Origin: Advenella alkanexedens | GTDB taxonomy: Bacteria; Pseudomonadota; Gammaproteobacteria; Burkholderiales; Burkholderiaceae_B | Assembly (NCBI RefSeq): GCF_019132845.1 | Contig: NZ_JAHSPR010000003.1 | Location: forward strand, 62,001 to 126,000 | Direction: 5' to 3' | Length of the DNA: 64,000 nucleotides | In this document: one piece after another, positions 1 to 64,000 of the stretch | Numbering within the stretch: position 1 is the first letter of the stretch | Layout: each line of letters begins with the position of its first letter | Translations under genes and position numbers: made by a program | The notes under the pieces: model-generated | Seen by the model: only the letters and a program-made list of their open reading frames with translations | The model's database searches: none | What the model was told of the DNA's origin: nothing

Positions 1-762
1 ACTGCTGATCTTGCGTGCAGGCATGAATTTATGGGCAATAAAACTGATTAAAAACCCGCCCACGGCACCCAGCAGGGCAAAACCGAAGCTGCCGGTGACA
101 CCAAAAATAACCACCCCGGCAATGACCGCTGCCAGAATGGCCGGCCACATGGAAATAAAAAACACCAGGAAAATGAAAAACGGCCAGTCACCTTCATCAA
201 AATCGGATGACTGCTGCCAATCATTAACGGGTGGGGGCAGTTCTTCGGTTTCAATCAGGCCCACCAGCGCATCAACGCCGGCCTGTACCCCACCAGCATA
301 GTCGTCCATCTTGAAATGCGGCGCCACATGATCATTGATAATCCGCGAGGCAAGCACATCGGGTACGGCGCCTTCCAGGCCATAGCCCACTTCCAGCCGC
401 ATGCGACGGTCATCCTTGGCAATCAAGAAAAGAATGCCATCATCCACCTTGGCCCGGCCCACTTTCCATTCATCAAATACCCGGCGCGAATAGGTTTCAA
501 CCGTGTCAGGCCCCACTGTGGGCACCATTAGCACAAACACCTGGGCACCCTTGCTTTTTTCAAGGGCCTCCAGTTTTTGTTCGATGTCAGCCTGCTGCGT
601 AACAGAAAGCGTACCAGTCAGATCGCTTACCCGCGCCTGCAGGTTGGGCACGGGCACCCGTTCCTGGGCGCTGGCCTGCCACCCGGCCAATGCCAGCAGC
701 ATGAAAAGCAATGACAGGACATAGCGTGTCATAGCGGGGCAACGGAAAGCTGAGGCAGACAT
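1..762 (-). CDS. TPM-domain (YgcG-like) membrane protein, 3' end beyond window
   Basis: The reading frame is open to the window edge, so only the first 254 residues are visible. It starts with a hydrophobic signal-like segment (LSLLFMLLALAGWQASA), then a TPM domain containing LTGTLS, FDEWKVG, DDGILFLIA and RRMRLEVGYGLEGAVPD, which are typical of the YgcG/TPM family. Two or more hydrophobic segments follow (FFIFLVFFISMWPAILAAV and a Gly-rich one). The start codon overlaps the lemA stop by one base (TAATG), so the two genes are translationally coupled; lemA-TPM pairs are common. The biochemical role of the family is unsettled. A later ATG at codon 11 (base 732) is an equally good start. The protein is probably membrane anchored with the TPM domain outside the cytoplasm. 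Confidence 0.85.
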   Translation of the reverse strand, partial: MSASAFRCPAMTRYVLSLLFMLLALAGWQASAQERVPVPNLQARVSDLTGTLSVTQQADIEQKLEALEKSKGAQVFVLMVPTVGPDTVETYSRRVFDEWKVGRAKVDDGILFLIAKDDRRMRLEVGYGLEGAVPDVLASRIINDHVAPHFKMDDYAGGVQAGVDALVGLIETEELPPPVNDWQQSSDFDEGDWPFFIFLVFFISMWPAILAAVIAGVVIFGVTGSFGFALLGAVGGFLISFIAHKFMPARKISS

Positions 763-1388
763 TACTGTACCGTTGCGGGTTGATTGGCCCGTGGCGAAGT
801 ATCAAATTTCACTTCGGGAACGCGCATGATTTCCGCCTGGTTTTCCACCCCGAAATTGGGTTTGACATCGTAGCCAAAGATTTTGGCGGTAATCAAGGTG
901 GGGAACGTACGGATCAGCGTATTGTAATTTTGCACTTCTTTAATATAACGACCGCGGGCAGTGGCAATCCGGTTTTCTGTGCCTTCGAGCTGCACGTTAA
1001 GATCGCGGAACAAGGCATCCGCCTTCAGTTGTGGGTAGTTTTCTGACACCGCGATCAAACGGGACAATGCAGAAGTAAGCTGCCCTTGGGCGGCCTGGAA
1101 CTGAGCCAGTTCTTCACCGGTAGGCAGTTTGTCTGCCGACACCTGCACCGAGCCCACCCGTGAACGGGCATTGGTCACTTCGGTCAGCACCTCGCGCTCA
1201 TTAACCATATAAGCATTAACACTGGACACCAGCTGGGGCACCAGGTCGGCACGGCGCTGGTACTGGTTAAGGGTCTCGGACCAGGAAGCCTTGACACCTT
1301 CATCCAGCGTCTGGATCTCGTTATAGCCACAGCCAGCCAAAACCGTTGACAGAAAAAAAACACTAATGAGGGAAAAAATTCGTTTCAT
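762..1388 (-). CDS. lemA: LemA family lipoprotein-like protein
   Basis: This 208-residue protein has an N-terminal hydrophobic segment ending in a lipobox-like VLAGC, so it is probably a lipoprotein or anchored protein. The LemA domain follows: NQYQRRADLVPQLV (the family's Y..R.DL.P.LV signature), a long helical region and LNVQLEGTENRIATARGRY. LemA proteins are helical, membrane-associated and of unclear function. A purine-rich AAGAGAAG lies just before the ATG. It is followed without a gap by the TPM-domain gene, the usual partner. Confidence 0.92.
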   Translation of the reverse strand: MKRIFSLISVFFLSTVLAGCGYNEIQTLDEGVKASWSETLNQYQRRADLVPQLVSSVNAYMVNEREVLTEVTNARSRVGSVQVSADKLPTGEELAQFQAAQGQLTSALSRLIAVSENYPQLKADALFRDLNVQLEGTENRIATARGRYIKEVQNYNTLIRTFPTLITAKIFGYDVKPNFGVENQAEIMRVPEVKFDTSPRANQPATVQ

Positions 1389-1784
1389 GGCTTCTCTTTA
1401 AGACTTGAATAAGCAAGGCCAAGGCAAAACAGGCCTGTTCAGGGGAATTATATCCTGCCAATGCATGCAAGTCGTTGTAAAAAAACGGCGTAAGCAGGGT
1501 AATCGGGTTAATTAACGCAAAAACCAAGGCAAACCAGCCCAGCCTGAGTTTAAGCGGCCCATATTTCCTCCTGCCGGACAGCCACTATAAGCCACACAAC
1601 CCAAACGTCAATCCACCCGGATTTTAAGTGGTAACTGCGCTACAATTTTGTCTTTATATCCGTCCATCAGCTTTTCGTCTGGATGCAAATTTACATTACC
1701 GGCACTTCAGATTTTGACCAAAATCTGAACACTGTTCGGTGCTGCTAATAAAATACCTCACTATTTCTGGCTCATGCGTTAATC
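1389..1784. other. intergenic region between divergent lemA and LysE-type gene
   Basis: Nearly 400 bases without a credible ORF. It must hold the lemA promoter on one side and the exporter promoter on the other. The only structure I can defend is the short perfect inverted repeat at 1708-1727. Confidence 0.6.
1708..1727. promoter_or_regulatory. perfect 8-bp inverted repeat upstream of LysE-type gene
   Basis: CAGATTTT GACC AAAATCTG is a perfect hairpin or operator-like palindrome about 60 bases before the exporter start. It lacks a T-tract of the kind expected for a terminator. A regulator site is possible; the regulator is unknown. Confidence 0.4.
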
Positions 1785-2417
1785 ATGTCTCTTTCCGTCT
1801 GGCTTACCCTTTTTGCCGCTTCCTGGGCTATTTCAATCTCACCCGGGCCGGGTGCCGTGGCGTCCATGTCATCGGGTTTGCGCTTTGGATTCAAACGCGG
1901 GTACTGGAATGCCATTGGCCTGGCTATTGGCCTGGCCATCCAGTTTGTGATTAGCGTGATTGGTGTTGGTGCCCTGCTCGCCACCTCTGAAACGGCATTT
2001 AATATCGTCAAGTGGGCGGGCGTGCTTTATCTTGTTTACCTGGGCTATAAACAGTACCGTTCGCCGGTGGCCATGATCCGGCTTGAACAGGATTCCGTAC
2101 CCAACACACCGGCTCAAAAACTGGTTATGCAGGGCATCCTGGTGAATATCATGAACCCCAAAGGGGCCATCTTCCTGCTGGCAGTCATTCCGCAGTTCCT
2201 GGACCTGTCCAAACCGCTGCTTATCCAGTATGCCTTAATTGCCTCTACCCTGTGCGCTGTGGACCTGGCCGTGATGGCCGTTTATACCGGGCTGGCTGCC
2301 AAGGTCATGCACCTCATGCGCAACCCGCATCATGCGGCCAGAATGAATAAATTTTTTGGGATTTTATTTATTCTGGCTGCCCTGTTTATGGCAGGCATGG
2401 GGCAAAAACTGGCTTGA
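1785..2417 (+). CDS. LysE/RhtB family amino-acid exporter
   Basis: 210 residues, the usual length for the family, with about six hydrophobic segments. The N-terminus contains ISPGPGAVASM, matching the family's SPGP motif, and ILVNIMNPKGAIFLLAVIPQF matches the conserved N.(M/L)NPK..(L/F)FLAV.PQF block. These proteins export amino acids or related metabolites across the inner membrane. The substrate cannot be read from sequence. The gene is monocistronic; a palindromic repeat and a large stem-loop lie downstream. Confidence 0.88.
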   Translation: MSLSVWLTLFAASWAISISPGPGAVASMSSGLRFGFKRGYWNAIGLAIGLAIQFVISVIGVGALLATSETAFNIVKWAGVLYLVYLGYKQYRSPVAMIRLEQDSVPNTPAQKLVMQGILVNIMNPKGAIFLLAVIPQFLDLSKPLLIQYALIASTLCAVDLAVMAVYTGLAAKVMHLMRNPHHAARMNKFFGILFILAALFMAGMGQKLA

Positions 2418-2446
2418 GGCGTGTTTCTGTACAGGAAGCTGACTGT

Positions 2447-2474
2447 ATGCATTCCCACGCAGGAGCGTGGGAAC
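2447..2474. repeat. REP-like palindromic repeat unit
   Basis: A unit with core TTCCCACGCAGGAGCGTGGGAA, itself palindromic, flanked by ATGCA on one side and CGAGG on the other. The same unit occurs three times at 6068-6183. A degraded relative (GCTCCTGCGTGAGAATGAGGA) lies at about 2518-2539. Intergenic copies of this kind of hairpin are typical of dispersed REP-type elements. Confidence 0.75.
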
Positions 2475-2560
2475 GAGGACGAGTTGAGTGCGGGAAGCGG
2501 TCTGTTTCTTCTTCCGATGCTCCTGCGTGAGAATGAGGATTCGTAGCGAGTAAAGTAAAG

Positions 2561-2630
2561 CGTTCTGACACTGCCGATGCAGCGACTTCGGCGCGAAGCG
2601 GCGTCGGAGCAAATCGGCAGTGTCAGAACG
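2561..2630. repeat. large perfect stem-loop, 18-bp arms
   Basis: The left arm CGTTCTGACACTGCCGAT (2561-2578) is exactly complementary to 2613-2630. The 34-base loop contains a smaller CTTCG-GCG-CGAAG hairpin. It lies between the LysE-type gene and nrdD. There is no T-tract after it on the plus strand. It could be a terminator-like or mRNA-protecting structure, or a mobile palindrome. Confidence 0.75.
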
Positions 2631-2667
2631 CGCTGCCAAATAAATATAATAAGAATCCGGCAGAAGA

Positions 2668-2681
2668 TTAATCCAGATCAA
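2668..2681. promoter_or_regulatory. candidate FNR/DNR-type box upstream of nrdD
   Basis: TTAATCCAGATCAA differs at one specified position from the FNR consensus TTGAT-N4-ATCAA. It lies about 100 bases before the nrdD start, a plausible place for an anaerobic activator site. I could not place a convincing -10 box at the ideal distance. Confidence 0.45.
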
Positions 2682-2715
2682 GCTATCCGCTTTTATTACA
2701 AAGCCGCTCTTGAAA

Positions 2716-2731
2716 CAACTATATCTTGTGT
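2716..2731. promoter_or_regulatory. NrdR box 1
   Basis: CAACTATATCTTGTGT matches 13 of 16 positions of the NrdR consensus ACACWATATATWGTGT. It forms a pair with the box at 2747-2762. Confidence 0.7.
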
Positions 2732-2743
2732 TTAATATCACAA
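2726..2743. promoter_or_regulatory. CRP-like palindrome overlapping NrdR box 1
   Basis: TTGTGTTTAATATCACAA has TGTG-N8-CACA geometry as in CRP-type sites. It overlaps NrdR box 1 by six bases, so it may be coincidental. Confidence 0.3.
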
Positions 2744-2746
2744 AAA

Positions 2747-2762
2747 ACACCACATATAGTTT
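2747..2762. promoter_or_regulatory. NrdR box 2
   Basis: ACACCACATATAGTTT matches 13 of 16 positions of the NrdR consensus. Its start is 31 bases from the start of box 1, with 15 bases between boxes, which is the face-of-helix spacing known for NrdR box pairs. It ends 15 bases before the nrdD start codon, so repression by NrdR is expected. Confidence 0.7.
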
Positions 2763-2777
2763 TTCAAGGATGAACGC

Positions 2778-4487
2778 ATGTCACAGGAAAGCCTGATCAA
2801 TGCCCAGACCAGCATTGATGAATATCTCAGCCAAGCCGACTGGCGTGTTAACGCCAATGCCAACCAGGGTTACTCGTTGGGCGGCCTGATTCTGAACATT
2901 TCGGGCAAAATGATTGCCACCTACTGGCTTAACCACATTTATCCACCTGAAGTCGGCCAGGCCCACCGTGATGCTGACTTGCACATCCATGACCTGGACA
3001 TGCTTTCCGGCTACTGTGCCGGCTGGTCACTGCGTACCCTGCTGAACGAAGGGCTGAATGGCGTTCCCGGCAAAGTGGAGTCTTCCCCGCCCAAACACAT
3101 GTCCAGCGCGATCGGGCAAATTGTGAATTTTTTGGGTACCCTGCAAAATGAATGGGCCGGCGCCCAGGCTTTCAGCTCTTTCGACACCTACATGGCACCC
3201 TATGTCCGGGTCGACAAACTTGACTACCCCACCGTCAGGCAATACATGCAGGAACTCATCTATAACCTGAACGTGCCTTCACGCTGGGGTACGCAAACCC
3301 CTTTTACCAACCTGACTTTTGACTGGGTCTGCCCCGAAGACCTGCGCGAACAAACGCCGGTTATCGCCGGTAAGGAAATGCCGTTTTACTATGGCGACCT
3401 GCAAACCGAAATGGACATGATTAACCGCGCCTACATTGAAATCATGATGCAGGGCGATGAAAAAGGCCGGGTCTTCACCTTTCCGATTCCCACCTATAAC
3501 ATTACCGAAGACTTCGACTGGCACAGCCCCAACGCCGAACTGATGTTTGAAATGACCGCCAAATATGGCCTGCCGTATTTCCAGAATTTCATTAATTCCG
3601 AACTCAAGCCCAATATGATCCGCTCCATGTGCTGCCGCCTGCAGCTGGACCTGCGCGAACTGCTCAAGCGGGGCAATGGCCTGTTCGGTTCGGCGGAACA
3701 AACCGGTTCCCTGGGTGTGGTTACCATTAACTGCGCCCGCCTTGGCTACCAATATGCCGGCAATGAAGCCGCCCTGTTTAAGCGGCTGGACGAACTAATG
3801 GAACTGGGCAAAACCAGCCTGGAACTGAAGCGCACGGAAATCCAGAAACACATGGATAACGGCCTGTTTCCCTACACCAAACGTTACCTGGGCACCCTGC
3901 GCAACCACTTTTCAACCCTGGGGGTGAATGGCATTAATGAAATGATCCGCAACTTCACTCATGACGAACATGATATTACGTCTGAATGGGGGCATGACTT
4001 CGCCATCCGCCTGCTGGATCATATCCGCGCCAAAATGCTGGTTTTCCAGGAAGAAACCGGCCATATGTACAACCTGGAAGCCACCCCTGCCGAAGGCACC
4101 ACCTACCGTTTTGCCAAAGAAGACCGCAAGCGCTTTCCCGGCATTTTACAGGCGGGCACGACCGACATGCCCTATTACACCAACTCATCCCAGCTGCCGG
4201 TGGGTTTCACCGACGACCCCTTCGAGGCACTGGAAAGGCAAGACGACCTGCAACGCAAATACACTGGCGGCACCGTTTTGCACCTGTACATGACCGACCC
4301 GCTTTCCACGGCGGATGCCTGCCGCAACCTGGTCAGGCGCGCCCTAAGCCGCTTTCATTTGCCTTACATCACCGTGACGCCCACGTTTTCCATTTGCCCC
4401 AAGCACGGCTACCTGGGCGGAAGCCATAAATTCTGCCCGAAATGCGACGATGAACTGATTCAGAAAAAACTGAAAGAAGCCGCATAG
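2778..4487 (+). CDS. nrdD: anaerobic (class III) ribonucleoside-triphosphate reductase, catalytic chain without glycyl-radical domain
   Basis: 569 residues. The class III RNR 10-stranded barrel is recognisable from NANANQGYS, DADLHIHDLDML, LGTLQNEWAGAQAFSSFDTYMAP, SMCCRLQLDLREL (active-site Cys region) and the C-terminal zinc ribbon CPKHGYLGGSHKFCPKCDDE. There is no N-terminal ATP-cone: the protein begins almost directly with the catalytic fold. The usual C-terminal R-x-x-G-Y glycyl-radical segment is absent, because the chain stops after the zinc ribbon; that segment is encoded by the next ORF (4544-4723). AAGGA precedes the ATG. Predicted to reduce ribonucleotides anaerobically once the radical is generated by NrdG. 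Expression is probably under NrdR and perhaps an FNR-type factor. Confidence 0.92.
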   Translation: MSQESLINAQTSIDEYLSQADWRVNANANQGYSLGGLILNISGKMIATYWLNHIYPPEVGQAHRDADLHIHDLDMLSGYCAGWSLRTLLNEGLNGVPGKVESSPPKHMSSAIGQIVNFLGTLQNEWAGAQAFSSFDTYMAPYVRVDKLDYPTVRQYMQELIYNLNVPSRWGTQTPFTNLTFDWVCPEDLREQTPVIAGKEMPFYYGDLQTEMDMINRAYIEIMMQGDEKGRVFTFPIPTYNITEDFDWHSPNAELMFEMTAKYGLPYFQNFINSELKPNMIRSMCCRLQLDLRELLKRGNGLFGSAEQTGSLGVVTINCARLGYQYAGNEAALFKRLDELMELGKTSLELKRTEIQKHMDNGLFPYTKRYLGTLRNHFSTLGVNGINEMIRNFTHDEHDITSEWGHDFAIRLLDHIRAKMLVFQEETGHMYNLEATPAEGTTYRFAKEDRKRFPGILQAGTTDMPYYTNSSQLPVGFTDDPFEALERQDDLQRKYTGGTVLHLYMTDPLSTADACRNLVRRALSRFHLPYITVTPTFSICPKHGYLGGSHKFCPKCDDELIQKKLKEAA

Positions 4488-4543
4488 ATCCATTTAACCC
4501 AAACCAGCCCAATCCAAACAAATTTAATCTTAAAGGAATAGAA

Positions 4544-4723
4544 ATGAAAAATACCCTCATGAACAAACCTGCAAATATCACACTGAGCGACGACGAGCGC
4601 CAGCCATGCGAAATCTGGACCCGGGTCATGGGCTACCACCGCCCGGTTTCTTCATTCAATATTGGCAAAAAAGGCGAATTTCATGAAAGAAAATACTTCA
4701 GCGAAAAAGAGGCCCGCCTTTGA
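4544..4723 (+). CDS. separate glycyl-radical domain of class III RNR (59 aa)
   Basis: A 59-codon ORF in a different frame from nrdD, 56 bases after its stop, with its own ribosome-binding site (AAAGGA). It contains RVMGYHRPVSSFNIGKKGEF followed by HERKYF. This corresponds to the RVxGYxRPVxxxNxGKxxEf.xR segment that ends normal NrdD chains and carries the radical glycine (here Gly30). Together with the truncated-looking NrdD it supplies a complete enzyme, so I infer a two-chain NrdD. The spacing, the SD sequence and the TTGA overlap with nrdG argue for a real gene rather than a sequencing frameshift. Confidence 0.8.
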   Translation: MKNTLMNKPANITLSDDERQPCEIWTRVMGYHRPVSSFNIGKKGEFHERKYFSEKEARL

Positions 4724-5442
4724 TTCCTGACGCAGCACCCGTTTCTTCACTCAGGGTTGGGGGCATGACCCCCTTCAGCACCTCGGACTACCCTGGCCAG
4801 ATGGCCGCCGTGCTTTTTGTGCAAGGCTGCCCCTGGCGTTGCGGTTACTGCCATAACCCGCATTTGCAGGAACGGGGAACCGACACCCCCCTGGACTGGG
4901 GCGACATCATGACATTCCTGCAGCGGCGTGCCGGCCTGATTGATGCCGTGGTATTCAGTGGTGGTGAACCCACCATCGACCCGGCCCTGGAAAATGCCAT
5001 GCAACAGGTAAAGACACTTGGTTATAAAATCGGCCTGCACTGCGCGGGCATTTACCCTCGACGGCTCAAAGAAGTGCTGCCACTGGTGGACTGGGTGGGT
5101 CTGGATATCAAGGCCACATTCAACAAGTACGCCCATATCACGCAATTTGCCGGCAGTGGTGACCAGGCCCTGGCCTGTTTACAGGCAGTGCTGGCCAGCG
5201 GGGTCGACTACGAACTGCGCACCACCCTGCACCCCCTGCTGCTACCCGAAGAAGACTTATTGGAACTGGCCAGAAGCCTGGCCAAAATGAAGGTGAATAA
5301 TTATGTCTGGCAACTGTTTCGTGACCAGGGTTGCAACGATGCCGTCCTGAACAATGCCAGTCTGGCAGGATACCCGTCTGAATCACTGGTTGAGCAGGTA
5401 TCGGCCATGTTTACGCGCTTTACGTTAAAGAAGAATGCCTAG
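4720..5442 (+). CDS. nrdG: anaerobic RNR-activating radical SAM protein
   Basis: The radical SAM cluster motif CPWRCGYCHNPH (CxxxCxxC) lies near residue 35, followed by VFSGGEPTIDP and DIKATFNKY, typical of NrdG-type activases. It loads the glycyl radical using S-adenosylmethionine and a 4Fe-4S cluster. The best coupled start is TTG at 4720, which overlaps the stop of the 59-codon glycyl-radical gene (TTGA); AAGAGG lies just upstream. An ATG at 4765 would trim 15 residues. The coding end overlaps convergent ubiT by 23 bases. At 240 residues it belongs to the longer NrdG-like group. Confidence 0.9.
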   Translation: MIPDAAPVSSLRVGGMTPFSTSDYPGQMAAVLFVQGCPWRCGYCHNPHLQERGTDTPLDWGDIMTFLQRRAGLIDAVVFSGGEPTIDPALENAMQQVKTLGYKIGLHCAGIYPRRLKEVLPLVDWVGLDIKATFNKYAHITQFAGSGDQALACLQAVLASGVDYELRTTLHPLLLPEEDLLELARSLAKMKVNNYVWQLFRDQGCNDAVLNNASLAGYPSESLVEQVSAMFTRFTLKKNA

Positions 5443-5929
5443 CATCATTATCATTGGCAGGCTTGACCAGCCGGCCAATGATTTGCATGCCGGGCAGTTT
5501 TTTTAATACCTGCTCGGGCGACAGCACCGATAAATCAATGCCATCCAGCGTGTTTTTAACCATCAGGCCCAGCTCGGTATCGCCTTCTATCATCATGCGA
5601 CGGCTGAAAAAAAGAGTATCAGGATCTTCCTTGCGCTGTATCATCTGCCAATAATCATATAAGCTTGAAGAAATGATCAGGTCGGGCTCATCAGGATGCC
5701 TGCCACAGGCCACAAACGCACGGTTGCGCCAGCTATAGTCAAAAGCAATGCCGGCATCTTTTACCACCAGGCGCAATTTTTTCTCTTCAAGACGGGCCAG
5801 TACATCTTCGGGCAAATGCTTTTTCAATAACAGGTTAAGCCCGTTGACAAAGAAAAACGTGCCGGGATAAGACGGCAGTTTTGAAAAAACCGTTTTTACA
5901 AACGGTGGAAGCAAAAAAGGCTTGTCCAT
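5420..5929 (-). CDS. ubiT: O2-independent ubiquinone biosynthesis accessory factor UbiT (SCP2 domain)
   Basis: 169 residues with an SCP2-like lipid-binding domain: LVVKDAGIAFDYSW, PDLIISSSLYDYWQMI and DPDTLFFSRRMMIEGDTELGLMVKN, the last of which is the UbiT/YhbT hallmark. UbiT is a soluble isoprenoid-binding factor that acts with UbiU and UbiV in ubiquinone synthesis without oxygen. GGAGAAATAGT precedes the ATG. It lies downstream of ubiV and ubiU on the same strand, separated from ubiV by a repeat block and a duplicated ubiV tail, so it may be less tightly coupled than usual. Confidence 0.9.
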   Translation of the reverse strand: MDKPFLLPPFVKTVFSKLPSYPGTFFFVNGLNLLLKKHLPEDVLARLEEKKLRLVVKDAGIAFDYSWRNRAFVACGRHPDEPDLIISSSLYDYWQMIQRKEDPDTLFFSRRMMIEGDTELGLMVKNTLDGIDLSVLSPEQVLKKLPGMQIIGRLVKPANDNDARHSSLT

Positions 5930-5943
5930 ACTATTTCTCCAAA

Positions 5944-6049
5944 AATGGCTTAAGCTGCCACCTGTTCAAGGCCCGGCTTGCCATGCCAATAGCCATTGCA
6001 GCCTTTTTCAGGCATCAAGGGTTCAATCTGTGCCATGGCACTGGCCACA
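5944..6049 (-). pseudogene. duplicated 3' end of ubiV
   Basis: About 106 bases aligning at an exact offset of 250 with 6194-6299, the 3' end of ubiV. It encodes the same last 32 residues (ending KGCNGYWHGKPGLEQVAA and a stop) with one amino-acid change, although eight codons differ. It has no start codon of its own in this context and is separated from ubiV by three palindromic repeat units. Confidence 0.85.
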
Positions 6050-6067
6050 TCAAGGCGACTGTTTCTC

Positions 6068-6183
6068 GTTCCCACGCGCTTGCATGGGAATGCATCTGGT
6101 GGTATTTGTTTCTTTTCTCGTTCCCACGCTCCTGCGTGGGAATGCATATGGTGGTGTATATTCCCACGCAGGAGCGTGGGAAC
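6068..6183. repeat. three REP-like palindromic repeat units
   Basis: Unit 1 is 6068-6095 (GTTCCCACGCGCTTGCATGG core, degenerate). Unit 2 is 6120-6147, the same orientation with a perfect TTCCCACGCTCCTGCGTGGG core. Unit 3 is 6160-6183 in inverted orientation. Units 1 and 2 share the flanks CTCG and AATGCAT. The block lies exactly between the two copies of the ubiV 3' end. Confidence 0.8.
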
Positions 6184-6199
6184 AAGGGTCAATAATGGC

Positions 6200-7087
6200 T
6201 TACGCCGCCACCTGTTCAAGCCCCGGCTTGCCATGCCAGTAGCCATTGCAGCCTTTTTCAGGCATTAAAGGTTCAATTTGTGCCATGGCATCGGCCACAC
6301 TCATGCGGTGATTAATAACGGCATCATACAGCTCAACAATTCTGTCGGTATCGCGCCATTGCGGGCTGATCCGGACAATATCCACGCCCGTTTCACGCAT
6401 GCTGTCAATGTCCGCCAACAGGTTATACACCAGCGCCGACTGGGTTTGTATACCGTTAAGCACCAGGAAAGGCTGGCTTTCACGGGTTTTCATCATGAGG
6501 CCATCGGGGTGTTCCATACACACGTACTGGCAATTGTCTTTGGGCAGATTGCGGTTGCGGGCGGTAAAACAGCGGGCTGAAAAGGCCAGTGGCAAACGGC
6601 CGTAGGCAAACACTTCGGTTTCTACCGGAAACTGTTTTTCGGCCAGAATGCTGGCCAGGCCGGCCTGCCCCATTTCCAGCGGCATCACCCAGCGCCTGGC
6701 CCCCTGTTTGACCAGCAACTCAAGGGATGGCGTACTGAACAGGTTTAAAAAAGGACCCGCCACAAAACCTTGCCCTTGCAGGCAATGCACTGCGCCCATG
6801 TCATTGGCTTCCACCATGAACATGTCATTGGTGGCAATTTTTCTTAGGGTTTTAAGGTCGCTTTCGCCTTCCAGCAAGGTTTGCGTGGACAAAACCACTT
6901 CTTTTCCACACGCTTTCAGGTCTTTCGCAATATCCAGCCAGTCGGGCAGGCGCAGTTCATGGCGGCGCGAACAGACCGTTTCCCCAAGATACACGATTTG
7001 TGCGGCGCTTTCGGCCATTTTTCCGTAAAAAGACACGACTTCATTGCGTGACCAGTAATACTGTATGGGTCCCAGTGCGATTTTCAC
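6200..7087 (-). CDS. ubiV: O2-independent ubiquinone biosynthesis protein UbiV (U32 peptidase-like)
   Basis: U32-family protein of about 295 residues. Cysteines at ETVCSRRHEL, SARCF and DNCQYVC fit the four ligands of the 4Fe-4S cluster known in UbiV. It forms a heterodimer with UbiU that hydroxylates the quinone ring without oxygen. The best start is GTG at 7087 (MKIALGPIQYYWSR), preceded by AAAGG at a good distance; a TTG 18 bases upstream is less likely. It lies 36 bases after ubiU. Its last 106 bases are duplicated downstream at 5944-6049. Confidence 0.92.
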   Translation of the reverse strand: MKIALGPIQYYWSRNEVVSFYGKMAESAAQIVYLGETVCSRRHELRLPDWLDIAKDLKACGKEVVLSTQTLLEGESDLKTLRKIATNDMFMVEANDMGAVHCLQGQGFVAGPFLNLFSTPSLELLVKQGARRWVMPLEMGQAGLASILAEKQFPVETEVFAYGRLPLAFSARCFTARNRNLPKDNCQYVCMEHPDGLMMKTRESQPFLVLNGIQTQSALVYNLLADIDSMRETGVDIVRISPQWRDTDRIVELYDAVINHRMSVADAMAQIEPLMPEKGCNGYWHGKPGLEQVAA

Positions 7088-7123
7088 AAGAATACCTTTA
7101 TGCAAATATATTTGATAATTGAA

Positions 7124-8176
7124 CTATTTCCAGGGACGACTATAGGCACCCAAGGTATGCTGCTGCCCTTCAGCCACTTTATTCAGGCTGGCCATCCATT
7201 CGGGCCTGACTGAATAGCGTTGCGCCTGGGACAGGCAGTTGTCAATTGCCTGGCGCCATACCTTGGTGACCTGGCCCACATAGGCCGGACTGCGCTGGCG
7301 ACCTTCAATTTTGATGCCACGCACGCCCAGCTGCACCAGTCGGGGCAAAATTTCCAGCGTATTCAGGCTGGTGGGTTCTTCAATGGCATAATAATTTTCA
7401 TCTTCAACATCAAACCGGCCTTTGCACAAGGTGGGGTAACCGGCATTTTCATTATCGCCATAGCGGTCAATCAGCACACCGTTAAGACGTGACTCAAGCC
7501 CCTTGGGGGTTTGTTGCCAGCGCACCGCCTTGGCCGGCGAACACACGCCATGCGTATTGGGTGATTCGCCCGTGACATAAGAAGAAAGGGCACAACGCCC
7601 TTCCACCATGACGCACAGGCTGCCAAAACCGAAGACTTCTATTTCCACCGTGGTGCTTTCTGCCACCCTCTCTACCTGGGCCAGCGAAAGCACCCGTGGC
7701 AAAATAACCCGCGTAATGCCAAACTGCTGCTGGTAATAAGCAATCGCCTCGTAATTGGTGGCCGAGCCCTGTACCGACAAATGCCGGTGCAGATCAGGAT
7801 ATTTATCAGCCGCGTAAGCCATTAAACCCAGATCGCCCATAATAAGGGCATCTGCCCCCATGCCGGCAGCATGGTCGATGGCTTGTGTCCATAAGCCGGC
7901 GCTGCCGGGCTGGGGATACGTATTAAGGGCGACAAACACCCGGCAACCGCGTGCATGAGCGTAGCTGATCCCTTCGCGTATGGCGGCATCATCAAAATTA
8001 AGCCCGGCAAAATTGCGGGCATTGGTGGCATCCCGGAACCCCAGATAGACACAGTCTGCACCGTTATCCACGGCATTTTTCAGGGCGGGCAGGCTGCCGG
8101 CCGGACACACCAACTCTATGACAGGCTGCGCGGATTCTGGCTGGCCATGACCGTTAATTGACATAAAACTTGACAT
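7124..8176 (-). CDS. ubiU: O2-independent ubiquinone biosynthesis protein UbiU (U32 peptidase-like)
   Basis: 350 residues beginning with ELVCPAGSLPALKNAVDNGA, the classical U32 start. It continues with VFGFGSLCVMVEGRCALSSY, HGVCSPA and TLCKGRF, giving the set of cysteines expected to bind the 4Fe-4S cluster. It is the partner of UbiV. This is the first gene of the ubiU-ubiV-ubiT group. The promoter lies in 8177-8387 and carries an FNR-type box centred about 42 bases upstream of the start site implied by a TATATT -10 sequence. An ATG at 8164 is an alternative start. Confidence 0.92.
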   Translation of the reverse strand: MSSFMSINGHGQPESAQPVIELVCPAGSLPALKNAVDNGADCVYLGFRDATNARNFAGLNFDDAAIREGISYAHARGCRVFVALNTYPQPGSAGLWTQAIDHAAGMGADALIMGDLGLMAYAADKYPDLHRHLSVQGSATNYEAIAYYQQQFGITRVILPRVLSLAQVERVAESTTVEIEVFGFGSLCVMVEGRCALSSYVTGESPNTHGVCSPAKAVRWQQTPKGLESRLNGVLIDRYGDNENAGYPTLCKGRFDVEDENYYAIEEPTSLNTLEILPRLVQLGVRGIKIEGRQRSPAYVGQVTKVWRQAIDNCLSQAQRYSVRPEWMASLNKVAEGQQHTLGAYSRPWK

Positions 8177-8232
8177 ATTGGTTTAATCTTGAATTTTATT
8201 GAGGCTTGAAATCAAGCAAAGAATAATGGTTG

Positions 8233-8238
8233 AATATA
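8233..8238 (-). promoter_or_regulatory. candidate -10 element of the ubiUVT promoter
   Basis: Read on the minus strand this is TATATT. A start site about 7 bases further on would put the FNR-type box at 8262-8275 near -42, the standard class II activator position. Confidence 0.45.
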
Positions 8239-8261
8239 ACAACCACGATCCTTGCATAACC

Positions 8262-8275
8262 TTGAGCAAAATCAA
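8262..8275. promoter_or_regulatory. FNR/DNR-type box between ubiU and the DUF2249 gene
   Basis: TTGAGCAAAATCAA matches the FNR consensus TTGAT-N4-ATCAA at nine of ten specified bases (TTGA-N6-TCAA exactly). It sits between two divergent anaerobic transcription units and may serve both. The DNR-like regulator at 9916-10590 has the E-x-x-S-R recognition helix that reads this half-site. Confidence 0.7.
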
Positions 8276-8387
8276 GAAAAAGCAAGGCATCAATATTAAT
8301 TTGATAATATATTGATATGTATCTACATAATGTCTGCTGGCGATTTCTTTACCAGACTCACAACCCGTTTTAATTGATGGATTAAAC

Positions 8388-8615
8388 ATGAATAATGATA
8401 TTCAGCTGGACGTACGGGGCTTACCCCCTCCTGAACCCATGGAGCGGGTCCTGGAGTTATTGCCCCAAATCGACAACGGTGAAAAACGCCTGTGCATCCT
8501 GATAGACCGTGAACCCATTCCCCTGTTTCGCATTCTTGAAAGCGAACAATTCGAATACAGCATCCGCAAGCAGCCTGATTACTCTTATGAAGTAATCATC
8601 TGGAAAAAGGCCTAA
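8388..8615 (+). CDS. DUF2249 domain protein
   Basis: 75 residues with the DUF2249 pattern: LDVRGLPPPEPMERVLELLPQI, then a strand with LIDREPIPLFRIL and a C-terminal YSYEVIIWKKA. The fold resembles TusA (the LDxRGLxxPxP start). Small DUF2249 proteins are often found beside nitric-oxide and denitrification genes and DNR-type regulators, and that is the context here. The stop overlaps the next ATG by one base (TAATG), indicating coupling. Function unknown; a role in anaerobic metal or sulfur handling is only a guess. Confidence 0.85.
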   Translation: MNNDIQLDVRGLPPPEPMERVLELLPQIDNGEKRLCILIDREPIPLFRILESEQFEYSIRKQPDYSYEVIIWKKA

Positions 8616-9919
8616 TGCAACGTGCCTTAACGTTCGAGCGCATGCCAGGTCTGATGGCACCCATGCGTTTTTTTCTGGCTGCCCCGCTGTTTGCCATGCT
8701 AGCGGCCCTGGTATTGCTGTTTTCCGGCCCCGATGCCTGGTCAAGTCGCTGGTCACCGGTCATGTTAAGTGTTACCCATCTTTTCACGCTGGGCATTCTG
8801 ACCATGAGCATGGCTGGCTCATTAATCCAGCTCTTGCCGGTGGCCTTCCGCATCCAGATTCCATGGCCAGATCTACTGGGTCTGATTGTCTTCCTGCTGC
8901 TGGGACCCGGAACTTTAATCCTGGCAGGTGCCTTCCTTACCCTTTCCAACCCGCTTTTCATCATGGCGGCCACCCTGCTGGGAAGTGGTCTGGCCATTTT
9001 CATTTTTACACTTAATCTTGGGTTCTGGCTGTCACGCAAACAGCAGGCGGAAAAAGCCAGGGCGTCCATTCTGGCAATACGATATAGCGTCGCCAGCCTG
9101 ACCATCACGGTTATGCTTGGTTTCACCCTGGTCTATGCCTTTATCAACCCCTTGAACCTGTCTTTGGTGGCCCTGACCAACCTGCATGCCTTGTGGGGCC
9201 TGGCCGGCTGGGTCGCCATTTTGCTGATGGGCATCAGCTTTCAGGTCATACCCCTGTTTCAGGTCACGGAAATTTATCCCGCCCGCATGACGCAACGCCT
9301 GTTGCCGGTGCTTTTTGTCGTGTTGCTGCTCTGGACTGTTTTTTCTGAGTGGTTTGGCCTGCATGCGGATATGCTTCAAACCATACTGGTTTTTATGCTG
9401 GCCCTGCTGGCCATTATTTTCACCATCCAGACCTGCATTTTACTTAAAGGCCGCAAACGGCCCGAACCCGATGTCACCACCCTGTTCTGGCGGCTGTCAC
9501 TGGCCAGCCTGTTTGGCAGCTGCATCCTGTTAGCGCTACTGCAACAGTTTAGCCTGCCGCAACTGGAGCTGTCACTGGGCATATTATTTATTCTGGGCTG
9601 CGCCTATTCCGCCATTAATGGCATGTTATACAAAATTGTGCCCTTCCTGGTCCTGTTGCACAGCCAGGAAATCGTCCCGTTCCGTTCGGGCGCCGTGCCC
9701 AAAATAAAAGATATTTTGCCCGAAGCCAGGGCCATGCGCCAGTTTTGGGTGCAGTTGTTGACCGTGCCGGCCATGCTCGCCGCAGCCTGGCAAATACCCG
9801 GCTTTGTCACCCTGGCGGCATTGTTACTGCTGATCTCGGCAGGCATGCTGTTTTTCAATTTGCTGGGGGCCGTCAGCATCTACCGCCGGCTTGCCAAACA
9901 ATATAAAAAAACCGCTTAA
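8615..9919 (+). CDS. polytopic membrane protein, NnrS / heme-copper-like
   Basis: 434 residues with about twelve hydrophobic segments. Histidines sit inside membrane segments at SVTHLFTLGILT and TNLHALWGLAGW, and GISFQVIPLFQVTEIYP is a conserved-looking loop. The pattern resembles integral membrane proteins of the NnrS or heme-copper-oxidase-like group that accompany nitrogen-oxide metabolism and DNR regulators. It is not a complete oxidase subunit I: the six-histidine set is not visible. Coupled to the DUF2249 gene. It converges with the DNR-like gene, whose 3' end overlaps by four bases. Confidence 0.6.
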   Translation: MQRALTFERMPGLMAPMRFFLAAPLFAMLAALVLLFSGPDAWSSRWSPVMLSVTHLFTLGILTMSMAGSLIQLLPVAFRIQIPWPDLLGLIVFLLLGPGTLILAGAFLTLSNPLFIMAATLLGSGLAIFIFTLNLGFWLSRKQQAEKARASILAIRYSVASLTITVMLGFTLVYAFINPLNLSLVALTNLHALWGLAGWVAILLMGISFQVIPLFQVTEIYPARMTQRLLPVLFVVLLLWTVFSEWFGLHADMLQTILVFMLALLAIIFTIQTCILLKGRKRPEPDVTTLFWRLSLASLFGSCILLALLQQFSLPQLELSLGILFILGCAYSAINGMLYKIVPFLVLLHSQEIVPFRSGAVPKIKDILPEARAMRQFWVQLLTVPAMLAAAWQIPGFVTLAALLLLISAGMLFFNLLGAVSIYRRLAKQYKKTA

Positions 9920-10590
9920 AAATCAATAAGCCCCTGCATGTCCAGAATGGTAATTTCCTTTCCTTTTACCTTGATCAGGCCATGCGTGCTTAAATCGAGC
10001 AAAATACGCGAAAAGTGTTCCGGGGTAATGTTAAGGCGCGAAGCAATAATAGCTTTGCTGGTGCTTAATGTAATGGTTTCCCCGTTTTCACAATGATCGT
10101 GCTTAAGCAAATAACCAATCACCCGCTGTGCGCCTGAACGCAGGGAATAGGACTCGACGTCTTCCATCAGGCCATATAAGCGCTGGCTCAGCCCCTTGAG
10201 CATATTGAAGGTGAGATTCTGGCTTTTGGCCAATTCGGCATTAATCACATTGCGACTGACATGCAGCACCAGGCAATCCTCCAGCGCCTGTGCCGTCACG
10301 ATATAGTTCTTGCCCATAAACATGAGCGCCTCACCAAAGCTGTCACCGGCACGAATGATCTTGACCACCTTTTCATTGCCGGGTGATGAAACCACTGACA
10401 GTTTGATCTGGCCATAGATAAGCACATGCAGGCCCAGACAAGGCTCACCACGCTGAAACACAATTTCGCCGCGCCTGACCTGCATTTCGGTGGTTCCCAA
10501 CGCGATGGCATCCAGCTCGGCCGGTTCCAGTTCGCTAAATAGGGGAACATTGGAAAGAAAGTCCTGTATTTTAATTTTCCTGTTTGCCAT
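9916..10590 (-). CDS. Crp/Fnr family regulator, DNR-type
   Basis: 224 residues: a cyclic-nucleotide-binding-like sensor domain (RRGEIVFQRGEPCLGLHVLI, GDSFGEALMF), a long dimer helix, and a winged helix with the recognition helix TPEHFSRILLDL. The E-x-x-S-R pattern predicts binding to TTGAT half-sites. The N-terminal cysteine cluster of oxygen-sensing FNR is missing, so it is more like DNR/NNR factors that sense nitric oxide through heme. It probably controls the box at 8262-8275 and perhaps that at 2668-2681. Confidence 0.85.
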   Translation of the reverse strand: MANRKIKIQDFLSNVPLFSELEPAELDAIALGTTEMQVRRGEIVFQRGEPCLGLHVLIYGQIKLSVVSSPGNEKVVKIIRAGDSFGEALMFMGKNYIVTAQALEDCLVLHVSRNVINAELAKSQNLTFNMLKGLSQRLYGLMEDVESYSLRSGAQRVIGYLLKHDHCENGETITLSTSKAIIASRLNITPEHFSRILLDLSTHGLIKVKGKEITILDMQGLIDF

Positions 10591-10760
10591 AATGACTTAG
10601 CCTTTGCAATCCTTTTCTTTCACAAAAAATACCGATAAAGATTATAATAAACAACATTTTCTGGCATTCTACCAATGTTTTTTGCACGAATCCCCGAATC
10701 ATCCATCAATCTGTTGCCTTATCATCCCATCCCGGGTGACTTATATACCGTTTTTAATTA

Positions 10761-12368
10761 ATGTCACACTTATCAATCAAGCAGGAAGTGGCCCGCCGCC
10801 GCACCTTTGCCATTATTTCCCACCCCGATGCCGGTAAAACCACCCTTACCGAGAAACTGCTCCTGTTCGCAGGTGCAATTCAGATCGCCGGTAGCGTAAA
10901 AGCAAGAAAAGCAAGCCGCCACGCCTCTTCCGACTGGATGGAAATCGAAAAGCAACGGGGAATTTCAGTTGCGTCATCCGTCATGCAAATGGAATACAAG
11001 AATTGTGTCATCAATCTGCTGGATACCCCCGGACACCAGGACTTCTCTGAAGACACCTATCGGGTACTGACCGCAGTGGACGCTGCCATCATGGTGGTTG
11101 ATGCCGCAAACGGGATTGAACCGCAAACCATTCGCCTGCTGCAGGTTTGCCGGGCGCGCAACACTCCCATTCTCACCTTCATCAACAAACTAGACCGCGA
11201 AGTCCGTGAACCCCTGGACCTGCTGGGTGAAATTGAATCCCATCTGGGTATGGACACCATCCCGTTTACCTGGCCGATTGGCATGGGTAAATCATTCGGT
11301 GGTGTTTATGACCTGCAGCTGGACCGTATGCGTCTGTTCCGTCCCGGCCAGGAAAAACGCGGCACCGATGAGTTTATCGAAGGCCTGGACAACCCACTGA
11401 TCCAGGAAAAATTCGGCTCCGCCTTCGACAAGGCCCACGAAGAAATTTCCCTCATCAAGGAAGCCACCCCCGATTTTGACCACGACGCCTTTCTGGCTGG
11501 CAAACAAACACCGGTCTTTTTCGGCTCGGCCGTTAACAACTTTGGTGTGCAAGAGGTGCTTGACGCCCTCGTTAAATGGGCGCCCAAACCGGGGCCCCGC
11601 CAGGCGCTGGAACGCATCGTGCAACCCGATGAGCCCAAATTTTCCGGGGTCGTCTTCAAGGTACAGGCCAATATGGACCCGGCCCACCGCGACCGCGTGG
11701 CCTTTGTGCGGGTCAGTTCGGGCAAGTTTGAACGTGGCATGCGCCTGAAAGTCAGCCGTACCGGCAAGGAAATCCGTCCCAACAACGTGGTTTCTTTCCT
11801 GTCGCAACGCCGTGATCTGCTTGATGAGGCCTACGCAGGTGATGTCATTGGTATTCCCAACCACGGTGTCCTGCACCTGGGCGATGTCCTGACCGAAGGC
11901 GAAACCCTGCAATTTACCGGATTGCCATTCTTTGCTCCTGAGCTATTCCAGGGCGTCGAAGTCAAAGATCCATTGCGTACCAAGCAACTTCGCACCGGCC
12001 TGACCCAATTGGGAGAGGAAGGCGCCATTCAGGTATTTCGTCCGGAAGCCGCCGGTGGTGCCCTGTTGCTGGGTGCCGTTGGTCAATTACAATTTGAAGT
12101 GGTTGCTCACCGCCTGAAAACCGAATATGGGGTGGAAGCGCGTTTAATGCCATCCAGATATACCATGGCACGCTGGGTAACCAGTGACAACCCGAAAGCA
12201 CTGCGCAAATTCATGGACAGCAATGCTGCCCATATCGCTTACGATGTGGTTGATGCGCTGGCTTTTCTGATTACTTCTCCTGCCCAGCTTCGTGTTGCCC
12301 AGGAACTGAATCCTGAAATTAATTTTCACGCAATGCGTGAACATGCCGGGCAGGTGTTCCAGGAATAA
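10761..12368 (+). CDS. prfC: peptide chain release factor 3
   Basis: 535 residues, full length. The GTPase motifs are all present: SHPDAGKTTLTEK (P-loop), RGISVASS (switch I), DTPGHQDFSEDTYR, NKLDRE, and the later GSA. The A-x-K-A-R-K-x-x-RHASSDWM block is characteristic of RF3 rather than EF-G. RF3 recycles RF1/RF2 from the ribosome after termination. It is preceded by about 170 bases without a gene. Confidence 0.97.
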   Translation: MSHLSIKQEVARRRTFAIISHPDAGKTTLTEKLLLFAGAIQIAGSVKARKASRHASSDWMEIEKQRGISVASSVMQMEYKNCVINLLDTPGHQDFSEDTYRVLTAVDAAIMVVDAANGIEPQTIRLLQVCRARNTPILTFINKLDREVREPLDLLGEIESHLGMDTIPFTWPIGMGKSFGGVYDLQLDRMRLFRPGQEKRGTDEFIEGLDNPLIQEKFGSAFDKAHEEISLIKEATPDFDHDAFLAGKQTPVFFGSAVNNFGVQEVLDALVKWAPKPGPRQALERIVQPDEPKFSGVVFKVQANMDPAHRDRVAFVRVSSGKFERGMRLKVSRTGKEIRPNNVVSFLSQRRDLLDEAYAGDVIGIPNHGVLHLGDVLTEGETLQFTGLPFFAPELFQGVEVKDPLRTKQLRTGLTQLGEEGAIQVFRPEAAGGALLLGAVGQLQFEVVAHRLKTEYGVEARLMPSRYTMARWVTSDNPKALRKFMDSNAAHIAYDVVDALAFLITSPAQLRVAQELNPEINFHAMREHAGQVFQE

Positions 12369-12375
12369 AGCTAAA

Positions 12376-12963
12376 ATGAACTACACATCAATGAAGGGTA
12401 ATTTATTAATGTCTTGGCGTTTTTTATTCATTTCTTTACTGATATTTGCCGGGCTGGCCACATGGGGCGGAATCCAGGCTGGCGAATGGCTTATTGCACA
12501 TACGCCCACCACTGCCAATATACCCAACGTTAGCGAGTTTGATCCGCCGCCACAAGTTGACCAATTCGGCCGTCCCGTACTGCGCCAGCCCCAGCAACCC
12601 CTCATGAGTGGCGCACAGGGCATCCCTGAAATGCCCGTTGGCATAGACTGGGCGATCGAACCCTCACAAAAATCCGACATCCTGACAGCATCCAGCAGCC
12701 AGTACAATCCAAATGTCACCATTGGCACGGCAATCGGCCGCATAGACGCCGCCCCCATTCAGGGCGCCCCCATTAACCGTCCAACGCAAGCATCCGGCTC
12801 ATCAGGCGGCGGTTATGCCTGGGAGCCCGCCTTTCACCGGGAAGTCGCCCATTGCCGCACCCTGGGCTTTTTTGATCGTCCCACTTGCCTGGGCAAGGTG
12901 CGTGAGCAATACTGTGGTGCCAACAATGCCTGGGGCAAAGTCAAGGACTGCCCCCCACGCTAA
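12376..12963 (+). CDS. hypothetical protein, N-terminally anchored, cysteine-containing tail
   Basis: About 195 residues with one N-terminal membrane segment (FLFISLLIFAGLATWGGI), a Pro/Gln-rich low-complexity middle, and a C-terminal stretch with four cysteines (HCRTLGFF, PTCLGKV, QYCGANNAW, KDCPPR). I do not recognise the family. Two starts are plausible: ATG 12376 just after the prfC stop, or ATG 12409 (MSWRFLF) with AAGGG before it. It is probably co-transcribed with prfC and ends at a strong terminator. Predicted location is the periplasmic side of the inner membrane. Confidence 0.7.
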   Translation: MNYTSMKGNLLMSWRFLFISLLIFAGLATWGGIQAGEWLIAHTPTTANIPNVSEFDPPPQVDQFGRPVLRQPQQPLMSGAQGIPEMPVGIDWAIEPSQKSDILTASSSQYNPNVTIGTAIGRIDAAPIQGAPINRPTQASGSSGGGYAWEPAFHREVAHCRTLGFFDRPTCLGKVREQYCGANNAWGKVKDCPPR

Positions 12964-12971
12964 CCCCCCAA

Positions 12972-13005
12972 AAAAAAGCCCGAAATATATTTTCCGGGCT
13001 TTTTT
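12972..13005 (+). terminator. rho-independent terminator after prfC unit
   Basis: AGCCCG and CGGGCT arms preceded by A-run and followed by T-run, with an AT-rich loop. It can act in both directions and marks the left edge of the aromatic island. Confidence 0.85.
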
Positions 13006-13088
13006 GTTACTTGATTTAAGCGGCTAACCTGCAAAACAGGGTTTATGCCCGATTTTTTAAAATTGGTTTATACCACACAAATAATAGC

Positions 13089-13874
13089 TTAAACAAACTG
13101 GCAACTTACCTGACCCAAATGGGTCAAGTCCAGCTGAATCGAATCTCCTTGGGCAACAGCCACCATAGGACCTAAAGCCCCCGATAACAAAACATCTCCT
13201 GCCTGCAAGGGGCGCCCTACTTCGATCATAGTACGGGCCAGCCACATACACGCATACAAAGGATGATCCAAACATGCTGCTCCAACGCCGATTGAGGCAA
13301 TCTGATGATTTTTACGTAACACCATTCCTTCCAGGGCTAAATCCAGAGCATCCAGGCTGACCGGGGTTTTGCCTAAAACATAAGCTGCCGCTGAAGCATT
13401 ATCAGCAATAGTATCGGTAATTGTAATATTCCAATTCTCTATGGCCGAATCCACAATTTCCAAAGCGGGTAATACATAATCTACAGAACGGATTAATTCG
13501 GCCAAGCTGATATCTGCCCGCTCAATATCACGACCTAATACAAAAGCGATTTCTCCCTCAACCTTAGGCGCAATCAAGCCCGAGGCCTGAATATTTGCCC
13601 CATCCATATATTCCATATCGGTAAAAAGCATGCCAAAATCCGGCTGGTCAACGCCCAACTGTTTTTGAACTGCCACCGAAGTAAGCCCTATTTTTCGGCC
13701 AGACAAACGGCGTCCCTGCTTTAAAGCCTGCTGTGTATTGTATTCCTGAATGGCATACGCCTCTTGAATGTCTGTAATCCCAAACTCTGCGGAAACAGGT
13801 GGGCATGCCTGGACTTGTTGCCGCGCCTTCAGCAAAAACTCCGCTACCTGTTTGGTTTTATTTCCATCTACCAT
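13089..13874 (-). CDS. mhpD: 2-oxopent-4-enoate (2-hydroxypentadienoate) hydratase
   Basis: 261 residues of the MhpD/TesE/HpcG hydratase family: SGRKIGLTS, QPDFGMLFTDM, KVEGEIAFVLGRD (metal ligands E-x-E), LPALEIVDSAI and LSGALGPMVAV. It adds water to the dienoate released by MhpC to give 4-hydroxy-2-oxovalerate, the substrate of MhpE. It is the last gene of a leftward unit behind the IclR regulator and TRAP genes, away from mhpEFCB. GAGGAAT precedes the ATG. Confidence 0.93.
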   Translation of the reverse strand: MVDGNKTKQVAEFLLKARQQVQACPPVSAEFGITDIQEAYAIQEYNTQQALKQGRRLSGRKIGLTSVAVQKQLGVDQPDFGMLFTDMEYMDGANIQASGLIAPKVEGEIAFVLGRDIERADISLAELIRSVDYVLPALEIVDSAIENWNITITDTIADNASAAAYVLGKTPVSLDALDLALEGMVLRKNHQIASIGVGAACLDHPLYACMWLARTMIEVGRPLQAGDVLLSGALGPMVAVAQGDSIQLDLTHLGQVSCQFV

Positions 13875-13908
13875 TTTTATTCCTCACCACTCAATCAAAA
13901 TGAACTTT

Positions 13909-14721
13909 TTAATTACGTCGCCGTATCCAGCCAGTTTGTTCTGCCAAAGGCAAACTTTCCAATTCTTTTTCTATACCCTTCGCGCAACGCTTTAATTGAT
14001 CCAAATACAACTCTGCCGCTTTAACAGGCGTAAGCGCACGCCTGAAAAACATAATATTAATTGCGCCCAAAACACGGTTCCTCCAACAAATAGGCACAGC
14101 AATGGCGCTGATATTATGTTGCGTTTCCCCTGAAGACTCGGCATAGCCGCGTGCACGCGCGACTTGAATCCGCCTCATGACATTTTCCAGATTCTCGGGT
14201 TTGACTGACTCATCTCCGGCCAACCCTGCCAGTGTCAGGATTCTTTCACGGCTCTCGTCTGACACTGCGCTTAAAAAAACAATACCCAAGGCCGAATTTA
14301 AAAGCGGTCTGGACTTTCCCACCATTCCCCTGTTCACTGACATTGGGCTAAAGCGATGGGTTGATTCCCGAATTATTAAGCGTCCCGAACTAAAAGTCAC
14401 AAAATCACTGGGCCATTGAATTTGCGATAATAAATTACCCAAATGAAAACTGACTATTTGCGCCACCCAATCTTCGTCTTTTATGCCATCGGCTATAAGC
14501 CTAAAGCGACGTGTCAAGGAATAGCAACCATCGCCCGGCCGGCAATGCACATAATCATTGACCTCAAGGGTATGCAAAAGCCTGTATATAGTGGTTCGGT
14601 GAATGCCTGTCTTTTTAGCCAACTCTTTAGGCGTGGCCCAACCGAACTCACTTAATACACTAACCAGTTCCAGACCACGTTCTAATGCACGTACCCGTGG
14701 ATACACTTGTATTTCTGACAT
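13909..14721 (-). CDS. IclR family regulator (MhpR-like) 1
   Basis: 270 residues. An N-terminal winged helix (RALERGLELVSVLSEFG, TPKELAKKTGIHRTTIYRLLHTL) is followed by the IclR effector domain (WPSDFVTFSSGRLIIRESTHRFSP, ALGIVFLSAVSDE, ISAIAVPI). This layout matches MhpR-type activators of aromatic catabolism. The ATG at 14721, just after the TRAP permease stop, is the natural start; a 10-residue longer form would overlap the permease. The second IclR gene at 24505 shares the same architecture and may be a paralogue. Confidence 0.88.
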   Translation of the reverse strand: MSEIQVYPRVRALERGLELVSVLSEFGWATPKELAKKTGIHRTTIYRLLHTLEVNDYVHCRPGDGCYSLTRRFRLIADGIKDEDWVAQIVSFHLGNLLSQIQWPSDFVTFSSGRLIIRESTHRFSPMSVNRGMVGKSRPLLNSALGIVFLSAVSDESRERILTLAGLAGDESVKPENLENVMRRIQVARARGYAESSGETQHNISAIAVPICWRNRVLGAINIMFFRRALTPVKAAELYLDQLKRCAKGIEKELESLPLAEQTGWIRRRN

Positions 14722-14726
14722 TACAG

Positions 14727-16658
14727 TTAATTCAAAACACTTGGTAACCACATGCTAATGGCCGGAAAAGCGACTAAAAGAGCGATTCTTACCAAATCAG
14801 CCAGCAAGAAAGGAGTTACCCCTTTAAAAATACTGGTCAATTGCAGCCGATCTCCAACCACACTGCGCATCACAAATACATTCATACCCAGTGGCGGTGT
14901 AATCATACCGATCTCAACCAAGGATAATGTCACTACCCCCCACCAGACCAGGCTATAGTCCATACCTAAAATTAACGGCACTACCAATGGCGCAGTGACC
15001 AAAACCGCAGCCATGGTATCAAATATCGTCCCTAACAGAAGGTAAAACACAACTAATGCCAACAAAATAACCCAATGAGGCGTAACATCAACGTTAACAA
15101 GATTCAAAATCAAGCTGGCCACATCGCTAAAGCTCATGAACCCTGCAAAAATATTGGCTCCAATAAAAATAATGTAAATCGCACCAGAATTGATGGCAGT
15201 ATCCAGCAAAGAAGACCTGAACTCCTTCCAGCCAAAATCTTTTGACATAAACGCAAAGGCAAGTGCCAGTACCGCCCCTACTGAAGCAGCTTCCTGGGTA
15301 GTGAAAAAACCGCCATACAGGCCACCCAATACCAGGAGAAAAAGAATAGTTGGCCGCCAAGCCTGAATTAACGCCTTGCGAGCAGTCGCCCAATCAAACT
15401 TTTCTATCGTGGGTGCCAAATCGGGCTTAACCCGCACTGCTACCATAATAGCAATGATATACATGCCCAAAGCCAAAAGACCTGGCAACAAGGCTGCCTG
15501 AAAAGCATCGCGGATGGATACCTCTACCACCACACAATAAACAATCAATACCACCGATGGTGGAAGTAATGCTCCTAAGGTTCCACCTGCTGCAATACAT
15601 CCAGCAGTCAGACTATGGGCATAGTTGCGTTTTTCCATTTCGGTAAACGCAACTTTTCCAAAGGTTGCCGTTGTCGCAATTGATGAGCCACAAATTGCCC
15701 CAAAACCACCACAGCCCATCACTGAAGCCATGGCAAGCCCGCCACGCCGAGATCCGACCAAGGACGTACCGACTTTAAAAATATCACCTGATAAACCTGC
15801 CCATGTAGCAAAGTTGCCCATCAGCAAAAACAGGGGAATAGCCGCCAGATCCATGCTGGTTAATGCGCGCGCCACCTCATTTTGGGTAATAACAAAAGCG
15901 GACTCGACATTTAACAACAAACCAAGACTGGTAACCCCTAACAATGCCAGGGCCACGCCTACGGGTATTTGTGCCGCAATTAAGATATACAAGGCAATAA
16001 AAACGATACTGGCCTGCAAGCCCATACCGTATTCAGGGGTTAAAAAAACAAACAGTAGTACCGCACTAATTGCAAAAGCAGCCACTACCACCCCTAAACC
16101 TCGTAAAAAACCCTCTTCCAGATAAGCCTTGGTTAAAATCAGACGCCCCCATTGGGCCAGGTTACGCCCAACAACCAACAGGGTTCCAAAGATCATCACG
16201 ACACTGGTGACAATCCAAAAACCGGTGGTCCCCATACCCGTTACCACGGTTGTTTCATTGTACTGATATGCATCCCAGGCTCTAAGGCATACCACCCAGC
16301 TCAAGCCAATCATCATGACCGCTTCTGCCAGTGCAGACACCAACGCCACACCCAGCTGATTAGAGCCTGCCATTTTACCCATTACATCAACCTGGATATT
16401 GCGCCGCTGGATAAAAACCAGGCTTAAGAAGCCAGATATAATAACAGCCATAATAAGCCCGTTAAGTTCAAATAAACCACGGACCCCATGGGAGCTTAAA
16501 GACCTTAAAGAAATATCCGTCAAGGTCACCACAGACAAAAACACCAAGGCAACCAGCGAAACAATAACACCTGTCACGCTAAACCGGTCCACCCATTGAC
16601 CTGAACCATTTAAAACCAAGCGTTTACGCTCTTGGCTGGCATATAACTTTAATTCCAT
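14727..16658 (-). CDS. TRAP transporter, fused small and large membrane subunits (DctQM)
   Basis: About 643 residues. The first 190 or so form the four-segment DctQ-like part. The remainder is a DctM large subunit with GNFATWAGLSGDIF, GCGGFGAICGSSIATTATFG, GGTLGALLPPSVVLIVYCVV and ITPPLGMNVFV, typical of the family. The ATG overlaps the dctP-like stop (TGATG), so binding protein and permease are coupled. It imports an organic acid, probably the aromatic substrate or a relative, with a sodium or proton gradient. A GTG three bases upstream is an alternative start. Confidence 0.93.
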   Translation of the reverse strand: MELKLYASQERKRLVLNGSGQWVDRFSVTGVIVSLVALVFLSVVTLTDISLRSLSSHGVRGLFELNGLIMAVIISGFLSLVFIQRRNIQVDVMGKMAGSNQLGVALVSALAEAVMMIGLSWVVCLRAWDAYQYNETTVVTGMGTTGFWIVTSVVMIFGTLLVVGRNLAQWGRLILTKAYLEEGFLRGLGVVVAAFAISAVLLFVFLTPEYGMGLQASIVFIALYILIAAQIPVGVALALLGVTSLGLLLNVESAFVITQNEVARALTSMDLAAIPLFLLMGNFATWAGLSGDIFKVGTSLVGSRRGGLAMASVMGCGGFGAICGSSIATTATFGKVAFTEMEKRNYAHSLTAGCIAAGGTLGALLPPSVVLIVYCVVVEVSIRDAFQAALLPGLLALGMYIIAIMVAVRVKPDLAPTIEKFDWATARKALIQAWRPTILFLLVLGGLYGGFFTTQEAASVGAVLALAFAFMSKDFGWKEFRSSLLDTAINSGAIYIIFIGANIFAGFMSFSDVASLILNLVNVDVTPHWVILLALVVFYLLLGTIFDTMAAVLVTAPLVVPLILGMDYSLVWWGVVTLSLVEIGMITPPLGMNVFVMRSVVGDRLQLTSIFKGVTPFLLADLVRIALLVAFPAISMWLPSVLN

Positions 16659-17662
16659 CACTTAGCCCGAACGTCTTCAATAGTACTGGTATAGACATCC
16701 CAAATCTCTTTGCCATTGGGAGTTGCGGCTATCCACTCATCGACAACTTTCTGAACTTTAGCCTGATAACCTTCAAGTTCCTCGGCCGTAGGCGTAACCA
16801 CCACATGCGACTTGTCTTGCAACAGCTCAGCCTTAATCCGCTGATTTTCAGCCTCAAGGCTGTCAGACCAACGTTTTACAAAGGCCGCACCACCATGTTT
16901 GGCCAAAGCGGCTTTAGCCGGTTCAGGCAAACTATCATACTTGCGCTTGTTAATAATGACATAAACCGTCGCTGCACCCAAAGGCGCATCAATATGATAT
17001 TTCACAAAATCGGCAATCTGCCAAGTTTGCAAAGCAACCCAATCATTCACGCTACCTGCCAAAACACGTTTAGACAGATTCTCTGCCACTTGTGAGGCTG
17101 GCAGGCCAATGGGGGTCAAACCAATCGCTTCGATAGATGCCGATGCCAGAGGACCAGCGGCACGTACGCGCTCACCTTTAAAGTCGTCCAGACTATTTGA
17201 TTCTTTACCAGAGTGCAATAAGGCAACAGCAGACGATGACAAACCAAACACGTACACATCGTCAAAACCGTCCATCAAATCATTTTCATACAAGGCCCAA
17301 ACACCCGCGGACCCCTCCTGGACATCATTTGCCTGAAAAGGCACTTCTGTTACACCTGCCGCTTTAAAACGGCCCGGATTGTAACCGCTTAAACTCCAGG
17401 CCATATCAACCAGGCCACGACGTACGGCATCAAAGGCATCTTCAGGTTTAACCAAAGTGCCGCCTGAAAACATTTTAATTTTTAATGTACCTGCTGAATC
17501 CGCTTCAATATCTTGCAAAAGCGGCTCAAAAATACCTTTGGTCAAAAAGGAAGTTGGTCCTGCAAAATTGGAAAATCGCATGCTTACAGGCTTATTTGCA
17601 AAAGCAGAAGCACTGAAAACAATAGCCAAAGCACCGGCGCAAACCGTTAAGAAGCGTTTCAT
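16658..17662 (-). CDS. TRAP transporter solute-binding protein (DctP family)
   Basis: 334 residues with a clear signal peptide (KRFLTVCAGALAIVFSASAFA) and DctP-family features: RFSNFAGPTSFLTKGIF, GTLKIKMFSGGTLVKPEDAFDAVRRGLVDMAW, and GVWALYENDLM. It binds its ligand in the periplasm and delivers it to the permease encoded next. A start at MKRFL (17662) is chosen because the four preceding residues lack signal-peptide character. The promoter lies in 17663-17933. Confidence 0.93.
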   Translation of the reverse strand: MKRFLTVCAGALAIVFSASAFANKPVSMRFSNFAGPTSFLTKGIFEPLLQDIEADSAGTLKIKMFSGGTLVKPEDAFDAVRRGLVDMAWSLSGYNPGRFKAAGVTEVPFQANDVQEGSAGVWALYENDLMDGFDDVYVFGLSSSAVALLHSGKESNSLDDFKGERVRAAGPLASASIEAIGLTPIGLPASQVAENLSKRVLAGSVNDWVALQTWQIADFVKYHIDAPLGAATVYVIINKRKYDSLPEPAKAALAKHGGAAFVKRWSDSLEAENQRIKAELLQDKSHVVVTPTAEELEGYQAKVQKVVDEWIAATPNGKEIWDVYTSTIEDVRAK

Positions 17663-17858
17663 TGTTATCTCCATGAGTGATATGACTGCCTTCCATCATA
17701 AAAGGCATTTTTATATTTACTAACAATATATACAATTTTTAAAATTATTTAAACTCGTAAAAAGATAAGACAACTAATGCTTCAATCAAAAGAAAAATAA
17801 AGATTTGTTCACACAGTAAACACCCCCCAAAAATGCTCACTCTGGAAACAACAAAAAC

Positions 17859-17875
17859 CTAGTGAAAACCACTAG
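17859..17875. promoter_or_regulatory. inverted repeat upstream of the TRAP operon
   Basis: CTAGTG AAAAC CACTAG: six-base perfect arms with a five-base spacer, about 200 bases before the binding-protein start. Candidate operator for one of the local regulators. Confidence 0.4.
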
Positions 17876-17933
17876 ATGCCTGTTAACGCACAAAACAAAT
17901 TTTTTTAATGTTTTCAGGCCAAACATAAAGCTG

Positions 17934-18575
17934 TTATTCCTGCCAATTTCTTTTTAAATATTCACCCACATCCAAAATATGGTGGCTTGCTATGTTGATA
18001 GCTAACGCGACATTTTTTTCCCTTATGGCAACAATCAAATCCTGGTGCGCCTGACTGGCCACATGCAAATTCTGTTTAAAACCGGTTGTTTGAAGCATAT
18101 AAAAATCTGACAAGTCAAAATTGGCCTGCTGGCGCAAACTTACTTGAGGCGATTGCGCCAAAGCATGCAATTCGGTGTGAAACGCGATGTTTAATGATCT
18201 ATACGCCTGTTCAATATTAGGGTCATCTGGATCCAGGGCATCGATGCGATGATTAATATCCTGTAATTTTTCTATCTGGCCCGGCTGTACCCGATTGGCA
18301 GCCAAACCCGCTAAAACCCCTTCTATCGCAGCGAACATCTGATAAAAATCCAAAACTTCCTGCAAAGCAGGTTGCACGACCCTGGAGCCTACCTGTGCCG
18401 TAATCTCTATAAATCCTTGCTCTTGCAAACGATACAAGGCAGTCATAATAGGCTGGCGGCTAATCTTTGTTTCTTCACTTAACTCTTTAACTGAAATGGA
18501 GTCACCAAAGGCATAGCGCCCCGTAAAGAGCCTGTCACGAATTAACGCATACGCCTGCATGTTTTTAGAAGACAT
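17934..18575 (-). CDS. GntR family regulator, FCD (FadR/VanR) subgroup
   Basis: 213 residues. The N-terminal GntR winged helix (YAFGDSISVKELSEETKISRQPIMTALYRLQEQGFIEI) is followed by an all-helical FCD effector domain containing the E..LAGLAA and AFHTELHALA histidine that bind metal in this group. It faces the TfdB-like hydroxylase gene divergently across 149 bases that contain a 14-base palindrome. It probably represses the hydroxylase and senses an organic acid. ATG 18575 is preferred; a TTG four codons upstream is possible. Confidence 0.88.
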   Translation of the reverse strand: MSSKNMQAYALIRDRLFTGRYAFGDSISVKELSEETKISRQPIMTALYRLQEQGFIEITAQVGSRVVQPALQEVLDFYQMFAAIEGVLAGLAANRVQPGQIEKLQDINHRIDALDPDDPNIEQAYRSLNIAFHTELHALAQSPQVSLRQQANFDLSDFYMLQTTGFKQNLHVASQAHQDLIVAIREKNVALAINIASHHILDVGEYLKRNWQE

Positions 18576-18678
18576 AGTCCCAACCAAAATTTAAAAAATT
18601 GAATGTTTAGCACAACTACCATGCCTTGAACATTAGTAAATATACTATTTTATCAACTCTAAACTAGAATGCTAACAT

Positions 18679-18692
18679 ACTAACATGTTAGT
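18679..18692. promoter_or_regulatory. perfect 14-base palindrome, candidate GntR operator
   Basis: ACTAACATGTTAGT lies in the gap between the GntR gene and the hydroxylase, 32 bases before the hydroxylase ATG. An extra half CTAACATA immediately to the left makes a direct repeat. Confidence 0.55.
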
Positions 18693-18724
18693 TATCGTAG
18701 ATGAAATCGTATATAGGAGAGACA

Positions 18725-20470
18725 ATGAGTCAAGAAAAACTGGATTGTGATGTATTGGTGATTGGTTCCGGACCAACCGGTTCCACATTGGCGCTGGCGC
18801 TGGCCTCATACGGCATTAAAGTCCATGTGGTTTCTCGCTGGAACTGGGTTGCCAATACGCCCCGCGCCCATATTACAAATCAACGCACCATGGAAGTTTT
18901 CAGGGAACTGGGCATTGAAGAAGAATGCTACAAATACGCGACCCCTTGGGACCTGATGGGCGATAGCTTGATTACAACCAGCCTGGCCGGAGATGAACTG
19001 TTACGCATTCGTTCCTGGGGCACGGATTTGGCTCGCAAGGGTGACTACTTAAGCGGCAGCCCCTGCGAATTACTGGATATTCCCCAACCCCTGATTGAGC
19101 CAATTCTGGTTAACCAGGCACGCAATCGCGGGGCAAGTTATTCATTTAATACCGAATACCTGAGTCACCAGCAAGATGACGCCGGTATTACCGTCCAGCT
19201 AAAGGATCGTTTCACGCAACATGAATATCAGCTACGGGCAAAATTTTTGGTTGGCGCTGATGGTGCCAACTCAAAAGTCATGAAAGACGCAGGGCTTGCC
19301 CTGGAAGGCCAACTGGCTCGCGCAGGCACCGCTTACACCCTGTTTGAAGCCGACTTAAGTCAATATACAGCACACCGCCCCAGTATTTTGTACTGGATTT
19401 GTTCTCCCCAAGCGGCATTTGGCGAAATTGGTTTTGGTTTGTTACGCGCCATTAAACCATGGAATCAATGGATAGCCGGTTGGGGATTTGATATTAACCA
19501 GGGCGAACCAGAGCTCAGTGACGAAGAGGTAACGGAAAAAATCCGTATCCTGGTCGGTGACCCTGAACTGAAAATTAAAATCCTTAATAAATCCACCTGG
19601 TATGTCAACCAGGCCTACGCTCCCCATTACGATAAAGGCCGTGTATTTTGTGCCGGAGACGCCGTCCACCGTCACCCGCCTTCCAGCGGATTAGGCTTGA
19701 ACACATGCGTCCAAGACGCCTTTAACCTGGCTTGGAAATTTGCCTACGTATTAAAAGGCCACGCTGGCCATGAGCTTTTGGACAGCTTTAGTTTGGAACG
19801 GGCACCGGTAGGAAAACAAATTGTGGCACGTGCCAACCAATCTCGCCTGGACTATGCCGCATTGCAAAAAATATTCCGTATAGAAGGCGAGGAAAACCCC
19901 ATTGAAGCCGGTATTGCCAACTTCAGAAGCCCATCCCAAAAAGGCGCAAAAGCCCGATTGGCCGCCCAACAGGCATTACAGCTGAAACAAACAGAATTTA
20001 ATGCCCAAGGCGTTGAAATGAACCAACGCTATGAATCACAGGCGGTTATTAATGAGCCAGACCCCGAAACCTGGGCTCGGGACAAAGAGTTGTATTTACA
20101 AGCCACAACCCGCCCAGGTGCCAAAATACCTCATGCCTGGCTTATTGACCGCAAAGGATACAAAAAATCCACCCTGGATATCGTTGGCAAAGGTTATTTC
20201 ACCTTACTAACCGGCTTATCGGGCCATGTCTGGACAGAAGCGGCCCAACAACTAGAGTTACCATTCTTGCGTATTATTACCATAGGATCTTTAGATTACC
20301 AGGACCCTTATTGTGAATGGCAGCAGCGACGCGAAATTAATGAAAATGGGGTACTGTTAATACGTCCTGACGGTTTTGTGGCATGGCGTCAAATGGATGC
20401 CGGGCAACTTTCCGTAGAACAGGCAAAAACGCACCTGGAAAGAACCTTTCAACAAATTTTATCGCGTTAA
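18725..20470 (+). CDS. FAD-dependent aromatic hydroxylase, TfdB/PheA-like
   Basis: 581 residues. The Rossmann FAD motif GSGPTGSTLALALA is at the N-terminus, PRAHITNQRTMEVFRELG and LVGADGANSKVM follow, and the flavin ribityl motif GRVFCAGDAVHRHPP is near residue 310. The whole layout, including the C-terminal thioredoxin-like domain, follows single-component phenol hydroxylases such as TfdB/PheA; it is less like MhpA. It probably ortho-hydroxylates a phenolic substrate to the catechol cleaved by MhpB, using NAD(P)H and O2. ATG 18725 has AGGAGA at the right distance; the in-frame ATG 24 bases upstream does not. Confidence 0.88.
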   Translation: MSQEKLDCDVLVIGSGPTGSTLALALASYGIKVHVVSRWNWVANTPRAHITNQRTMEVFRELGIEEECYKYATPWDLMGDSLITTSLAGDELLRIRSWGTDLARKGDYLSGSPCELLDIPQPLIEPILVNQARNRGASYSFNTEYLSHQQDDAGITVQLKDRFTQHEYQLRAKFLVGADGANSKVMKDAGLALEGQLARAGTAYTLFEADLSQYTAHRPSILYWICSPQAAFGEIGFGLLRAIKPWNQWIAGWGFDINQGEPELSDEEVTEKIRILVGDPELKIKILNKSTWYVNQAYAPHYDKGRVFCAGDAVHRHPPSSGLGLNTCVQDAFNLAWKFAYVLKGHAGHELLDSFSLERAPVGKQIVARANQSRLDYAALQKIFRIEGEENPIEAGIANFRSPSQKGAKARLAAQQALQLKQTEFNAQGVEMNQRYESQAVINEPDPETWARDKELYLQATTRPGAKIPHAWLIDRKGYKKSTLDIVGKGYFTLLTGLSGHVWTEAAQQLELPFLRIITIGSLDYQDPYCEWQQRREINENGVLLIRPDGFVAWRQMDAGQLSVEQAKTHLERTFQQILSR

Positions 20471-20531
20471 TTCAGCGTCTGCCTGCTCTGCTTGCCCCAC
20501 CCCGAAAAACGGGGTATGCAAGCAAGCATCG

Positions 20532-20572
20532 AATAAAAAAAAACTCCCTCAGGACGAGGGAGATTTTTTATT
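20532..20572. terminator. bidirectional terminator between hydroxylase and mhpE
   Basis: CTCCCTC AGGAC GAGGGAG with an A-run on the left and T-run on the right, between convergent genes. Confidence 0.9.
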
Positions 20573-20573
20573 A

Positions 20574-21593
20574 TTAATTCTGGCTATTTACCAAATCAAG
20601 TGCAACGTCGACAATCATGTCCTCTTGCCCGCCTACCATACGGCGGCGACCCAGCTCAACCAAAATATCCACCGGTTTCAAGCCGTAACGTTGCGCAGCC
20701 ACTTCTGCATGACGCAAGAAGCTGGAGTATACCCCAGCGTATCCTAAAGCCAAGGTTTCACGATCTACACGTACCGGACGATCTTGTAACGGACGGACAA
20801 TATCATCGGCGGCATCCATCAGGGCATATAAATCAGTACCATGATTCCAGCCCATCCGTTCTGCGGCGGCAATAAACACCTCAAGAGGCGCATTACCGGC
20901 ACCCGCACCCATTCCGGCCAGGCTCGCATCAATACGATCACACCCTTCTTCAACAGCCACAATCGAGTTGGCCACACCCAAAGACAAGTTATGGTGCGCA
21001 TGTATACCTGTTTCCGTCTCTGGCTTTAACACTGCCTTAACCGCACGGAAACGGTCACGCACATCGTTCATGTTCATAGCACCGCCCGAATCCACGACAT
21101 AAATGCAGGTTGCGCCATAACTTTCCATTTTTTGCGCTTCACGGGACAGGTTTTCGGGCGTGGTTAAATGACTCATCATTAAAAAACCGACCGTATCCAT
21201 ACCCAACTCGCGGGCATATGCGATGTGTTGTGCCGATACGTCCGCCTCGGTGCAATGCGTGGCTACCCTTACCACGCGCGCACCTGCCTGATAGGCATCT
21301 TTCAAGTCATGAATAGTACCAATGCCAGGCAACAGCAATGTGGCCACTTTGGCATGCTGGACTTCATCGGCCACCGCTTCGATCCACTCCAGATCCGTGT
21401 GTGCCCCAAACCCATAATTAAAGCTTGAACCCTGCAACCCGTCTCCATGTGCCACTTCAATACTGTCTACCTTGGCCTGGTCCAGTGCCCGTGCAATACG
21501 ACGCACATCCTTGACGCTATACTGATGGCGCACGGCATGGCTACCATCACGTAAAGTAACATCTGATATATACAGTTTTTTTCCTGTGTTCAT
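20574..21593 (-). CDS. mhpE: 4-hydroxy-2-oxovalerate aldolase
   Basis: 339 residues. [20 protein letters not shown] (the DxTLRDG metal site), [15 protein letters not shown] (the metal-binding HxHxN) and the C-terminal communication domain identify the MhpE/DmpG family. It splits 4-hydroxy-2-oxovalerate to pyruvate and acetaldehyde, and channels the acetaldehyde to MhpF, whose gene is directly upstream. GGAGATAATC fits a start at 21593; the ATG at 21605 overlaps the mhpF stop. Confidence 0.96.
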
Positions 21594-21604
21594 GATTATC
21601 TCCA

Positions 21605-22549
21605 TTAACGCTCAAGAATGGATTGCGCCATACGTTCGGCAGTCGCCATAGCAGCCGAAGTCATAATATCCAGATTTCCGGCATAAGCGGGCAAATAATG
21701 CGCCGCTCCTTCCACCTCTAGAAACACCGAGGTTTTCAAACCGCTACATTCACCCAAACCGGGGATCTTTAACGGACGGTCCGCGCTTATCCGTTCAAAC
21801 TGCACCTTTTGTTTAAGCTTATAACCTGGCACATACTGCTGTACTGCCGCAACAGTCTCTGCAATACTTTGTTCAATCGCATCTTCATCAGCCCCGTCAG
21901 ACAGGGTATAAACAGTATCGCGCATAATAACGGGCGGCTCTGCCGGATTCAAAATAATAATAGCCTTGCCCCTGGTTGCCCCGCCAATCACTTCAATAGC
22001 TTTAGAGGTGGTTTCCGTAAACTCATCAATATTGGCACGCGTACCCGGCCCGGCCGATTTACTGGAAATAGATGCCACAATTTCAGCATAATGCACTTTA
22101 GCTACCCGAGAAACGGCAGCCACTATGGGAATAGTCGCCTGACCGCCACAAGTTACCATATTGACATTAAACGCGTTTACATGCGCATCCAGATTGACGA
22201 CTGGCACACAATACGGCCCAATGGCGGCCGGGGTCAAATCCACCAAACGCATCTGGGGTTTCAACTGACGCAAAAAAGCATCATTGTGAATATGAGCACT
22301 GGCTGCCGTAGCATCAAAAACCAAATCAATTTCATCAAATACCGGCAACCGGCTCAGACCCTCCACCCCTTCATGCGTGGTGGCCACCCCCAAACGCTGT
22401 GCCCTGGCAAGCCCGTCCGATTGAGGATCAATGCCCACCATAGCCCCCATTTCCAGATGCCGACCATGACGCAAAATTTTGATCATTAAATCGGTGCCAA
22501 TATTACCGGAACCGATAATGGCCACTTTTATTTTCTTATCAACACTCAT
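21605..22549 (-). CDS. mhpF: acetaldehyde dehydrogenase (acylating)
   Basis: 314 residues with [14 protein letters not shown] (NAD site), [17 protein letters not shown] containing the catalytic Cys, and the DmpF/MhpF C-terminal domain. It converts the acetaldehyde handed over by MhpE, with NAD and CoA, to acetyl-CoA. It lies between mhpC and mhpE, the standard pathway order. Confidence 0.96.
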
Positions 22550-22573
22550 CTTTAATTTCCTTTGTCGATCCCA

Positions 22574-23434
22574 TTATTCAGCCGCTAAAAAATCAAGCAC
22601 CAAGGCATTAAAACGATCTTTATGCTCCCACTGCACCCAGTGACCGCAACGATTGAATAAATGCAGTTCCGCCTGGGGAATATGGGTCACCAAACGCAAC
22701 GCCGCATCCATAGGCACAAAACGATCATCCCGGCCCCACATTATCAATGTAGGTGCGGTAATTGTGCCAAGACGTGCACCGAAATCAGGAAACTGGCGGG
22801 GATTAAGCTCAAGGCTTTTTACAAAATTATCCAGATGATCCTGACGGTCCAGGATATTTGTTAAGCGTTGCTGCAAAAGCTCATCAGTCAGGCTACTGGC
22901 ATCATAAACAAAAATATCCATCATGGCGCGCAGGTTTTCCAGGGTTGGATGACGATATAAACCCTGCAAACGCTTGATACCCTCGGTAGGCATAGGTGTG
23001 AACGTACTCAAACCACCGGTGCCGCCTCCCATCAGGATAAGCTTTCCAACACGATCAGGATTGTCCAAAGTGAACGCCGTGGCACTATGCCCGCCCATTG
23101 AGTTACCAATCAAATGGGCTTTCTGGATTCCCAACGCATCAACCAGACCTTTAACTGCTGCCGCATTAACATGAGAGCGGGATTCGGTCACCACAATCGG
23201 ATCGCTCTTGCCCCAGCCAGGGCTGTCTAACAAAATAACGCGATAACCCGCCTTAACCAAAGGCTCCACATTTTGAGAAAAGTTGGCCCAACTGGTTGCG
23301 CCCGGCCCTGATCCATGCAACATAATAACGGTTTCATCACCTTGCCCGAAATCGTTATAGTGGATTTTTAATGCCAAACCGTTTTCATTAATATCAACAA
23401 AACGGCTACTTGTTTCTTCACTGATGACTGTCAT
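22574..23434 (-). CDS. mhpC: meta-cleavage product hydrolase (MhpC-like)
   Basis: 286-residue alpha/beta hydrolase. [13 protein letters not shown] forms the oxyanion region, GNSMGGHSA carries the nucleophile Ser, WGRDDRFVP the Asp, and [11 protein letters not shown] the catalytic His. This is the full C-C hydrolase signature of the MhpC/BphD group. It cleaves the ring-fission product to the dienoate (for MhpD) and an organic acid such as succinate or fumarate. The side-chain specificity cannot be read from sequence. Confidence 0.95.
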
Positions 23435-23467
23435 ATTAAACCTTAAAAATACATTTTTAATTTAAAC

Positions 23468-24406
23468 CTAAACCAATTCGGCACTCATGACACCATACCC
23501 GGCAATCCATTCATTGATAGGTTTGTAGTAGTCTTGACGTGCCTTGTACTCGCCTGCTGCAGCCAAAGCGGCAAAAGCAGCAACCCACGTTCTTACTTCA
23601 TGGGTAGAACGCCCCGCCTCTTTAGAGATGACATCCACCTCAAAGTCATCAACTTTTTGCAACTCATTGCTTGCGAGCAAATCCATAAATGCCTTGTCCC
23701 ATTCCTCGTTCAAAGGGGTCAGGTTGCAGGTCGATGTGCCGAAAATTTTTGCGGTCGCTACCGTGCGTGCCTCACGGGCAGCCCGTGCTTCGGGCGTTGG
23801 CCGGCGTCCACAAATTAAAAATTCAGCCACTTCTGAGGCGGCGCCACTTAGCAAGGGCACTGGTGGCTCATGAGAAAGCCCACCTGAACCCAAAATAAGA
23901 ACTCGTTTATTTAACGTTGCAATAAACTGCCCAACCGCCTCACCTAATTTACGAATACGGCGATAAGGCGTAAAAGGGGGTGCAACAGAATTAATAATGA
24001 TTGGAATAACAGGGTAACGGGTTAAACTTCCTGTTGTTTCCATCAGGATTTGGGTACAACCATGATCAACATCCAACCGATGCGACAGGGCCACATCAAT
24101 ATCTTTATCATGCACAAAACGTACCAAATCCAAAGCCAGGTCTTCGGGAACCGATAGTTTTCCTTCGGGTGTTAAATAATCACCCACAGAATTTGCCCCT
24201 GTGGCAACCACAAACGGCGGCATCAAATCATAAAATAAGCCGTTATAATGGTCTGGCGCAAATAAAACAATTAACTCCGGATCAAACTCCTCTACTTCTT
24301 TTTTTGTAGCGTCTAAAACAGCATTAACCTCTGCTGCCGTTTCGGGATTCGGATCATACAAGCCACGCAAAGGTGTATGAGACAAACACTTTAGTAATAT
24401 CGTCAT
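23468..24406 (-). CDS. mhpB: 2,3-dihydroxyphenylpropionate 1,2-dioxygenase (class III extradiol)
   Basis: 312 residues of the LigB superfamily, MhpB type. CLSHTPLRGLYDP at the N-terminus has the metal-ligand His, FAPDHYNGLFYDLMPPF carries the second, and SHRLDVDHGCTQIL and GSGGLSHEPP add catalytic histidines. It cleaves catechol-propionate type substrates with Fe(II). ATG 24406 is chosen because AGGAGC stands just before it. First gene of the mhpBCFE unit, with a short divergent promoter region shared with the second IclR gene. Confidence 0.95.
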   Translation of the reverse strand: MTILLKCLSHTPLRGLYDPNPETAAEVNAVLDATKKEVEEFDPELIVLFAPDHYNGLFYDLMPPFVVATGANSVGDYLTPEGKLSVPEDLALDLVRFVHDKDIDVALSHRLDVDHGCTQILMETTGSLTRYPVIPIIINSVAPPFTPYRRIRKLGEAVGQFIATLNKRVLILGSGGLSHEPPVPLLSGAASEVAEFLICGRRPTPEARAAREARTVATAKIFGTSTCNLTPLNEEWDKAFMDLLASNELQKVDDFEVDVISKEAGRSTHEVRTWVAAFAALAAAGEYKARQDYYKPINEWIAGYGVMSAELV

Positions 24407-24504
24407 GTAAAAGCTCCTCAAATTGCACTTTTTATTTCACTATGTCAAAAAAAGTCTTTATCTTTTTTTATAAAATTACCGTTAACTGCCACTCATTAAT
24501 TGTC

Positions 24505-25320
24505 ATGTCAAATCCGCGCTCAACGTCACCTTATAAAAAGTCACAAAGCCTGGTTCGCGGTTTAGCTATTTTGCAGGCCCTTAGCATCTGTCCTGATGGT
24601 TCAGCGCGCATCAATGAGCTTAGCCAGGCTACGGGCATTCATCGCACCACCATTAAACGCCTTCTACAAACCCTCATTGAGGAAGGCTATGTCAGCCAAA
24701 GCCCGTCAGACCACAGCTACCGTTTAAGTTACCAAGTCCGCCAGCTTAGTGAAGGCTTCCGTGACGACGATTGGGTCACGCAAATTGCCGCCCCCGCCAT
24801 TAATGAACTGGTCAAACTGACCTTATGGCCTTCCGACCTGTGCACCCTGTCCGGGGCCTCTGTAATTATTCGTGAAACCTCACATCGCTTTAGTTCACTC
24901 TCGTTTCATCGGGCAATGATCCGGCGGCGGCTTCCTTTGCTTACGACCGCTGCAGGCCGGGCTTATTTTTGCTTTTGCCCCGAACAAGAACGCCAACAAT
25001 TAATTCCTATCATTCAAACAGATCCTTCTCCACAGGCCCAATTAGCGCATAACCCCGCTTTTTTACGTCAGCTTGTTGAAAAAACACAGCTTAGGGGCTA
25101 CGCTTCCAATGAAGGAGACTGGGTCAATGAAAGCAATACCGCTGCCATTGCCCTTCCCATTACTTATAAACGCCGGGTAATTTCGACGGTCAACCTGGTT
25201 TTTTTAAAGAAAATCCTTAGGCCAGAAGCGGCGGCCGCGCGTTACTTACATTACCTTAAAGAAACCGTGACCAAAATAGAAAACCAGCTAGCCCAATACG
25301 AGCAACTTATAAGCGAATAG
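24505..25320 (+). CDS. IclR family regulator (MhpR-like) 2
   Basis: 271 residues. The winged helix has SLVRGLAILQALS and INELSQATGIHRTTIKRLLQTLIEEGYVS, and the effector domain has LWPSDLCTLSGASVIIRETSHRF, matching MhpR. It is divergent from mhpB, as mhpR is from the mhp operon in E. coli, so it is the likelier activator of mhpBCFE. The start is set at MSNPRS; upstream in-frame codons are AT-rich and would overlap mhpB. Confidence 0.9.
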   Translation: MSNPRSTSPYKKSQSLVRGLAILQALSICPDGSARINELSQATGIHRTTIKRLLQTLIEEGYVSQSPSDHSYRLSYQVRQLSEGFRDDDWVTQIAAPAINELVKLTLWPSDLCTLSGASVIIRETSHRFSSLSFHRAMIRRRLPLLTTAAGRAYFCFCPEQERQQLIPIIQTDPSPQAQLAHNPAFLRQLVEKTQLRGYASNEGDWVNESNTAAIALPITYKRRVISTVNLVFLKKILRPEAAAARYLHYLKETVTKIENQLAQYEQLISE

Positions 25321-25440
25321 GTCGACTCCCTGTCCCTTTTTCCTACCACCAGTAGGCTAGCATGGCTTTAATGACATGCAAGACAGCTTTGTCAAGGTTG
25401 TTCACAGGTTAAACAGCACTTTCATTTTCTACAAATAAAA

Positions 25441-25464
25441 AACACTCGCCGAAGCGAGTGTTTT
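25441..25464. terminator. terminator between iclR2 and flavin reductase
   Basis: AACACTCGC CGAA GCGAGTGTT, nine-base perfect arms with A and T runs, between convergent genes; works both ways. Confidence 0.9.
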
Positions 25465-25486
25465 AATTAGCTCATTAATGACTGAT

Positions 25487-26044
25487 TCAGGTTTCCTGCA
25501 AGGTATAAAACTTACCCCCCATATACAACAATGCACCACCGGTCTCGTTGCTACGGGTTGCCAACACCTCGCATAAAAATGCAAAATGTGTGCTTTCATC
25601 AAAAACCTTAATAACCCGACAATCAAAATTGGACTTTGCCCCCTTTAAGACCGGAGCACCCGTTACCAGGGTTTCCCATTCAGCATGTTTAAAACGTTCT
25701 GGCCCCGGAATTTCTTTGCGCATGCCGGCAAAAATACACGCCAATTCAGATTGATGCCCGGCCAATGTATTCACACATAACAAGCCGGTTGCCATAATGT
25801 ATTCAGCGGCATATACATTTTTATTGACAAAGGCAACCAGACGTGGGGGATCTGCCGTTACCGAGCAAATTGCCGTTGCCGTCAAACCAACACACTCCTG
25901 CTCATGAACTGTCGTGATAATAGAGGTTGCCGCGGCAAAATGGCGCATCCCGGCACGGTGTTCCTCCTCTCCAACCAACGGCAGATCAGCCAAAAGGGCA
26001 TTGGGCTGCCAATCCAAAACCTGATTAATATCTCGTAATTGCAT
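25487..26044 (-). CDS. flavin reductase of a two-component monooxygenase
   Basis: 185 residues of the flavin-reductase-like (HpaC/HsaB) family: HFAAATSIITTV, GLTATAICSVTADPPRLVAFVNKN and LLCVNTLAGHQSELA. It supplies reduced flavin to the oxygenase encoded directly upstream on the same strand (20-base gap). The C-terminal HFAFLCEVLATRS...LLYMGGKFYTL block is typical of the family. Confidence 0.9.
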   Translation of the reverse strand: MQLRDINQVLDWQPNALLADLPLVGEEEHRAGMRHFAAATSIITTVHEQECVGLTATAICSVTADPPRLVAFVNKNVYAAEYIMATGLLCVNTLAGHQSELACIFAGMRKEIPGPERFKHAEWETLVTGAPVLKGAKSNFDCRVIKVFDESTHFAFLCEVLATRSNETGGALLYMGGKFYTLQET

Positions 26045-26063
26045 GTTATACGTCCTGCATTAC

Positions 26064-27281
26064 CTATTTCACGCCAAAAGGATTAGGAACAGGCAGCTGT
26101 GCGCCCAGCAGATTGCCGCCCAACAATTCACCAATATTGTCCTCATTTTGAGTAATATGGTTGGCTGCAACTAAAATATCACGCATTTGGCGCTGCATGG
26201 GACTGCTTAACCAGACACCACGGGTTGAGGTCTTTTTAAATATCATATGCGCGGCATCAAAACATTCGCCCCCGGTAAACTGATTAGTCGCAAAATGCCG
26301 GATACGCACGTCCAATGGCACCAGTTCACCCCTGGATGCATAACCCCATGCTTCATCGGTATTATGAAGAACCCGGGATGCTGCACCTAAAATTTTAGCG
26401 CTTGCCGCGCCTAAACGCTGTTTGATAAACGGATCATTTACCGCTGCCCCAACAGCCTGATTCAGGTTTTGCCTTGGTTTCATATGCTCTACATACATAT
26501 CCTCCATTCCACGCGCCATTCCAACGATGACTGACGAAACCGCTGCGTAAAACACATAAAAGAAAGGCATCTTATACAAATTATTAACATGACCATGAGT
26601 GGATTCATCATAATCACCAATCACATGACTACGGTAGGCAGGGACAAAGACTTTTTTTACCACCAGTTTTTTACTACCCGTTCCTGCCAAACCTACCACA
26701 TGCCAATCATCTACAATGTCTAAATGCCGGGCCGGCACCCAAAAGGAACGAAATACCATACCGCCATTTTCCTGTACCCGCCCTCCTAAAAACGCCCCGC
26801 CGGCAGCGTGATCGCACCCGCTGGAGGTCAACCACTCTCCTTCCAGCTCATACCCGCCTTCTACAGCGGTTACCTTGCCAAAAGGAGCATAGGAAGAAGA
26901 CACCAGCACATGGGAATCCTCGGACCACAGCTCTTCGCCCACACGCGAATCAAGCAATCCCACCTCAAAAGGATGTACCCCCAAAACCATCACGTTCCAG
27001 GCGCTTGACGGACAACCACGACCCAACTCCATCAATACCTTATTTAAGACATTAGGGTTCATTTCATAGCCACCCCACCGCTTGGGTTGCAGAATCTTAA
27101 AGAAACCGGCTTCGGTAAAATCCCTGATCGTCTCTGTAGAAACCATCCGGTTTTTTTCTACATCTGCAGCACGCTCACGCAACACCGGAATTAATGCAGT
27201 AGCACGTGCAATTATTTCTTCTTCGCTTGGAATAGATGTTGCCGTTACCGCTTCTTCTGCGTTCAGACTAGATATTGTCAT
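26064..27281 (-). CDS. group D flavin-dependent monooxygenase (acyl-CoA dehydrogenase fold)
   Basis: 405 residues with an acyl-CoA-dehydrogenase fold but no acyl-CoA catalytic Glu pattern. ELGRGCPSSAWNVMVLGVHPFEV, WLTSSGCDHAAGGAFLGG, GLAGTGSKKLVVKKVFVPAYRS and the C-terminal GGECFDAAHMIFKKTS resemble HsaA and the C2 component of p-hydroxyphenylacetate hydroxylase. With the reductase it probably hydroxylates a phenol, giving the cluster a second ring-hydroxylating system. AAGGAG favours ATG 27281 over the ATG at 27287. Confidence 0.85.
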   Translation of the reverse strand: MTISSLNAEEAVTATSIPSEEEIIARATALIPVLRERAADVEKNRMVSTETIRDFTEAGFFKILQPKRWGGYEMNPNVLNKVLMELGRGCPSSAWNVMVLGVHPFEVGLLDSRVGEELWSEDSHVLVSSSYAPFGKVTAVEGGYELEGEWLTSSGCDHAAGGAFLGGRVQENGGMVFRSFWVPARHLDIVDDWHVVGLAGTGSKKLVVKKVFVPAYRSHVIGDYDESTHGHVNNLYKMPFFYVFYAAVSSVIVGMARGMEDMYVEHMKPRQNLNQAVGAAVNDPFIKQRLGAASAKILGAASRVLHNTDEAWGYASRGELVPLDVRIRHFATNQFTGGECFDAAHMIFKKTSTRGVWLSSPMQRQMRDILVAANHITQNEDNIGELLGGNLLGAQLPVPNPFGVK

Positions 27282-27361
27282 TACCATTTCTCCTTTTGTT
27301 ATCAATTTAATTTGTTACATTTTAGAAATAAAACTTATCTTTTCACAACAATTTAGGATTA

Positions 27362-27380
27362 AGGTGCACTATACGCACCT
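27362..27380. promoter_or_regulatory. inverted repeat upstream of the two-component monooxygenase
   Basis: AGGTGCACTATACGCACCT: perfect six-base arms around seven bases, about 80 bases before the oxygenase start. The GGTGCAC half resembles the GGTGCACC site recognised by E. coli MhpR, so one of the IclR proteins may bind here. Confidence 0.5.
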
Positions 27381-27408
27381 GGTTGATAGACAGCACCCAG
27401 CATAAAAA

Positions 27409-27449
27409 AACCCCAAAAAGCTGGATGTTTATCCATGCTTTTTGGGGTT
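27409..27449. terminator. strong bidirectional terminator at right edge of aromatic island
   Basis: Thirteen-base perfect outer arms (AACCCCAAAAAGC and its complement) around an inner TGGAT-GTTT-ATCCA hairpin, with an A-run on the left. It lies between bacterioferritin and the monooxygenase promoter. Confidence 0.85.
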
Positions 27450-27521
27450 GATCCCTGCTTCTTTGGTTTTGCTTGCTCTAATCAGCGGTTAGCGTGAAAA
27501 ACACCCACACTCAAAGAAACA

Positions 27522-27995
27522 TTATTCTTCACCCATCTGGCTTTGCAGGTAATTTTGCAGACCTACTTTGTCCACCAGTTCAATTTGGGTTTCCAACCAG
27601 TCGATATGTTCTTCGGTATCATCAAGAATGCGGCGGAACAAATCACGAGAAACGTAGTCGCGCACTTTTTCGCAATGGGCAATCGCTTCGGTAAGCGTTC
27701 CATGAGCACTTACCTCAAGGTGCAAATCACAAGCCAGGATTTCGGGTACATCCTCACCAATGCGCAACTTATGCAAATCTTGCAGGTTGGGTAATCCCTC
27801 CAGCAAAAAAATACGTTCTATCAGGGCATCGGCATGCTTCATCTCTTCGATGGACTCTTCATATTCATGCTTGCCCAACACATTAAAGCCCCAGTTTTTC
27901 AACATGCGGGCATGCAGGAAATACTGATTAATCGCCGTTAACTCATTGGTCAATTGCTTGTTCAGGTATTTAAGAACCTCTTTATCGCCTTTCAT
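27522..27995 (-). CDS. bfr: bacterioferritin
   Basis: 157 residues, exact family length. Ferroxidase ligands are visible in [30 protein letters not shown] and [13 protein letters not shown] through [13 protein letters not shown], and Met52 is the heme ligand of Bfr. It stores iron as a 24-mer. GGAAGGGTT precedes the ATG at 27995; the longer frame upstream lacks family similarity. bfd lies about 190 bases upstream on the same strand. Confidence 0.95.
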
Positions 27996-28181
27996 AACCC
28001 TTCCTTTTTCAAGTTTGCTCAATGGGATTCCGGTATGCAAAAACAACACCGCCCCCCAGGCTTCCATTATATATTGGAAGCGGTTACGAAACAGATTTAC
28101 CAAAATGAATACGACATAAGCTTCCTTTTCCTGAGCAAAAGGAAGCTTATGCGAAAACACCGGATTTTTCCAATACGTTGC

Positions 28182-28418
28182 CTACCAGAGTGCCGTGGAC
28201 ACAAGTGCCTTGCGGCTGCGTGACTCGCTCACATACTCTTGATTTGCTGCATTAGAGGCTGAATCTTTCGGAAGATATTCGCTGGCAGTCTGGGCACAGC
28301 AACCACAGCACGATGCAACACCTAACTCGGTCTGTAAATCACCAAGGGTTGACGCTCCGTTATTGACTGCCTCAATAACGGTTTTTTCTGTGATGGCATT
28401 ACAAATACAAATATACAT
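28182..28418 (-). CDS. bfd: bacterioferritin-associated ferredoxin
   Basis: 78 residues: MYICICNAITEKTVIEAV, LGVASCCGCCAQTA. The four cysteines in C-x-C and C-x-x-C spacing hold the 2Fe-2S cluster of Bfd, which reduces Bfr and mobilises its iron. The C-terminal tail after the cluster is Ser/Ala-rich and longer than in E. coli. ATG 28418 is chosen because the cluster domain begins there. Possible Fur control from 28422-28431. Confidence 0.9.
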   Translation of the reverse strand: MYICICNAITEKTVIEAVNNGASTLGDLQTELGVASCCGCCAQTASEYLPKDSASNAANQEYVSESRSRKALVSTALW

Positions 28419-28421
28419 GCG

Positions 28422-28431
28422 AATCATTATC
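28422..28431. promoter_or_regulatory. possible Fur half-box before bfd
   Basis: AATCATTATC equals the right ten bases of the Fur consensus, but the left half is poor and the site is only four bases from the start codon. Tentative. Confidence 0.35.
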
Positions 28432-28486
28432 ATCTATTTTTATTTTTTTCGCAATATTTTTTCCCTGTTTTTCTTAAAAAAAACAG

Positions 28487-29878
28487 TCAGCCTTTCAGAA
28501 GAGCCTGAGCTTTTCTTCTGGAAGCCGGTGCAATACCAATGGCTTCACGATATTTAGCCACTGTTCTGCGGGCGATTAACAAACCATCCGCCATCAACAA
28601 ATCACACAACTTACTGTCGGACAAAGGTTTTTTGGCATCTTCAGCCTCGACCAGCGCCTTGATTTTCAACTGAATCGACTTGGCCGAGGTATGCTCACCA
28701 GACTCGGTGGCTACACCCGATCCAAAAAAATATTTCAGTTCAAATACCCCATGCGGAGTGGCGATGAATTTTTGCGTGGTGGCCCGGGATACGGTTGACT
28801 CATGAATCTCCAGCTCCTGTGCCACTTCTTTTAAGGTAAGAGGTTGTATGGCAGACACACCTTCTTCAAGAAAGGCTGTTTGATATTTCATGATGACTCG
28901 GGAAACATCCAGAATGGTGCTGAAACGGTGATTGACCTGTTTTAAAAAACCCTTTGCATGACTTAGCTGTTCACTCAGACTGCTTTCCTGCTTTTTACCC
29001 AGGGTCCTGATCATGCTTTCATATTCGGCATTAATCCGAACCTTTGGCAAAATCCCCTGATTAAGGGATAAAACCCATTCATGATTGATTTTTCTCACCA
29101 ACACATCAGGTACCGCATAATCGGCTGCAGGCGTGCTCCAGGCTTTACCTGGCCGTGGATCAAGCCCCTGAATCAAACCATGGGCCTGGCGAATCAGGGT
29201 AATATCGGCACCGGTGACCGCTTGCAAGGCAGCCATATCGGCCGCTGCCAGCGCATCCAGGGCATTGGCGCAAATTTTTTTGGCGCAGGCCAATACTTTG
29301 CCATCAGGTTCAGGACTTAACTCACGAGAAAGCTGCAATAACAGGCATTCTGACAGGCTGCGGGCCGCAATACCCGGAGGATCGAACGACTGCAACAAAC
29401 GCAACGCCACCGTCAGCTCCTCTACGGTTACCTCATGCTCAGCCTCAAAAAATCCGGCCACCTCTTCCAGCGGTGTATGCAGATAGCCATTTTCGTCCAG
29501 TTCATCAATCAGGACATCAACCAGAAGCATATCACGCTCCATGGCATGGGTTGTCCCCAACTGACTGCGCAAATACGCTTCCAGGCTCACACTGGTTGCG
29601 GTTTCAGGATAGAAATCATCATCCTCGGAATTGGCAGCGGCAGGTTTACGCTGATCCCAATCCTGTTGTAAAACCTCAGCATAAGACAGCTCGGAATTTG
29701 GTGTTTCAGACGATATCTGGTTATCATCTACTAACTCCAGCATCGGATTGTCCTGAATGGCGCGCATCAGCTCAACCTGGAAATCCAGACCGGAAAACTG
29801 CAACAATCGCAATGACTGTTGCAACTGAGGGGTCATGACCAATTGCTGGCCCGTTTTTAACTCTAACGCCTGACGCAT
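28487..29878 (-). CDS. rpoN: RNA polymerase sigma-54 factor
   Basis: 463 residues. Region I is glutamine-rich (TGQQLVMTPQLQQSLRLLQ), the core-binding region follows, and the C-terminus has the HTH (LTLKEVAQELEIHESTVSRAT) and an RpoN box (ARRTVAKYREAIGIAPASRR). It directs transcription from -24/-12 promoters with enhancer-binding activators. Its start is only 14 bases from that of the divergent gene at 29893. It is not in the common lptB-rpoN-hpf arrangement, at least on the upstream side. Confidence 0.97.
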   Translation of the reverse strand: MRQALELKTGQQLVMTPQLQQSLRLLQFSGLDFQVELMRAIQDNPMLELVDDNQISSETPNSELSYAEVLQQDWDQRKPAAANSEDDDFYPETATSVSLEAYLRSQLGTTHAMERDMLLVDVLIDELDENGYLHTPLEEVAGFFEAEHEVTVEELTVALRLLQSFDPPGIAARSLSECLLLQLSRELSPEPDGKVLACAKKICANALDALAAADMAALQAVTGADITLIRQAHGLIQGLDPRPGKAWSTPAADYAVPDVLVRKINHEWVLSLNQGILPKVRINAEYESMIRTLGKKQESSLSEQLSHAKGFLKQVNHRFSTILDVSRVIMKYQTAFLEEGVSAIQPLTLKEVAQELEIHESTVSRATTQKFIATPHGVFELKYFFGSGVATESGEHTSAKSIQLKIKALVEAEDAKKPLSDSKLCDLLMADGLLIARRTVAKYREAIGIAPASRRKAQALLKG

Positions 29879-29892
29879 ATTAAAAATTCTTT

Positions 29893-30456
29893 ATGAAACA
29901 AAAAAAACCAGCGGCTTATAAAAATGATACCGCAGTACTCAGCAAAACCCTCCTGACGTTGGCTATGCCACAAATTATTTTACGTAGCACGGTCATTGCC
30001 TTTTCGGTACTTGTCTGGATTTTCCTTGCCCGCAAAATCATTGATTTTGGCAAAAAACAGGATTACGCCGGACTGGAAGCCTTCAGCGATCAACTGGTTA
30101 CCTACCTGAACAGTATAAACAATTATATTTGGTGGGGCCTGGTTCTGCTAGGCAGCCTTATCCTTTATATAATCTTAAGCAGCTGGCTAAGTGGAAGCAT
30201 CAGACGTGCCGGTGAACACTGTCCTCCCCCACGAAAAATCAACCCGCTTATCAATCAGCTTTCTCCGGAAGGCAAGGAAGTGCTGGCCTGGGCCTGGAGT
30301 GATCGCACAGAACCCATCAAATTCATCACTTTAAAAGAAACCCTCAGTGAATTACGCAGCGGACGTGTTTACAAACTGGCTCAAGTCAAAGAACAACAAA
30401 TACTCCTGCAACACAATTTTATTCCTGAGCTTGGCCAAAACGAAAAAATCTCTTGA
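29893..30456 (+). CDS. hypothetical membrane protein with two membrane segments
   Basis: 187 residues. Two hydrophobic segments (STVIAFSVLVWIFLA and WWGLVLLGSLILYIILSSW) flank a short loop; a hydrophilic C-terminal domain contains LSPEGKEVLAWAWSDR. I do not recognise the family. It starts 14 bases from the divergent rpoN start, and the leuA leader begins 35 bases after its stop. A later start at codon 25 (29965) would lengthen the shared promoter region. Confidence 0.7.
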   Translation: MKQKKPAAYKNDTAVLSKTLLTLAMPQIILRSTVIAFSVLVWIFLARKIIDFGKKQDYAGLEAFSDQLVTYLNSINNYIWWGLVLLGSLILYIILSSWLSGSIRRAGEHCPPPRKINPLINQLSPEGKEVLAWAWSDRTEPIKFITLKETLSELRSGRVYKLAQVKEQQILLQHNFIPELGQNEKIS

Positions 30457-30491
30457 CTTTACCCCCCTTTCATGCTCATAATAAAGTCATT

Positions 30492-30602
30492 ATGAAAACG
30501 CAAACTTTCAATCCCTCTCAAATTACTACAAGTTGCAACGGCGGCTTGTTGGTTTGCGCACTCTCTTCTCTTCTACTACTAGCGCTCGGTTGCCGAGCCT
30601 AG
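30492..30602 (+). CDS. leuL: leucine-rich leader peptide of leuA
   Basis: A 36-codon ORF with eight leucine codons, six of them in its second half: CTC, then a CTT-CTA-CTA-CTA run, then CTC, just before its stop. It is located about 125 bases before leuA. Leucine-codon runs in short upstream ORFs are the hallmark of attenuation of leucine biosynthesis. The peptide ends LLLLALGCRA. Bases after the run form the alternative hairpins annotated at 30588-30645. Confidence 0.75.
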   Translation: MKTQTFNPSQITTSCNGGLLVCALSSLLLLALGCRA

Positions 30603-30645
30603 AGCATTCGTGGCAGTTCGGCAGCCCTGTATTAGCCACCCGGAT
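30588..30645 (+). promoter_or_regulatory. attenuator hairpins after the leuA leader peptide
   Basis: GGTTGCCGAGC (30588-30598) can pair with GTTCGGCAGCC (30616-30626) over 11 positions with two G-U pairs. Alternatively, GTGGC (30610-30614) pairs with GCCAC (30635-30639) and is followed by a T-run. The two cannot form together, as expected for antiterminator and terminator. The terminator stem is weak by eye. Confidence 0.5.
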
Positions 30646-30727
30646 TTTTATTAAATTGTAATATCCCGGGCCAACAAACAGGCAAACGCCAGTTCCAGCA
30701 CCGGGATTCATATCAAACAGGTGCATT

Positions 30728-32443
30728 ATGATGCTTTCCAACCCAGCAAAAAAATACGTTCCCTTCAAACCGTTCGTCAAGGATTTTTCCGAACGTACAT
30801 GGCCCAGCAAAACCATTACCGCTCCTCCAATCTGGATGAGCACCGACCTGCGTGATGGCAACCAGTCTCTTATCGAGCCCATGAGCGTTGAGCGTAAATT
30901 GCGCTTTTTCAAACAGTTGGTGGCCATTGGCTTCAAAGAAATTGAGGTTGGGTTTCCTTCCGCATCACAAACCGATTTCGACTTTGTGCGCACTCTGATT
31001 GAGAAAAACCTGATTCCCGATGACGTCACCATTATTGTCCTGACCCAGGCCCGTCAAGACCTGATCGAACGGACTGCCGAGGCAGCCGCTGGTGCAAAAA
31101 CCGCCATGATTCACCTGTACAACGCCTGTGCGCCCGCTTTCCGCAAAATCGTTTTCAACATGAGCAAAGACGAAGTGAAAGAAGTGGCCATTCAGGGTAC
31201 ACGTTGGGTACAGGAAGCCATGGCTAAATATCCGCAAACCAAATGGCGCTATGAATACTCACCCGAAGTTTTCAGCACCACCGAACCCGAATTTGCCGTG
31301 GAAGTATGTAACGCAGTTTCAGCAGTTTGGCAACCCACCCCTGAAGACAAAATTGTCTTCAACCTGCCTGCGACCATCGAATCCACCACCCCCAACATGT
31401 ACGCCGACCAGATTGAATGGTTCTGCAAAAACGTCAACAACCGCGACAGCATTATCGTTAGCGTACACCCCCACAACGACCGCGGTACTGCCGTTGCCGC
31501 CGCTGAGTTGTCGGTCATGGCCGGTGCCGACCGTGTTGAAGGCTGTTTGTTTGGCAGCGGTGAGCGTACCGGTAACGTAGACTTGGTTACCTTGGCACTT
31601 AACCTGTACACCCAGGGTATCCATCCCGGCCTGGACTTTTCCGATATTGATGAAGTCCGCCGTACCGCCGAATACTGCAACCAATTGCCTGTCCATCCAC
31701 GTCACCCCTATGCCGGTGACCTGGTCTTTACCGCCTTTTCAGGCTCTCACCAGGATGCCATCAAAAAAGGCTTTGCGCAGCAAGACCCTGACGGCATTTG
31801 GGAAGTACCTTACCTGCCTATTGACCCTGCCGACCTGGGCCGCAGTTACGATGCTGTGATCCGTGTCAACAGCCAGTCTGGTAAAGGTGGTGTGTCTTAC
31901 CTGCTTGAACAGGAAAAGGGCTTGAACCTGCCCCGTCGCCTGCAAATTGAATTCAGCCGCGCCATCCAGCGCGTGACCGATGAAACGGGCACCGAAGTCA
32001 ATGGCAATGCCGTTTACGAGATCTTCGAGAAAGAATACCTGAAACAGACTTCACCCTGGAAATTGCTCAAGCACCAGATCAACAGCCATCCGGAAGGCGC
32101 TGATGATGAAACGTTCAGCATCGAAGTGGAACTGGAAAACAACGGCACTGTCGTCAAGGCAAGTGGCAAGGGTGATGGTGCCATTTCTGCATTTATCAAT
32201 GCCTTGAATCTGCCTATCCGCTTCATGGACTACCATGAACACGCCATTGGTTCTGGTGAGAAAACACTGGCCGCCTGCTATGTTGAACTGCGTCTGGGCG
32301 ACTCTGCCACCGGTTTCGGGGTTGGTGTTCACAAAGACATCGTGACTGCTTCCTTCCAGGCCGTGTTAAGTGCCGTCAACCGTCATATTCAGCAAGGTGC
32401 CAACTGCGCCAAAGAAGAAAACGTTGAGGCTGCGACTGCCTGA
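30728..32443 (+). CDS. leuA: 2-isopropylmalate synthase (long form)
   Basis: 571 residues. The catalytic TIM barrel has [15 protein letters not shown] (D-x-R-D-G-N-Q), the metal HPHNDRG, and [16 protein letters not shown]; a C-terminal regulatory domain (about 430-571) allows leucine feedback. It condenses 2-oxoisovalerate with acetyl-CoA, the first committed step to leucine. The length and sequence place it in the longer actinobacterial/proteobacterial LeuA type. It is preceded by a leader peptide and attenuator and followed by a strong terminator, so it is transcribed alone. Confidence 0.96.
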
Positions 32444-32576
32444 AATTGATAAGCCCGTCTTGCCAGGCCCGTATTAAACATACGGGCAGGCAATTGTCCT
32501 GATTGATCCCATACACTGGGGGCAAACCAGCTTTTTGAACCAAACAGGCTCAAGACCAGACAAAACGGCAAACATT

Positions 32577-32622
32577 AAAAAACCCAAACCAACCGGATAC
32601 CCCCGGTTGTTTGGGTTTTTTT
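32577..32622 (+). terminator. leuA terminator
   Basis: AACCCAAACCAACCGG and CCGGTTGTTTGGGTT form a long stem with one bulge, preceded by A-run and followed by T-run. Confidence 0.9.
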
Positions 32623-32674
32623 AATGGGTAAATGTTAACCGTTTAGCGAGATTAATCGTTTAAGGATTAATCGT

Positions 32675-33046
32675 TTACCAGGCACTTCCCACTTCCCACA
32701 CCACTTCCTTGCCTTGAGCCCTGGCGGCCCTTAGCATGTCCAGCAAAGGAAAAGTACGGCGACGCAAGGTCACCTTTTCCAGCACCGGGTGCGGCTTTTC
32801 TTCCGGATACTCGTCATCTTCTTCTTCCCTGTCTTTATCGGCATAAACCAGGTCAGGATTGGAATCGGGGTCTTCGGCCACGGCACGCAAAATGTTCTGA
32901 ATGGCCTCATCCAGTTGCTCTACCGTAAACACGCCACTTTCAGGCAAGGTCTCATAATCACGCCCTGCAGCCTTCAGGACAGACAGGGCATGCTTGTCCA
33001 GCATCACAACATCAGCACTTGCATTTGAGCGGAAAGTAATCAGCAT
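32675..33046 (-). CDS. DUF1840 domain protein
   Basis: 123 residues beginning MLITFRSNASADVVMLDKHA, the DUF1840 signature, with an acidic middle (DKDREEEDDEYPEE) and a C-terminal LRRRTFPLLDMLRAARAQGKEVVWEVG. Function unknown; the family is chiefly betaproteobacterial. Its 5' half and promoter are duplicated at 39385-39755 as part of the RHS locus duplication, where the gene is broken. It is divergent from the first RHS gene. Confidence 0.88.
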   Translation of the reverse strand: MLITFRSNASADVVMLDKHALSVLKAAGRDYETLPESGVFTVEQLDEAIQNILRAVAEDPDSNPDLVYADKDREEEDDEYPEEKPHPVLEKVTLRRRTFPLLDMLRAARAQGKEVVWEVGSAW

Positions 33047-33147
33047 CGTCGGTTTCCCACAATAGATAAAGTAATACGTCCAGTTTACTACAAGAAGCAT
33101 TTCAAGCCGATGATTTCATTTTTTATTCAAGACGTGCACTTATATTC

Positions 33148-36100
33148 ATGAAAAGAATCACAACCCTGCTCCTGCTGGCAATAGTCATAATGCCTGCAGC
33201 CTGGTCACAAACCAGCGAAATAAACAATGGAAATCCTGTTTGCAAGCCTGCCTTTACTGGACATCCATGCAAGGATCGAAGCAAGGAGCCATCACTTAAT
33301 TTAGGTGTTGGCAACCCCATACATTTAATTAGTGGCAATAAATACCAAGAAGAAACCGATCTGCCCTTTCTGCCATCAGGACTGGAATTAACACGATATT
33401 ACAATTCGCTCTCCAAAGGTAATAGCCTGCTGGGTGAAGGCTGGTCGCATTCTTATGATACCCGCCTGTATTTTGCAGGTAACAAACTGCAAATTATCCA
33501 TGCCGATGGCGCCCGCACCCTATTTCAGGCACGCCAGGGTGACACCGCCCATGCAGTACAGGCCAGTCAGGGCAAATTGCTGGCCAAAGACAATGTCTGG
33601 CACTGGGAACTGGGCTCCGGTTTCAGCAAGATTTTTAATCAGCATGGGCGTCTGATACAGGTTAATCTACCAGGGCTGGAACCCATCCGCATCAGTCGCG
33701 ATGAAAGGCCTGGCCCCACCAGGCATGCCATTCTGAAAGTGCAGGCAGGCCAACAACACAAGCTGGTTTTTAATTATGAAATTTTCAAGGGCACGGCCCG
33801 TTTAAGCCGTATTGATACCCATATTGGCACTTTTCATTACCAGCACGAACAGCCTGAAAAACACACAGGCCTACGCCTTGTTGGCATGCAAAGACCCGAC
33901 AAAATGGGCAAAGCCTATGCCTATGAAGCCCAATACCAGCATGGCAACCCGTTTTTGCTAACCGGCATCAGCATGCATGACCATACCAGTAAAAAATCGG
34001 TCAGAACCAATTCATGGGCTTATAACGAAAAAGGCCTGGCCATTCGTTCCATCACGGGTCGCCAAGACGACACCAACAACCGTATTGAGATTGAATATAT
34101 CAGTCGCCCCAAAACTGAAAATGTCCCAGGTCTCACACGTGTTAAAAATACCGATGGCCAGCACACCGATTTTCATACTTCCATCAAGGGTGGAAAATAT
34201 GTACTGGAAGCAATTGAAGGAGCTGGCTGTCATGGTTGCGCCATACCCGGCACCAAAGCCGAATATGACAGCAAGGGAAGAATGACCAGCCTGAATGGCA
34301 CCCAGATTCATTACGATGAAAACGATAATATCAGACAACTGGACATCAGCCGCTCACCCTGGGCCGGGCTGCAACTGCACTACGATGAAAAAGACCGTCC
34401 GGTAACATGGTCCAGCAAAATTACAGGTGCCGAACATACCCGTTATAACGACAGAAACCTGCCGGTAGAACAGAAGTTTGCCAATGGAGACCAGGCTTTG
34501 TTTGAATATGATAAAGACGGGCACCTGGTAAAGGTGATGGAATCAACCAAAAACAAGGCTAGGTCTGTAACCACAAAAATAGTCTCACAACCGAAAAACA
34601 ATTTTTTTGCCGTTGAATATAGTGACGAAAATAACGTCGAAAAAAAAGTGTTCTTTACGCTGCAAAAAAACACGCTAAACATCAATACCAGCCGTCGTCC
34701 AATATGGGTATCAGCAAATAGAAAAGGCATTGAGGACTGGATGCCCTCAATAAGATACGATGATGAATACATCTTTGAAAATGAGGGTAAAACCAAAATC
34801 CACCATTTACCCGAAGGGGGATACATTAGTTATTTTTATAATGAAAACAACAAACCCGAAACCATTATCTGGACCGAACAATCCGGCAAAAAACACCATT
34901 TAATCATGGATTCCAGCATTCCCGAAAAAGGCTATGTGCTGGGCAACCAGTTGGCCTTTCATGCCCTTAAGACCGATGCAGGACAAACCCAGCTTAGCTT
35001 ATGGAATAAAGACAAACGGTTCTGGACCCAGACACTGGATTTCTCTGAAGACAACACCCTGCGCAGCGAAACCGTCATTGTGCCAGACGCAAAATACGAA
35101 GCAGGCCGCAATTATGCCTATGACCCATCCCAAAGAATGATCAGCACCAAAACCAGCGCCCAATATAAAGAACAGGATTTGTCTGGCCTGCACCATTATG
35201 CCTGGAACAAGGATGGATCCAGTGCCGCTTATTTTAATGGTAGCAATACAATTAAGCCCGCTATTGAACGTGATGTCAGCGGCTTGCCAATCAAAACGGG
35301 AGAACTTGAACTTGAGTATGGCCCCAATCGCAAACTGCATTACATCACTAAAAATAAAGCCTTCTTAGCCGCCTACTTTTATGGTGTGCATGGACAGCGA
35401 ACCATCAAAACCACCCCTGACGCGCATACCCATTATTACTATGATGAAAACAATTTACTGGTTGGAGAGTGGACTATCCACCGGGACAAGCTCACCACGC
35501 AGGGTGTCAATGACAATATCAGCCGCCGTTATATTTATGCCGGCAAGCTGCCCGTTGCTTTTATTGATTATGAACAGGCGACTTTCCCCATAAAAATGGT
35601 ACCCACCGAAGAAGTGCCCATTGATGACCCCAGGCGGCATCCTCATCAGTCAAAGCTGTATTTCATTCATACAGACCACATCGGCCAGCCTTTCATGGTG
35701 ACCGACCAAGAGCAGAAAATCCACTGGCTGGCACATAACAGCCCAACCGGGGAAAGCCATATTTTACATGCCGATATTGAATTCAACCTGCGCCTGCCCG
35801 GGCAATATTACGACCAGGAAACCGGTTGGCATTACAACTTGCACCGTTATTATGACCCAGCAGCGGGGCATTATCTGGAACCCGACCCGATTGGGCCTGC
35901 AGCTAATAACGATCCGTTTGGTTATGCCGCCCAGCAGCCTCGCCGGTTTACTGACCCGCTGGGTTTACTGCTTTTTTCCTTTGATGGTACCAATAATGAT
36001 AAATACACCAACACCAATGTCCGTAAATTCGAACGTTTGTATGATGGACAGCTTGGCAGCTATATTGAAGGCTCGGGAGCCCTGACTGAAGAGACTAATT

Positions 36101-37098
36101 TTAGCAATACAATGGATCTGCTGGCTGCCACTAAAACGCAAGAGATTGTCAATCAGCAATTCTATGCACTGCTCAACCATATTGCCCCGTACTTCTACGT
36201 GCGAGGGGATGCAACACCCATAAATGAGGAGGCAAACACACAACCTTTACCTTTTTTTAGTATAGATGTGGTTGGTTTTTCACGAGGTGCCACCTTTGCG
36301 CTCATATTTGCCAACAAGATAGCCGACAATACCGATAAACACGGCTTGTTCTCCTACCCATTCCGTGATAATCGTGTTTCATTCAAACTCATACAGGCCT
36401 GCCTGGATTTACGCTTTATCGGGCTTTTTGATAACGTCCCCCAATTGGGCAATCGTGGCAGCCGCAACCATAAAGAAAAATATAGCGTGCCCGAAAAATG
36501 GACATGGGTAGCGCATGCCGTGGCACTGCATGAATTCCGGGAATTGTTTCCTGTTACCCTGTTAACCGGGAATGGACGCAACTACATAGAGCAAGGTTTT
36601 ATTGGTGCCCATTCCGACATTGGTGGCATTAGATGGGACAGTGACCTGACTGACACTCACAACCCGGCCCCCGGTCGGTACAGTGACTTGGGTGATATTG
36701 CCTTGGCCTGGATACATTGGCAAGCCACACAGGCAGGTGTTCCCTTAAAACCACTTGACACCTTCAAAAGCGATAAAATCCTCAGTCAAAATTTCCAAAG
36801 CATAGACACCCCTTTCATGCATGGGGCTCCTGATAATGGCGATATTGTTCCGAATAGAGACAGGCATATACAAACGGCTGGCCACAACGAAAGAAACTGG
36901 CGTCAAGCATCTCACCCTTACTTAGGCGAGGAAGCAAGAATCGAAATGGAACATTTCATTCGCAGAATTCCCGAAGACCCAAATGCGACCCAACAATTTG
37001 ATTTTTTTGGTCTGGAACATCGCATCGTAGGAGAAATAGATGTCCCTGCCTATAAACAATGGCTTAAAAAAAATCTGGACTGGGACGCTCCCTTCTAG
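33148..37098 (+). CDS. RHS-repeat protein with signal peptide and DUF2235 (Tle1-like) hydrolase tip, copy A
   Basis: 1316 residues. Sec signal peptide (KRITTLLLLAIVIMPAAWSQ), a DUF6531-like start (LNLGVGNPIHLISGNKYQEE...LTRYYNS), YD/RHS repeats, then the RHS core (FIHTDHIGQPFMVTD, GQYYDQETGWHYN, HYLEPDPIG) ending at TDPLGL near residue 936. The tip is a DUF2235 alpha/beta hydrolase: FDGTNNDKY, the nucleophile elbow GFSRGA (Ser about 1045), LFDNVPQ and GAHSDIGG (candidate Asp and His). Such tips are phospholipases in Tle1 effectors. The signal peptide suggests export to the periplasm or beyond rather than type VI loading. No immunity gene was recognised next to it. Confidence 0.88.
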   Translation: MKRITTLLLLAIVIMPAAWSQTSEINNGNPVCKPAFTGHPCKDRSKEPSLNLGVGNPIHLISGNKYQEETDLPFLPSGLELTRYYNSLSKGNSLLGEGWSHSYDTRLYFAGNKLQIIHADGARTLFQARQGDTAHAVQASQGKLLAKDNVWHWELGSGFSKIFNQHGRLIQVNLPGLEPIRISRDERPGPTRHAILKVQAGQQHKLVFNYEIFKGTARLSRIDTHIGTFHYQHEQPEKHTGLRLVGMQRPDKMGKAYAYEAQYQHGNPFLLTGISMHDHTSKKSVRTNSWAYNEKGLAIRSITGRQDDTNNRIEIEYISRPKTENVPGLTRVKNTDGQHTDFHTSIKGGKYVLEAIEGAGCHGCAIPGTKAEYDSKGRMTSLNGTQIHYDENDNIRQLDISRSPWAGLQLHYDEKDRPVTWSSKITGAEHTRYNDRNLPVEQKFANGDQALFEYDKDGHLVKVMESTKNKARSVTTKIVSQPKNNFFAVEYSDENNVEKKVFFTLQKNTLNINTSRRPIWVSANRKGIEDWMPSIRYDDEYIFENEGKTKIHHLPEGGYISYFYNENNKPETIIWTEQSGKKHHLIMDSSIPEKGYVLGNQLAFHALKTDAGQTQLSLWNKDKRFWTQTLDFSEDNTLRSETVIVPDAKYEAGRNYAYDPSQRMISTKTSAQYKEQDLSGLHHYAWNKDGSSAAYFNGSNTIKPAIERDVSGLPIKTGELELEYGPNRKLHYITKNKAFLAAYFYGVHGQRTIKTTPDAHTHYYYDENNLLVGEWTIHRDKLTTQGVNDNISRRYIYAGKLPVAFIDYEQATFPIKMVPTEEVPIDDPRRHPHQSKLYFIHTDHIGQPFMVTDQEQKIHWLAHNSPTGESHILHADIEFNLRLPGQYYDQETGWHYNLHRYYDPAAGHYLEPDPIGPAANNDPFGYAAQQPRRFTDPLGLLLFSFDGTNNDKYTNTNVRKFERLYDGQLGSYIEGSGALTEETNFSNTMDLLAATKTQEIVNQQFYALLNHIAPYFYVRGDATPINEEANTQPLPFFSIDVVGFSRGATFALIFANKIADNTDKHGLFSYPFRDNRVSFKLIQACLDLRFIGLFDNVPQLGNRGSRNHKEKYSVPEKWTWVAHAVALHEFRELFPVTLLTGNGRNYIEQGFIGAHSDIGGIRWDSDLTDTHNPAPGRYSDLGDIALAWIHWQATQAGVPLKPLDTFKSDKILSQNFQSIDTPFMHGAPDNGDIVPNRDRHIQTAGHNERNWRQASHPYLGEEARIEMEHFIRRIPEDPNATQQFDFFGLEHRIVGEIDVPAYKQWLKKNLDWDAPF

Positions 37099-37180
37099 CC
37101 TAAACGCTCCCTTAAATATATAACGGTTCGGCCTTTTTCTTAAAAGCTGAACCAAAGACCTTGCCAGACAACAATGTTAA

Positions 37181-37762
37181 TCCAATGAAAAAAACCAGCT
37201 CATCCTGCAATCATTTGCCAATGGCGACAAAATGCAATTTTCCTATGACGGAAATGGAAAATTAAACTATATACACAAGCTCAAGAACGGTAGCCAATGG
37301 GCTGATCCGGCTACGCTGGAACATAACGAACGGAGACAGAGCCGCTTTACAGGGTTTTAAAAGAAAACAAGCTTTTGATCGATTCAGTGAAGATGCATTT
37401 AGTTTTACAACATTCAATCGTGTATTTTCTCCAGCAATATTCCAGCAAATCTACTATCGCGACTATTATCGCATTGTCAAAGACACGCAAACCGTTGAAC
37501 ACATTTTGCCTGAAGGCGGCACCCTGGCCAACGAACACACCAGCCTGCCAGCCAGCCAGGCAACTGCATAGCACAAGCGGGTATTCGTACGATTCGCAAA
37601 ACCGGCTCACTGACGCAGTTATCAATACACGATACTACTAACAAGACACCAACACCCGCCACCAATACGCCTGGAACCCCGATGGCTCCAACGCCTCTTA
37701 CGACAAGGACGGCACCACCGCCACACCACAAATCACCCGGGATGCCAGCGGCCTGCCGGTAA
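37181..37762 (+). pseudogene. decayed copy of the fourth RHS gene (5' part)
   Basis: Matches 43830-44640 of the RHS gene at 43715, including AATGAAAAAAACCAGCT and the AACGGNAGCCAATGGGCTGAT stretch. It has frameshifts and stop codons. An internal deletion corresponds to about 44171-44413: the text jumps from the CTGAAGGCGGC region to ACCAGCCTGCCAGCC. It ends where the deletion-derivative RHS gene begins. The offset of about 6.65 kb to its intact relative equals that between the two large RHS genes. Confidence 0.8.
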
Positions 37763-37780
37763 AATTTCGCTACCTAAACC

Positions 37781-39313
37781 ATGAAAAAAATTTCAGCACT
37801 TATTTTACTGGCAGCGACGCTATTACAGCACGCATGGTCTCAAACCATCTCGCAAACTTACAATTTTGTTTCCTGCAAATCCGCTGTCATAGCTAACCCA
37901 TGCCCGGACACCTTGGAAAAACCCTCATTAACCCCGGGTACCGGCAATCCCGCTTACCTAATCACAGGTAGCAGGTCCCGCTTTTGTGATATCCGATCGT
38001 GGCTTACCGGAAGCAAGTTGCAAATTGTACATGCAGACGGCTTACGCAATCAGGTCGTTGAACAAACATTCGCCAACGGCAATCATGCCCTTCTGGAGTA
38101 TGACGAAACAGGTTACCTGAGAACGGTAACCGAAACGTCAAAACGAAAAGAACCCCCAATCATTACAAAATTAGGGGGCACCGCAGATTTCGGATGGGTC
38201 TTGATAAAGTCTCCAAAAGAGAGCCTTACTTTTGATTCACGACAAGAAAATACGCTATATGTAGAGTCTTATCGAAACAGAAACGAACATTCTGATGTCA
38301 AAGCAATTCTGACAGATAAATATACATTTGAAAAACCCAATCGAGCACGTATTCATCATCTGCCTGAAGGCGGCTCTATTACTTATTTGCATGACAAAAA
38401 CAACAAACCCGAAACCATCATCTGGACCGAGCAGTCGGGTAAGCAATCTCACCTGATTCTTGACTCTCATACATTTGGCAAAGGCTATTTGCTGGGTAAC
38501 AAACTTCAATTTCATGCTTTAAAAACCGAACAGGGGCAAACACAGCTCAGTTTATGGGATGAAAAGCAGAAACGAATATGGAGCCAACTGCTTAATTTTT
38601 CAGAAAACAACACCCTAATCAATGAAACCGTAATGGTACCGCAGGTCGACTATCAATCCACGCAATCCTATGTGTATGACCCGCGCAAAAGAATGGTGAA
38701 CGCCACGATACAGGCTCATCAAAAGAAACAGGACCTTTCCACTCAATATCATTATGCCTGGAATGACAATGGTTCAAATGCCGCATATTCCAATGGATCC
38801 GAAAGTATTATTTCGAACATAGAACGCGATGCCAGTGGTCTGCCGCTCAAGATTAACGACTTTGTACTTAAATATGGCGCCAACCAGCGGTTGAAATACG
38901 TTGAACTTGATAAGGAACTACTTGCTGAATATATTTATAACGGTATAGGGCAAAGAATTATAAAAAAAACCAAAGACACACATACCCATTACTACTACGA
39001 AAACAACCTGCTGGCTGGAGAATGGACAACACGTAAGGGAAAACGCGCCGAGCATGGACCAAACGGGGGTATTGACCGCCGCTACATTTATGCAGGCCAG
39101 TTACCTGTTGCTTTCATTGAGTACGAGCGTGCCTCTTTCAATATTGACGATCCATTGAATGACTCCTTCATGGATTATGACGCCGATACCTTCAACCCAA
39201 TCAAAAAGCCGCAACTTCGACCCTATAAGGCAAAGCTGTATTTTATTCATTCCGACCATATCGGCCAACCATTCATGGTGACCGACAGCCACGCCTGCTT
39301 ACCAACCCGCTAG
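37781..39313 (+). CDS. RHS-repeat deletion derivative lacking core and tip, copy B
   Basis: 510 residues with a signal peptide (KKISALILLAATLLQHAWSQ). Compared with copies A and C, the N-terminal region has lost about 30 residues after LITGS and then some 330 residues between ADG and VVEQTFANG, both in frame. It proceeds through repeats to YFIHSDHIGQPFMVTD and then stops after eight unrelated residues (SHACLPTR). The RHS core domain and any toxin tip are therefore missing. It may be a non-functional remnant that is still open, or a secreted shell fragment. Confidence 0.7.
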   Translation: MKKISALILLAATLLQHAWSQTISQTYNFVSCKSAVIANPCPDTLEKPSLTPGTGNPAYLITGSRSRFCDIRSWLTGSKLQIVHADGLRNQVVEQTFANGNHALLEYDETGYLRTVTETSKRKEPPIITKLGGTADFGWVLIKSPKESLTFDSRQENTLYVESYRNRNEHSDVKAILTDKYTFEKPNRARIHHLPEGGSITYLHDKNNKPETIIWTEQSGKQSHLILDSHTFGKGYLLGNKLQFHALKTEQGQTQLSLWDEKQKRIWSQLLNFSENNTLINETVMVPQVDYQSTQSYVYDPRKRMVNATIQAHQKKQDLSTQYHYAWNDNGSNAAYSNGSESIISNIERDASGLPLKINDFVLKYGANQRLKYVELDKELLAEYIYNGIGQRIIKKTKDTHTHYYYENNLLAGEWTTRKGKRAEHGPNGGIDRRYIYAGQLPVAFIEYERASFNIDDPLNDSFMDYDADTFNPIKKPQLRPYKAKLYFIHSDHIGQPFMVTDSHACLPTR

Positions 39314-39384
39314 GCACGGGAAACTGTAGTTCCATTTATCTGCAGGATTCCAAAACACGAAAAAATACGGGGATTTTTTGAGCC

Positions 39385-39649
39385 CTCTTACCGGATGAGG
39401 TTTTTCTTCCAGATACTCGTCATATCCTTCCCGATCTTTTCGGCATAAGTTTGATAAGGATTGGACTCGGGGTTTTCAGCCACGGTGTGACACAATGTTA
39501 TCAATAGCTTCATCCAATTGTTCTACCGTAAACACACCATTTTCAGGCAGTGTCTCATAATCACGCCCTGCAGCCTTCAGGACAGACAGGGCATGCTTGT
39601 CCAGCATCACAACATCAGCACTTGCATTTGAGCGGAAAGTAATCAGCAT
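39385..39649 (-). pseudogene. broken second copy of the DUF1840 gene
   Basis: The first 50 or so codons (MLITFRSNASADVVML through FTVEQLDEAI) are almost identical to the gene at 32675-33046. A frame change and stop follow at about 39476, and the remaining homology (CTTCCAGATACTCGTCAT) is degenerate. The upstream 100 bases, shared with copy C of the RHS gene, are also nearly identical to those before copy A. Confidence 0.85.
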
Positions 39650-39750
39650 CTTCGGTTTCCCACAATAGATAAAGTAATACGCCCAGTTTACTACAAGAAG
39701 CATTTCAGGCCGATGATTTCATTTTTCGTTCAAAACGAGCACTCACGGTC

Positions 39751-42700
39751 ATGAAAAGAATCACAACCCTGCTACTGCTGGCAATAGTCATAATGCCTGC
39801 AGCCTGGTCGCAAACCAGCGAAATAAACGATGGAAATCCCGTTTGCAAGCCTGCTTTTACCGGACATCCATGCAAGGATCGAAGCAAGGAGCCCTCACTT
39901 AATTTGGGTGTGGGCAACCCTATCCATTTAATTAGTGGCAATAAATACCAAGAAGAAACCGATCTGCCCTTTCTGCCATCAGGACTGGAATTAACACGAT
40001 ATTACAATTCGCTCTCCAAAGGTAATAGCCTGCTGGGTGAAGGCTGGTCGCATTCTTATGATACCCGTCTGTATTTTGCAGGTAACAAACTGCAAATTAT
40101 CCATGCCGATGGCACCCGCACCCTATTTCAGGCCCGTCAGGATGATACCGCCCATGCAGTACAGGCCAGTCAAGGCAAATTGCTGGCCAAAGACAATGTC
40201 TGGCACTGGGAACTGGGCTCTGGTTTCAGCAAGATTTTTAATCAGCATGGACGCCTGATACAGGTTAATCTACCTGGGCTGGAGCCCATCCGCATCAGCC
40301 GCGATGCAAAGCCAGGCCCCACCCAGCATGCCATTCTGGAAGTACAGGCAGGCCTCCAACACAAGCTGGTTTTTAATTATGAAATTTTCAAGGGTGCGGC
40401 CCGTTTAAGCCGTATTGATACCCATGTTGGGACTTTTCATTACCAGCACGAACAGCCTGAAAACCACACAGGTCTACGCCTTGTTGGCATGCAAAGACCC
40501 GACAAAATGGGCAAAGTCTATGCCTATGAAGCCCAATACCAGCATGGCAACCCGTTTTTGCTAACCGGCATTAGCATGCATGACCATACCGGTCAAAAAG
40601 CGGTCAGAACCAATTCATGGGCTTATGACGAAAAAGGCCTGGCTATTCGTTCCATAACGGGTGGCCAAGAAGATACCAACAACCATATTGAGATTGAATA
40701 TATCAGTCGCCCCAAAACTGAAAATGCCCCAGGCCTCACGCGTGTTAAAAATACCGATGGCAAGCACACCGATTTTCATACTTCCATCAAGGGTGGAAAA
40801 TATGTACAGGAAGCAGTCAAAGGAGCAGGCTGTTATGGTTGCGCCATACCCGGCACCCAAGCCGAGTATGACAGCAAGGGAAGAATGACCAGCCTGAATG
40901 GCACCCGGATTCATTACGATGAAAACGACAATATCAGACAACTGGACATAAACCGTTCACCCTGGACCGGGCTGCAACTGCATTACGATGCCAAAGACCG
41001 TCCGATAACATGGTTCAGCAAGATTACAGGCGCCGAACACACCCGCTATAACGACAGAAACCAGCCGGTTGAACAGAAATTTGCCAATGGAGACCGGGCT
41101 CTGTTTGAATATGATAAAGACGGGCAACTTGCAAAGGTGACGGAAACCTCAAAAGATAAAGACCTTTCAAGCACCATAAAAATTCTTACAAGCCCTGAAA
41201 AAAACTACATCATTCTTCAGCATGACTTGGAAACAATACGATATGACACACGACAGAAAAATACTTTAATCGCCAGTACGGAACGCAATCCAATACAGGC
41301 AGCCCAAATCAGCTTTGAGGACAAATATACATTTGAGAACGATGGAAAAACCCGGATTCACCACTTACCCGAAGGAGGACATATAAGCTATTTTTACAAT
41401 CAGGAAAACAAACCTGAAACTATCATTTGGACCGAACAATCCGGCAAAAAACACCATTTAATCATGGATTCCAGCATTCCCGAAAAAGGCTATGTGCTGG
41501 GCAACCAGTTGGCCTTTCATGCCCTTAAGACCGATGCAGGACAAACCCAGCTTAGCTTATGGAATAAAGACAAACGGTTCTGGACCCAGACACTGGATTT
41601 CTCTGAAGACAACACCCTGCGCAGCGAAACCGTCATTGTGCCAGACGCAAAATACGAAGCAGGCCGCAATTATGCCTATGACCCATCCCAAAGAATGATC
41701 AGCACCAAAACCAGCGCCCAATATAAAGAACAGGATTTGTCTGGCCTGCACCATTATGCCTGGAACAAGGATGGCTCCAGTGCCGCTTATTATAATGGCA
41801 GCGATACCATTAAACCCGCTATTGAACGTGATGCCAGCGGTTTGCCACTCAAGATAAATGAGTTTGATCTTATTTACGATGCCAGTCGTAGACTTCGTTT
41901 CATAAGCAAAGACAAAAAACCGATTGCCACCTATCTTTATAACGCACTCGGTCAACGAATCCTCAAAAAAACGCCAAACAGCCACACCTATTATTACTAT
42001 GAAAACAATAAGTTATCCGGTGAATGGACCACTTATAAAGACAAGCACTCACGGCGCGGACTGAATGGCAATATTGACCGCCGCTATATTTATGCTGGCA
42101 ATCTGCCTGTGGCTTTCATTGAGTATGAAAAAGCAATGTTTCCCTATGAATACGCTTTACCACATGACGCATCAGCCCAAAAAGCACTACCTCCCCAACA
42201 ACCTCATCAGTCAAAATTGTATTTCATTCATACAGACCACATCGGCCAACCTTTCATGGTGACTGACCAAGAGCAGAAAATTCACTGGCTAGCCCATAAC
42301 AGCCCTACTGGACAAAGCCATATTCTGCATGCCGATATTGAATTCAACCTGCGCCTGCCCGGGCAATATTACGACCAGGAAACCGGCTGGCATTACAACA
42401 TGAATCGTTACTATGACCCGGGAGCAGGGCATTACTTGGAGCCTGACCCGATTGGACCTGTGCCCAATAACGACCCTTTTGGGTATGCTGCCCAGCAACC
42501 ACGTCTGTTTATTGACCCCTTGGGATTGCTGCTGTTTGCATTTGATGGCACAGAAAATAACAAATATTCAAATACCAATGTATTGAAGTTTACGAGGCTT
42601 TATATTGGAGACAAAAGCTATACCTCAGGAACAGGCAAGTTCCTTCCCACAACCCATACTGCTGGAATGCTTGATGCCGCATTAGGTTATAACATCATGA

Positions 42701-43605
42701 ACATTATTAACCATCAAATCAATGAATTGGTTAATACCATACCTAATACTTTTAACATTAATAACACTAATAATCCCCTCTTGCCAATTGATATTATTGC
42801 TTTTTCACGTGGTTCGGCCATCGCCCTGATCTTTGCCAATATGCTGGCCGATCATACTGACGAACATGGTTTTTTCTCGATGGAATGGACCTCTCTTCTT
42901 CATGGAAAAAGAAAAGACACAATCAATGCCTGCCTTGACCTGCGCTTTATCGGTTTATTCGACAATGTACCGCAAATAGGTTACCGGGGAAATTTAAACG
43001 ACCTTTACACATATACCGTTCCTGACTCATGGGACTGGATTGCCCATGCTGCTTCCCTGAACGAACACCGTAAATTATTTCCCCTTACCCCATTAGTGGG
43101 AGAAGGAAATAACTGGATAGAGCAAGGCTTCATAGGAGCCCATTCCGATGTTGGCGGTTTCACCTGGCAATCAGACCTCAAAGACCGACTCAACCCGAAA
43201 AAAGGCCAATACGGAGATCTTGGTGATATACCTCTGGCATGGATGGTATGGCAAGCAGAACAGGCGGGTGTTTCCATGGAATCCTTAAGCAACCCATCAA
43301 CACAGACCCAACCATTCAGTGGTATTGACAACCCTGTACTGCATGGTACACCTGCCAGAAGCTCGCCAAATCCTGACCTGGACCGGTACATACAAGAGCC
43401 CGGGAGTAATGCTACCGACAAATATCAACGGGAACATGCCACGCTTGGCCAAGCAGCCCGTCAGGAAGTGGAAAAATTCATTACCCGCTTCCCCGTAGAC
43501 ACCTCAGAAGATAGCCTACTTTCACAAAAAATTATTGGAACCGTAGATGCAACGCATTATGTAACGTGGCTGGAAAACGAACTCGGCTGGGACTCCCCAT
43601 TTTAA
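39751..43605 (+). CDS. RHS-repeat protein with signal peptide and DUF2235 hydrolase tip, copy C
   Basis: 1284 residues, near-identical to copy A over the signal peptide, first 480 residues and RHS core. It diverges over about residues 470-555 and over the tip after DPLGL (near 922). The tip is again DUF2235-like (FDGTENNKYSNTN, LFDNVPQIG, GAHSDVGG) but shares only part of copy A's sequence. Its nucleophile elbow reads AFSRGS (Ser near 1019), i.e. A in place of the first G. Same export and hydrolase inference as copy A. A shrunken RHS paralogue follows 109 bases downstream. Confidence 0.88.
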   Translation: MKRITTLLLLAIVIMPAAWSQTSEINDGNPVCKPAFTGHPCKDRSKEPSLNLGVGNPIHLISGNKYQEETDLPFLPSGLELTRYYNSLSKGNSLLGEGWSHSYDTRLYFAGNKLQIIHADGTRTLFQARQDDTAHAVQASQGKLLAKDNVWHWELGSGFSKIFNQHGRLIQVNLPGLEPIRISRDAKPGPTQHAILEVQAGLQHKLVFNYEIFKGAARLSRIDTHVGTFHYQHEQPENHTGLRLVGMQRPDKMGKVYAYEAQYQHGNPFLLTGISMHDHTGQKAVRTNSWAYDEKGLAIRSITGGQEDTNNHIEIEYISRPKTENAPGLTRVKNTDGKHTDFHTSIKGGKYVQEAVKGAGCYGCAIPGTQAEYDSKGRMTSLNGTRIHYDENDNIRQLDINRSPWTGLQLHYDAKDRPITWFSKITGAEHTRYNDRNQPVEQKFANGDRALFEYDKDGQLAKVTETSKDKDLSSTIKILTSPEKNYIILQHDLETIRYDTRQKNTLIASTERNPIQAAQISFEDKYTFENDGKTRIHHLPEGGHISYFYNQENKPETIIWTEQSGKKHHLIMDSSIPEKGYVLGNQLAFHALKTDAGQTQLSLWNKDKRFWTQTLDFSEDNTLRSETVIVPDAKYEAGRNYAYDPSQRMISTKTSAQYKEQDLSGLHHYAWNKDGSSAAYYNGSDTIKPAIERDASGLPLKINEFDLIYDASRRLRFISKDKKPIATYLYNALGQRILKKTPNSHTYYYYENNKLSGEWTTYKDKHSRRGLNGNIDRRYIYAGNLPVAFIEYEKAMFPYEYALPHDASAQKALPPQQPHQSKLYFIHTDHIGQPFMVTDQEQKIHWLAHNSPTGQSHILHADIEFNLRLPGQYYDQETGWHYNMNRYYDPGAGHYLEPDPIGPVPNNDPFGYAAQQPRLFIDPLGLLLFAFDGTENNKYSNTNVLKFTRLYIGDKSYTSGTGKFLPTTHTAGMLDAALGYNIMNIINHQINELVNTIPNTFNINNTNNPLLPIDIIAFSRGSAIALIFANMLADHTDEHGFFSMEWTSLLHGKRKDTINACLDLRFIGLFDNVPQIGYRGNLNDLYTYTVPDSWDWIAHAASLNEHRKLFPLTPLVGEGNNWIEQGFIGAHSDVGGFTWQSDLKDRLNPKKGQYGDLGDIPLAWMVWQAEQAGVSMESLSNPSTQTQPFSGIDNPVLHGTPARSSPNPDLDRYIQEPGSNATDKYQREHATLGQAARQEVEKFITRFPVDTSEDSLLSQKIIGTVDATHYVTWLENELGWDSPF

Positions 43606-43714
43606 AACATTAATAAGCCACGTGAATATGATAAGGACAAAGAATATCCAACGCTGTTCTCACAAACAGCTTGCCTACCCAACAAAAAACATAAGCTTAA
43701 AATAATTTGGTAAA

Positions 43715-46009
43715 ATGAAAAAAATCCTCCTCCTGCTATTTCCGTTTGCCTGCCATGCCAACACAACTTCTGTTGATGCCGTTATCCGTCCAAGCAACAT
43801 CAGCAGCACCGAAACCTACGGCACCAATGAAAAAAACCAGCTTATCCTGCAAGCGTTTTCCAATGGTGACAAAATACAATTTGCCTATGATGAAAAAGGA
43901 AAATTAAACTATATAAACAAACTAAAGAACGGCAGCCAATGGGCTGATACGGTCAAGCTGGAATATAACGACCGAAGCAAGGCAACTTTACAGGATAATA
44001 AGAAAATTCTTGCCTTTAATAGACTCAATGAGGATGTCGTTGCGATAAAATCACTCAGACATTCAATTCCGCTGAACTCAATCATACAAATCAGCTATCA
44101 CGACTATTACCGCATAGTCAAAGACACACAAACCATCGAACATATCCTGCCTGAAGGCGGCATGCTGACCTACCGCCATGACAGCGACAATAAAATCAAA
44201 GAAATCCTTTGGACCCCACGGTATGGCCAAAAAACCCGATCCATTCTGAACACCAGCATCCATGCTCCCGGCTATATCTTTGGCAACCAGCTGGTATTTC
44301 GTGCGCAATCCAAAACACCAGCAAAAACCCAGCTAAGCTTATGGAATGCCTACCGGAAACAACCGGTTTGGACCCAGGAGCTGAACTTTTCCACCGATGG
44401 TACTTTGACTGAAGAACGAACCAGTCTGCCTGCCAGGCAACTGCACAGCACAAGCCGGTATTCATACGATTCACAAAAACGGCTAATAAACGCAACCGTC
44501 AATACACAGCATTATCAGCAAAACACCACCAGCCGCTACCAATATAGCTGGAACCCCGATGGTTCCAATGCCTCTTACACCAAAGACGCAAGCACCGCCA
44601 CACCACAAATATCTCGGGACGCCAGCGGCCTGCCAACAAAGGTCGGCAATAAAAGCATTGAATTCGACAATGACCGAAAACCCGCGAAAATCACCCTGGA
44701 TGAAAATGTTGTGGCTGAATACAGCTATAACTTCCAGGGCCAAAGAGTTATGAAATATCTCGCTGACCGCGCCACCTTTTTCTATTATGAAAACAACCGC
44801 TTAATAGGTGAATGGGGTATTCATGCCCATCACGATGACTCGATTTATGCCAATAACGGTGCCATTAGTCGCCGCTATATTTATGCCGGACAACTGCCCG
44901 TTGCATTTATAGAGTATAGCGGTGGGTATTTTTACGGACATGATGATGCCAGATTATTCCTGAATCCCGGCTCTAACACTTTTGGTGATGACATTCCCGC
45001 CTGGATAAAGCCTTATCTTGTCCGGATGGCCATACCCCTTAACCAGCGTACCGCAAAGCTTTTCTTCATCCATGCCGACCATATCGGACAACCCTTCATG
45101 GTGACAGATGAAAACCGTAATATCCGCTGGCTGGCCCAAAACAGTCCAACAGGAGAAAGCCATGTCCTTCATGCCGACATTGAATTCAACCTGCGCCTGC
45201 CTGGCCAGTATTACGACCAGGAAACCGGCTGGCATTACAACGGAAATCGCTACTACGACCCGGCTGCCGGTCACTATCTTGAGCCTGAAGTGCCAGGCGT
45301 AAAAACTGGCCTTCCGCCTTTTGCTTATGCCAACCATCAGCCACGCAGATTTATTAACCCCTTGGGTTTATTTCCGATTGCTTTTGATGATGCAGGCAAA
45401 AAAGCGTACGAAAGCACCAGCCTTGATCAAATCAAGGCACTTTATACAAAAGGGTCCGATTATTACGCAGAGCCACAAATACTCTTTGACAGAGCTGCCA
45501 AAGCAGCTGCCCTGAATATAATCCAGGCACACAACAACACCGGCGCACCATTTCCGCTTACGACACCCACTGACAACAATAAGCCAATCAACCTACCGCC
45601 ACAGCCTGAAAACCAGAAGCAACAAACGTTTTTAGGCCCGCATGCCGCTATTAGCGGGGCCATTAAAAGTGGATCACGCCAAGCGTCCCCCACATCACAG
45701 CCAGGCATGTACAGCGATTTTTCCACCCTTCCCCTGACGTGGGTAGACTGGCGTAAAGAAAATGCCCCACAAAACTGTGATCCTGTCAGTAACGATGCCG
45801 CTGCCAGAGAGCAAAAGCTGGCCAGTAATCCAGAAAGCAAACACTACTATCATCACCCCGACTTAAGCAAAGCCAGCCGCGAAACAGCAGACCAACTCAT
45901 TGCCCGTATCCCCGCCAATATTCCATGGTTCTCTTTTCCTGGACTGACCATTCCAAACCAAATAAACGATCCATCCAAGACACCCCTTTCTGGCAAAACG
46001 GACCGTTAA
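43715..46009 (+). CDS. RHS-repeat protein with eroded DUF2235-like tip, copy D
   Basis: 764 residues. A short signal peptide (KKILLLLFPFACHA), RHS repeats, and the core block SPTGESHVLHADIEFNLRLP are intact. DPIG is replaced by EVPG and the DPLGL junction reads NPLGL (about 547), so the Asp needed for autoproteolytic release in RHS toxins is lost. The roughly 215-residue tip still aligns at both ends with DUF2235 (FDDAGKKAYEST for FDGTNNDKY; GPHAAISG for GAHSDIGG; YSDFSTLPLTWVDW for YSDLGDIALAWIHW). However, the segment with the GxSxG elbow and LFDNVPQ is missing. It is therefore predicted to be inactive as a hydrolase. Confidence 0.8.
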   Translation: MKKILLLLFPFACHANTTSVDAVIRPSNISSTETYGTNEKNQLILQAFSNGDKIQFAYDEKGKLNYINKLKNGSQWADTVKLEYNDRSKATLQDNKKILAFNRLNEDVVAIKSLRHSIPLNSIIQISYHDYYRIVKDTQTIEHILPEGGMLTYRHDSDNKIKEILWTPRYGQKTRSILNTSIHAPGYIFGNQLVFRAQSKTPAKTQLSLWNAYRKQPVWTQELNFSTDGTLTEERTSLPARQLHSTSRYSYDSQKRLINATVNTQHYQQNTTSRYQYSWNPDGSNASYTKDASTATPQISRDASGLPTKVGNKSIEFDNDRKPAKITLDENVVAEYSYNFQGQRVMKYLADRATFFYYENNRLIGEWGIHAHHDDSIYANNGAISRRYIYAGQLPVAFIEYSGGYFYGHDDARLFLNPGSNTFGDDIPAWIKPYLVRMAIPLNQRTAKLFFIHADHIGQPFMVTDENRNIRWLAQNSPTGESHVLHADIEFNLRLPGQYYDQETGWHYNGNRYYDPAAGHYLEPEVPGVKTGLPPFAYANHQPRRFINPLGLFPIAFDDAGKKAYESTSLDQIKALYTKGSDYYAEPQILFDRAAKAAALNIIQAHNNTGAPFPLTTPTDNNKPINLPPQPENQKQQTFLGPHAAISGAIKSGSRQASPTSQPGMYSDFSTLPLTWVDWRKENAPQNCDPVSNDAAAREQKLASNPESKHYYHHPDLSKASRETADQLIARIPANIPWFSFPGLTIPNQINDPSKTPLSGKTDR

Positions 46010-46163
46010 AAACGGCCAATATGCTATGATTATGGCAATTTCCCAGATTCATTGAACAGGCCGGTTTAATAACATTTGCACCCCATACGCTTCAAGCGTG
46101 ACACATTCACCAAGTTGCGGGGGCAAGCGGCTTTTTTACCACTTTTTTATACAGTCAATTCCT

Positions 46164-47846
46164 ATGCTCCCAGAGCTACAACAACAAATCCAGGCCGCGC
46201 TGGCCACCGCTGTTGAAGGCATTCTGCCCGGCAGCAACCCGGTTATCAAACTGGAACGCCCCAAACAGCCCGAACATGGCGATATTGCCACCAACGTTGC
46301 CATGCAACTGGCCAAGCCCAACAAACGCAATCCGCGTGAACTGGCACAGGAAATCGTCAATGCCCTGTTGGGTAATGAAGACACGAAATCTTTTCTGGCC
46401 GCTGCCGAAATTGCCGGGCCGGGTTTTATCAACCTGCGTCTTACCCAGGCTACCCATCAGGCCGTGGCCAACGTCATTGCGGAACAAGGCAGCGCATATG
46501 GCAATGCCCCCGGCAATGGGGAAAGCGTTATTGTTGAATTTGTTTCCGCCAACCCCACCGGTCCGCTGCACGTCGGGCATGCCCGCCAGGCTGCGCTGGG
46601 TGACTGCATTTGTCGCCTGTATTCCGCCAGTGGCTATAAAGTACACCGCGAGTTCTACTACAATGATGCCGGCAATCAAATCAACAACCTGACCATCAGT
46701 GTGCAGGCCCACGCCAAAGGTATTACCCCCGACTCAGAAGCATACCCTGCCGATGGCTACCGTGGCGATTACATTGCCGATATTGCCCGCGACTTCCTTG
46801 ATAAAAAATCGGTAACAGCCGATGGGCAAACCATTACCGCTTCCGGCGATATCAACAATATGGATGATATCCGTCGCTTTGCCGTGGCCTACCTGCGTCA
46901 TGAACAGGATCTGGACTTGCAGGCATTCAACCTGCAGTTCGACAACTATTATCTGGAAAGCTCTTTGTACAGCGATGGCAAAGTAGCTGAAACGGTACAA
47001 AAGCTGATTGAAAGCGGCTATACCTACGAGCATGAAAACGCGCTGTGGCTGAAAACCACTGAACTGGGTACCGGCGATGACAAGGACCGCGTCATGCGCA
47101 AGTCCGATGGCGGCTATACTTATTTTGTACCCGATGTGGCCTACCATGTCACCAAATGGCAGCGTGGATTCAACCATGCCGTCAATATCCAGGGCAGCGA
47201 TCACCATGGTACGGTAGCCCGCGTGCGAGCCGGCCTGCAGGCCCTGAACATGGGTATCCCCAAAGACTACCCCGCCTATATCCTGCATAAAATGGTCAAA
47301 GTCATGCGTGGCGGTCAGGAAGTCAAGATTTCCAAACGGGCAGGCAGTTACGTCACCATGCGCGACCTGATCGAATGGGTGGGCCAGGACGCTGTGAGAT
47401 TTTTCCTGATCCAGCGCCGTGCCGATACCGAGTTCGTTTTTGACATTGACCTGGCACTGGCCAAGGGCGAAGAAAACCCGGTGTATTACGTACAATACGC
47501 ACATGCACGAATTTGCAAGATTTTACGTGACTCGGCCGATCTGCTGGCGTATCTTAAAGATGCGGATGTTTCTCTGCTGACAGCGCCCAGTGAAATCACC
47601 CTGCTGCGTCGACTGGCCGAGCTGCCCAACGTCATTCAGTTGGCCGCAAAAGAGCTTGCGCCCCACCACATTGCTTTCTGGTTACTGGACTGTGCCGCCG
47701 ATTTCCATTCATGGTATAACGCCGAACGCATTATGGTAGAAGACCAGGCCCTTAAACTGGCTCGTTTGCGCCTGGCCGACAGCACCCGTCAGGTTATTGC
47801 AAACGCCCTTAACCTGCTTGGAGTTAGTGCTCCAGAAAAAATGTAA
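46164..47846 (+). CDS. argS: arginyl-tRNA synthetase
   Basis: 560 residues. [12 protein letters not shown] is the HIGH motif, VKISKRAG the KMSKS-like motif, and the C-terminal DALR anticodon-binding domain ends [23 protein letters not shown]. It charges tRNA-Arg. The start at 46164 ([13 protein letters not shown]) fits the family N-terminus. It is followed by one base and the SPOR gene. Confidence 0.97.
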
Positions 47847-47847
47847 T

Positions 47848-48636
47848 ATGGCCAAAAGACGTACTACCCGATCCTCATCCTCAAGGTCCAGAAGCAGCAG
47901 CAACAGCAGCAGCAGTTCGTTCTCGTCAATCCTGACCGGGCTTATTATTGGCCTTACCATTGCCGCGATTGCCGCTTTCATGCTAACCCGCACACCGCTA
48001 CCCTTCAGGGACAATTCGGGCAATACGTCTTCATCGGGCATCAAAATGCCGGGCACCTCATCGTCAACGGTGGGCAGCACATCGCCCGGCAACCAGCCTT
48101 TGCCAGACCCTAACGCCTGGCTCAGCAATGATGGCCGCATCACCAGCACGCAAAACGCCCCCTCGGGCACGGGCAATCTGCCACCTCTTCGTCCGTTAAC
48201 CTCGGCAGATCCCGTGAAAACACCGCCATCGGGCGTGTCACAAGACCAGATTGGCTCATTAATCAATCAGTTGCCGGCAGGCAGCGCACCCGTCAAGGCA
48301 AATACCGAAACCAAAACGGCAGCGCCTGCCAGCCCTGCCATTGAACAAAAACTTGCCCTGACCTCCAAAGGCAAAGACATTCCGCTTAATACCGCCCAAC
48401 CCACCGCTACCGGCAGCCGCTATCTTCAGGTAGGTGCTTTTCGCAATGCCAAAGAGGCCGACTCTATCAGGGCCCGCATGATCCTGATGGGCTACAACGC
48501 GGAAATTACCAAAATTACCGTTAACAATGTGGAAATCAACCGGGTGCGGATTGGCCCATTCAAAAATGATGATGAGCTGAACCGCTCGCGCACCGAATTA
48601 AGCAAAGCAAAAATCAGTTCAACCATTGTTCGCTAA
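47848..48636 (+). CDS. SPOR domain (FtsN-like) cell-division protein
   Basis: 262 residues: a basic/Ser-rich cytoplasmic start (MAKRRTTRSSSSRSRSSS), one membrane segment (ILTGLIIGLTIAAIAAFML), a long Pro/Ser/Thr linker and a C-terminal SPOR domain (RYLQVGAFRNAKEADSIRARM, VEINRVRIGPFKNDDELN). SPOR domains bind denuded peptidoglycan at the septum, and this layout is that of FtsN. ATG is one base after the argS stop (TAATATG), indicating coupling. Confidence 0.92.
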   Translation: MAKRRTTRSSSSRSRSSSNSSSSSFSSILTGLIIGLTIAAIAAFMLTRTPLPFRDNSGNTSSSGIKMPGTSSSTVGSTSPGNQPLPDPNAWLSNDGRITSTQNAPSGTGNLPPLRPLTSADPVKTPPSGVSQDQIGSLINQLPAGSAPVKANTETKTAAPASPAIEQKLALTSKGKDIPLNTAQPTATGSRYLQVGAFRNAKEADSIRARMILMGYNAEITKITVNNVEINRVRIGPFKNDDELNRSRTELSKAKISSTIVR

Positions 48637-48746
48637 ACTATGCGCCAATTATCTGTTGCGTCGCATTTCCATTCTCACACAAGCTGAACTTTTTGTTTTA
48701 TAACTGGTCTTATTACGGTTTTTACTGTATTTTGCGCTACATCCGG

Positions 48747-48774
48747 CTTATTGTTCTTCAGCAAGAACAATAAG
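48747..48774. promoter_or_regulatory. perfect 12-bp stem-loop upstream of dsbA
   Basis: CTTATTGTTCTT CAGC AAGAACAATAAG, about 40 bases before the dsbA start and inside its probable 5' leader. No T-run follows, so it is not an obvious terminator. Confidence 0.6.
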
Positions 48775-48816
48775 TGCAACAAGCCCCTGATCAATACTTT
48801 TTAATGCGAATAAACA

Positions 48817-49452
48817 ATGATGATTAAAACAATTTTCAAACACACGTTTTCCGCCCTGGCCATTATGGGTGCCGCCGCTTTTGTTCCAGCCATGGCCCAA
48901 TCCGGCATTAAATACATCACGCTTGAAACTGCACAGCCTTCCGATACCCCCGATAAAACCGAAGTGCTTGAGTTCTTTTCATACAGCTGCTCGCACTGCG
49001 CTGAAATGGAACCCCTGTTCCAGGACTGGAAAGAGAAACTGCCAGACAACGTAGCGTTCATACCCGTGCCGGTTGCCTTCAACGCCTCCATGCAACCCAT
49101 GCAGCACCTGTATTACTCATTGGTGGCACTGGACAAAACAGACCTGCACCCCAAAGTATTTAATGCCATCCACAAAGAAGGCAAAAAACTGTTCAACCGT
49201 GATGCGATCATTAGTTGGGCTGTCGAACAGGGTATCGATAAAGACGAGTTTATTGCCGCCTACGATTCGTTTGGTGTAGGCGCCAAAGCCAAGCGTGCAA
49301 CAGAACTGTCCGACCTGTATCAGGTACAGGCCACCCCTTCAATTGCCGTTGGCGGCAAATATCTGACTTCACCCGGCATGACCGGCACCTACGCATCCAG
49401 CCTGCTGGAAGCCCAGGCGCTACTCGACCAGGTACTGGCCGGCAACCAATAA
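48817..49452 (+). CDS. dsbA: thiol:disulfide interchange protein DsbA
   Basis: 211 residues with a signal peptide ending PAMAQ, the thioredoxin-fold active site SYSCSHCAEMEP, the helical insertion, and the cis-Pro loop VQATPSIAVGG. It introduces disulfides into periplasmic proteins. The dipeptide between the cysteines is Ser-His rather than the Pro-His of E. coli DsbA. Located after argS and the SPOR gene. Confidence 0.95.
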   Translation: MMIKTIFKHTFSALAIMGAAAFVPAMAQSGIKYITLETAQPSDTPDKTEVLEFFSYSCSHCAEMEPLFQDWKEKLPDNVAFIPVPVAFNASMQPMQHLYYSLVALDKTDLHPKVFNAIHKEGKKLFNRDAIISWAVEQGIDKDEFIAAYDSFGVGAKAKRATELSDLYQVQATPSIAVGGKYLTSPGMTGTYASSLLEAQALLDQVLAGNQ

Positions 49453-49511
49453 GCATGCATCAGTCAGTGCCATGACCCGACAAAAACCGGGCATTACCCT
49501 TGACAGGGCGC

Positions 49512-49544
49512 AAACAGCACACCCAAGAAACGGTGTGCTGTTTT
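49512..49544. terminator. terminator between dsbA and metC
   Basis: ACAGCACACC and GGTGTGCTGT arms with an eight-base loop, A-run on the left and TTTT on the right; serves both convergent genes. Confidence 0.85.
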
Positions 49545-49551
49545 CATTACA

Positions 49552-50748
49552 TCAAACCGCCCTGGCTTTTTGCAAGGCCTGATCCAGGTCATCAACCAGG
49601 TCTATGACGCTTTCCAACCCGATATGCAAGCGGATGATCTGGTTATCTTCCCGACTCCAGTACGCATGGTTTTCCAGTGTCGGACGATCCACCCACTGAA
49701 TCAGGCTTTCAAAGCCACCCCATGAATAACCAATGCTGAACAGTTCCAGCGCATTCACGAAAGTGCGGATCTGGCGATCGGAAAGTGCCAGTTCAATGGA
49801 CAACATACCGTTGGAACCCGTGCAATCACGCTTCCACAAGGCATGGCCGGGGTCTTTTTCAAAAGCAGGATGAAAAATGCGTCGTGTTTCTGGCAGGTCA
49901 TCAAAATAGCGGCATACCTGCAAAGCGTTACGGGCATGCTGGTCCATACGGATGGGCAAGGTGCGCACACCCCGAATCGCCAGCCAGGCATCATCGGCAC
50001 TGACTGAATACCCCATGGCATATTGGTTCAGGTCTATCCGCTCGATAAGCGCCTTGTCTTTGGCCACTACCGCGCCCAGCATTAAATCGGAATGTCCTCC
50101 CACATACTTGGTGCCGGCAATCACGCTGACATCGGCCCCCAGTTCCAGCGGTTGACAGGCATAACCCGAGCCCCAGGTGTTGTCCACAACCAGAATAAGC
50201 CCATGCTGTCTGGCAAATGCAGCCAGGGCAGGAATGTCCAGCATTTCAAATAGCAAGGAACCGGGCGACTCAACATACAGAACCCTGGTATTGGTCTTGA
50301 GCTGCGCCTGCAGGGTATCCGTGGATTGCGCAGACACATAAGTAAATTCAATATTCATGCGGCTTAACACCGTATTGGCCAGATGACGCACCGGCCCATA
50401 CACGCAATCGGCCACCAGCATATGGTCGCCGGCACTTAACAGGGACAGCAGCGACATGGTAATGGCCCCCAGGCCGGACGATGCCAGGAAACAGCGCTTA
50501 CCCCCTTCCAGCTGGCAAAAAATGTCTTCCAGGGCGGCATGCGTTTCCATCCCCATACGACCATAAGTCACCAGCCGCTCGCCCTTGCTTTTACGGCGGT
50601 AAGTGGCCTCAAGGTCTTCAATGGTATTGAACCGGACCGTGCTGGTTCTGATGGAAGGCAGGCCTACCGGCGCAACCGGGGTGGTTTCATCACAGGGCGC
50701 GGTGCCAAGATGCTGTAACTGAGTAAGCAGGGAAAGTTTTTTGTTCAT
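49552..50748 (-). CDS. metC: cystathionine beta-lyase
   Basis: 398 residues of the Cys/Met-metabolism PLP family. RLVTYGRMGMETHAALEDIF, LILVVDNTWGSGYACQPLELGADVSVIAGTKYVGGHSDLMLG (Lys carries PLP) and YSWGGFESLI are the MetC signature. It splits cystathionine to homocysteine, pyruvate and ammonia. ATG 50748 (MNKKLSLL) is preferred to the longer frame, whose extra residues look untranslated. Confidence 0.92.
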   Translation of the reverse strand: MNKKLSLLTQLQHLGTAPCDETTPVAPVGLPSIRTSTVRFNTIEDLEATYRRKSKGERLVTYGRMGMETHAALEDIFCQLEGGKRCFLASSGLGAITMSLLSLLSAGDHMLVADCVYGPVRHLANTVLSRMNIEFTYVSAQSTDTLQAQLKTNTRVLYVESPGSLLFEMLDIPALAAFARQHGLILVVDNTWGSGYACQPLELGADVSVIAGTKYVGGHSDLMLGAVVAKDKALIERIDLNQYAMGYSVSADDAWLAIRGVRTLPIRMDQHARNALQVCRYFDDLPETRRIFHPAFEKDPGHALWKRDCTGSNGMLSIELALSDRQIRTFVNALELFSIGYSWGGFESLIQWVDRPTLENHAYWSREDNQIIRLHIGLESVIDLVDDLDQALQKARAV

Positions 50749-50844
50749 GGAAAGATTCTTTATTTTGGGTGAAATATTACCCCCCATTATAGGGGCTGTC
50801 CCGTTAAAATATGCCATTTAGTTTAACCGGCCCTACCCGATTTT

Positions 50845-51483
50845 ATGACACCCGAAACCCTCTTTGTATACTTTGGCCTGTGTGTCCTGTTGGCTATTTC
50901 CCCTGGCCCCGACAATATTTTTGTCCTGCTGCAAAGCGCCCTGCACGGTTACCGCACCGGATTCCTGATTGTATTGGGCTTGTGTACCGGCCTGCTGTTT
51001 CATACCTTTATTGTGACAGTGGGCATTGCCGGGTTAATTGCCGCCTCAGACACGGCATTTACCATCCTCAAACTGCTGGGTGCCGCATATTTATTGTATT
51101 TGGCCTGGGGTGCCCTCAAGGCGGGACCGGTAGGGGCAGTGTCTTCCACTGAAGATCCCCCTGGCGCACCTGCCCTAAGTGGCCGCCAGTTTTACCGACG
51201 CGGCATTTTAATGAGTATGAGTAACCCCAAGGTCAGTCTGTTCTTTCTGGCCTTCCTGCCCCAGTTCACCAATCCTGCGATTGGCTCGGTAAAATTTCAA
51301 CTGATTTTACTGAGCTTAATTTTCATCTTGTCCGCATTCCTGGTGTTCTGCAGTATCGTGATATTTTCAGGTTATTTTGGCCAGCTCCTGAAAAGATCGG
51401 CCCGGGCACAGATCGTATTGAACCGTTTTACCGCGCTGGTCTTTGCAGGGCTGGCCCTCAGGCTGGCATTCAGTACTAAATAA
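50845..51483 (+). CDS. LysE family exporter
   Basis: 212 residues with six hydrophobic segments. LLAISPGPDNIFVLLQSALHG at the N-terminus and GILMSMSNPKVSLFFLAFLPQF in the middle match LysE/RhtB exporters. It is not the same as the exporter at 1785; the substrate is unknown. The 3' end overlaps the convergent hydrolase gene by eight bases. Confidence 0.88.
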   Translation: MTPETLFVYFGLCVLLAISPGPDNIFVLLQSALHGYRTGFLIVLGLCTGLLFHTFIVTVGIAGLIAASDTAFTILKLLGAAYLLYLAWGALKAGPVGAVSSTEDPPGAPALSGRQFYRRGILMSMSNPKVSLFFLAFLPQFTNPAIGSVKFQLILLSLIFILSAFLVFCSIVIFSGYFGQLLKRSARAQIVLNRFTALVFAGLALRLAFSTK

Positions 51484-52537
51484 CGACAAACCGTACAACA
51501 CCATCGCTACCGGTTTCCCGCTTTAGCTTGCCGTCAAAATACAAGGCGTGCAAATGTGCCAGCGCCTCGCCCATGGCAAAGGTTAGCTGGTGCAAATCCA
51601 GCTCACGCCTGAACATATGCGGCACCACATCCTTGGTACTCATGGGCTGCTGGCATAATTCCAGCACTTCGGCCAGACGCTCGGCATGATGCTCGTGCTG
51701 CTGGCGAATCCGCTCATGCAGGCCCTTGAACGGGCGACCATGCGAAGGCAACACCAGGGTATCTTCATCAAGCGCCAGATACTTATCCAATGATTTCAAA
51801 TACAAAGGCAGGGGATTGCCATCGGGCTCATGATCAAACACACTCACATTGGTTGAAATGCGTGGCAAGACCATATCGCCCGAAATCAGAACCTTCAGCA
51901 CAGGACTGTACAAAGCCATATGCTCGGGTGCATGCCCATAACCTGAAATGAGTTGCCAGTCGTTGTTGCCAATCCGCAGGGTATCGCCATCCATCAGGCG
52001 GCAAAAACGGTTGGGAGGGGTACAAACCAGGCCTGGGTAATAGGTGGCCCGGGCACGGATTTTTTCCTGGGAATCGGGGTCTGTCAGGCCATGGCGTGAA
52101 AAATGCCGTACCGCCACATCGCCCCCCGTTCCCGCGCCACCCACCGGTTGCGATGACCACATGCGTGAAACGTAATAATCGGTCATGCTCATATACAGAG
52201 GCACATCAAACTTCTCGCACAACCAGCCCGCCAGGCCAACGTGGTCGGGATGCATATGGGTGACCACCACCCTCAGCACGGGCAGGCCATCCAGTTCATT
52301 CCTGAATACCTCTTCCCACAAATCCTTGACCGGGTCTTTGGCAATGCCGCAATCCACAATCGTCCAGCCCTTTTGCCCGTTGACTTCATCGGCCAGCAAC
52401 CATAAATTGATATGGTCCAGCGCAAACGGCAAAGGCATGCGTATCCATTTGACTCCCGGTGCCACCTCGATTGCAAACCCCGGCTCTGGCTGTGTGTTAC
52501 CCAAGGGGTAAATCAGCTTTGCTTCGTTCACATTCAT
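51476..52537 (-). CDS. MBL-fold metallo-hydrolase
   Basis: 353 residues. VTHMHPDHVGLAGWLC is the HxHxDH metal site, and GYGHAPEHMALYSP, SGDMVLPRI and LPSHGRPFKGLHERI complete a glyoxalase-II-like beta-lactamase fold. A C-terminal helical domain follows (VPHMFRRELDLHQLTFAMGEALAHL). AGGAG stands before the ATG. It is divergent from the LiuR-type regulator, with the regulator's operator between them, so it may belong to the same regulon, possibly as a thioesterase-like enzyme (inference). Confidence 0.85.
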   Translation of the reverse strand: MNVNEAKLIYPLGNTQPEPGFAIEVAPGVKWIRMPLPFALDHINLWLLADEVNGQKGWTIVDCGIAKDPVKDLWEEVFRNELDGLPVLRVVVTHMHPDHVGLAGWLCEKFDVPLYMSMTDYYVSRMWSSQPVGGAGTGGDVAVRHFSRHGLTDPDSQEKIRARATYYPGLVCTPPNRFCRLMDGDTLRIGNNDWQLISGYGHAPEHMALYSPVLKVLISGDMVLPRISTNVSVFDHEPDGNPLPLYLKSLDKYLALDEDTLVLPSHGRPFKGLHERIRQQHEHHAERLAEVLELCQQPMSTKDVVPHMFRRELDLHQLTFAMGEALAHLHALYFDGKLKRETGSDGVVRFVVI

Positions 52538-52580
52538 TATTTCTCCTTATTGACTTTTATATTTAATTCATGGATCATAC

Positions 52581-52602
52581 TTTACGTTTACGTAAACTGT
52601 AA
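52581..52602. promoter_or_regulatory. LiuR-type operator between hydrolase and regulator
   Basis: TTTACGTTTACGTAAACTGTAA contains the perfect palindrome GTTTACGTAAAC (52586-52597). The same core recurs before ivd at 53007-53023, which supports autoregulation. Confidence 0.65.
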
Positions 52603-52617
52603 GTATTAGAATCAATT

Positions 52618-53010
52618 ATGACACAAAGAACATGGTCCATATCGGAATTGGCGCAGGAATTCAATATAACGCCGCGCACTTTACGATTTTATGAAGACCA
52701 CGGTATTATCAACCCCAGGCGCGAAGGCCAAAAACGCATTTATACGCAAAAAGACAAAACGCGCCTGAAGCTGGCCCTGCGTGGCAAGCGGCTGGGTTTC
52801 CAGCTGGCCGACATCAGCAGCCTGATTGACATGTATGATGGCCCCGGCAGCACCGCCCCCCAGCTCAAACAATACATTGCCATGCTTAACCGGCACAAAG
52901 AGCAGCTTGAAAGCCAAAAACGCGATCTTGAAGCCATCCTGCAGGAAATCCACAACCAGGAGGAACACTGCATTGGGTTGCTAAAAAAACACGAGCAAAA
53001 CCAATCTTGA
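52618..53010 (+). CDS. liuR: MerR family regulator of leucine/isovalerate catabolism (LiuR-like)
   Basis: 130 residues. MerR winged helix WSISELAQEFNITPRTLRFYEDHGIINPRR and a coiled-coil dimer helix; the C-terminus has one Cys but no metal cluster, as in LiuR. It lies before ivd and the carboxylase genes and probably represses them until isovaleryl-CoA type inducers appear. Its stop codon lies inside the second operator. Confidence 0.88.
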   Translation: MTQRTWSISELAQEFNITPRTLRFYEDHGIINPRREGQKRIYTQKDKTRLKLALRGKRLGFQLADISSLIDMYDGPGSTAPQLKQYIAMLNRHKEQLESQKRDLEAILQEIHNQEEHCIGLLKKHEQNQS

Positions 53011-53023
53011 CGTTAACGTAAAC
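53007..53023. promoter_or_regulatory. LiuR-type operator before ivd
   Basis: TTGACGTTAACGTAAAC with perfect core ACGTTAACGT. It overlaps the last bases of the regulator gene and lies about 70 bases before ivd. Confidence 0.7.
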
Positions 53024-53091
53024 GGAATATCTTATTTCTGTTATATTTCATAGATATAATGTAAAGAAAAAACTCACAGGAGACAAACATC

Positions 53092-54270
53092 ATGAATTTA
53101 CCCGGACTGAATTTCGACTTGGGCGAAGACCTGGACATGCTGCGCGATGCCGTGCGTACTTTTGCCCAGGCAGAAATTGCACCCCGTGCCCAGGAAGTTG
53201 ACCGCAGCGACCAGTTTCCCATGGACCTATGGAAAAAATTCGGCGACCTGGGCCTGCTGGGCCTCACTGTTGGCGAAGAATACGGTGGCACCAATCTGGG
53301 TTACCTGGCACACATGATTGCCATGGAAGAACTGTCCCGTGCCAGTGCCGCCATTGCCCTTTCCTATGGGGCCCATTCAAACCTGTGCGTCAACCAGCTT
53401 AACCGCAACGGTACCGAGGCGCAAAAACAAAAATACCTGCCCAAACTCATTAGCGGAGAACATATTGGTGCCCTGGCCATGAGCGAGCCGGGCGCCGGTT
53501 CCGACGTCGTCAGCATGAAACTGCGCGCCGAGAAAAAAGGCGACAAATACATCCTGAACGGCAGCAAAATGTGGATTACCAACGGCCCTGATGCCGATAC
53601 CCTGGTTGTCTATGCCAAAACAGATCCGGAAGCCCACCAGCGCGGCATTACCGCTTTCATTATCGAAAAGGGCTTCAAGGGTTTTTCAGTGGCGCAAAAA
53701 CTGGACAAAATGGGCATGCGGGGCAGCCACACCGGTGAGCTGGTGTTTGACAACTGTGAAGTACCCGAAGAAAACATCCTGGGTGAACTGAACGGCGGGG
53801 TCAGGGTCCTCATGAGCGGACTGGACTATGAACGCGCCGTGCTGGCCGGCGGCCCGCTGGGCATCATGCAGGGTGTCATGGACATAGTAGTGCCTTACAC
53901 GCATGACCGCAAACAGTTTGGCCAGTCTATTGGTGAGTTCCAGCTGATCCAGGGCAAAGTGGCCGATATGTACACTACCCTGCAGGCCAGCCGCGCCTTT
54001 TGCTACACCGTTGGTAAAAACCTGGATCGCCTGGGCAGCAGCCATGTCCGCGAAGTGCGCAAAGATTGCGCGGCCGTTATTTTGTACTGCGCTGAAAAAG
54101 CCACCTGGATGGCCGGTGAAGGCATTCAAATCCTGGGCGGTAACGGTTACATTAACGAATATCCCACCGGCCGCATGTGGCGGGATGCCAAGCTTTATGA
54201 AATTGGTGCCGGCACCAGTGAAATCCGTCGCATGCTCATTGGTCGGGAACTGTTCAATGAAACAAAATAA
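53092..54270 (+). CDS. ivd: isovaleryl-CoA dehydrogenase
   Basis: 392 residues, acyl-CoA dehydrogenase fold. [21 protein letters not shown] and [16 protein letters not shown] bind flavin, and the catalytic base sits in [16 protein letters not shown], the position characteristic of isovaleryl-CoA dehydrogenase rather than the C-terminal Glu of other family members. It performs the third step of leucine breakdown. AGGAGAC precedes the ATG. First gene of the LiuR-regulated operon. Confidence 0.94.
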
Positions 54271-54308
54271 AGCAATAATAGGGTTTTAAATACTTGTCAC
54301 ATAATGTC

Positions 54309-56156
54309 ATGACTTATAACGCCGATCATCAACTCATCCAACAACTGGACAAAACCCTTCCACCTCCGGGAGAAGTGGCGCAAAAAATCCTGGCAGGGTT
54401 TGATCGGCATTACTCCCTGTTCCGCTATGTGGCCCAGCGTGCCAAGTCCCTGTTTGAATCACACGACTGGCACGGCATACAGCGGGTCTCCAAAGAGCGG
54501 ATCGAATACTATGACACCCGGGTGCGCGAATGCACCTACCAGATCAATAACATGCTCAACAAGACCCAGGGCATGCCACAAGAAAAGCACGGAGACCTGA
54601 CGCCGGAACAAATCAACTACTGGCAGTCGATCAAACAGGAATATGTCCGCCTGCTGACCAACCACCAGCAGCCCGAATGCGCTGAAACGTTTTTCAACTC
54701 GGTCACCTGCCGGATCCTGCACCGTGATTACTTTCACAATGCTTTTCTGTTCGTGCGCCCGGCCATTGCCACCGAATACCTGGACTCAGAACATCAGTCT
54801 TACCGCGTGTATTACCCACACATTGACGGCATTGAAAAATCCATCATCAAAATGGTGGCCGATTACGGCCTGGCATCCCCCTTCAAGAACCTGCCTTACG
54901 ATGCCCGAAAAGTGGCCCGCAGAGCCATTGGTCTTTTGCGCCAGAAATTAATCAAAAGCGGTGGCAAGCGTATTGCCCCCGATTGCCAGATCCACGTCCT
55001 GAACACCCTGTTCTTTCGCAACAAGGGTGCTTATATTGTGGGGCGCTTCATTAATAACAATATTGTCTACCCGTTTGGCATCCCGCTACTGCACACGCCC
55101 GCCAACGAAATTGAACTGGATGCTTTCTTAAGCACCACCGATGACATCAGTACCCTGTTCAGCTTTACCCGCGCCTACTTTCTGGTCGACATGGAAGTGC
55201 CTTCGGCCTATGTGGCGTTTTTGTCGTCTCTGCTGCCCAGCAAACCCAAAGCCGAACTGTACACCGCCATCGGTCTGCAAAAACAGGGCAAAACCCTTTT
55301 TTACCGTGACTTCCTGTATCACCTGAACAACTCGCACGACCAGTTTGACATCGCGCCCGGGATTAAGGGCATGGTCATGACGGTGTTCACGCTGCCTTCT
55401 TACCCGTATGTCTTCAAGCTCATCCGCGACCGCATCAATAAAGACGGCATGACCCATGAAATCGTGAGAAAAAAATATCACATGGTCAAGATGCATGACC
55501 GGGTTGGCCGCATGGCCGATACCTGGGAATACTCGCTGGTAGCCCTGCCGCGCAAGCGCTGCTCACCCGCACTGCTCGAAGAATTGCGCAGCCAGGTACC
55601 CAGTCTGATAGAAGAGACCGAAGACAGTATCGTGATTCGCCACGTCTACATCGAACGACGCATGACGCCACTGAACATCTTCCTGAGTCAGGCCAATGAT
55701 GAAGCCCTGGACAATGCCATCAAAGGCTATGGTGACGCCATTGCCGAGCTGGCGGCGGCCAATATTTTTGCTGGCGATATGCTGTTCAAGAACTTTGGTG
55801 TAACCCGCCTGGGCCGGATCGTCTTCTATGACTATGATGAAATCCAGCCCATGCGCGAAATGAACTTCCGTGCCATTCCGCCGGCCCCCAACGAAGAGGC
55901 CGAGATGTCAGGTGAGCCCTGGTATCCAATACATCCCAACGATGTCTTTCCCGAAGAATTCGAACGCTTCCTGCTGGGCAATCCACGCGTACGTGCCGCC
56001 TTCATGAAGCACCACCCGCATTTGCTCGATTATAAATGGTGGCAAACACGCAAAGATCGTGTCGCTGCCGGCAAGATCGAGGATATTTTCCCTTATCCGT
56101 TCTCGCGTCGCCTGCATGTCAGTCGGCCTGAACTTACCAACCAAAAGGAATTGTAA
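54309..56156 (+). CDS. aceK: isocitrate dehydrogenase kinase/phosphatase
   Basis: About 615 residues with AceK hallmarks: YSLFRYVAQRAKSLFESHDW near the start, YPHIDGIEKSIIKMVADYGL in the regulatory domain, and the kinase core with VMTVFTLPSYPYVFKLIRD and DMLFKNFGVTRLGRIVFYDYDEI. It switches isocitrate dehydrogenase off when acetyl-CoA-type carbon is used, favouring the glyoxylate shunt. It sits within the leucine-degradation operon, a sensible location since that pathway yields acetyl-CoA. The start is ambiguous: TTG 54294 or ATG 54309. Confidence 0.94.
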   Translation: MTYNADHQLIQQLDKTLPPPGEVAQKILAGFDRHYSLFRYVAQRAKSLFESHDWHGIQRVSKERIEYYDTRVRECTYQINNMLNKTQGMPQEKHGDLTPEQINYWQSIKQEYVRLLTNHQQPECAETFFNSVTCRILHRDYFHNAFLFVRPAIATEYLDSEHQSYRVYYPHIDGIEKSIIKMVADYGLASPFKNLPYDARKVARRAIGLLRQKLIKSGGKRIAPDCQIHVLNTLFFRNKGAYIVGRFINNNIVYPFGIPLLHTPANEIELDAFLSTTDDISTLFSFTRAYFLVDMEVPSAYVAFLSSLLPSKPKAELYTAIGLQKQGKTLFYRDFLYHLNNSHDQFDIAPGIKGMVMTVFTLPSYPYVFKLIRDRINKDGMTHEIVRKKYHMVKMHDRVGRMADTWEYSLVALPRKRCSPALLEELRSQVPSLIEETEDSIVIRHVYIERRMTPLNIFLSQANDEALDNAIKGYGDAIAELAAANIFAGDMLFKNFGVTRLGRIVFYDYDEIQPMREMNFRAIPPAPNEEAEMSGEPWYPIHPNDVFPEEFERFLLGNPRVRAAFMKHHPHLLDYKWWQTRKDRVAAGKIEDIFPYPFSRRLHVSRPELTNQKEL

Positions 56157-57337
56157 TGTCTGATCCTATCGTAATCGTTTCCGTTGCCCGTACCCCCATG
56201 GGCGGCATGATGGGTAGCCTGTCACCCTTGGCCGCCAACCAGCTGGGTGCTGTTGCCATTAAAAGCGCGGTTGAGCGCGCCGGCATCAAGCCCGAGGCTG
56301 TTCAGGAAGTCATTATGGGTAACGTGCTGCAGGCGGGCCAGGGCCAGGCGCCCGCACGCCAGGCCGCTTTGGGTGCCGGTCTGCCCAAAAGCGTTTCCTG
56401 CACCACCATTCATAAAGTATGCGGATCAGGCATGAAAGCCGCCATGTTTGCCCACGACATGCTGGCAGCCGGCTCTATTGACGTTGCCGTTGCCGGTGGC
56501 CAGGAAAGCATGAGTAATGCACCTTACCTGTTGCTCAAGGGGCGCCAGGGTTACCGCTACGGTCACTCTACCGTTTACGACCACATGGCCATGGACGGCC
56601 TGGAAGACGCTTACCAGCGCGGTACCGCCATGGGCGTGTTTGCCGAGCTATGTGCCGACAAATACAGCTTCAGCCGTGAAGAACAGGATGCATTTTCGAT
56701 TGAATCCCTGCGTCGCGCCAAGCAGGCCGTTGAAGATGGCAGCTTCGAATGGGAAATTGCCCCGGTCACCATTGAAGACCGTCGTGGTAACACGGTTGTC
56801 AGCATTGACGAAGCGCCCGGTAAAGCCAAGCCGGAAAAAATCCCGACACTGCGCCCCGCCTTCAAGAAAGACGGTAGCGTCACCGCCGCCAACTCATCTT
56901 CCATCTCTGACGGTGCAGCAGCCATGGTGCTGATGCGCACCTCTACCGCTGAGGAGCTGGATGTAAAACCCCTGGCAAAAATTGTCGGTCAGGCCCAGCA
57001 CTCCCAAGAACCGGAATGGTTTACCACCGCCCCCGTTGGTGCCATTGAGAAATTGCTGAAAAAAGTCGGCTGGACCAAAGACGACGTGGATCTGTATGAA
57101 ATTAACGAAGCCTTTGCGGTTGTTACCATGGCTGCCATGAAAGAGCTCAATCTGGATCACGCCAAAGTCAACATTCACGGTGGCGCAACCGCCCTGGGTC
57201 ACCCCATTGGCGCATCAGGTGCCCGTATTATTACCACCCTGATCGGTGCACTGCGTAAAACAGGCGGCAAGCGTGGTATTGCCACACTGTGTATTGGTGG
57301 TGGCGAAGCCGTTGCCGTCGCCATTGAAATGCTTTAA
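56156..57337 (+). CDS. acetyl-CoA C-acetyltransferase (thiolase)
   Basis: 393 residues, full thiolase: catalytic Cys in TTIHKVCGSGMKAAMFA, His in GGATALGHPIGASGARI, and the C-terminal Cys in LCIGGGEAVAVA. It interconverts acetoacetyl-CoA and acetyl-CoA, the end of leucine degradation. ATG overlaps the aceK stop by one base (TAATG). Confidence 0.95.
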   Translation: MSDPIVIVSVARTPMGGMMGSLSPLAANQLGAVAIKSAVERAGIKPEAVQEVIMGNVLQAGQGQAPARQAALGAGLPKSVSCTTIHKVCGSGMKAAMFAHDMLAAGSIDVAVAGGQESMSNAPYLLLKGRQGYRYGHSTVYDHMAMDGLEDAYQRGTAMGVFAELCADKYSFSREEQDAFSIESLRRAKQAVEDGSFEWEIAPVTIEDRRGNTVVSIDEAPGKAKPEKIPTLRPAFKKDGSVTAANSSSISDGAAAMVLMRTSTAEELDVKPLAKIVGQAQHSQEPEWFTTAPVGAIEKLLKKVGWTKDDVDLYEINEAFAVVTMAAMKELNLDHAKVNIHGGATALGHPIGASGARIITTLIGALRKTGGKRGIATLCIGGGEAVAVAIEML

Positions 57338-57396
57338 GCATTAATAAAAAATAAAATTTTAATAAAAAAACAATTTTTATTTTGCAAAACCTTCAC

Positions 57397-57420
57397 CCTT
57401 CCCCGTTTTGACGGGGAAGG
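57397..57420 (+). repeat. perfect 10-bp hairpin before liuB
   Basis: CCTTCCCCGT TTTG ACGGGGAAGG in the short gap between thiolase and carboxylase genes. It could stabilise or process the operon mRNA, or be a dispersed repeat. Confidence 0.6.
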
Positions 57421-57451
57421 ATTTAAAGGCAGGGACAGGAGACATACCCAC

Positions 57452-59059
57452 ATGCCAGTCATCACATCAAAAATCAATACCCGTGCACAATCATTCATTG
57501 ACAATGCACAATTCATGCAGCAACAGGTTGATGACCTGAAACAACTGCTGGAAAACACGGCACTGGGCGGCAGTGAAGCGGCGCGTGCCAAACATGTTGC
57601 GCGTGGCAAACTGCTGCCTCGCGAACGGGTGGAGCGCCTGCTCGACCCCGGGACCCCTTTTCTGGAACTGTCACCACTGGCCGGACACAACCTGTACAAC
57701 AACGAAGCCCCCGGTGGCGGCATTATTACAGGCGTTGGACGTGTCAATGGCATTGAATGCATGATTGTTTGCAACGATGCTACCGTGAAAGGCGGCACCT
57801 ACTACCCCATCACGGTCAAGAAGCACCTGCGGGCACAGGAAATTGCCCTGCAAAACCACCTGCCCTGCATTTATCTGGTTGACTCTGGCGGCGCCAACCT
57901 GCCCCGCCAGGACGAGGTCTTCCCCGACCGCGACCACTTTGGGCGAATCTTCTACAACCAGGCTGTCATGTCATCACTGGGCATTGCGCAAATTGCCGTG
58001 GTCATGGGCTCATGTACCGCGGGCGGTGCCTATGTCCCCGCCATGAGCGATGAGTCCATCATCGTCAAGAACCAGGGCACCATTTTCCTGGCCGGCCCGC
58101 CACTGGTCAAGGCCGCCACCGGTGAAGTGGTCACGGCCGAAGACCTGGGCGGTGGCGATGTACACACCCGCCTTTCGGGCGTGGCCGACCACCTGGCCAA
58201 CAATGACATGCATGCCCTGCAACTGGCACGCCAGGCCGTGGCACGCCTGAACCGCAAGAAACCGCAGCAGCTGCATATCATTCCCAGCCGTCCGCCCGTT
58301 TACGACCCGCAAGAGCTCAACGGCATTATTCCGGCCGATACCCGCAAGCCTTACGACGTGCGTGAAGTCATTGCCCGTATTACCGATGGCTCTGAATTTG
58401 ACGAATTCAAGGCCCGCTTCGGCACCACACTGGTTACCGGCTTTGCCCATATCCATGGCATGCCGGTGGGCATCATTGCCAACAATGGCATCCTGTTTTC
58501 CGAAGCCGCCCAAAAAGGCACCCACTTTATTGAACTGTGCTGCCAGCGCAAAATCCCGCTGGTTTTCCTGCAGAACATTACCGGCTTCATGGTAGGCCGC
58601 AAATACGAAAACGAAGGCATTGCCCGCCATGGCGCCAAAATGGTAACCGCTGTGTCAACCGCGGCTGTCCCCAAGGTCACCGTGATTATTGGCGGTTCCT
58701 TTGGTGCTGGCAACTACGGCATGTGCGGTCGCGCCTTTGGCCCCCGTATGCTGTACATGTGGCCCAATGCGCGCATTTCGGTCATGGGTGGCGAACAGGC
58801 CGCCAGCGTGCTGTCTACCGTTAAACGTGATGGCATCGAAGCCAAAGGCGGCACCTGGTCTGCCGAAGAGGAAGAAGCCTTCAAGGCCCCCATTCGCGAC
58901 CAATACGAAAAAGAAGGCCACCCTTACTATGCCACCGCCCGCCTGTGGGACGACGGCATCATCAAACCCGAAGACACCCGTCGTGTACTGGCATTAAGCC
59001 TGTCCGCCGCCCTGAACGCCCCCATTGAAGACACGCGATTTGGCGTGTTCCGCATTTAA
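57452..59059 (+). CDS. liuB: methylcrotonyl-CoA carboxylase, carboxyltransferase (beta) subunit
   Basis: 535 residues with both crotonase-fold halves: [68 protein letters not shown] and [17 protein letters not shown]. This is the carboxyltransferase of the MCC type. It carboxylates 3-methylcrotonyl-CoA with biotin-bound CO2. AGGAG before the ATG. Confidence 0.95.
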
Positions 59060-59073
59060 CAGGAGCCCGTCAC

Positions 59074-61089
59074 ATGTTTAAAAAAATACTCATTGCCAAC
59101 CGTGGTGAAATTGCCTGCCGCGTTGCCGCCACCGCCCGTCGCATGGGCATCCAGACCGTTGCCGTTTATTCCGATGCCGATGCCAATGCCGCCCATGTGG
59201 CCGCCTGCGATGAATCGGTTTACATTGGCGGATCCGAGCCCCGTGACAGCTACCTGCGAGCCGATATCATCTTGCAGGCCGCCCGGCAAACCGGTGCCCA
59301 GGCCATCCACCCCGGCTACGGTTTTTTATCTGAAAACGAAACCTTTGCCCAGGCCTGCGCCGATGCCGGCGTCGTCTTTATTGGTCCCCCCGCCAGCGCC
59401 ATTGCCGCCATGGGCAGTAAATCCGCTGCTAAAGCCTTAATGGAAACGGCCGGTGTACCACTGGTACCCGGTTACCATGGCGACAACCAGGACATGGAGT
59501 TCCTGCACCTGCAGGCCGACCAGATTGGCTACCCGGTGCTCATTAAAGCCAGTGCCGGCGGGGGTGGCAAGGGCATGCGGATTGTTAAATCTTCGCAGGA
59601 ATTTCCCGAAGCCCTAAGCTCTTGCAAACGCGAAGCCATTAGCAGTTTTGGTGATGATAAAGTCCTGGTGGAACGCTACCTGACCAAACCGCGCCATATT
59701 GAAATCCAGGTTTTTGCCGACAGCCATGGCAATACACTTCATCTATTCGAACGCGATTGCTCGGTGCAGCGCCGCCACCAGAAAGTCATTGAAGAAGCCC
59801 CGGCCCCCGGCATGACCGAAGAACGTCGCCGTGAAATGGGCGAAGCCGCCGTGGCCGCCGCCAAAGCCGTGGGCTACGTAGGTGCCGGCACGGTGGAATT
59901 CATTGCCGAACCCGATGGCCGTTTCTACTTCATGGAAATGAACACCCGCCTGCAGGTGGAGCACCCCGTGACTGAAATGATTACCGGCACCGACCTGGTG
60001 GAATGGCAACTGCGCGTGGCTGCCGGTGAACCCCTGCCGGCCGAACAGGACGAGCTGTTCATAGAAGGCCACGCCATTGAAGCCCGCATCTATGCAGAAA
60101 ACCCGGAAAAAGGCTTCCTGCCTTCAATTGGCACATTAAGCCACCTGACCCTGCCCGAGCATGTCAAATTTGAACTGGGCGAGGTGCGGGTGGATGGTGG
60201 CGTACGCCAGGGCGATACCATTTCCCCCTTCTACGACCCCATGATTGCCAAGCTGATTGTATGGGCCGACAGCCGCGAACAGGCCATTGCCCGCCTGCAA
60301 CAGGCGCTGGCACAAACCCGGGTGGTGGGGGTGAATACCAACGTGGCCTTTTTGGGCCGCCTGATGCAAAACAGTGCCTTTGCATCCGCCGACCTGGATA
60401 CCGGTTTAATTGAAAAGCACAGCGAACAGCTGCTGCCCGCCCCCAAGCAGGCCAGTATATTTACCCTGGCCAGCCTGACCGCTGCCATCATGGCCCGACA
60501 AGGACAAACCGGCAGCACCACCAACCGCTATGCCAACAAAGCCGATCCCTGGTCAGCCACCGATGGCTGGCGTTTAAGTGGCCACTACACCCAGCATATC
60601 CGGGTCATTGACAACGATGAAGCCCGCCTTGTTACCCTGGAAAAAACCGCCAGTGGATGGCAATTACTGGATAACGACATTGGCTATGATTTTGAATGGC
60701 AGGTGCAAATCACCCCCGACCAAACCTGCCACTGTCGTTTAAGCCTGAACGGCTCCAACCACCAGGCGACCGTTGTCATGCAAGGTGAACAGGCCCATGT
60801 TTTTGAAAATGGTACCGTGACCATTATTGGCAAACCCGATGAACTTCAACACGCCGCCGACGACAGCGACGCCCACGGTGGCGGCCTGACCGCCCCCATG
60901 CCCGGCAAGATTATTTCATTGCTGGTGCAGGCGGGCGATACCGTGACCAAAGGCCAGGCCCTGCTGGTAATGGAAGCCATGAAAATGGAACACACCATCA
61001 CCGCCCCCGATGACGGCAAGGTGGAGGAGGTGTTTTATAACGTGGGTGATCAGGTGACGGAGGGGGTGGAATTGATTACGGTGGGGTAG
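59074..61089 (+). CDS. liuD: methylcrotonyl-CoA carboxylase, biotin carboxylase (alpha) subunit
   Basis: 671 residues. The biotin carboxylase part has KILIANRGEIACR, GGGGKGMRIV and the FYFMEMNTRLQVEHPVTEMI catalytic block. A linker domain follows, then the C-terminal biotinyl domain with VMEAMKMEHTI, whose Lys carries biotin. It is only 14 bases from liuB. The liuC hydratase gene often found between liuB and liuD is absent here. Confidence 0.95.
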   Translation: MFKKILIANRGEIACRVAATARRMGIQTVAVYSDADANAAHVAACDESVYIGGSEPRDSYLRADIILQAARQTGAQAIHPGYGFLSENETFAQACADAGVVFIGPPASAIAAMGSKSAAKALMETAGVPLVPGYHGDNQDMEFLHLQADQIGYPVLIKASAGGGGKGMRIVKSSQEFPEALSSCKREAISSFGDDKVLVERYLTKPRHIEIQVFADSHGNTLHLFERDCSVQRRHQKVIEEAPAPGMTEERRREMGEAAVAAAKAVGYVGAGTVEFIAEPDGRFYFMEMNTRLQVEHPVTEMITGTDLVEWQLRVAAGEPLPAEQDELFIEGHAIEARIYAENPEKGFLPSIGTLSHLTLPEHVKFELGEVRVDGGVRQGDTISPFYDPMIAKLIVWADSREQAIARLQQALAQTRVVGVNTNVAFLGRLMQNSAFASADLDTGLIEKHSEQLLPAPKQASIFTLASLTAAIMARQGQTGSTTNRYANKADPWSATDGWRLSGHYTQHIRVIDNDEARLVTLEKTASGWQLLDNDIGYDFEWQVQITPDQTCHCRLSLNGSNHQATVVMQGEQAHVFENGTVTIIGKPDELQHAADDSDAHGGGLTAPMPGKIISLLVQAGDTVTKGQALLVMEAMKMEHTITAPDDGKVEEVFYNVGDQVTEGVELITVG

Positions 61090-61157
61090 ACCCCTCAGCG
61101 AAGCCAGAAGAGATCGATTTGGACGGCGGGGTTTGCCTGGGGCCACCCCGTCAGGCT

Positions 61158-61209
61158 TGAACTGACCCCAAAAAGTTGGATACCCATTCAACTTTTTGGG
61201 GTCAGTTCA
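61158..61209. repeat. 21-bp perfect inverted repeat resembling IS ends, MITE-like remnant
   Basis: Left arm 61158-61178 begins TGAACTGACCCC, and right arm 61189-61209 is its exact complement, with a ten-base loop. The TG...CA ends and the ACTGACCCCAAAAAGTTGG core recall terminal repeats of IS3-family elements (recognition from memory). The two ends almost touch, so nothing of a transposase is left. Confidence 0.6.
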
Positions 61210-61320
61210 CACAGAGGGGAATGTACAGCACAGACGTTGCCACGAAGCAGGAAAATCCCCCTCTGTGGAGGGGTGGCGCGTAGCGCCAGGGTAGTTCTGG
61301 GCCCGGGGTGATGCCAATCC
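61210..61320. other. GC-rich repeat-like stretch after the IS-end remnant
   Basis: Contains CCCCCTCTGTGGAGGGG and GGCGCGTAGCGCC, two short palindromes typical of dispersed intergenic repeats. No ORF. Confidence 0.45.
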
Positions 61321-63453
61321 TTAATAAACCAACTGTGCCCCACCATCGCAGCTGACTGAAATCAGCTTGGTTTTCACTGGATTTGTTTCCACACCCAGAT
61401 TATCCAACAACTTACTCAGCACGTCTCCCAGCCCGTCCAAGGATGGGTTTAACAATCCGGTGATCAAGGCCAGTAGCGCTAACACATCCTGATTACCCTG
61501 CTCAACTTCAGCCTCTCTCAAGTCATCAAGCACTTCGTCAATTTGACCAATACAGCCGGTAACCGTACCTTCCATTGTAACAGGGGCACCCAGCAATGCA
61601 GTCGGCGTGCATGGATCAAAAGGGTTACCTAACACGAGCTCTAACACATCACCAAGTAACTTAACAACCCCGGTCAACAATTTACCTTTCAAAACATTGT
61701 CAACCAAGTTGCCAATCAGCCCTTCCAGACCGGTTTTCAAACCTGTTACTATTTCATCCCTGACTTTTTTGCGACAACTCCAGCCGGAACCAGCAAAATC
61801 TTGCGGCACCGGATTGCACCCTTCTTTTGCCTGCATCGCATTCCAAAGGGAACTGCCTGTTGCCTGGTCATCTCCCAGCACGCCCTCGCCTCCTTGCAAA
61901 AGATTAACGGTTGCCTCTTTGATTAAACCATCCAGTGTCTTGCCGACTGGCAACGTATTCACAAAAACCTTACTGTCCCCTTCAATGTAATCCTTACCGC
62001 CATCGTTTGCAGACAACACATCAAGAGCCGCTTTTGAATTCAGACTTATCAACTCCTTACCCAACAAACCCAGCGATGCCAGTTCTTTATTCCCCAAAGC
62101 CGTATCCCTGCAACTGAACGCAGAAGAAAAAACATCATCTTTGGTAAGATCACCCGTACAAAGGCCCAACACAGAAGAAGTGGTTGTTATGTCCGCAATT
62201 GGCTTTTTCTCTTCAGTCTCATCGTTGCGTTCACACAGAGAATTAAGTGTGGCCTTACCCGTGACCGCCTCCACACCCACGGGAATATCCACCTTCAGCC
62301 TTAACAAACCACTGCTATAGCCTTCTGTATCACAAGTTCCTGCTGAATCAACACACAAATCCACGAATGCACGCACCGATGCGCTGTATGCCGATGTCCC
62401 CTTCCCGCCAATCCCAATAGAAGCCGGTTCAATCACCTTCGCTTCCACAGAGGCTTTCAGAATACCCCCTATACCAAGCTCCAAAGGCACGTTAAGTGCA
62501 TGCTTTTTTGTGGCCACATCCAGCACCACATCCAGAATATCGCCTACGCCTATTTCCGCATTCAACGCAGACTGCAGGGAAGGCGTCATGATTTCGGCAA
62601 ACAGCCCACGGCCATTAGAACCTGAACCAAGAGGTATCCCCACATCTAAATCATTCAACTCGGCTTTTATATTACTTAACACCGTGGCATCAATCAGGTT
62701 GGTGCCGGCAGCCTCTACTGCTGCAACCACAAGCGTACCCAAACCCACATTAGTATTCAATAAGGTATTCAGATCACCCACTGTAGCAACAGAATTAAGC
62801 GCGGATTCACCCAATAACTCTTGCAACAATCCGGATGTTTTAATTTTGACATTCGCCAACCCCTGAAAACTCCCGATATTGCTACCTAATACATCTAGCC
62901 CAATATTGGTTAACAAAGTCGTTAACTCACCCTCATTCAACGACAACAAAGCCGGTGCCACAGAAAAAACCGCGATCGGCATGGTTCCTTTTTTAGCTAT
63001 AGAGTTTGCAGTAATCGTTGCATCCACGGAAAAAGGCAAAAAAACAGGTGCCTCATAAGTTAAGTCAACCAGTATGGCGTTATATTCAACATTATCTTCT
63101 TCATCTTCAATTTTTGTAAAATGACCTTCTTTTTCCGCATATTTAACAGGGTCCCAAACCCCGCACGACACAGTCATGTTTGATAAGACACCGTACTGGA
63201 AATTTTCTTTGATGATGGCTTCTGCCGCCTTCTGTGCCGGATGCTCTACATTATTACAGGTTAATTCCCCTGTTTTCTCAATAAGCTGAACCGCACTTAG
63301 GGCAGCCATATCTGCGGCATTCTGAAGCTCCCGCTTCATAAAAAAGTAATAAGCCAGCTGGACACCACCCAGCAGTATCAACCCCACCACCAGGGAAACC
63401 GCAACCGGTATGATGATTGAACCACGCTGGCGGTTAATAGAGGACGTTTGCAT
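61321..63453 (-). CDS. TadG-like secreted/pilus-assembly protein
   Basis: 710 residues. The N-terminus (QRGSIIIPVAVSLVVGLILLGGVQLAYYFFMKRELQNAADMAALSAVQ) is the TadE/TadG prepilin-like segment: a basic start, one membrane helix, and the R-x-L-Q-NAADAAAL-type signature. The long remainder is rich in Leu/Val/Gly helices with scattered cysteines and ends SCDGGAQLVY. Tad proteins build Flp-type pili. No other tad genes are in the window. AAAGG precedes the ATG. The 3' neighbour at 63705-64000 ends similarly and may be a paralogue. Confidence 0.75.
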   Translation of the reverse strand: MQTSSINRQRGSIIIPVAVSLVVGLILLGGVQLAYYFFMKRELQNAADMAALSAVQLIEKTGELTCNNVEHPAQKAAEAIIKENFQYGVLSNMTVSCGVWDPVKYAEKEGHFTKIEDEEDNVEYNAILVDLTYEAPVFLPFSVDATITANSIAKKGTMPIAVFSVAPALLSLNEGELTTLLTNIGLDVLGSNIGSFQGLANVKIKTSGLLQELLGESALNSVATVGDLNTLLNTNVGLGTLVVAAVEAAGTNLIDATVLSNIKAELNDLDVGIPLGSGSNGRGLFAEIMTPSLQSALNAEIGVGDILDVVLDVATKKHALNVPLELGIGGILKASVEAKVIEPASIGIGGKGTSAYSASVRAFVDLCVDSAGTCDTEGYSSGLLRLKVDIPVGVEAVTGKATLNSLCERNDETEEKKPIADITTTSSVLGLCTGDLTKDDVFSSAFSCRDTALGNKELASLGLLGKELISLNSKAALDVLSANDGGKDYIEGDSKVFVNTLPVGKTLDGLIKEATVNLLQGGEGVLGDDQATGSSLWNAMQAKEGCNPVPQDFAGSGWSCRKKVRDEIVTGLKTGLEGLIGNLVDNVLKGKLLTGVVKLLGDVLELVLGNPFDPCTPTALLGAPVTMEGTVTGCIGQIDEVLDDLREAEVEQGNQDVLALLALITGLLNPSLDGLGDVLSKLLDNLGVETNPVKTKLISVSCDGGAQLVY

Positions 63454-63640
63454 GGGGAAACCTTTTAAAACATAACTCTTTTTTTACCTGCTTTTTCAGG
63501 AAAGCTGGCCTGCACTTGGCCTATTGAATACGGTTCGTGAAATAAGGAAAAATGTATCATACTGTTAAGTATGCCACATCACGTATCTCTTCCTCTAGAG
63601 TAATTGGCCCTAATTTCCTTAATTTCCGAAAGAAAAACAA
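63454..63640. other. upstream region of the TadG-like gene
   Basis: No ORF seen. AT-rich and expected to hold the promoter for 61321-63453; nothing more specific could be defended. Confidence 0.4.
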
Positions 63641-63641
63641 T

Positions 63642-63676
63642 AAAAATGCCTGCAGGAGTCACATGCAGGCATTTTT
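63642..63676. terminator. terminator for the downstream-edge gene
   Basis: AAAAATGCCTGCA and TGCAGGCATTTTT perfect 13-base arms with a nine-base loop; works in both directions. Confidence 0.9.
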
Positions 63677-63704
63677 TATTTCTTGGTAAGAACGAGCCTA
63701 GCGA

Positions 63705-64000
63705 TTAATAAACCAGCTGGGCGGGATCGCAATCAATAGCCAGAGCGGTTACATCAGTACGGCCCAGTTCCAGGCCCAGTACATCATCAAGTAAAGCGGT
63801 TAGCAACAAACCCACACCGTTCAGAATGGGTTTTAACAGGTTCAGGACCGGTTTTAATAAAACACATAAAGCACCGTTACAAGTCACTTCCTTTGCCCTT
63901 TTGTCAAAAATTGACTGGATTTCGGTGCTGTCCGGATTCACTGTTGAAATTTTGTTCTGATGCTGCTTGAACAGTTCCGTCAAGTTATGTTTAACACACG
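63705..64000 (-). CDS. C-terminal part of a TadG-like paralogue, 5' end beyond window
   Basis: The frame is open to the edge. The visible 97 codons include CNGALCVLLKPVLNLLKPIL, then LLLTALLDDVLGLEL, and end DCDPAQLVY, matching the CDGGAQLVY end of the neighbouring protein. A TTG at 63983 could start a shorter reading, but the open upstream frame favours a longer gene. Confidence 0.6.
   Translation of the reverse strand, partial: CVKHNLTELFKQHQNKISTVNPDSTEIQSIFDKRAKEVTCNGALCVLLKPVLNLLKPILNGVGLLLTALLDDVLGLELGRTDVTALAIDCDPAQLVY

Follow-up and report, generated by a model that had tools for sequence, protein, structure and literature searches.

A separately encoded 59-residue glycyl-radical protein as the probable second chain of a class III ribonucleotide reductase in Advenella alkanexedens and its relatives

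Our analysis of the window, a stretch of 64,000 nucleotides from Advenella alkanexedens, identified a class III ribonucleotide reductase (RNR) whose catalytic chain, NrdD, ends without a radical-glycine segment, and a separate 59-codon gene between nrdD and nrdG that encodes this segment. We consider it highly probable that the two proteins form an obligate two-chain enzyme, in which the 59 amino acid subunit (hereafter GRD, for glycyl-radical subunit) carries a glycyl radical charged by NrdG. Enzymes of this class provide DNA precursors when oxygen is absent, and their radical part is sensitive to oxygen. In published accounts of glycyl radical enzymes, the catalytic chain itself bears the radical. 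The case for two chains is built on sequence, which shows the split itself, its conservation, the unlinking of the genes in one genome and the lack, in the source genome, of a further glycine domain that could serve NrdD. The split is not peculiar to this strain, and a separate glycyl-radical protein is a design common in proteobacteria. In the literature searched, to which Siedow 1999 and Wei 2014 did not belong, we recognised no description of a detached NrdD glycyl-radical domain.

The three genes lie consecutively on the plus strand, in the order nrdD, 59-codon ORF and nrdG. The first of them, nrdD (2778..4487), encodes a class III RNR catalytic subunit of 569 amino acids that lacks the radical-glycine C-terminus and ends in ...CPKHGYLGGSHKFCPKCDDELIQKKLKEAA, directly past the zinc ribbon. 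Its stop codon is followed, after 56 bases and in a different frame, by the ATG of the GRD gene (4544..4723), with a likely ribosome-binding site, AAAGGA (4532..4537), six bases 5' of this ATG. The GRD gene, assigned from profile matches and relatives, encodes a 59 amino acid protein (RVMGYHRPVSSFNIGKKGEF), in which Gly30 (codon 4631..4633), within the motif RVMGY, is by alignment the radical glycine. The stop of the GRD gene and the start of nrdG (4720..5442) share the bases TTGA, with TTG at 4720-4722 and TGA at 4721-4723. NrdG is a radical-SAM activase (TIGR02495, 194 bits against a cut-off of 131.15), and its TTG start at 4720 appears plausible, since the next in-frame ATG, GTG or TTG is an ATG within the TIGR02495-matched stretch, which begins at residue 13. 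The first-pass annotation of this DNA had described an NrdD that stops past the zinc ribbon, a 59-codon ORF in another frame with its own Shine-Dalgarno sequence, and a TTGA overlap with nrdG; the coordinates, the frames and the start are as it claimed, and the overlap is present in the sequence.

Profile searches divided a single family model between the two proteins. PF13597 matched NrdD over profile positions 2-531 (581.4 bits, above the curated cut-off) and the 59 amino acid protein over positions 530-562 (32.2 bits against a curated cut-off of 26.2); the small ORF begins in the profile where the NrdD match stops, and both together fill one profile. NCBIfam models of full-length NrdD divide between the two ORFs likewise. 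These matches confirm two earlier proposals, namely that NrdD ends without the radical segment and that the small ORF is the missing piece. PF13597 was the sole Pfam match of the 59 amino acid protein up to E = 1, and a PDB sequence search with this protein gave no match up to E = 1. Profile searches of the source genome (99.5% complete) found no additional PF13597 piece and no PFL-type glycyl radical domain (PF01228), and one class I/II-type RNR catalytic subunit is encoded elsewhere in this genome.

In other respects the system has the features of class III: the barrel fold and the family profile; the finger-loop motif M284-C285-C286-R287 (3627..3638, plus strand), invariant among 29 aligned NrdDs; a C-terminal zinc ribbon of Cys540, His543, Cys553 and Cys556 (4395..4445, plus strand), all invariant columns and assigned by homology; and an NrdG activase encoded alongside, its TIGR02495 match above the cut-off. 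The radical glycine lies in the next ORF and not in the same chain, and we therefore regard the system as a two-chain variant and not as a standard class III member. Finger loops with a double cysteine and a leading Met have been reported (PMC9669993), and the class III RNR of Neisseria bacilliformis (Wei 2014, as described in papers citing it) has the double-cysteine loop SCCR, compared with MCCR in the window. One-chain NrdDs (T4, T. maritima, P. copri and S. thermophilus) share with the window the fold, the zinc ribbon, the finger-loop cysteine, NrdG and the radical-loop sequence, but carry the radical glycine in the catalytic chain instead of in a separate 59 amino acid protein. The split class II RNR NrdJa/NrdJb also has its catalytic chain in two proteins; however, it belongs to another class and, in the account given in PMC9669993, its detached part carries no glycyl radical.

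The AF2 model of the window NrdD (pLDDT 82.5) matched solved NrdD structures at Z of 27-31, with alignments that, 8p23 excepted, spanned the barrel and the zinc ribbon only. Against T. maritima NrdD, whose radical glycine is Gly621 (PMC4493059), the alignment ended at 609-611 in five entries and at 589 in a sixth; against T4 NrdD, whose radical glycine is Gly580 (PMC2795772), it ended at 568-576. The exception, 8p23 (P. copri), reached 716, beyond Gly711, at model residue 541 within the zinc ribbon, and we take this row as an apparent slip of the alignment end. The AF2 model of a naturally fused chlamydial chain (L063; pLDDT 80.9, pTM 0.83, from an alignment of 47 rows) matched solved NrdDs at Z of 27-32 and reached 633-646 of T. 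maritima NrdD (4coj, 4coi, 4u3e), beyond Gly621. Since the alignments of the window model stop before the radical glycine and those of the fused chain pass it, the window NrdD is, as modelled, a complete catalytic chain minus the radical loop. The glycyl-radical domain of P. copri NrdD is disordered with dATP (PMC11226230) and is mobile even as part of the same chain. It should be noted that the window NrdD is N-terminally shorter by about 110 residues (569 against approximately 667-690 amino acids in many split relatives, counted from first-ATG starts), as if it lacked an ATP-cone.

Relatives of the 59 amino acid protein were found in 17 of 61 genomes, source genome included, and in at least 574 stretches of the GTDB collection, of which the best 80 were taken; together with four plasmids, these gave 101 loci that were read, the window locus among them. 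The arrangement was split in 93, called fused in three, and without an NrdD in the stretch fetched in five, where the ranking of the 80 GTDB loci by similarity to the split GRD biases the count toward the split form. Two of the fused loci were deemed sound (L063, Simkaniaceae, and L101, an Acidithiobacillus plasmid), and the third (L025, Massilia sp. H-1) is a doubtful call, as its match to NrdD is broken into pieces and includes a stop. Two surveys with PF13597, which overlap in some genomes, were not ranked by similarity to the split GRD. At class level, the family was present in 39 of 370 genomes (30 split, 7 one-chain, 2 partial); at phylum level, in 66 of 397 (17 split, 48 one-chain, 1 weak), with one of the 17 split genomes (G648) carrying its GRD in frame with two stops between. 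The one-chain form is thus commoner than the split form in the phylum sample (48 of 66 NrdD-bearing genomes). Thirty of these 48 genomes belong to three families (f193, f194 and f201), whose one-chain loci that were read end in RVCGYLGSPDARPFN. Split NrdD and GRD occur across many genera and several phyla, and the question posed at first pass, whether relatives keep the parts split or fused, is answered mostly in favour of split, both among the 101 loci and among the 39 class-sample genomes with the family. In RefSeq, plasmids from C. necator H16, Bradyrhizobium and Sulfuricurvum have the small gene annotated as 'nrdD' and the large one as 'ribonucleoside triphosphate reductase', and other records matched by the GRD search have no gene annotated at the place of the small ORF. 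One further locus (L031) has a GRD without an NrdD within 1.7 kb upstream.

The spacing of the two genes bears on whether their products could be joined. Counted over 88 distinct split loci, the frame of the GRD relative to the NrdD stop is the same in 24, +1 in 28 and +2 in 36, and the gap ranges from -41 to 191 bases, with 12 loci overlapping; all three frames and such a range of gaps are incompatible with a single frameshift mechanism. A ribosome-binding box precedes an ATG in 88 of the 88 loci, a count biased upward by the choice of the start from the presence of a box, compared with 92 of 640 random ATGs. In one genome (G043; L141 2497-13898, G043:C4), GRD-nrdG and nrdD are approximately 8-9 kb apart and are separated by genes on the opposite strand, a Crp-type regulator among them. 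Judging from this gene order, the small protein must act in trans in G043, since the genes are unlinked and one ribosome passage over both is impossible. In principle the two ORFs could be joined through a programmed frameshift, readthrough of the stop, or splicing at the RNA or protein level, as phage nrdD genes with introns or inteins are known (PMC3653736, PMC12363816) and this clade, too, has an insertion that looks like an intein; however, the three frames and the variable gaps, the unlinked genes of G043 and, in the window, a 56-base gap with its own box and ATG make such joining very improbable. The insertion, of about 300 residues, is found in the NrdD of L299 (G186:C2) and also in G432, begins with CVDAETECLTDRGWRRYDEITAGDRIL after NVPSRWGTQ and looks intein-like by eye. 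At the protein level, a Cys five residues before RVMGY is present in 96 of 96 distinct bacterial windows, a count in which the Cys lay within one search pattern and RVMGY with its Gly was required, so that the Gly is uninformative there.

YfiD/GrcA and T4 Y06I, which are spare parts of pyruvate formate-lyase, resemble the GRD in being small stand-alone glycyl-radical domains (PMC8683613), and the first-pass annotation had likened the 59-residue protein to YfiD. As worded, this comparison is not supported: YfiD/GrcA repairs its partner and duplicates a domain that this partner has, whereas the window NrdD lacks that domain and the genome holds the GRD as its single PF13597 glycine-domain piece. 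With no intact chain to repair, the small protein, though similar to YfiD in the way it would work, would here be an obligate subunit and no spare part. The YfiD/GrcA domain family, which we take to be PF01228, also differs from PF13597, the only Pfam family that the GRD matches up to E = 1. A small size and a stand-alone gene might also suit a YfiD-like part that serves a different glycyl radical enzyme and is no NrdD subunit, yet only NrdD models match it in Pfam and NCBIfam, the genome lacks a PF01228 domain and the gene sits between nrdD and nrdG, and we give this reading hardly any weight. What stands of the original proposal is the idea of an enzyme made of two chains, the smaller of which bears the radical; the conserved split, the three frames, the separate starts and the unlinked genome all speak for it. 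Finally, a gene broken in this strain or a sequencing error, with fused chains as the rule elsewhere, would agree with the one-chain NrdD seen in the solved structures and in most NrdD-bearing genomes of the phylum sample, but it is refuted by relatives with the same split, including L002 of the same genus (identical GRD), L003 (93% identity) and many other genera, and we regard it as virtually impossible in this clade, where 93 of 101 loci are split.

In the two-chain enzyme that we favour, the 569 amino acid NrdD would supply the barrel, the finger-loop cysteines and the zinc ribbon, and the 59 amino acid GRD would supply the radical loop, which elsewhere is the C-terminus of the same NrdD chain. 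Both proteins would be translated separately and meet in trans. NrdG would then charge Gly30, most likely once the GRD has docked where the NrdD barrel is open, and from Gly30 the radical would move on to the cysteine of the finger loop, just as it does in one-chain enzymes; docking, activation by NrdG and catalysis are steps that we infer. A plausible gain would be that oxygen cleavage at the glycyl radical costs one replaceable part of 59 residues. An indirect lead in vivo may come from C. necator H16, in which NrdDG is reported to be essential for complete denitrification (PMC2864759). Plasmid pHG1 of this strain encodes a split NrdD and carries a large chain, nrdD and nrdG in the same three-gene order as the window, with a 66 amino acid gene annotated nrdD (RefSeq) and a large chain of 676 amino acids compared with 569 for the window NrdD. 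Literature on P. aeruginosa refers to nrdDG. If the two-chain reading is correct, gene tables in which nrdD is paired with nrdG only are, for many proteobacteria, short of a third gene that is essential, and the separation of the parts would allow radical installation, docking and oxygen damage to be studied on separately purified proteins.

The NrdD tree (66 rows, midpoint root; the chosen rows L057 and L039 are absent) contains one group of 56 split rows and six fused rows. The fused chains L063 (97/84) and L101 (86/94) are nested among split rows, a position that suggests two or more events of re-joining; the remaining fused rows in this group, four in number, sit on long branches and their placement is unsure. 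The split or fused label changes four times on the tree, three of them forced by well-supported branches, with the caution that the long branches L151, L173, L100 and L149 may join falsely and that the bootstrap is unsettled.

Three genomes carry, besides an nrdD-linked GRD, a second and solitary GRD on another contig. In Magnetospirillum fulvum (G061; L142 7610-11223, G061:C27), it immediately precedes the class I genes nrdA and nrdB. In BMS3Bbin13 (G062; L143 4134-13573, G062:C3), it lies in a prophage-like stretch with RecT and YqaJ, which also encodes a ribonucleotide reductase barrel protein. In Sutterella UBA1442 (G063; C90:7692-9515, C42, C68), a one-chain NrdD match (1-560) occurs together with a split NrdD and GRDs, the split NrdD being in two ORFs with its own GRD and the further GRD being solitary. 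In the class survey, a second GRD was found in one of the 30 split genomes, and the match places are those of G062.

Solitary GRDs are also frequent in viral records, and in the same literature searched, again exclusive of Siedow 1999 and Wei 2014, we recognised no description of them. An IMG/VR scan with the 59 amino acid protein, which used the radical motif, gave 146 relatives; around the best 80 of these (up to 8 kb each side), 79 stretches were without NrdD, and no NrdG was found in any. Among 50 records of this first scan searched whole, 49 had a GRD piece only, 12 had a PF03237 terminase and one had a class I/II RNR. A repeat scan used a pattern that lies after the glycine and omits it; 80 loci were read of at least 120 matching contigs, 27 contigs being shared with the first set. 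The glycine at the radical position was present in 78 of these 80, the exceptions being L335, which looks unrelated, and L357, which lacks the glycine. From the 53 new contigs, 43 were searched whole: 35 had a GRD alone, five a full-length NrdD, one (G878, the L348 record, 51820-56881) an NrdD in two match pieces with a GRD 2.8 kb away, one (G882) an NrdD without a recognised GRD, and one no match. In total, 84 of 93 whole viral records have a GRD without NrdD, where 11 of the 84 GRDs fall below the Pfam cut-off (E 1e-6 or better) and where IMG/VR records, given without completeness, are possibly fragments, such that a phage NrdD could lie beyond the record. A PHROGs scan of the neighbours at 10 loci found head-tail genes in five (L184, L233, L235, L242 and L254), replication genes in L207 and L213, an integrase in L191 and L195, and only a family of unknown function in L180; L180, L207 and L254 each come from a record that also encodes a PF03237 terminase, and the GRD of L213 is flanked by a DNA polymerase and a clamp loader. 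The best PHROGs match of the GRDs themselves is phrog_4132, listed as of unknown function, with the GRD at about 113-159 of its 179 profile positions. In named phages, tblastn gave two matches from two of three queries and none from the third, one being a full-length fused NrdD and the other lying beneath a feature annotated NrdD. The best bacterial matches of viral GRDs (55-88% identity) single out no host.

By analogy, the spare-part idea seems to suit these solitary phage GRDs better than the window GRD, and T4 Y06I is likewise described as phage-borne. We lean slightly toward the view that the radical subunit, as a part that can be detached, is traded, and that phage GRDs (roughly 45-90 residues) refill or repair host NrdD during replication. 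Some phage copies (L301, L320, L336 and L377 among them) look by eye like the GRD of one-chain NrdDs, where such proteins might be true spare parts. Were this correct, the phage GRD would be to NrdD what the T4 spare part is to pyruvate formate-lyase; spare parts for other glycyl radical enzymes are held possible in PMC8683613, with none proven as that source has it, and with solitary phage GRDs the question can be put to a direct test in the synthesis of DNA precursors. It is also conceivable, if rather unlikely, that these solitary phage proteins do not work as radical subunits and are instead remnants, or decoys with a dominant-negative effect: partial copies can give rise to inhibitors, and the conserved Cys is replaced among 62 distinct viral windows by Val in five, Thr in one and Ala in one. 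Against this, 78 of the 80 loci matched by the pattern without the glycine nevertheless retain it, and silent changes exceed amino-acid changes and predominate in several pairs, with pS 0.74 and pN 0.04 for the pair L182/L183 and a median pN/pS of 0.42 over 170 of 1953 pairs with pS 0.05-0.6, all from a stretch anchored at the motif. Moreover, the viral GRD ORFs are compact, many with a purine-rich box 5' of the start, and lie beside phage replication, head-tail or integration genes.

A conserved small protein adjoins the viral GRD in L182 (7592-7999) and ten other loci (-1 in 8 of 11, +1 in 3 of 11). Separately, a CxC or CC occurs close to the GRD C-terminus in 11 of 178 GRDs, of which seven are among 98 bacterial (L010, L075, L077, L084, L089, L092 and L097) and four among 80 viral (L181, L183, L191 and L200), and recalls the pair of cysteines at the C-terminus of class I/II RNRs.

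Upstream of nrdD, the window has two NrdR-box-like sites on the plus strand (2716-2731 and 2747-2762), 31 bases apart and with three mismatches each to what we take to be the NrdR-box consensus. Compared with an expectation of 0.59, the window contains three such matches, the remaining one at 38252, and 2 of 100 shuffles reach three. FNR-type sites in the window number four, where 2.9 are expected; one, at 2668-2681, lies upstream of nrdD. Three terminator-like sites in 4380-4860 (0.7 expected), of which the two on the plus strand lie inside the GRD gene and nrdG, are given no weight. Downstream, the neighbours on the minus strand (5420-8176) resemble UbiT, UbiV and UbiU, presumably of anaerobic ubiquinone synthesis.
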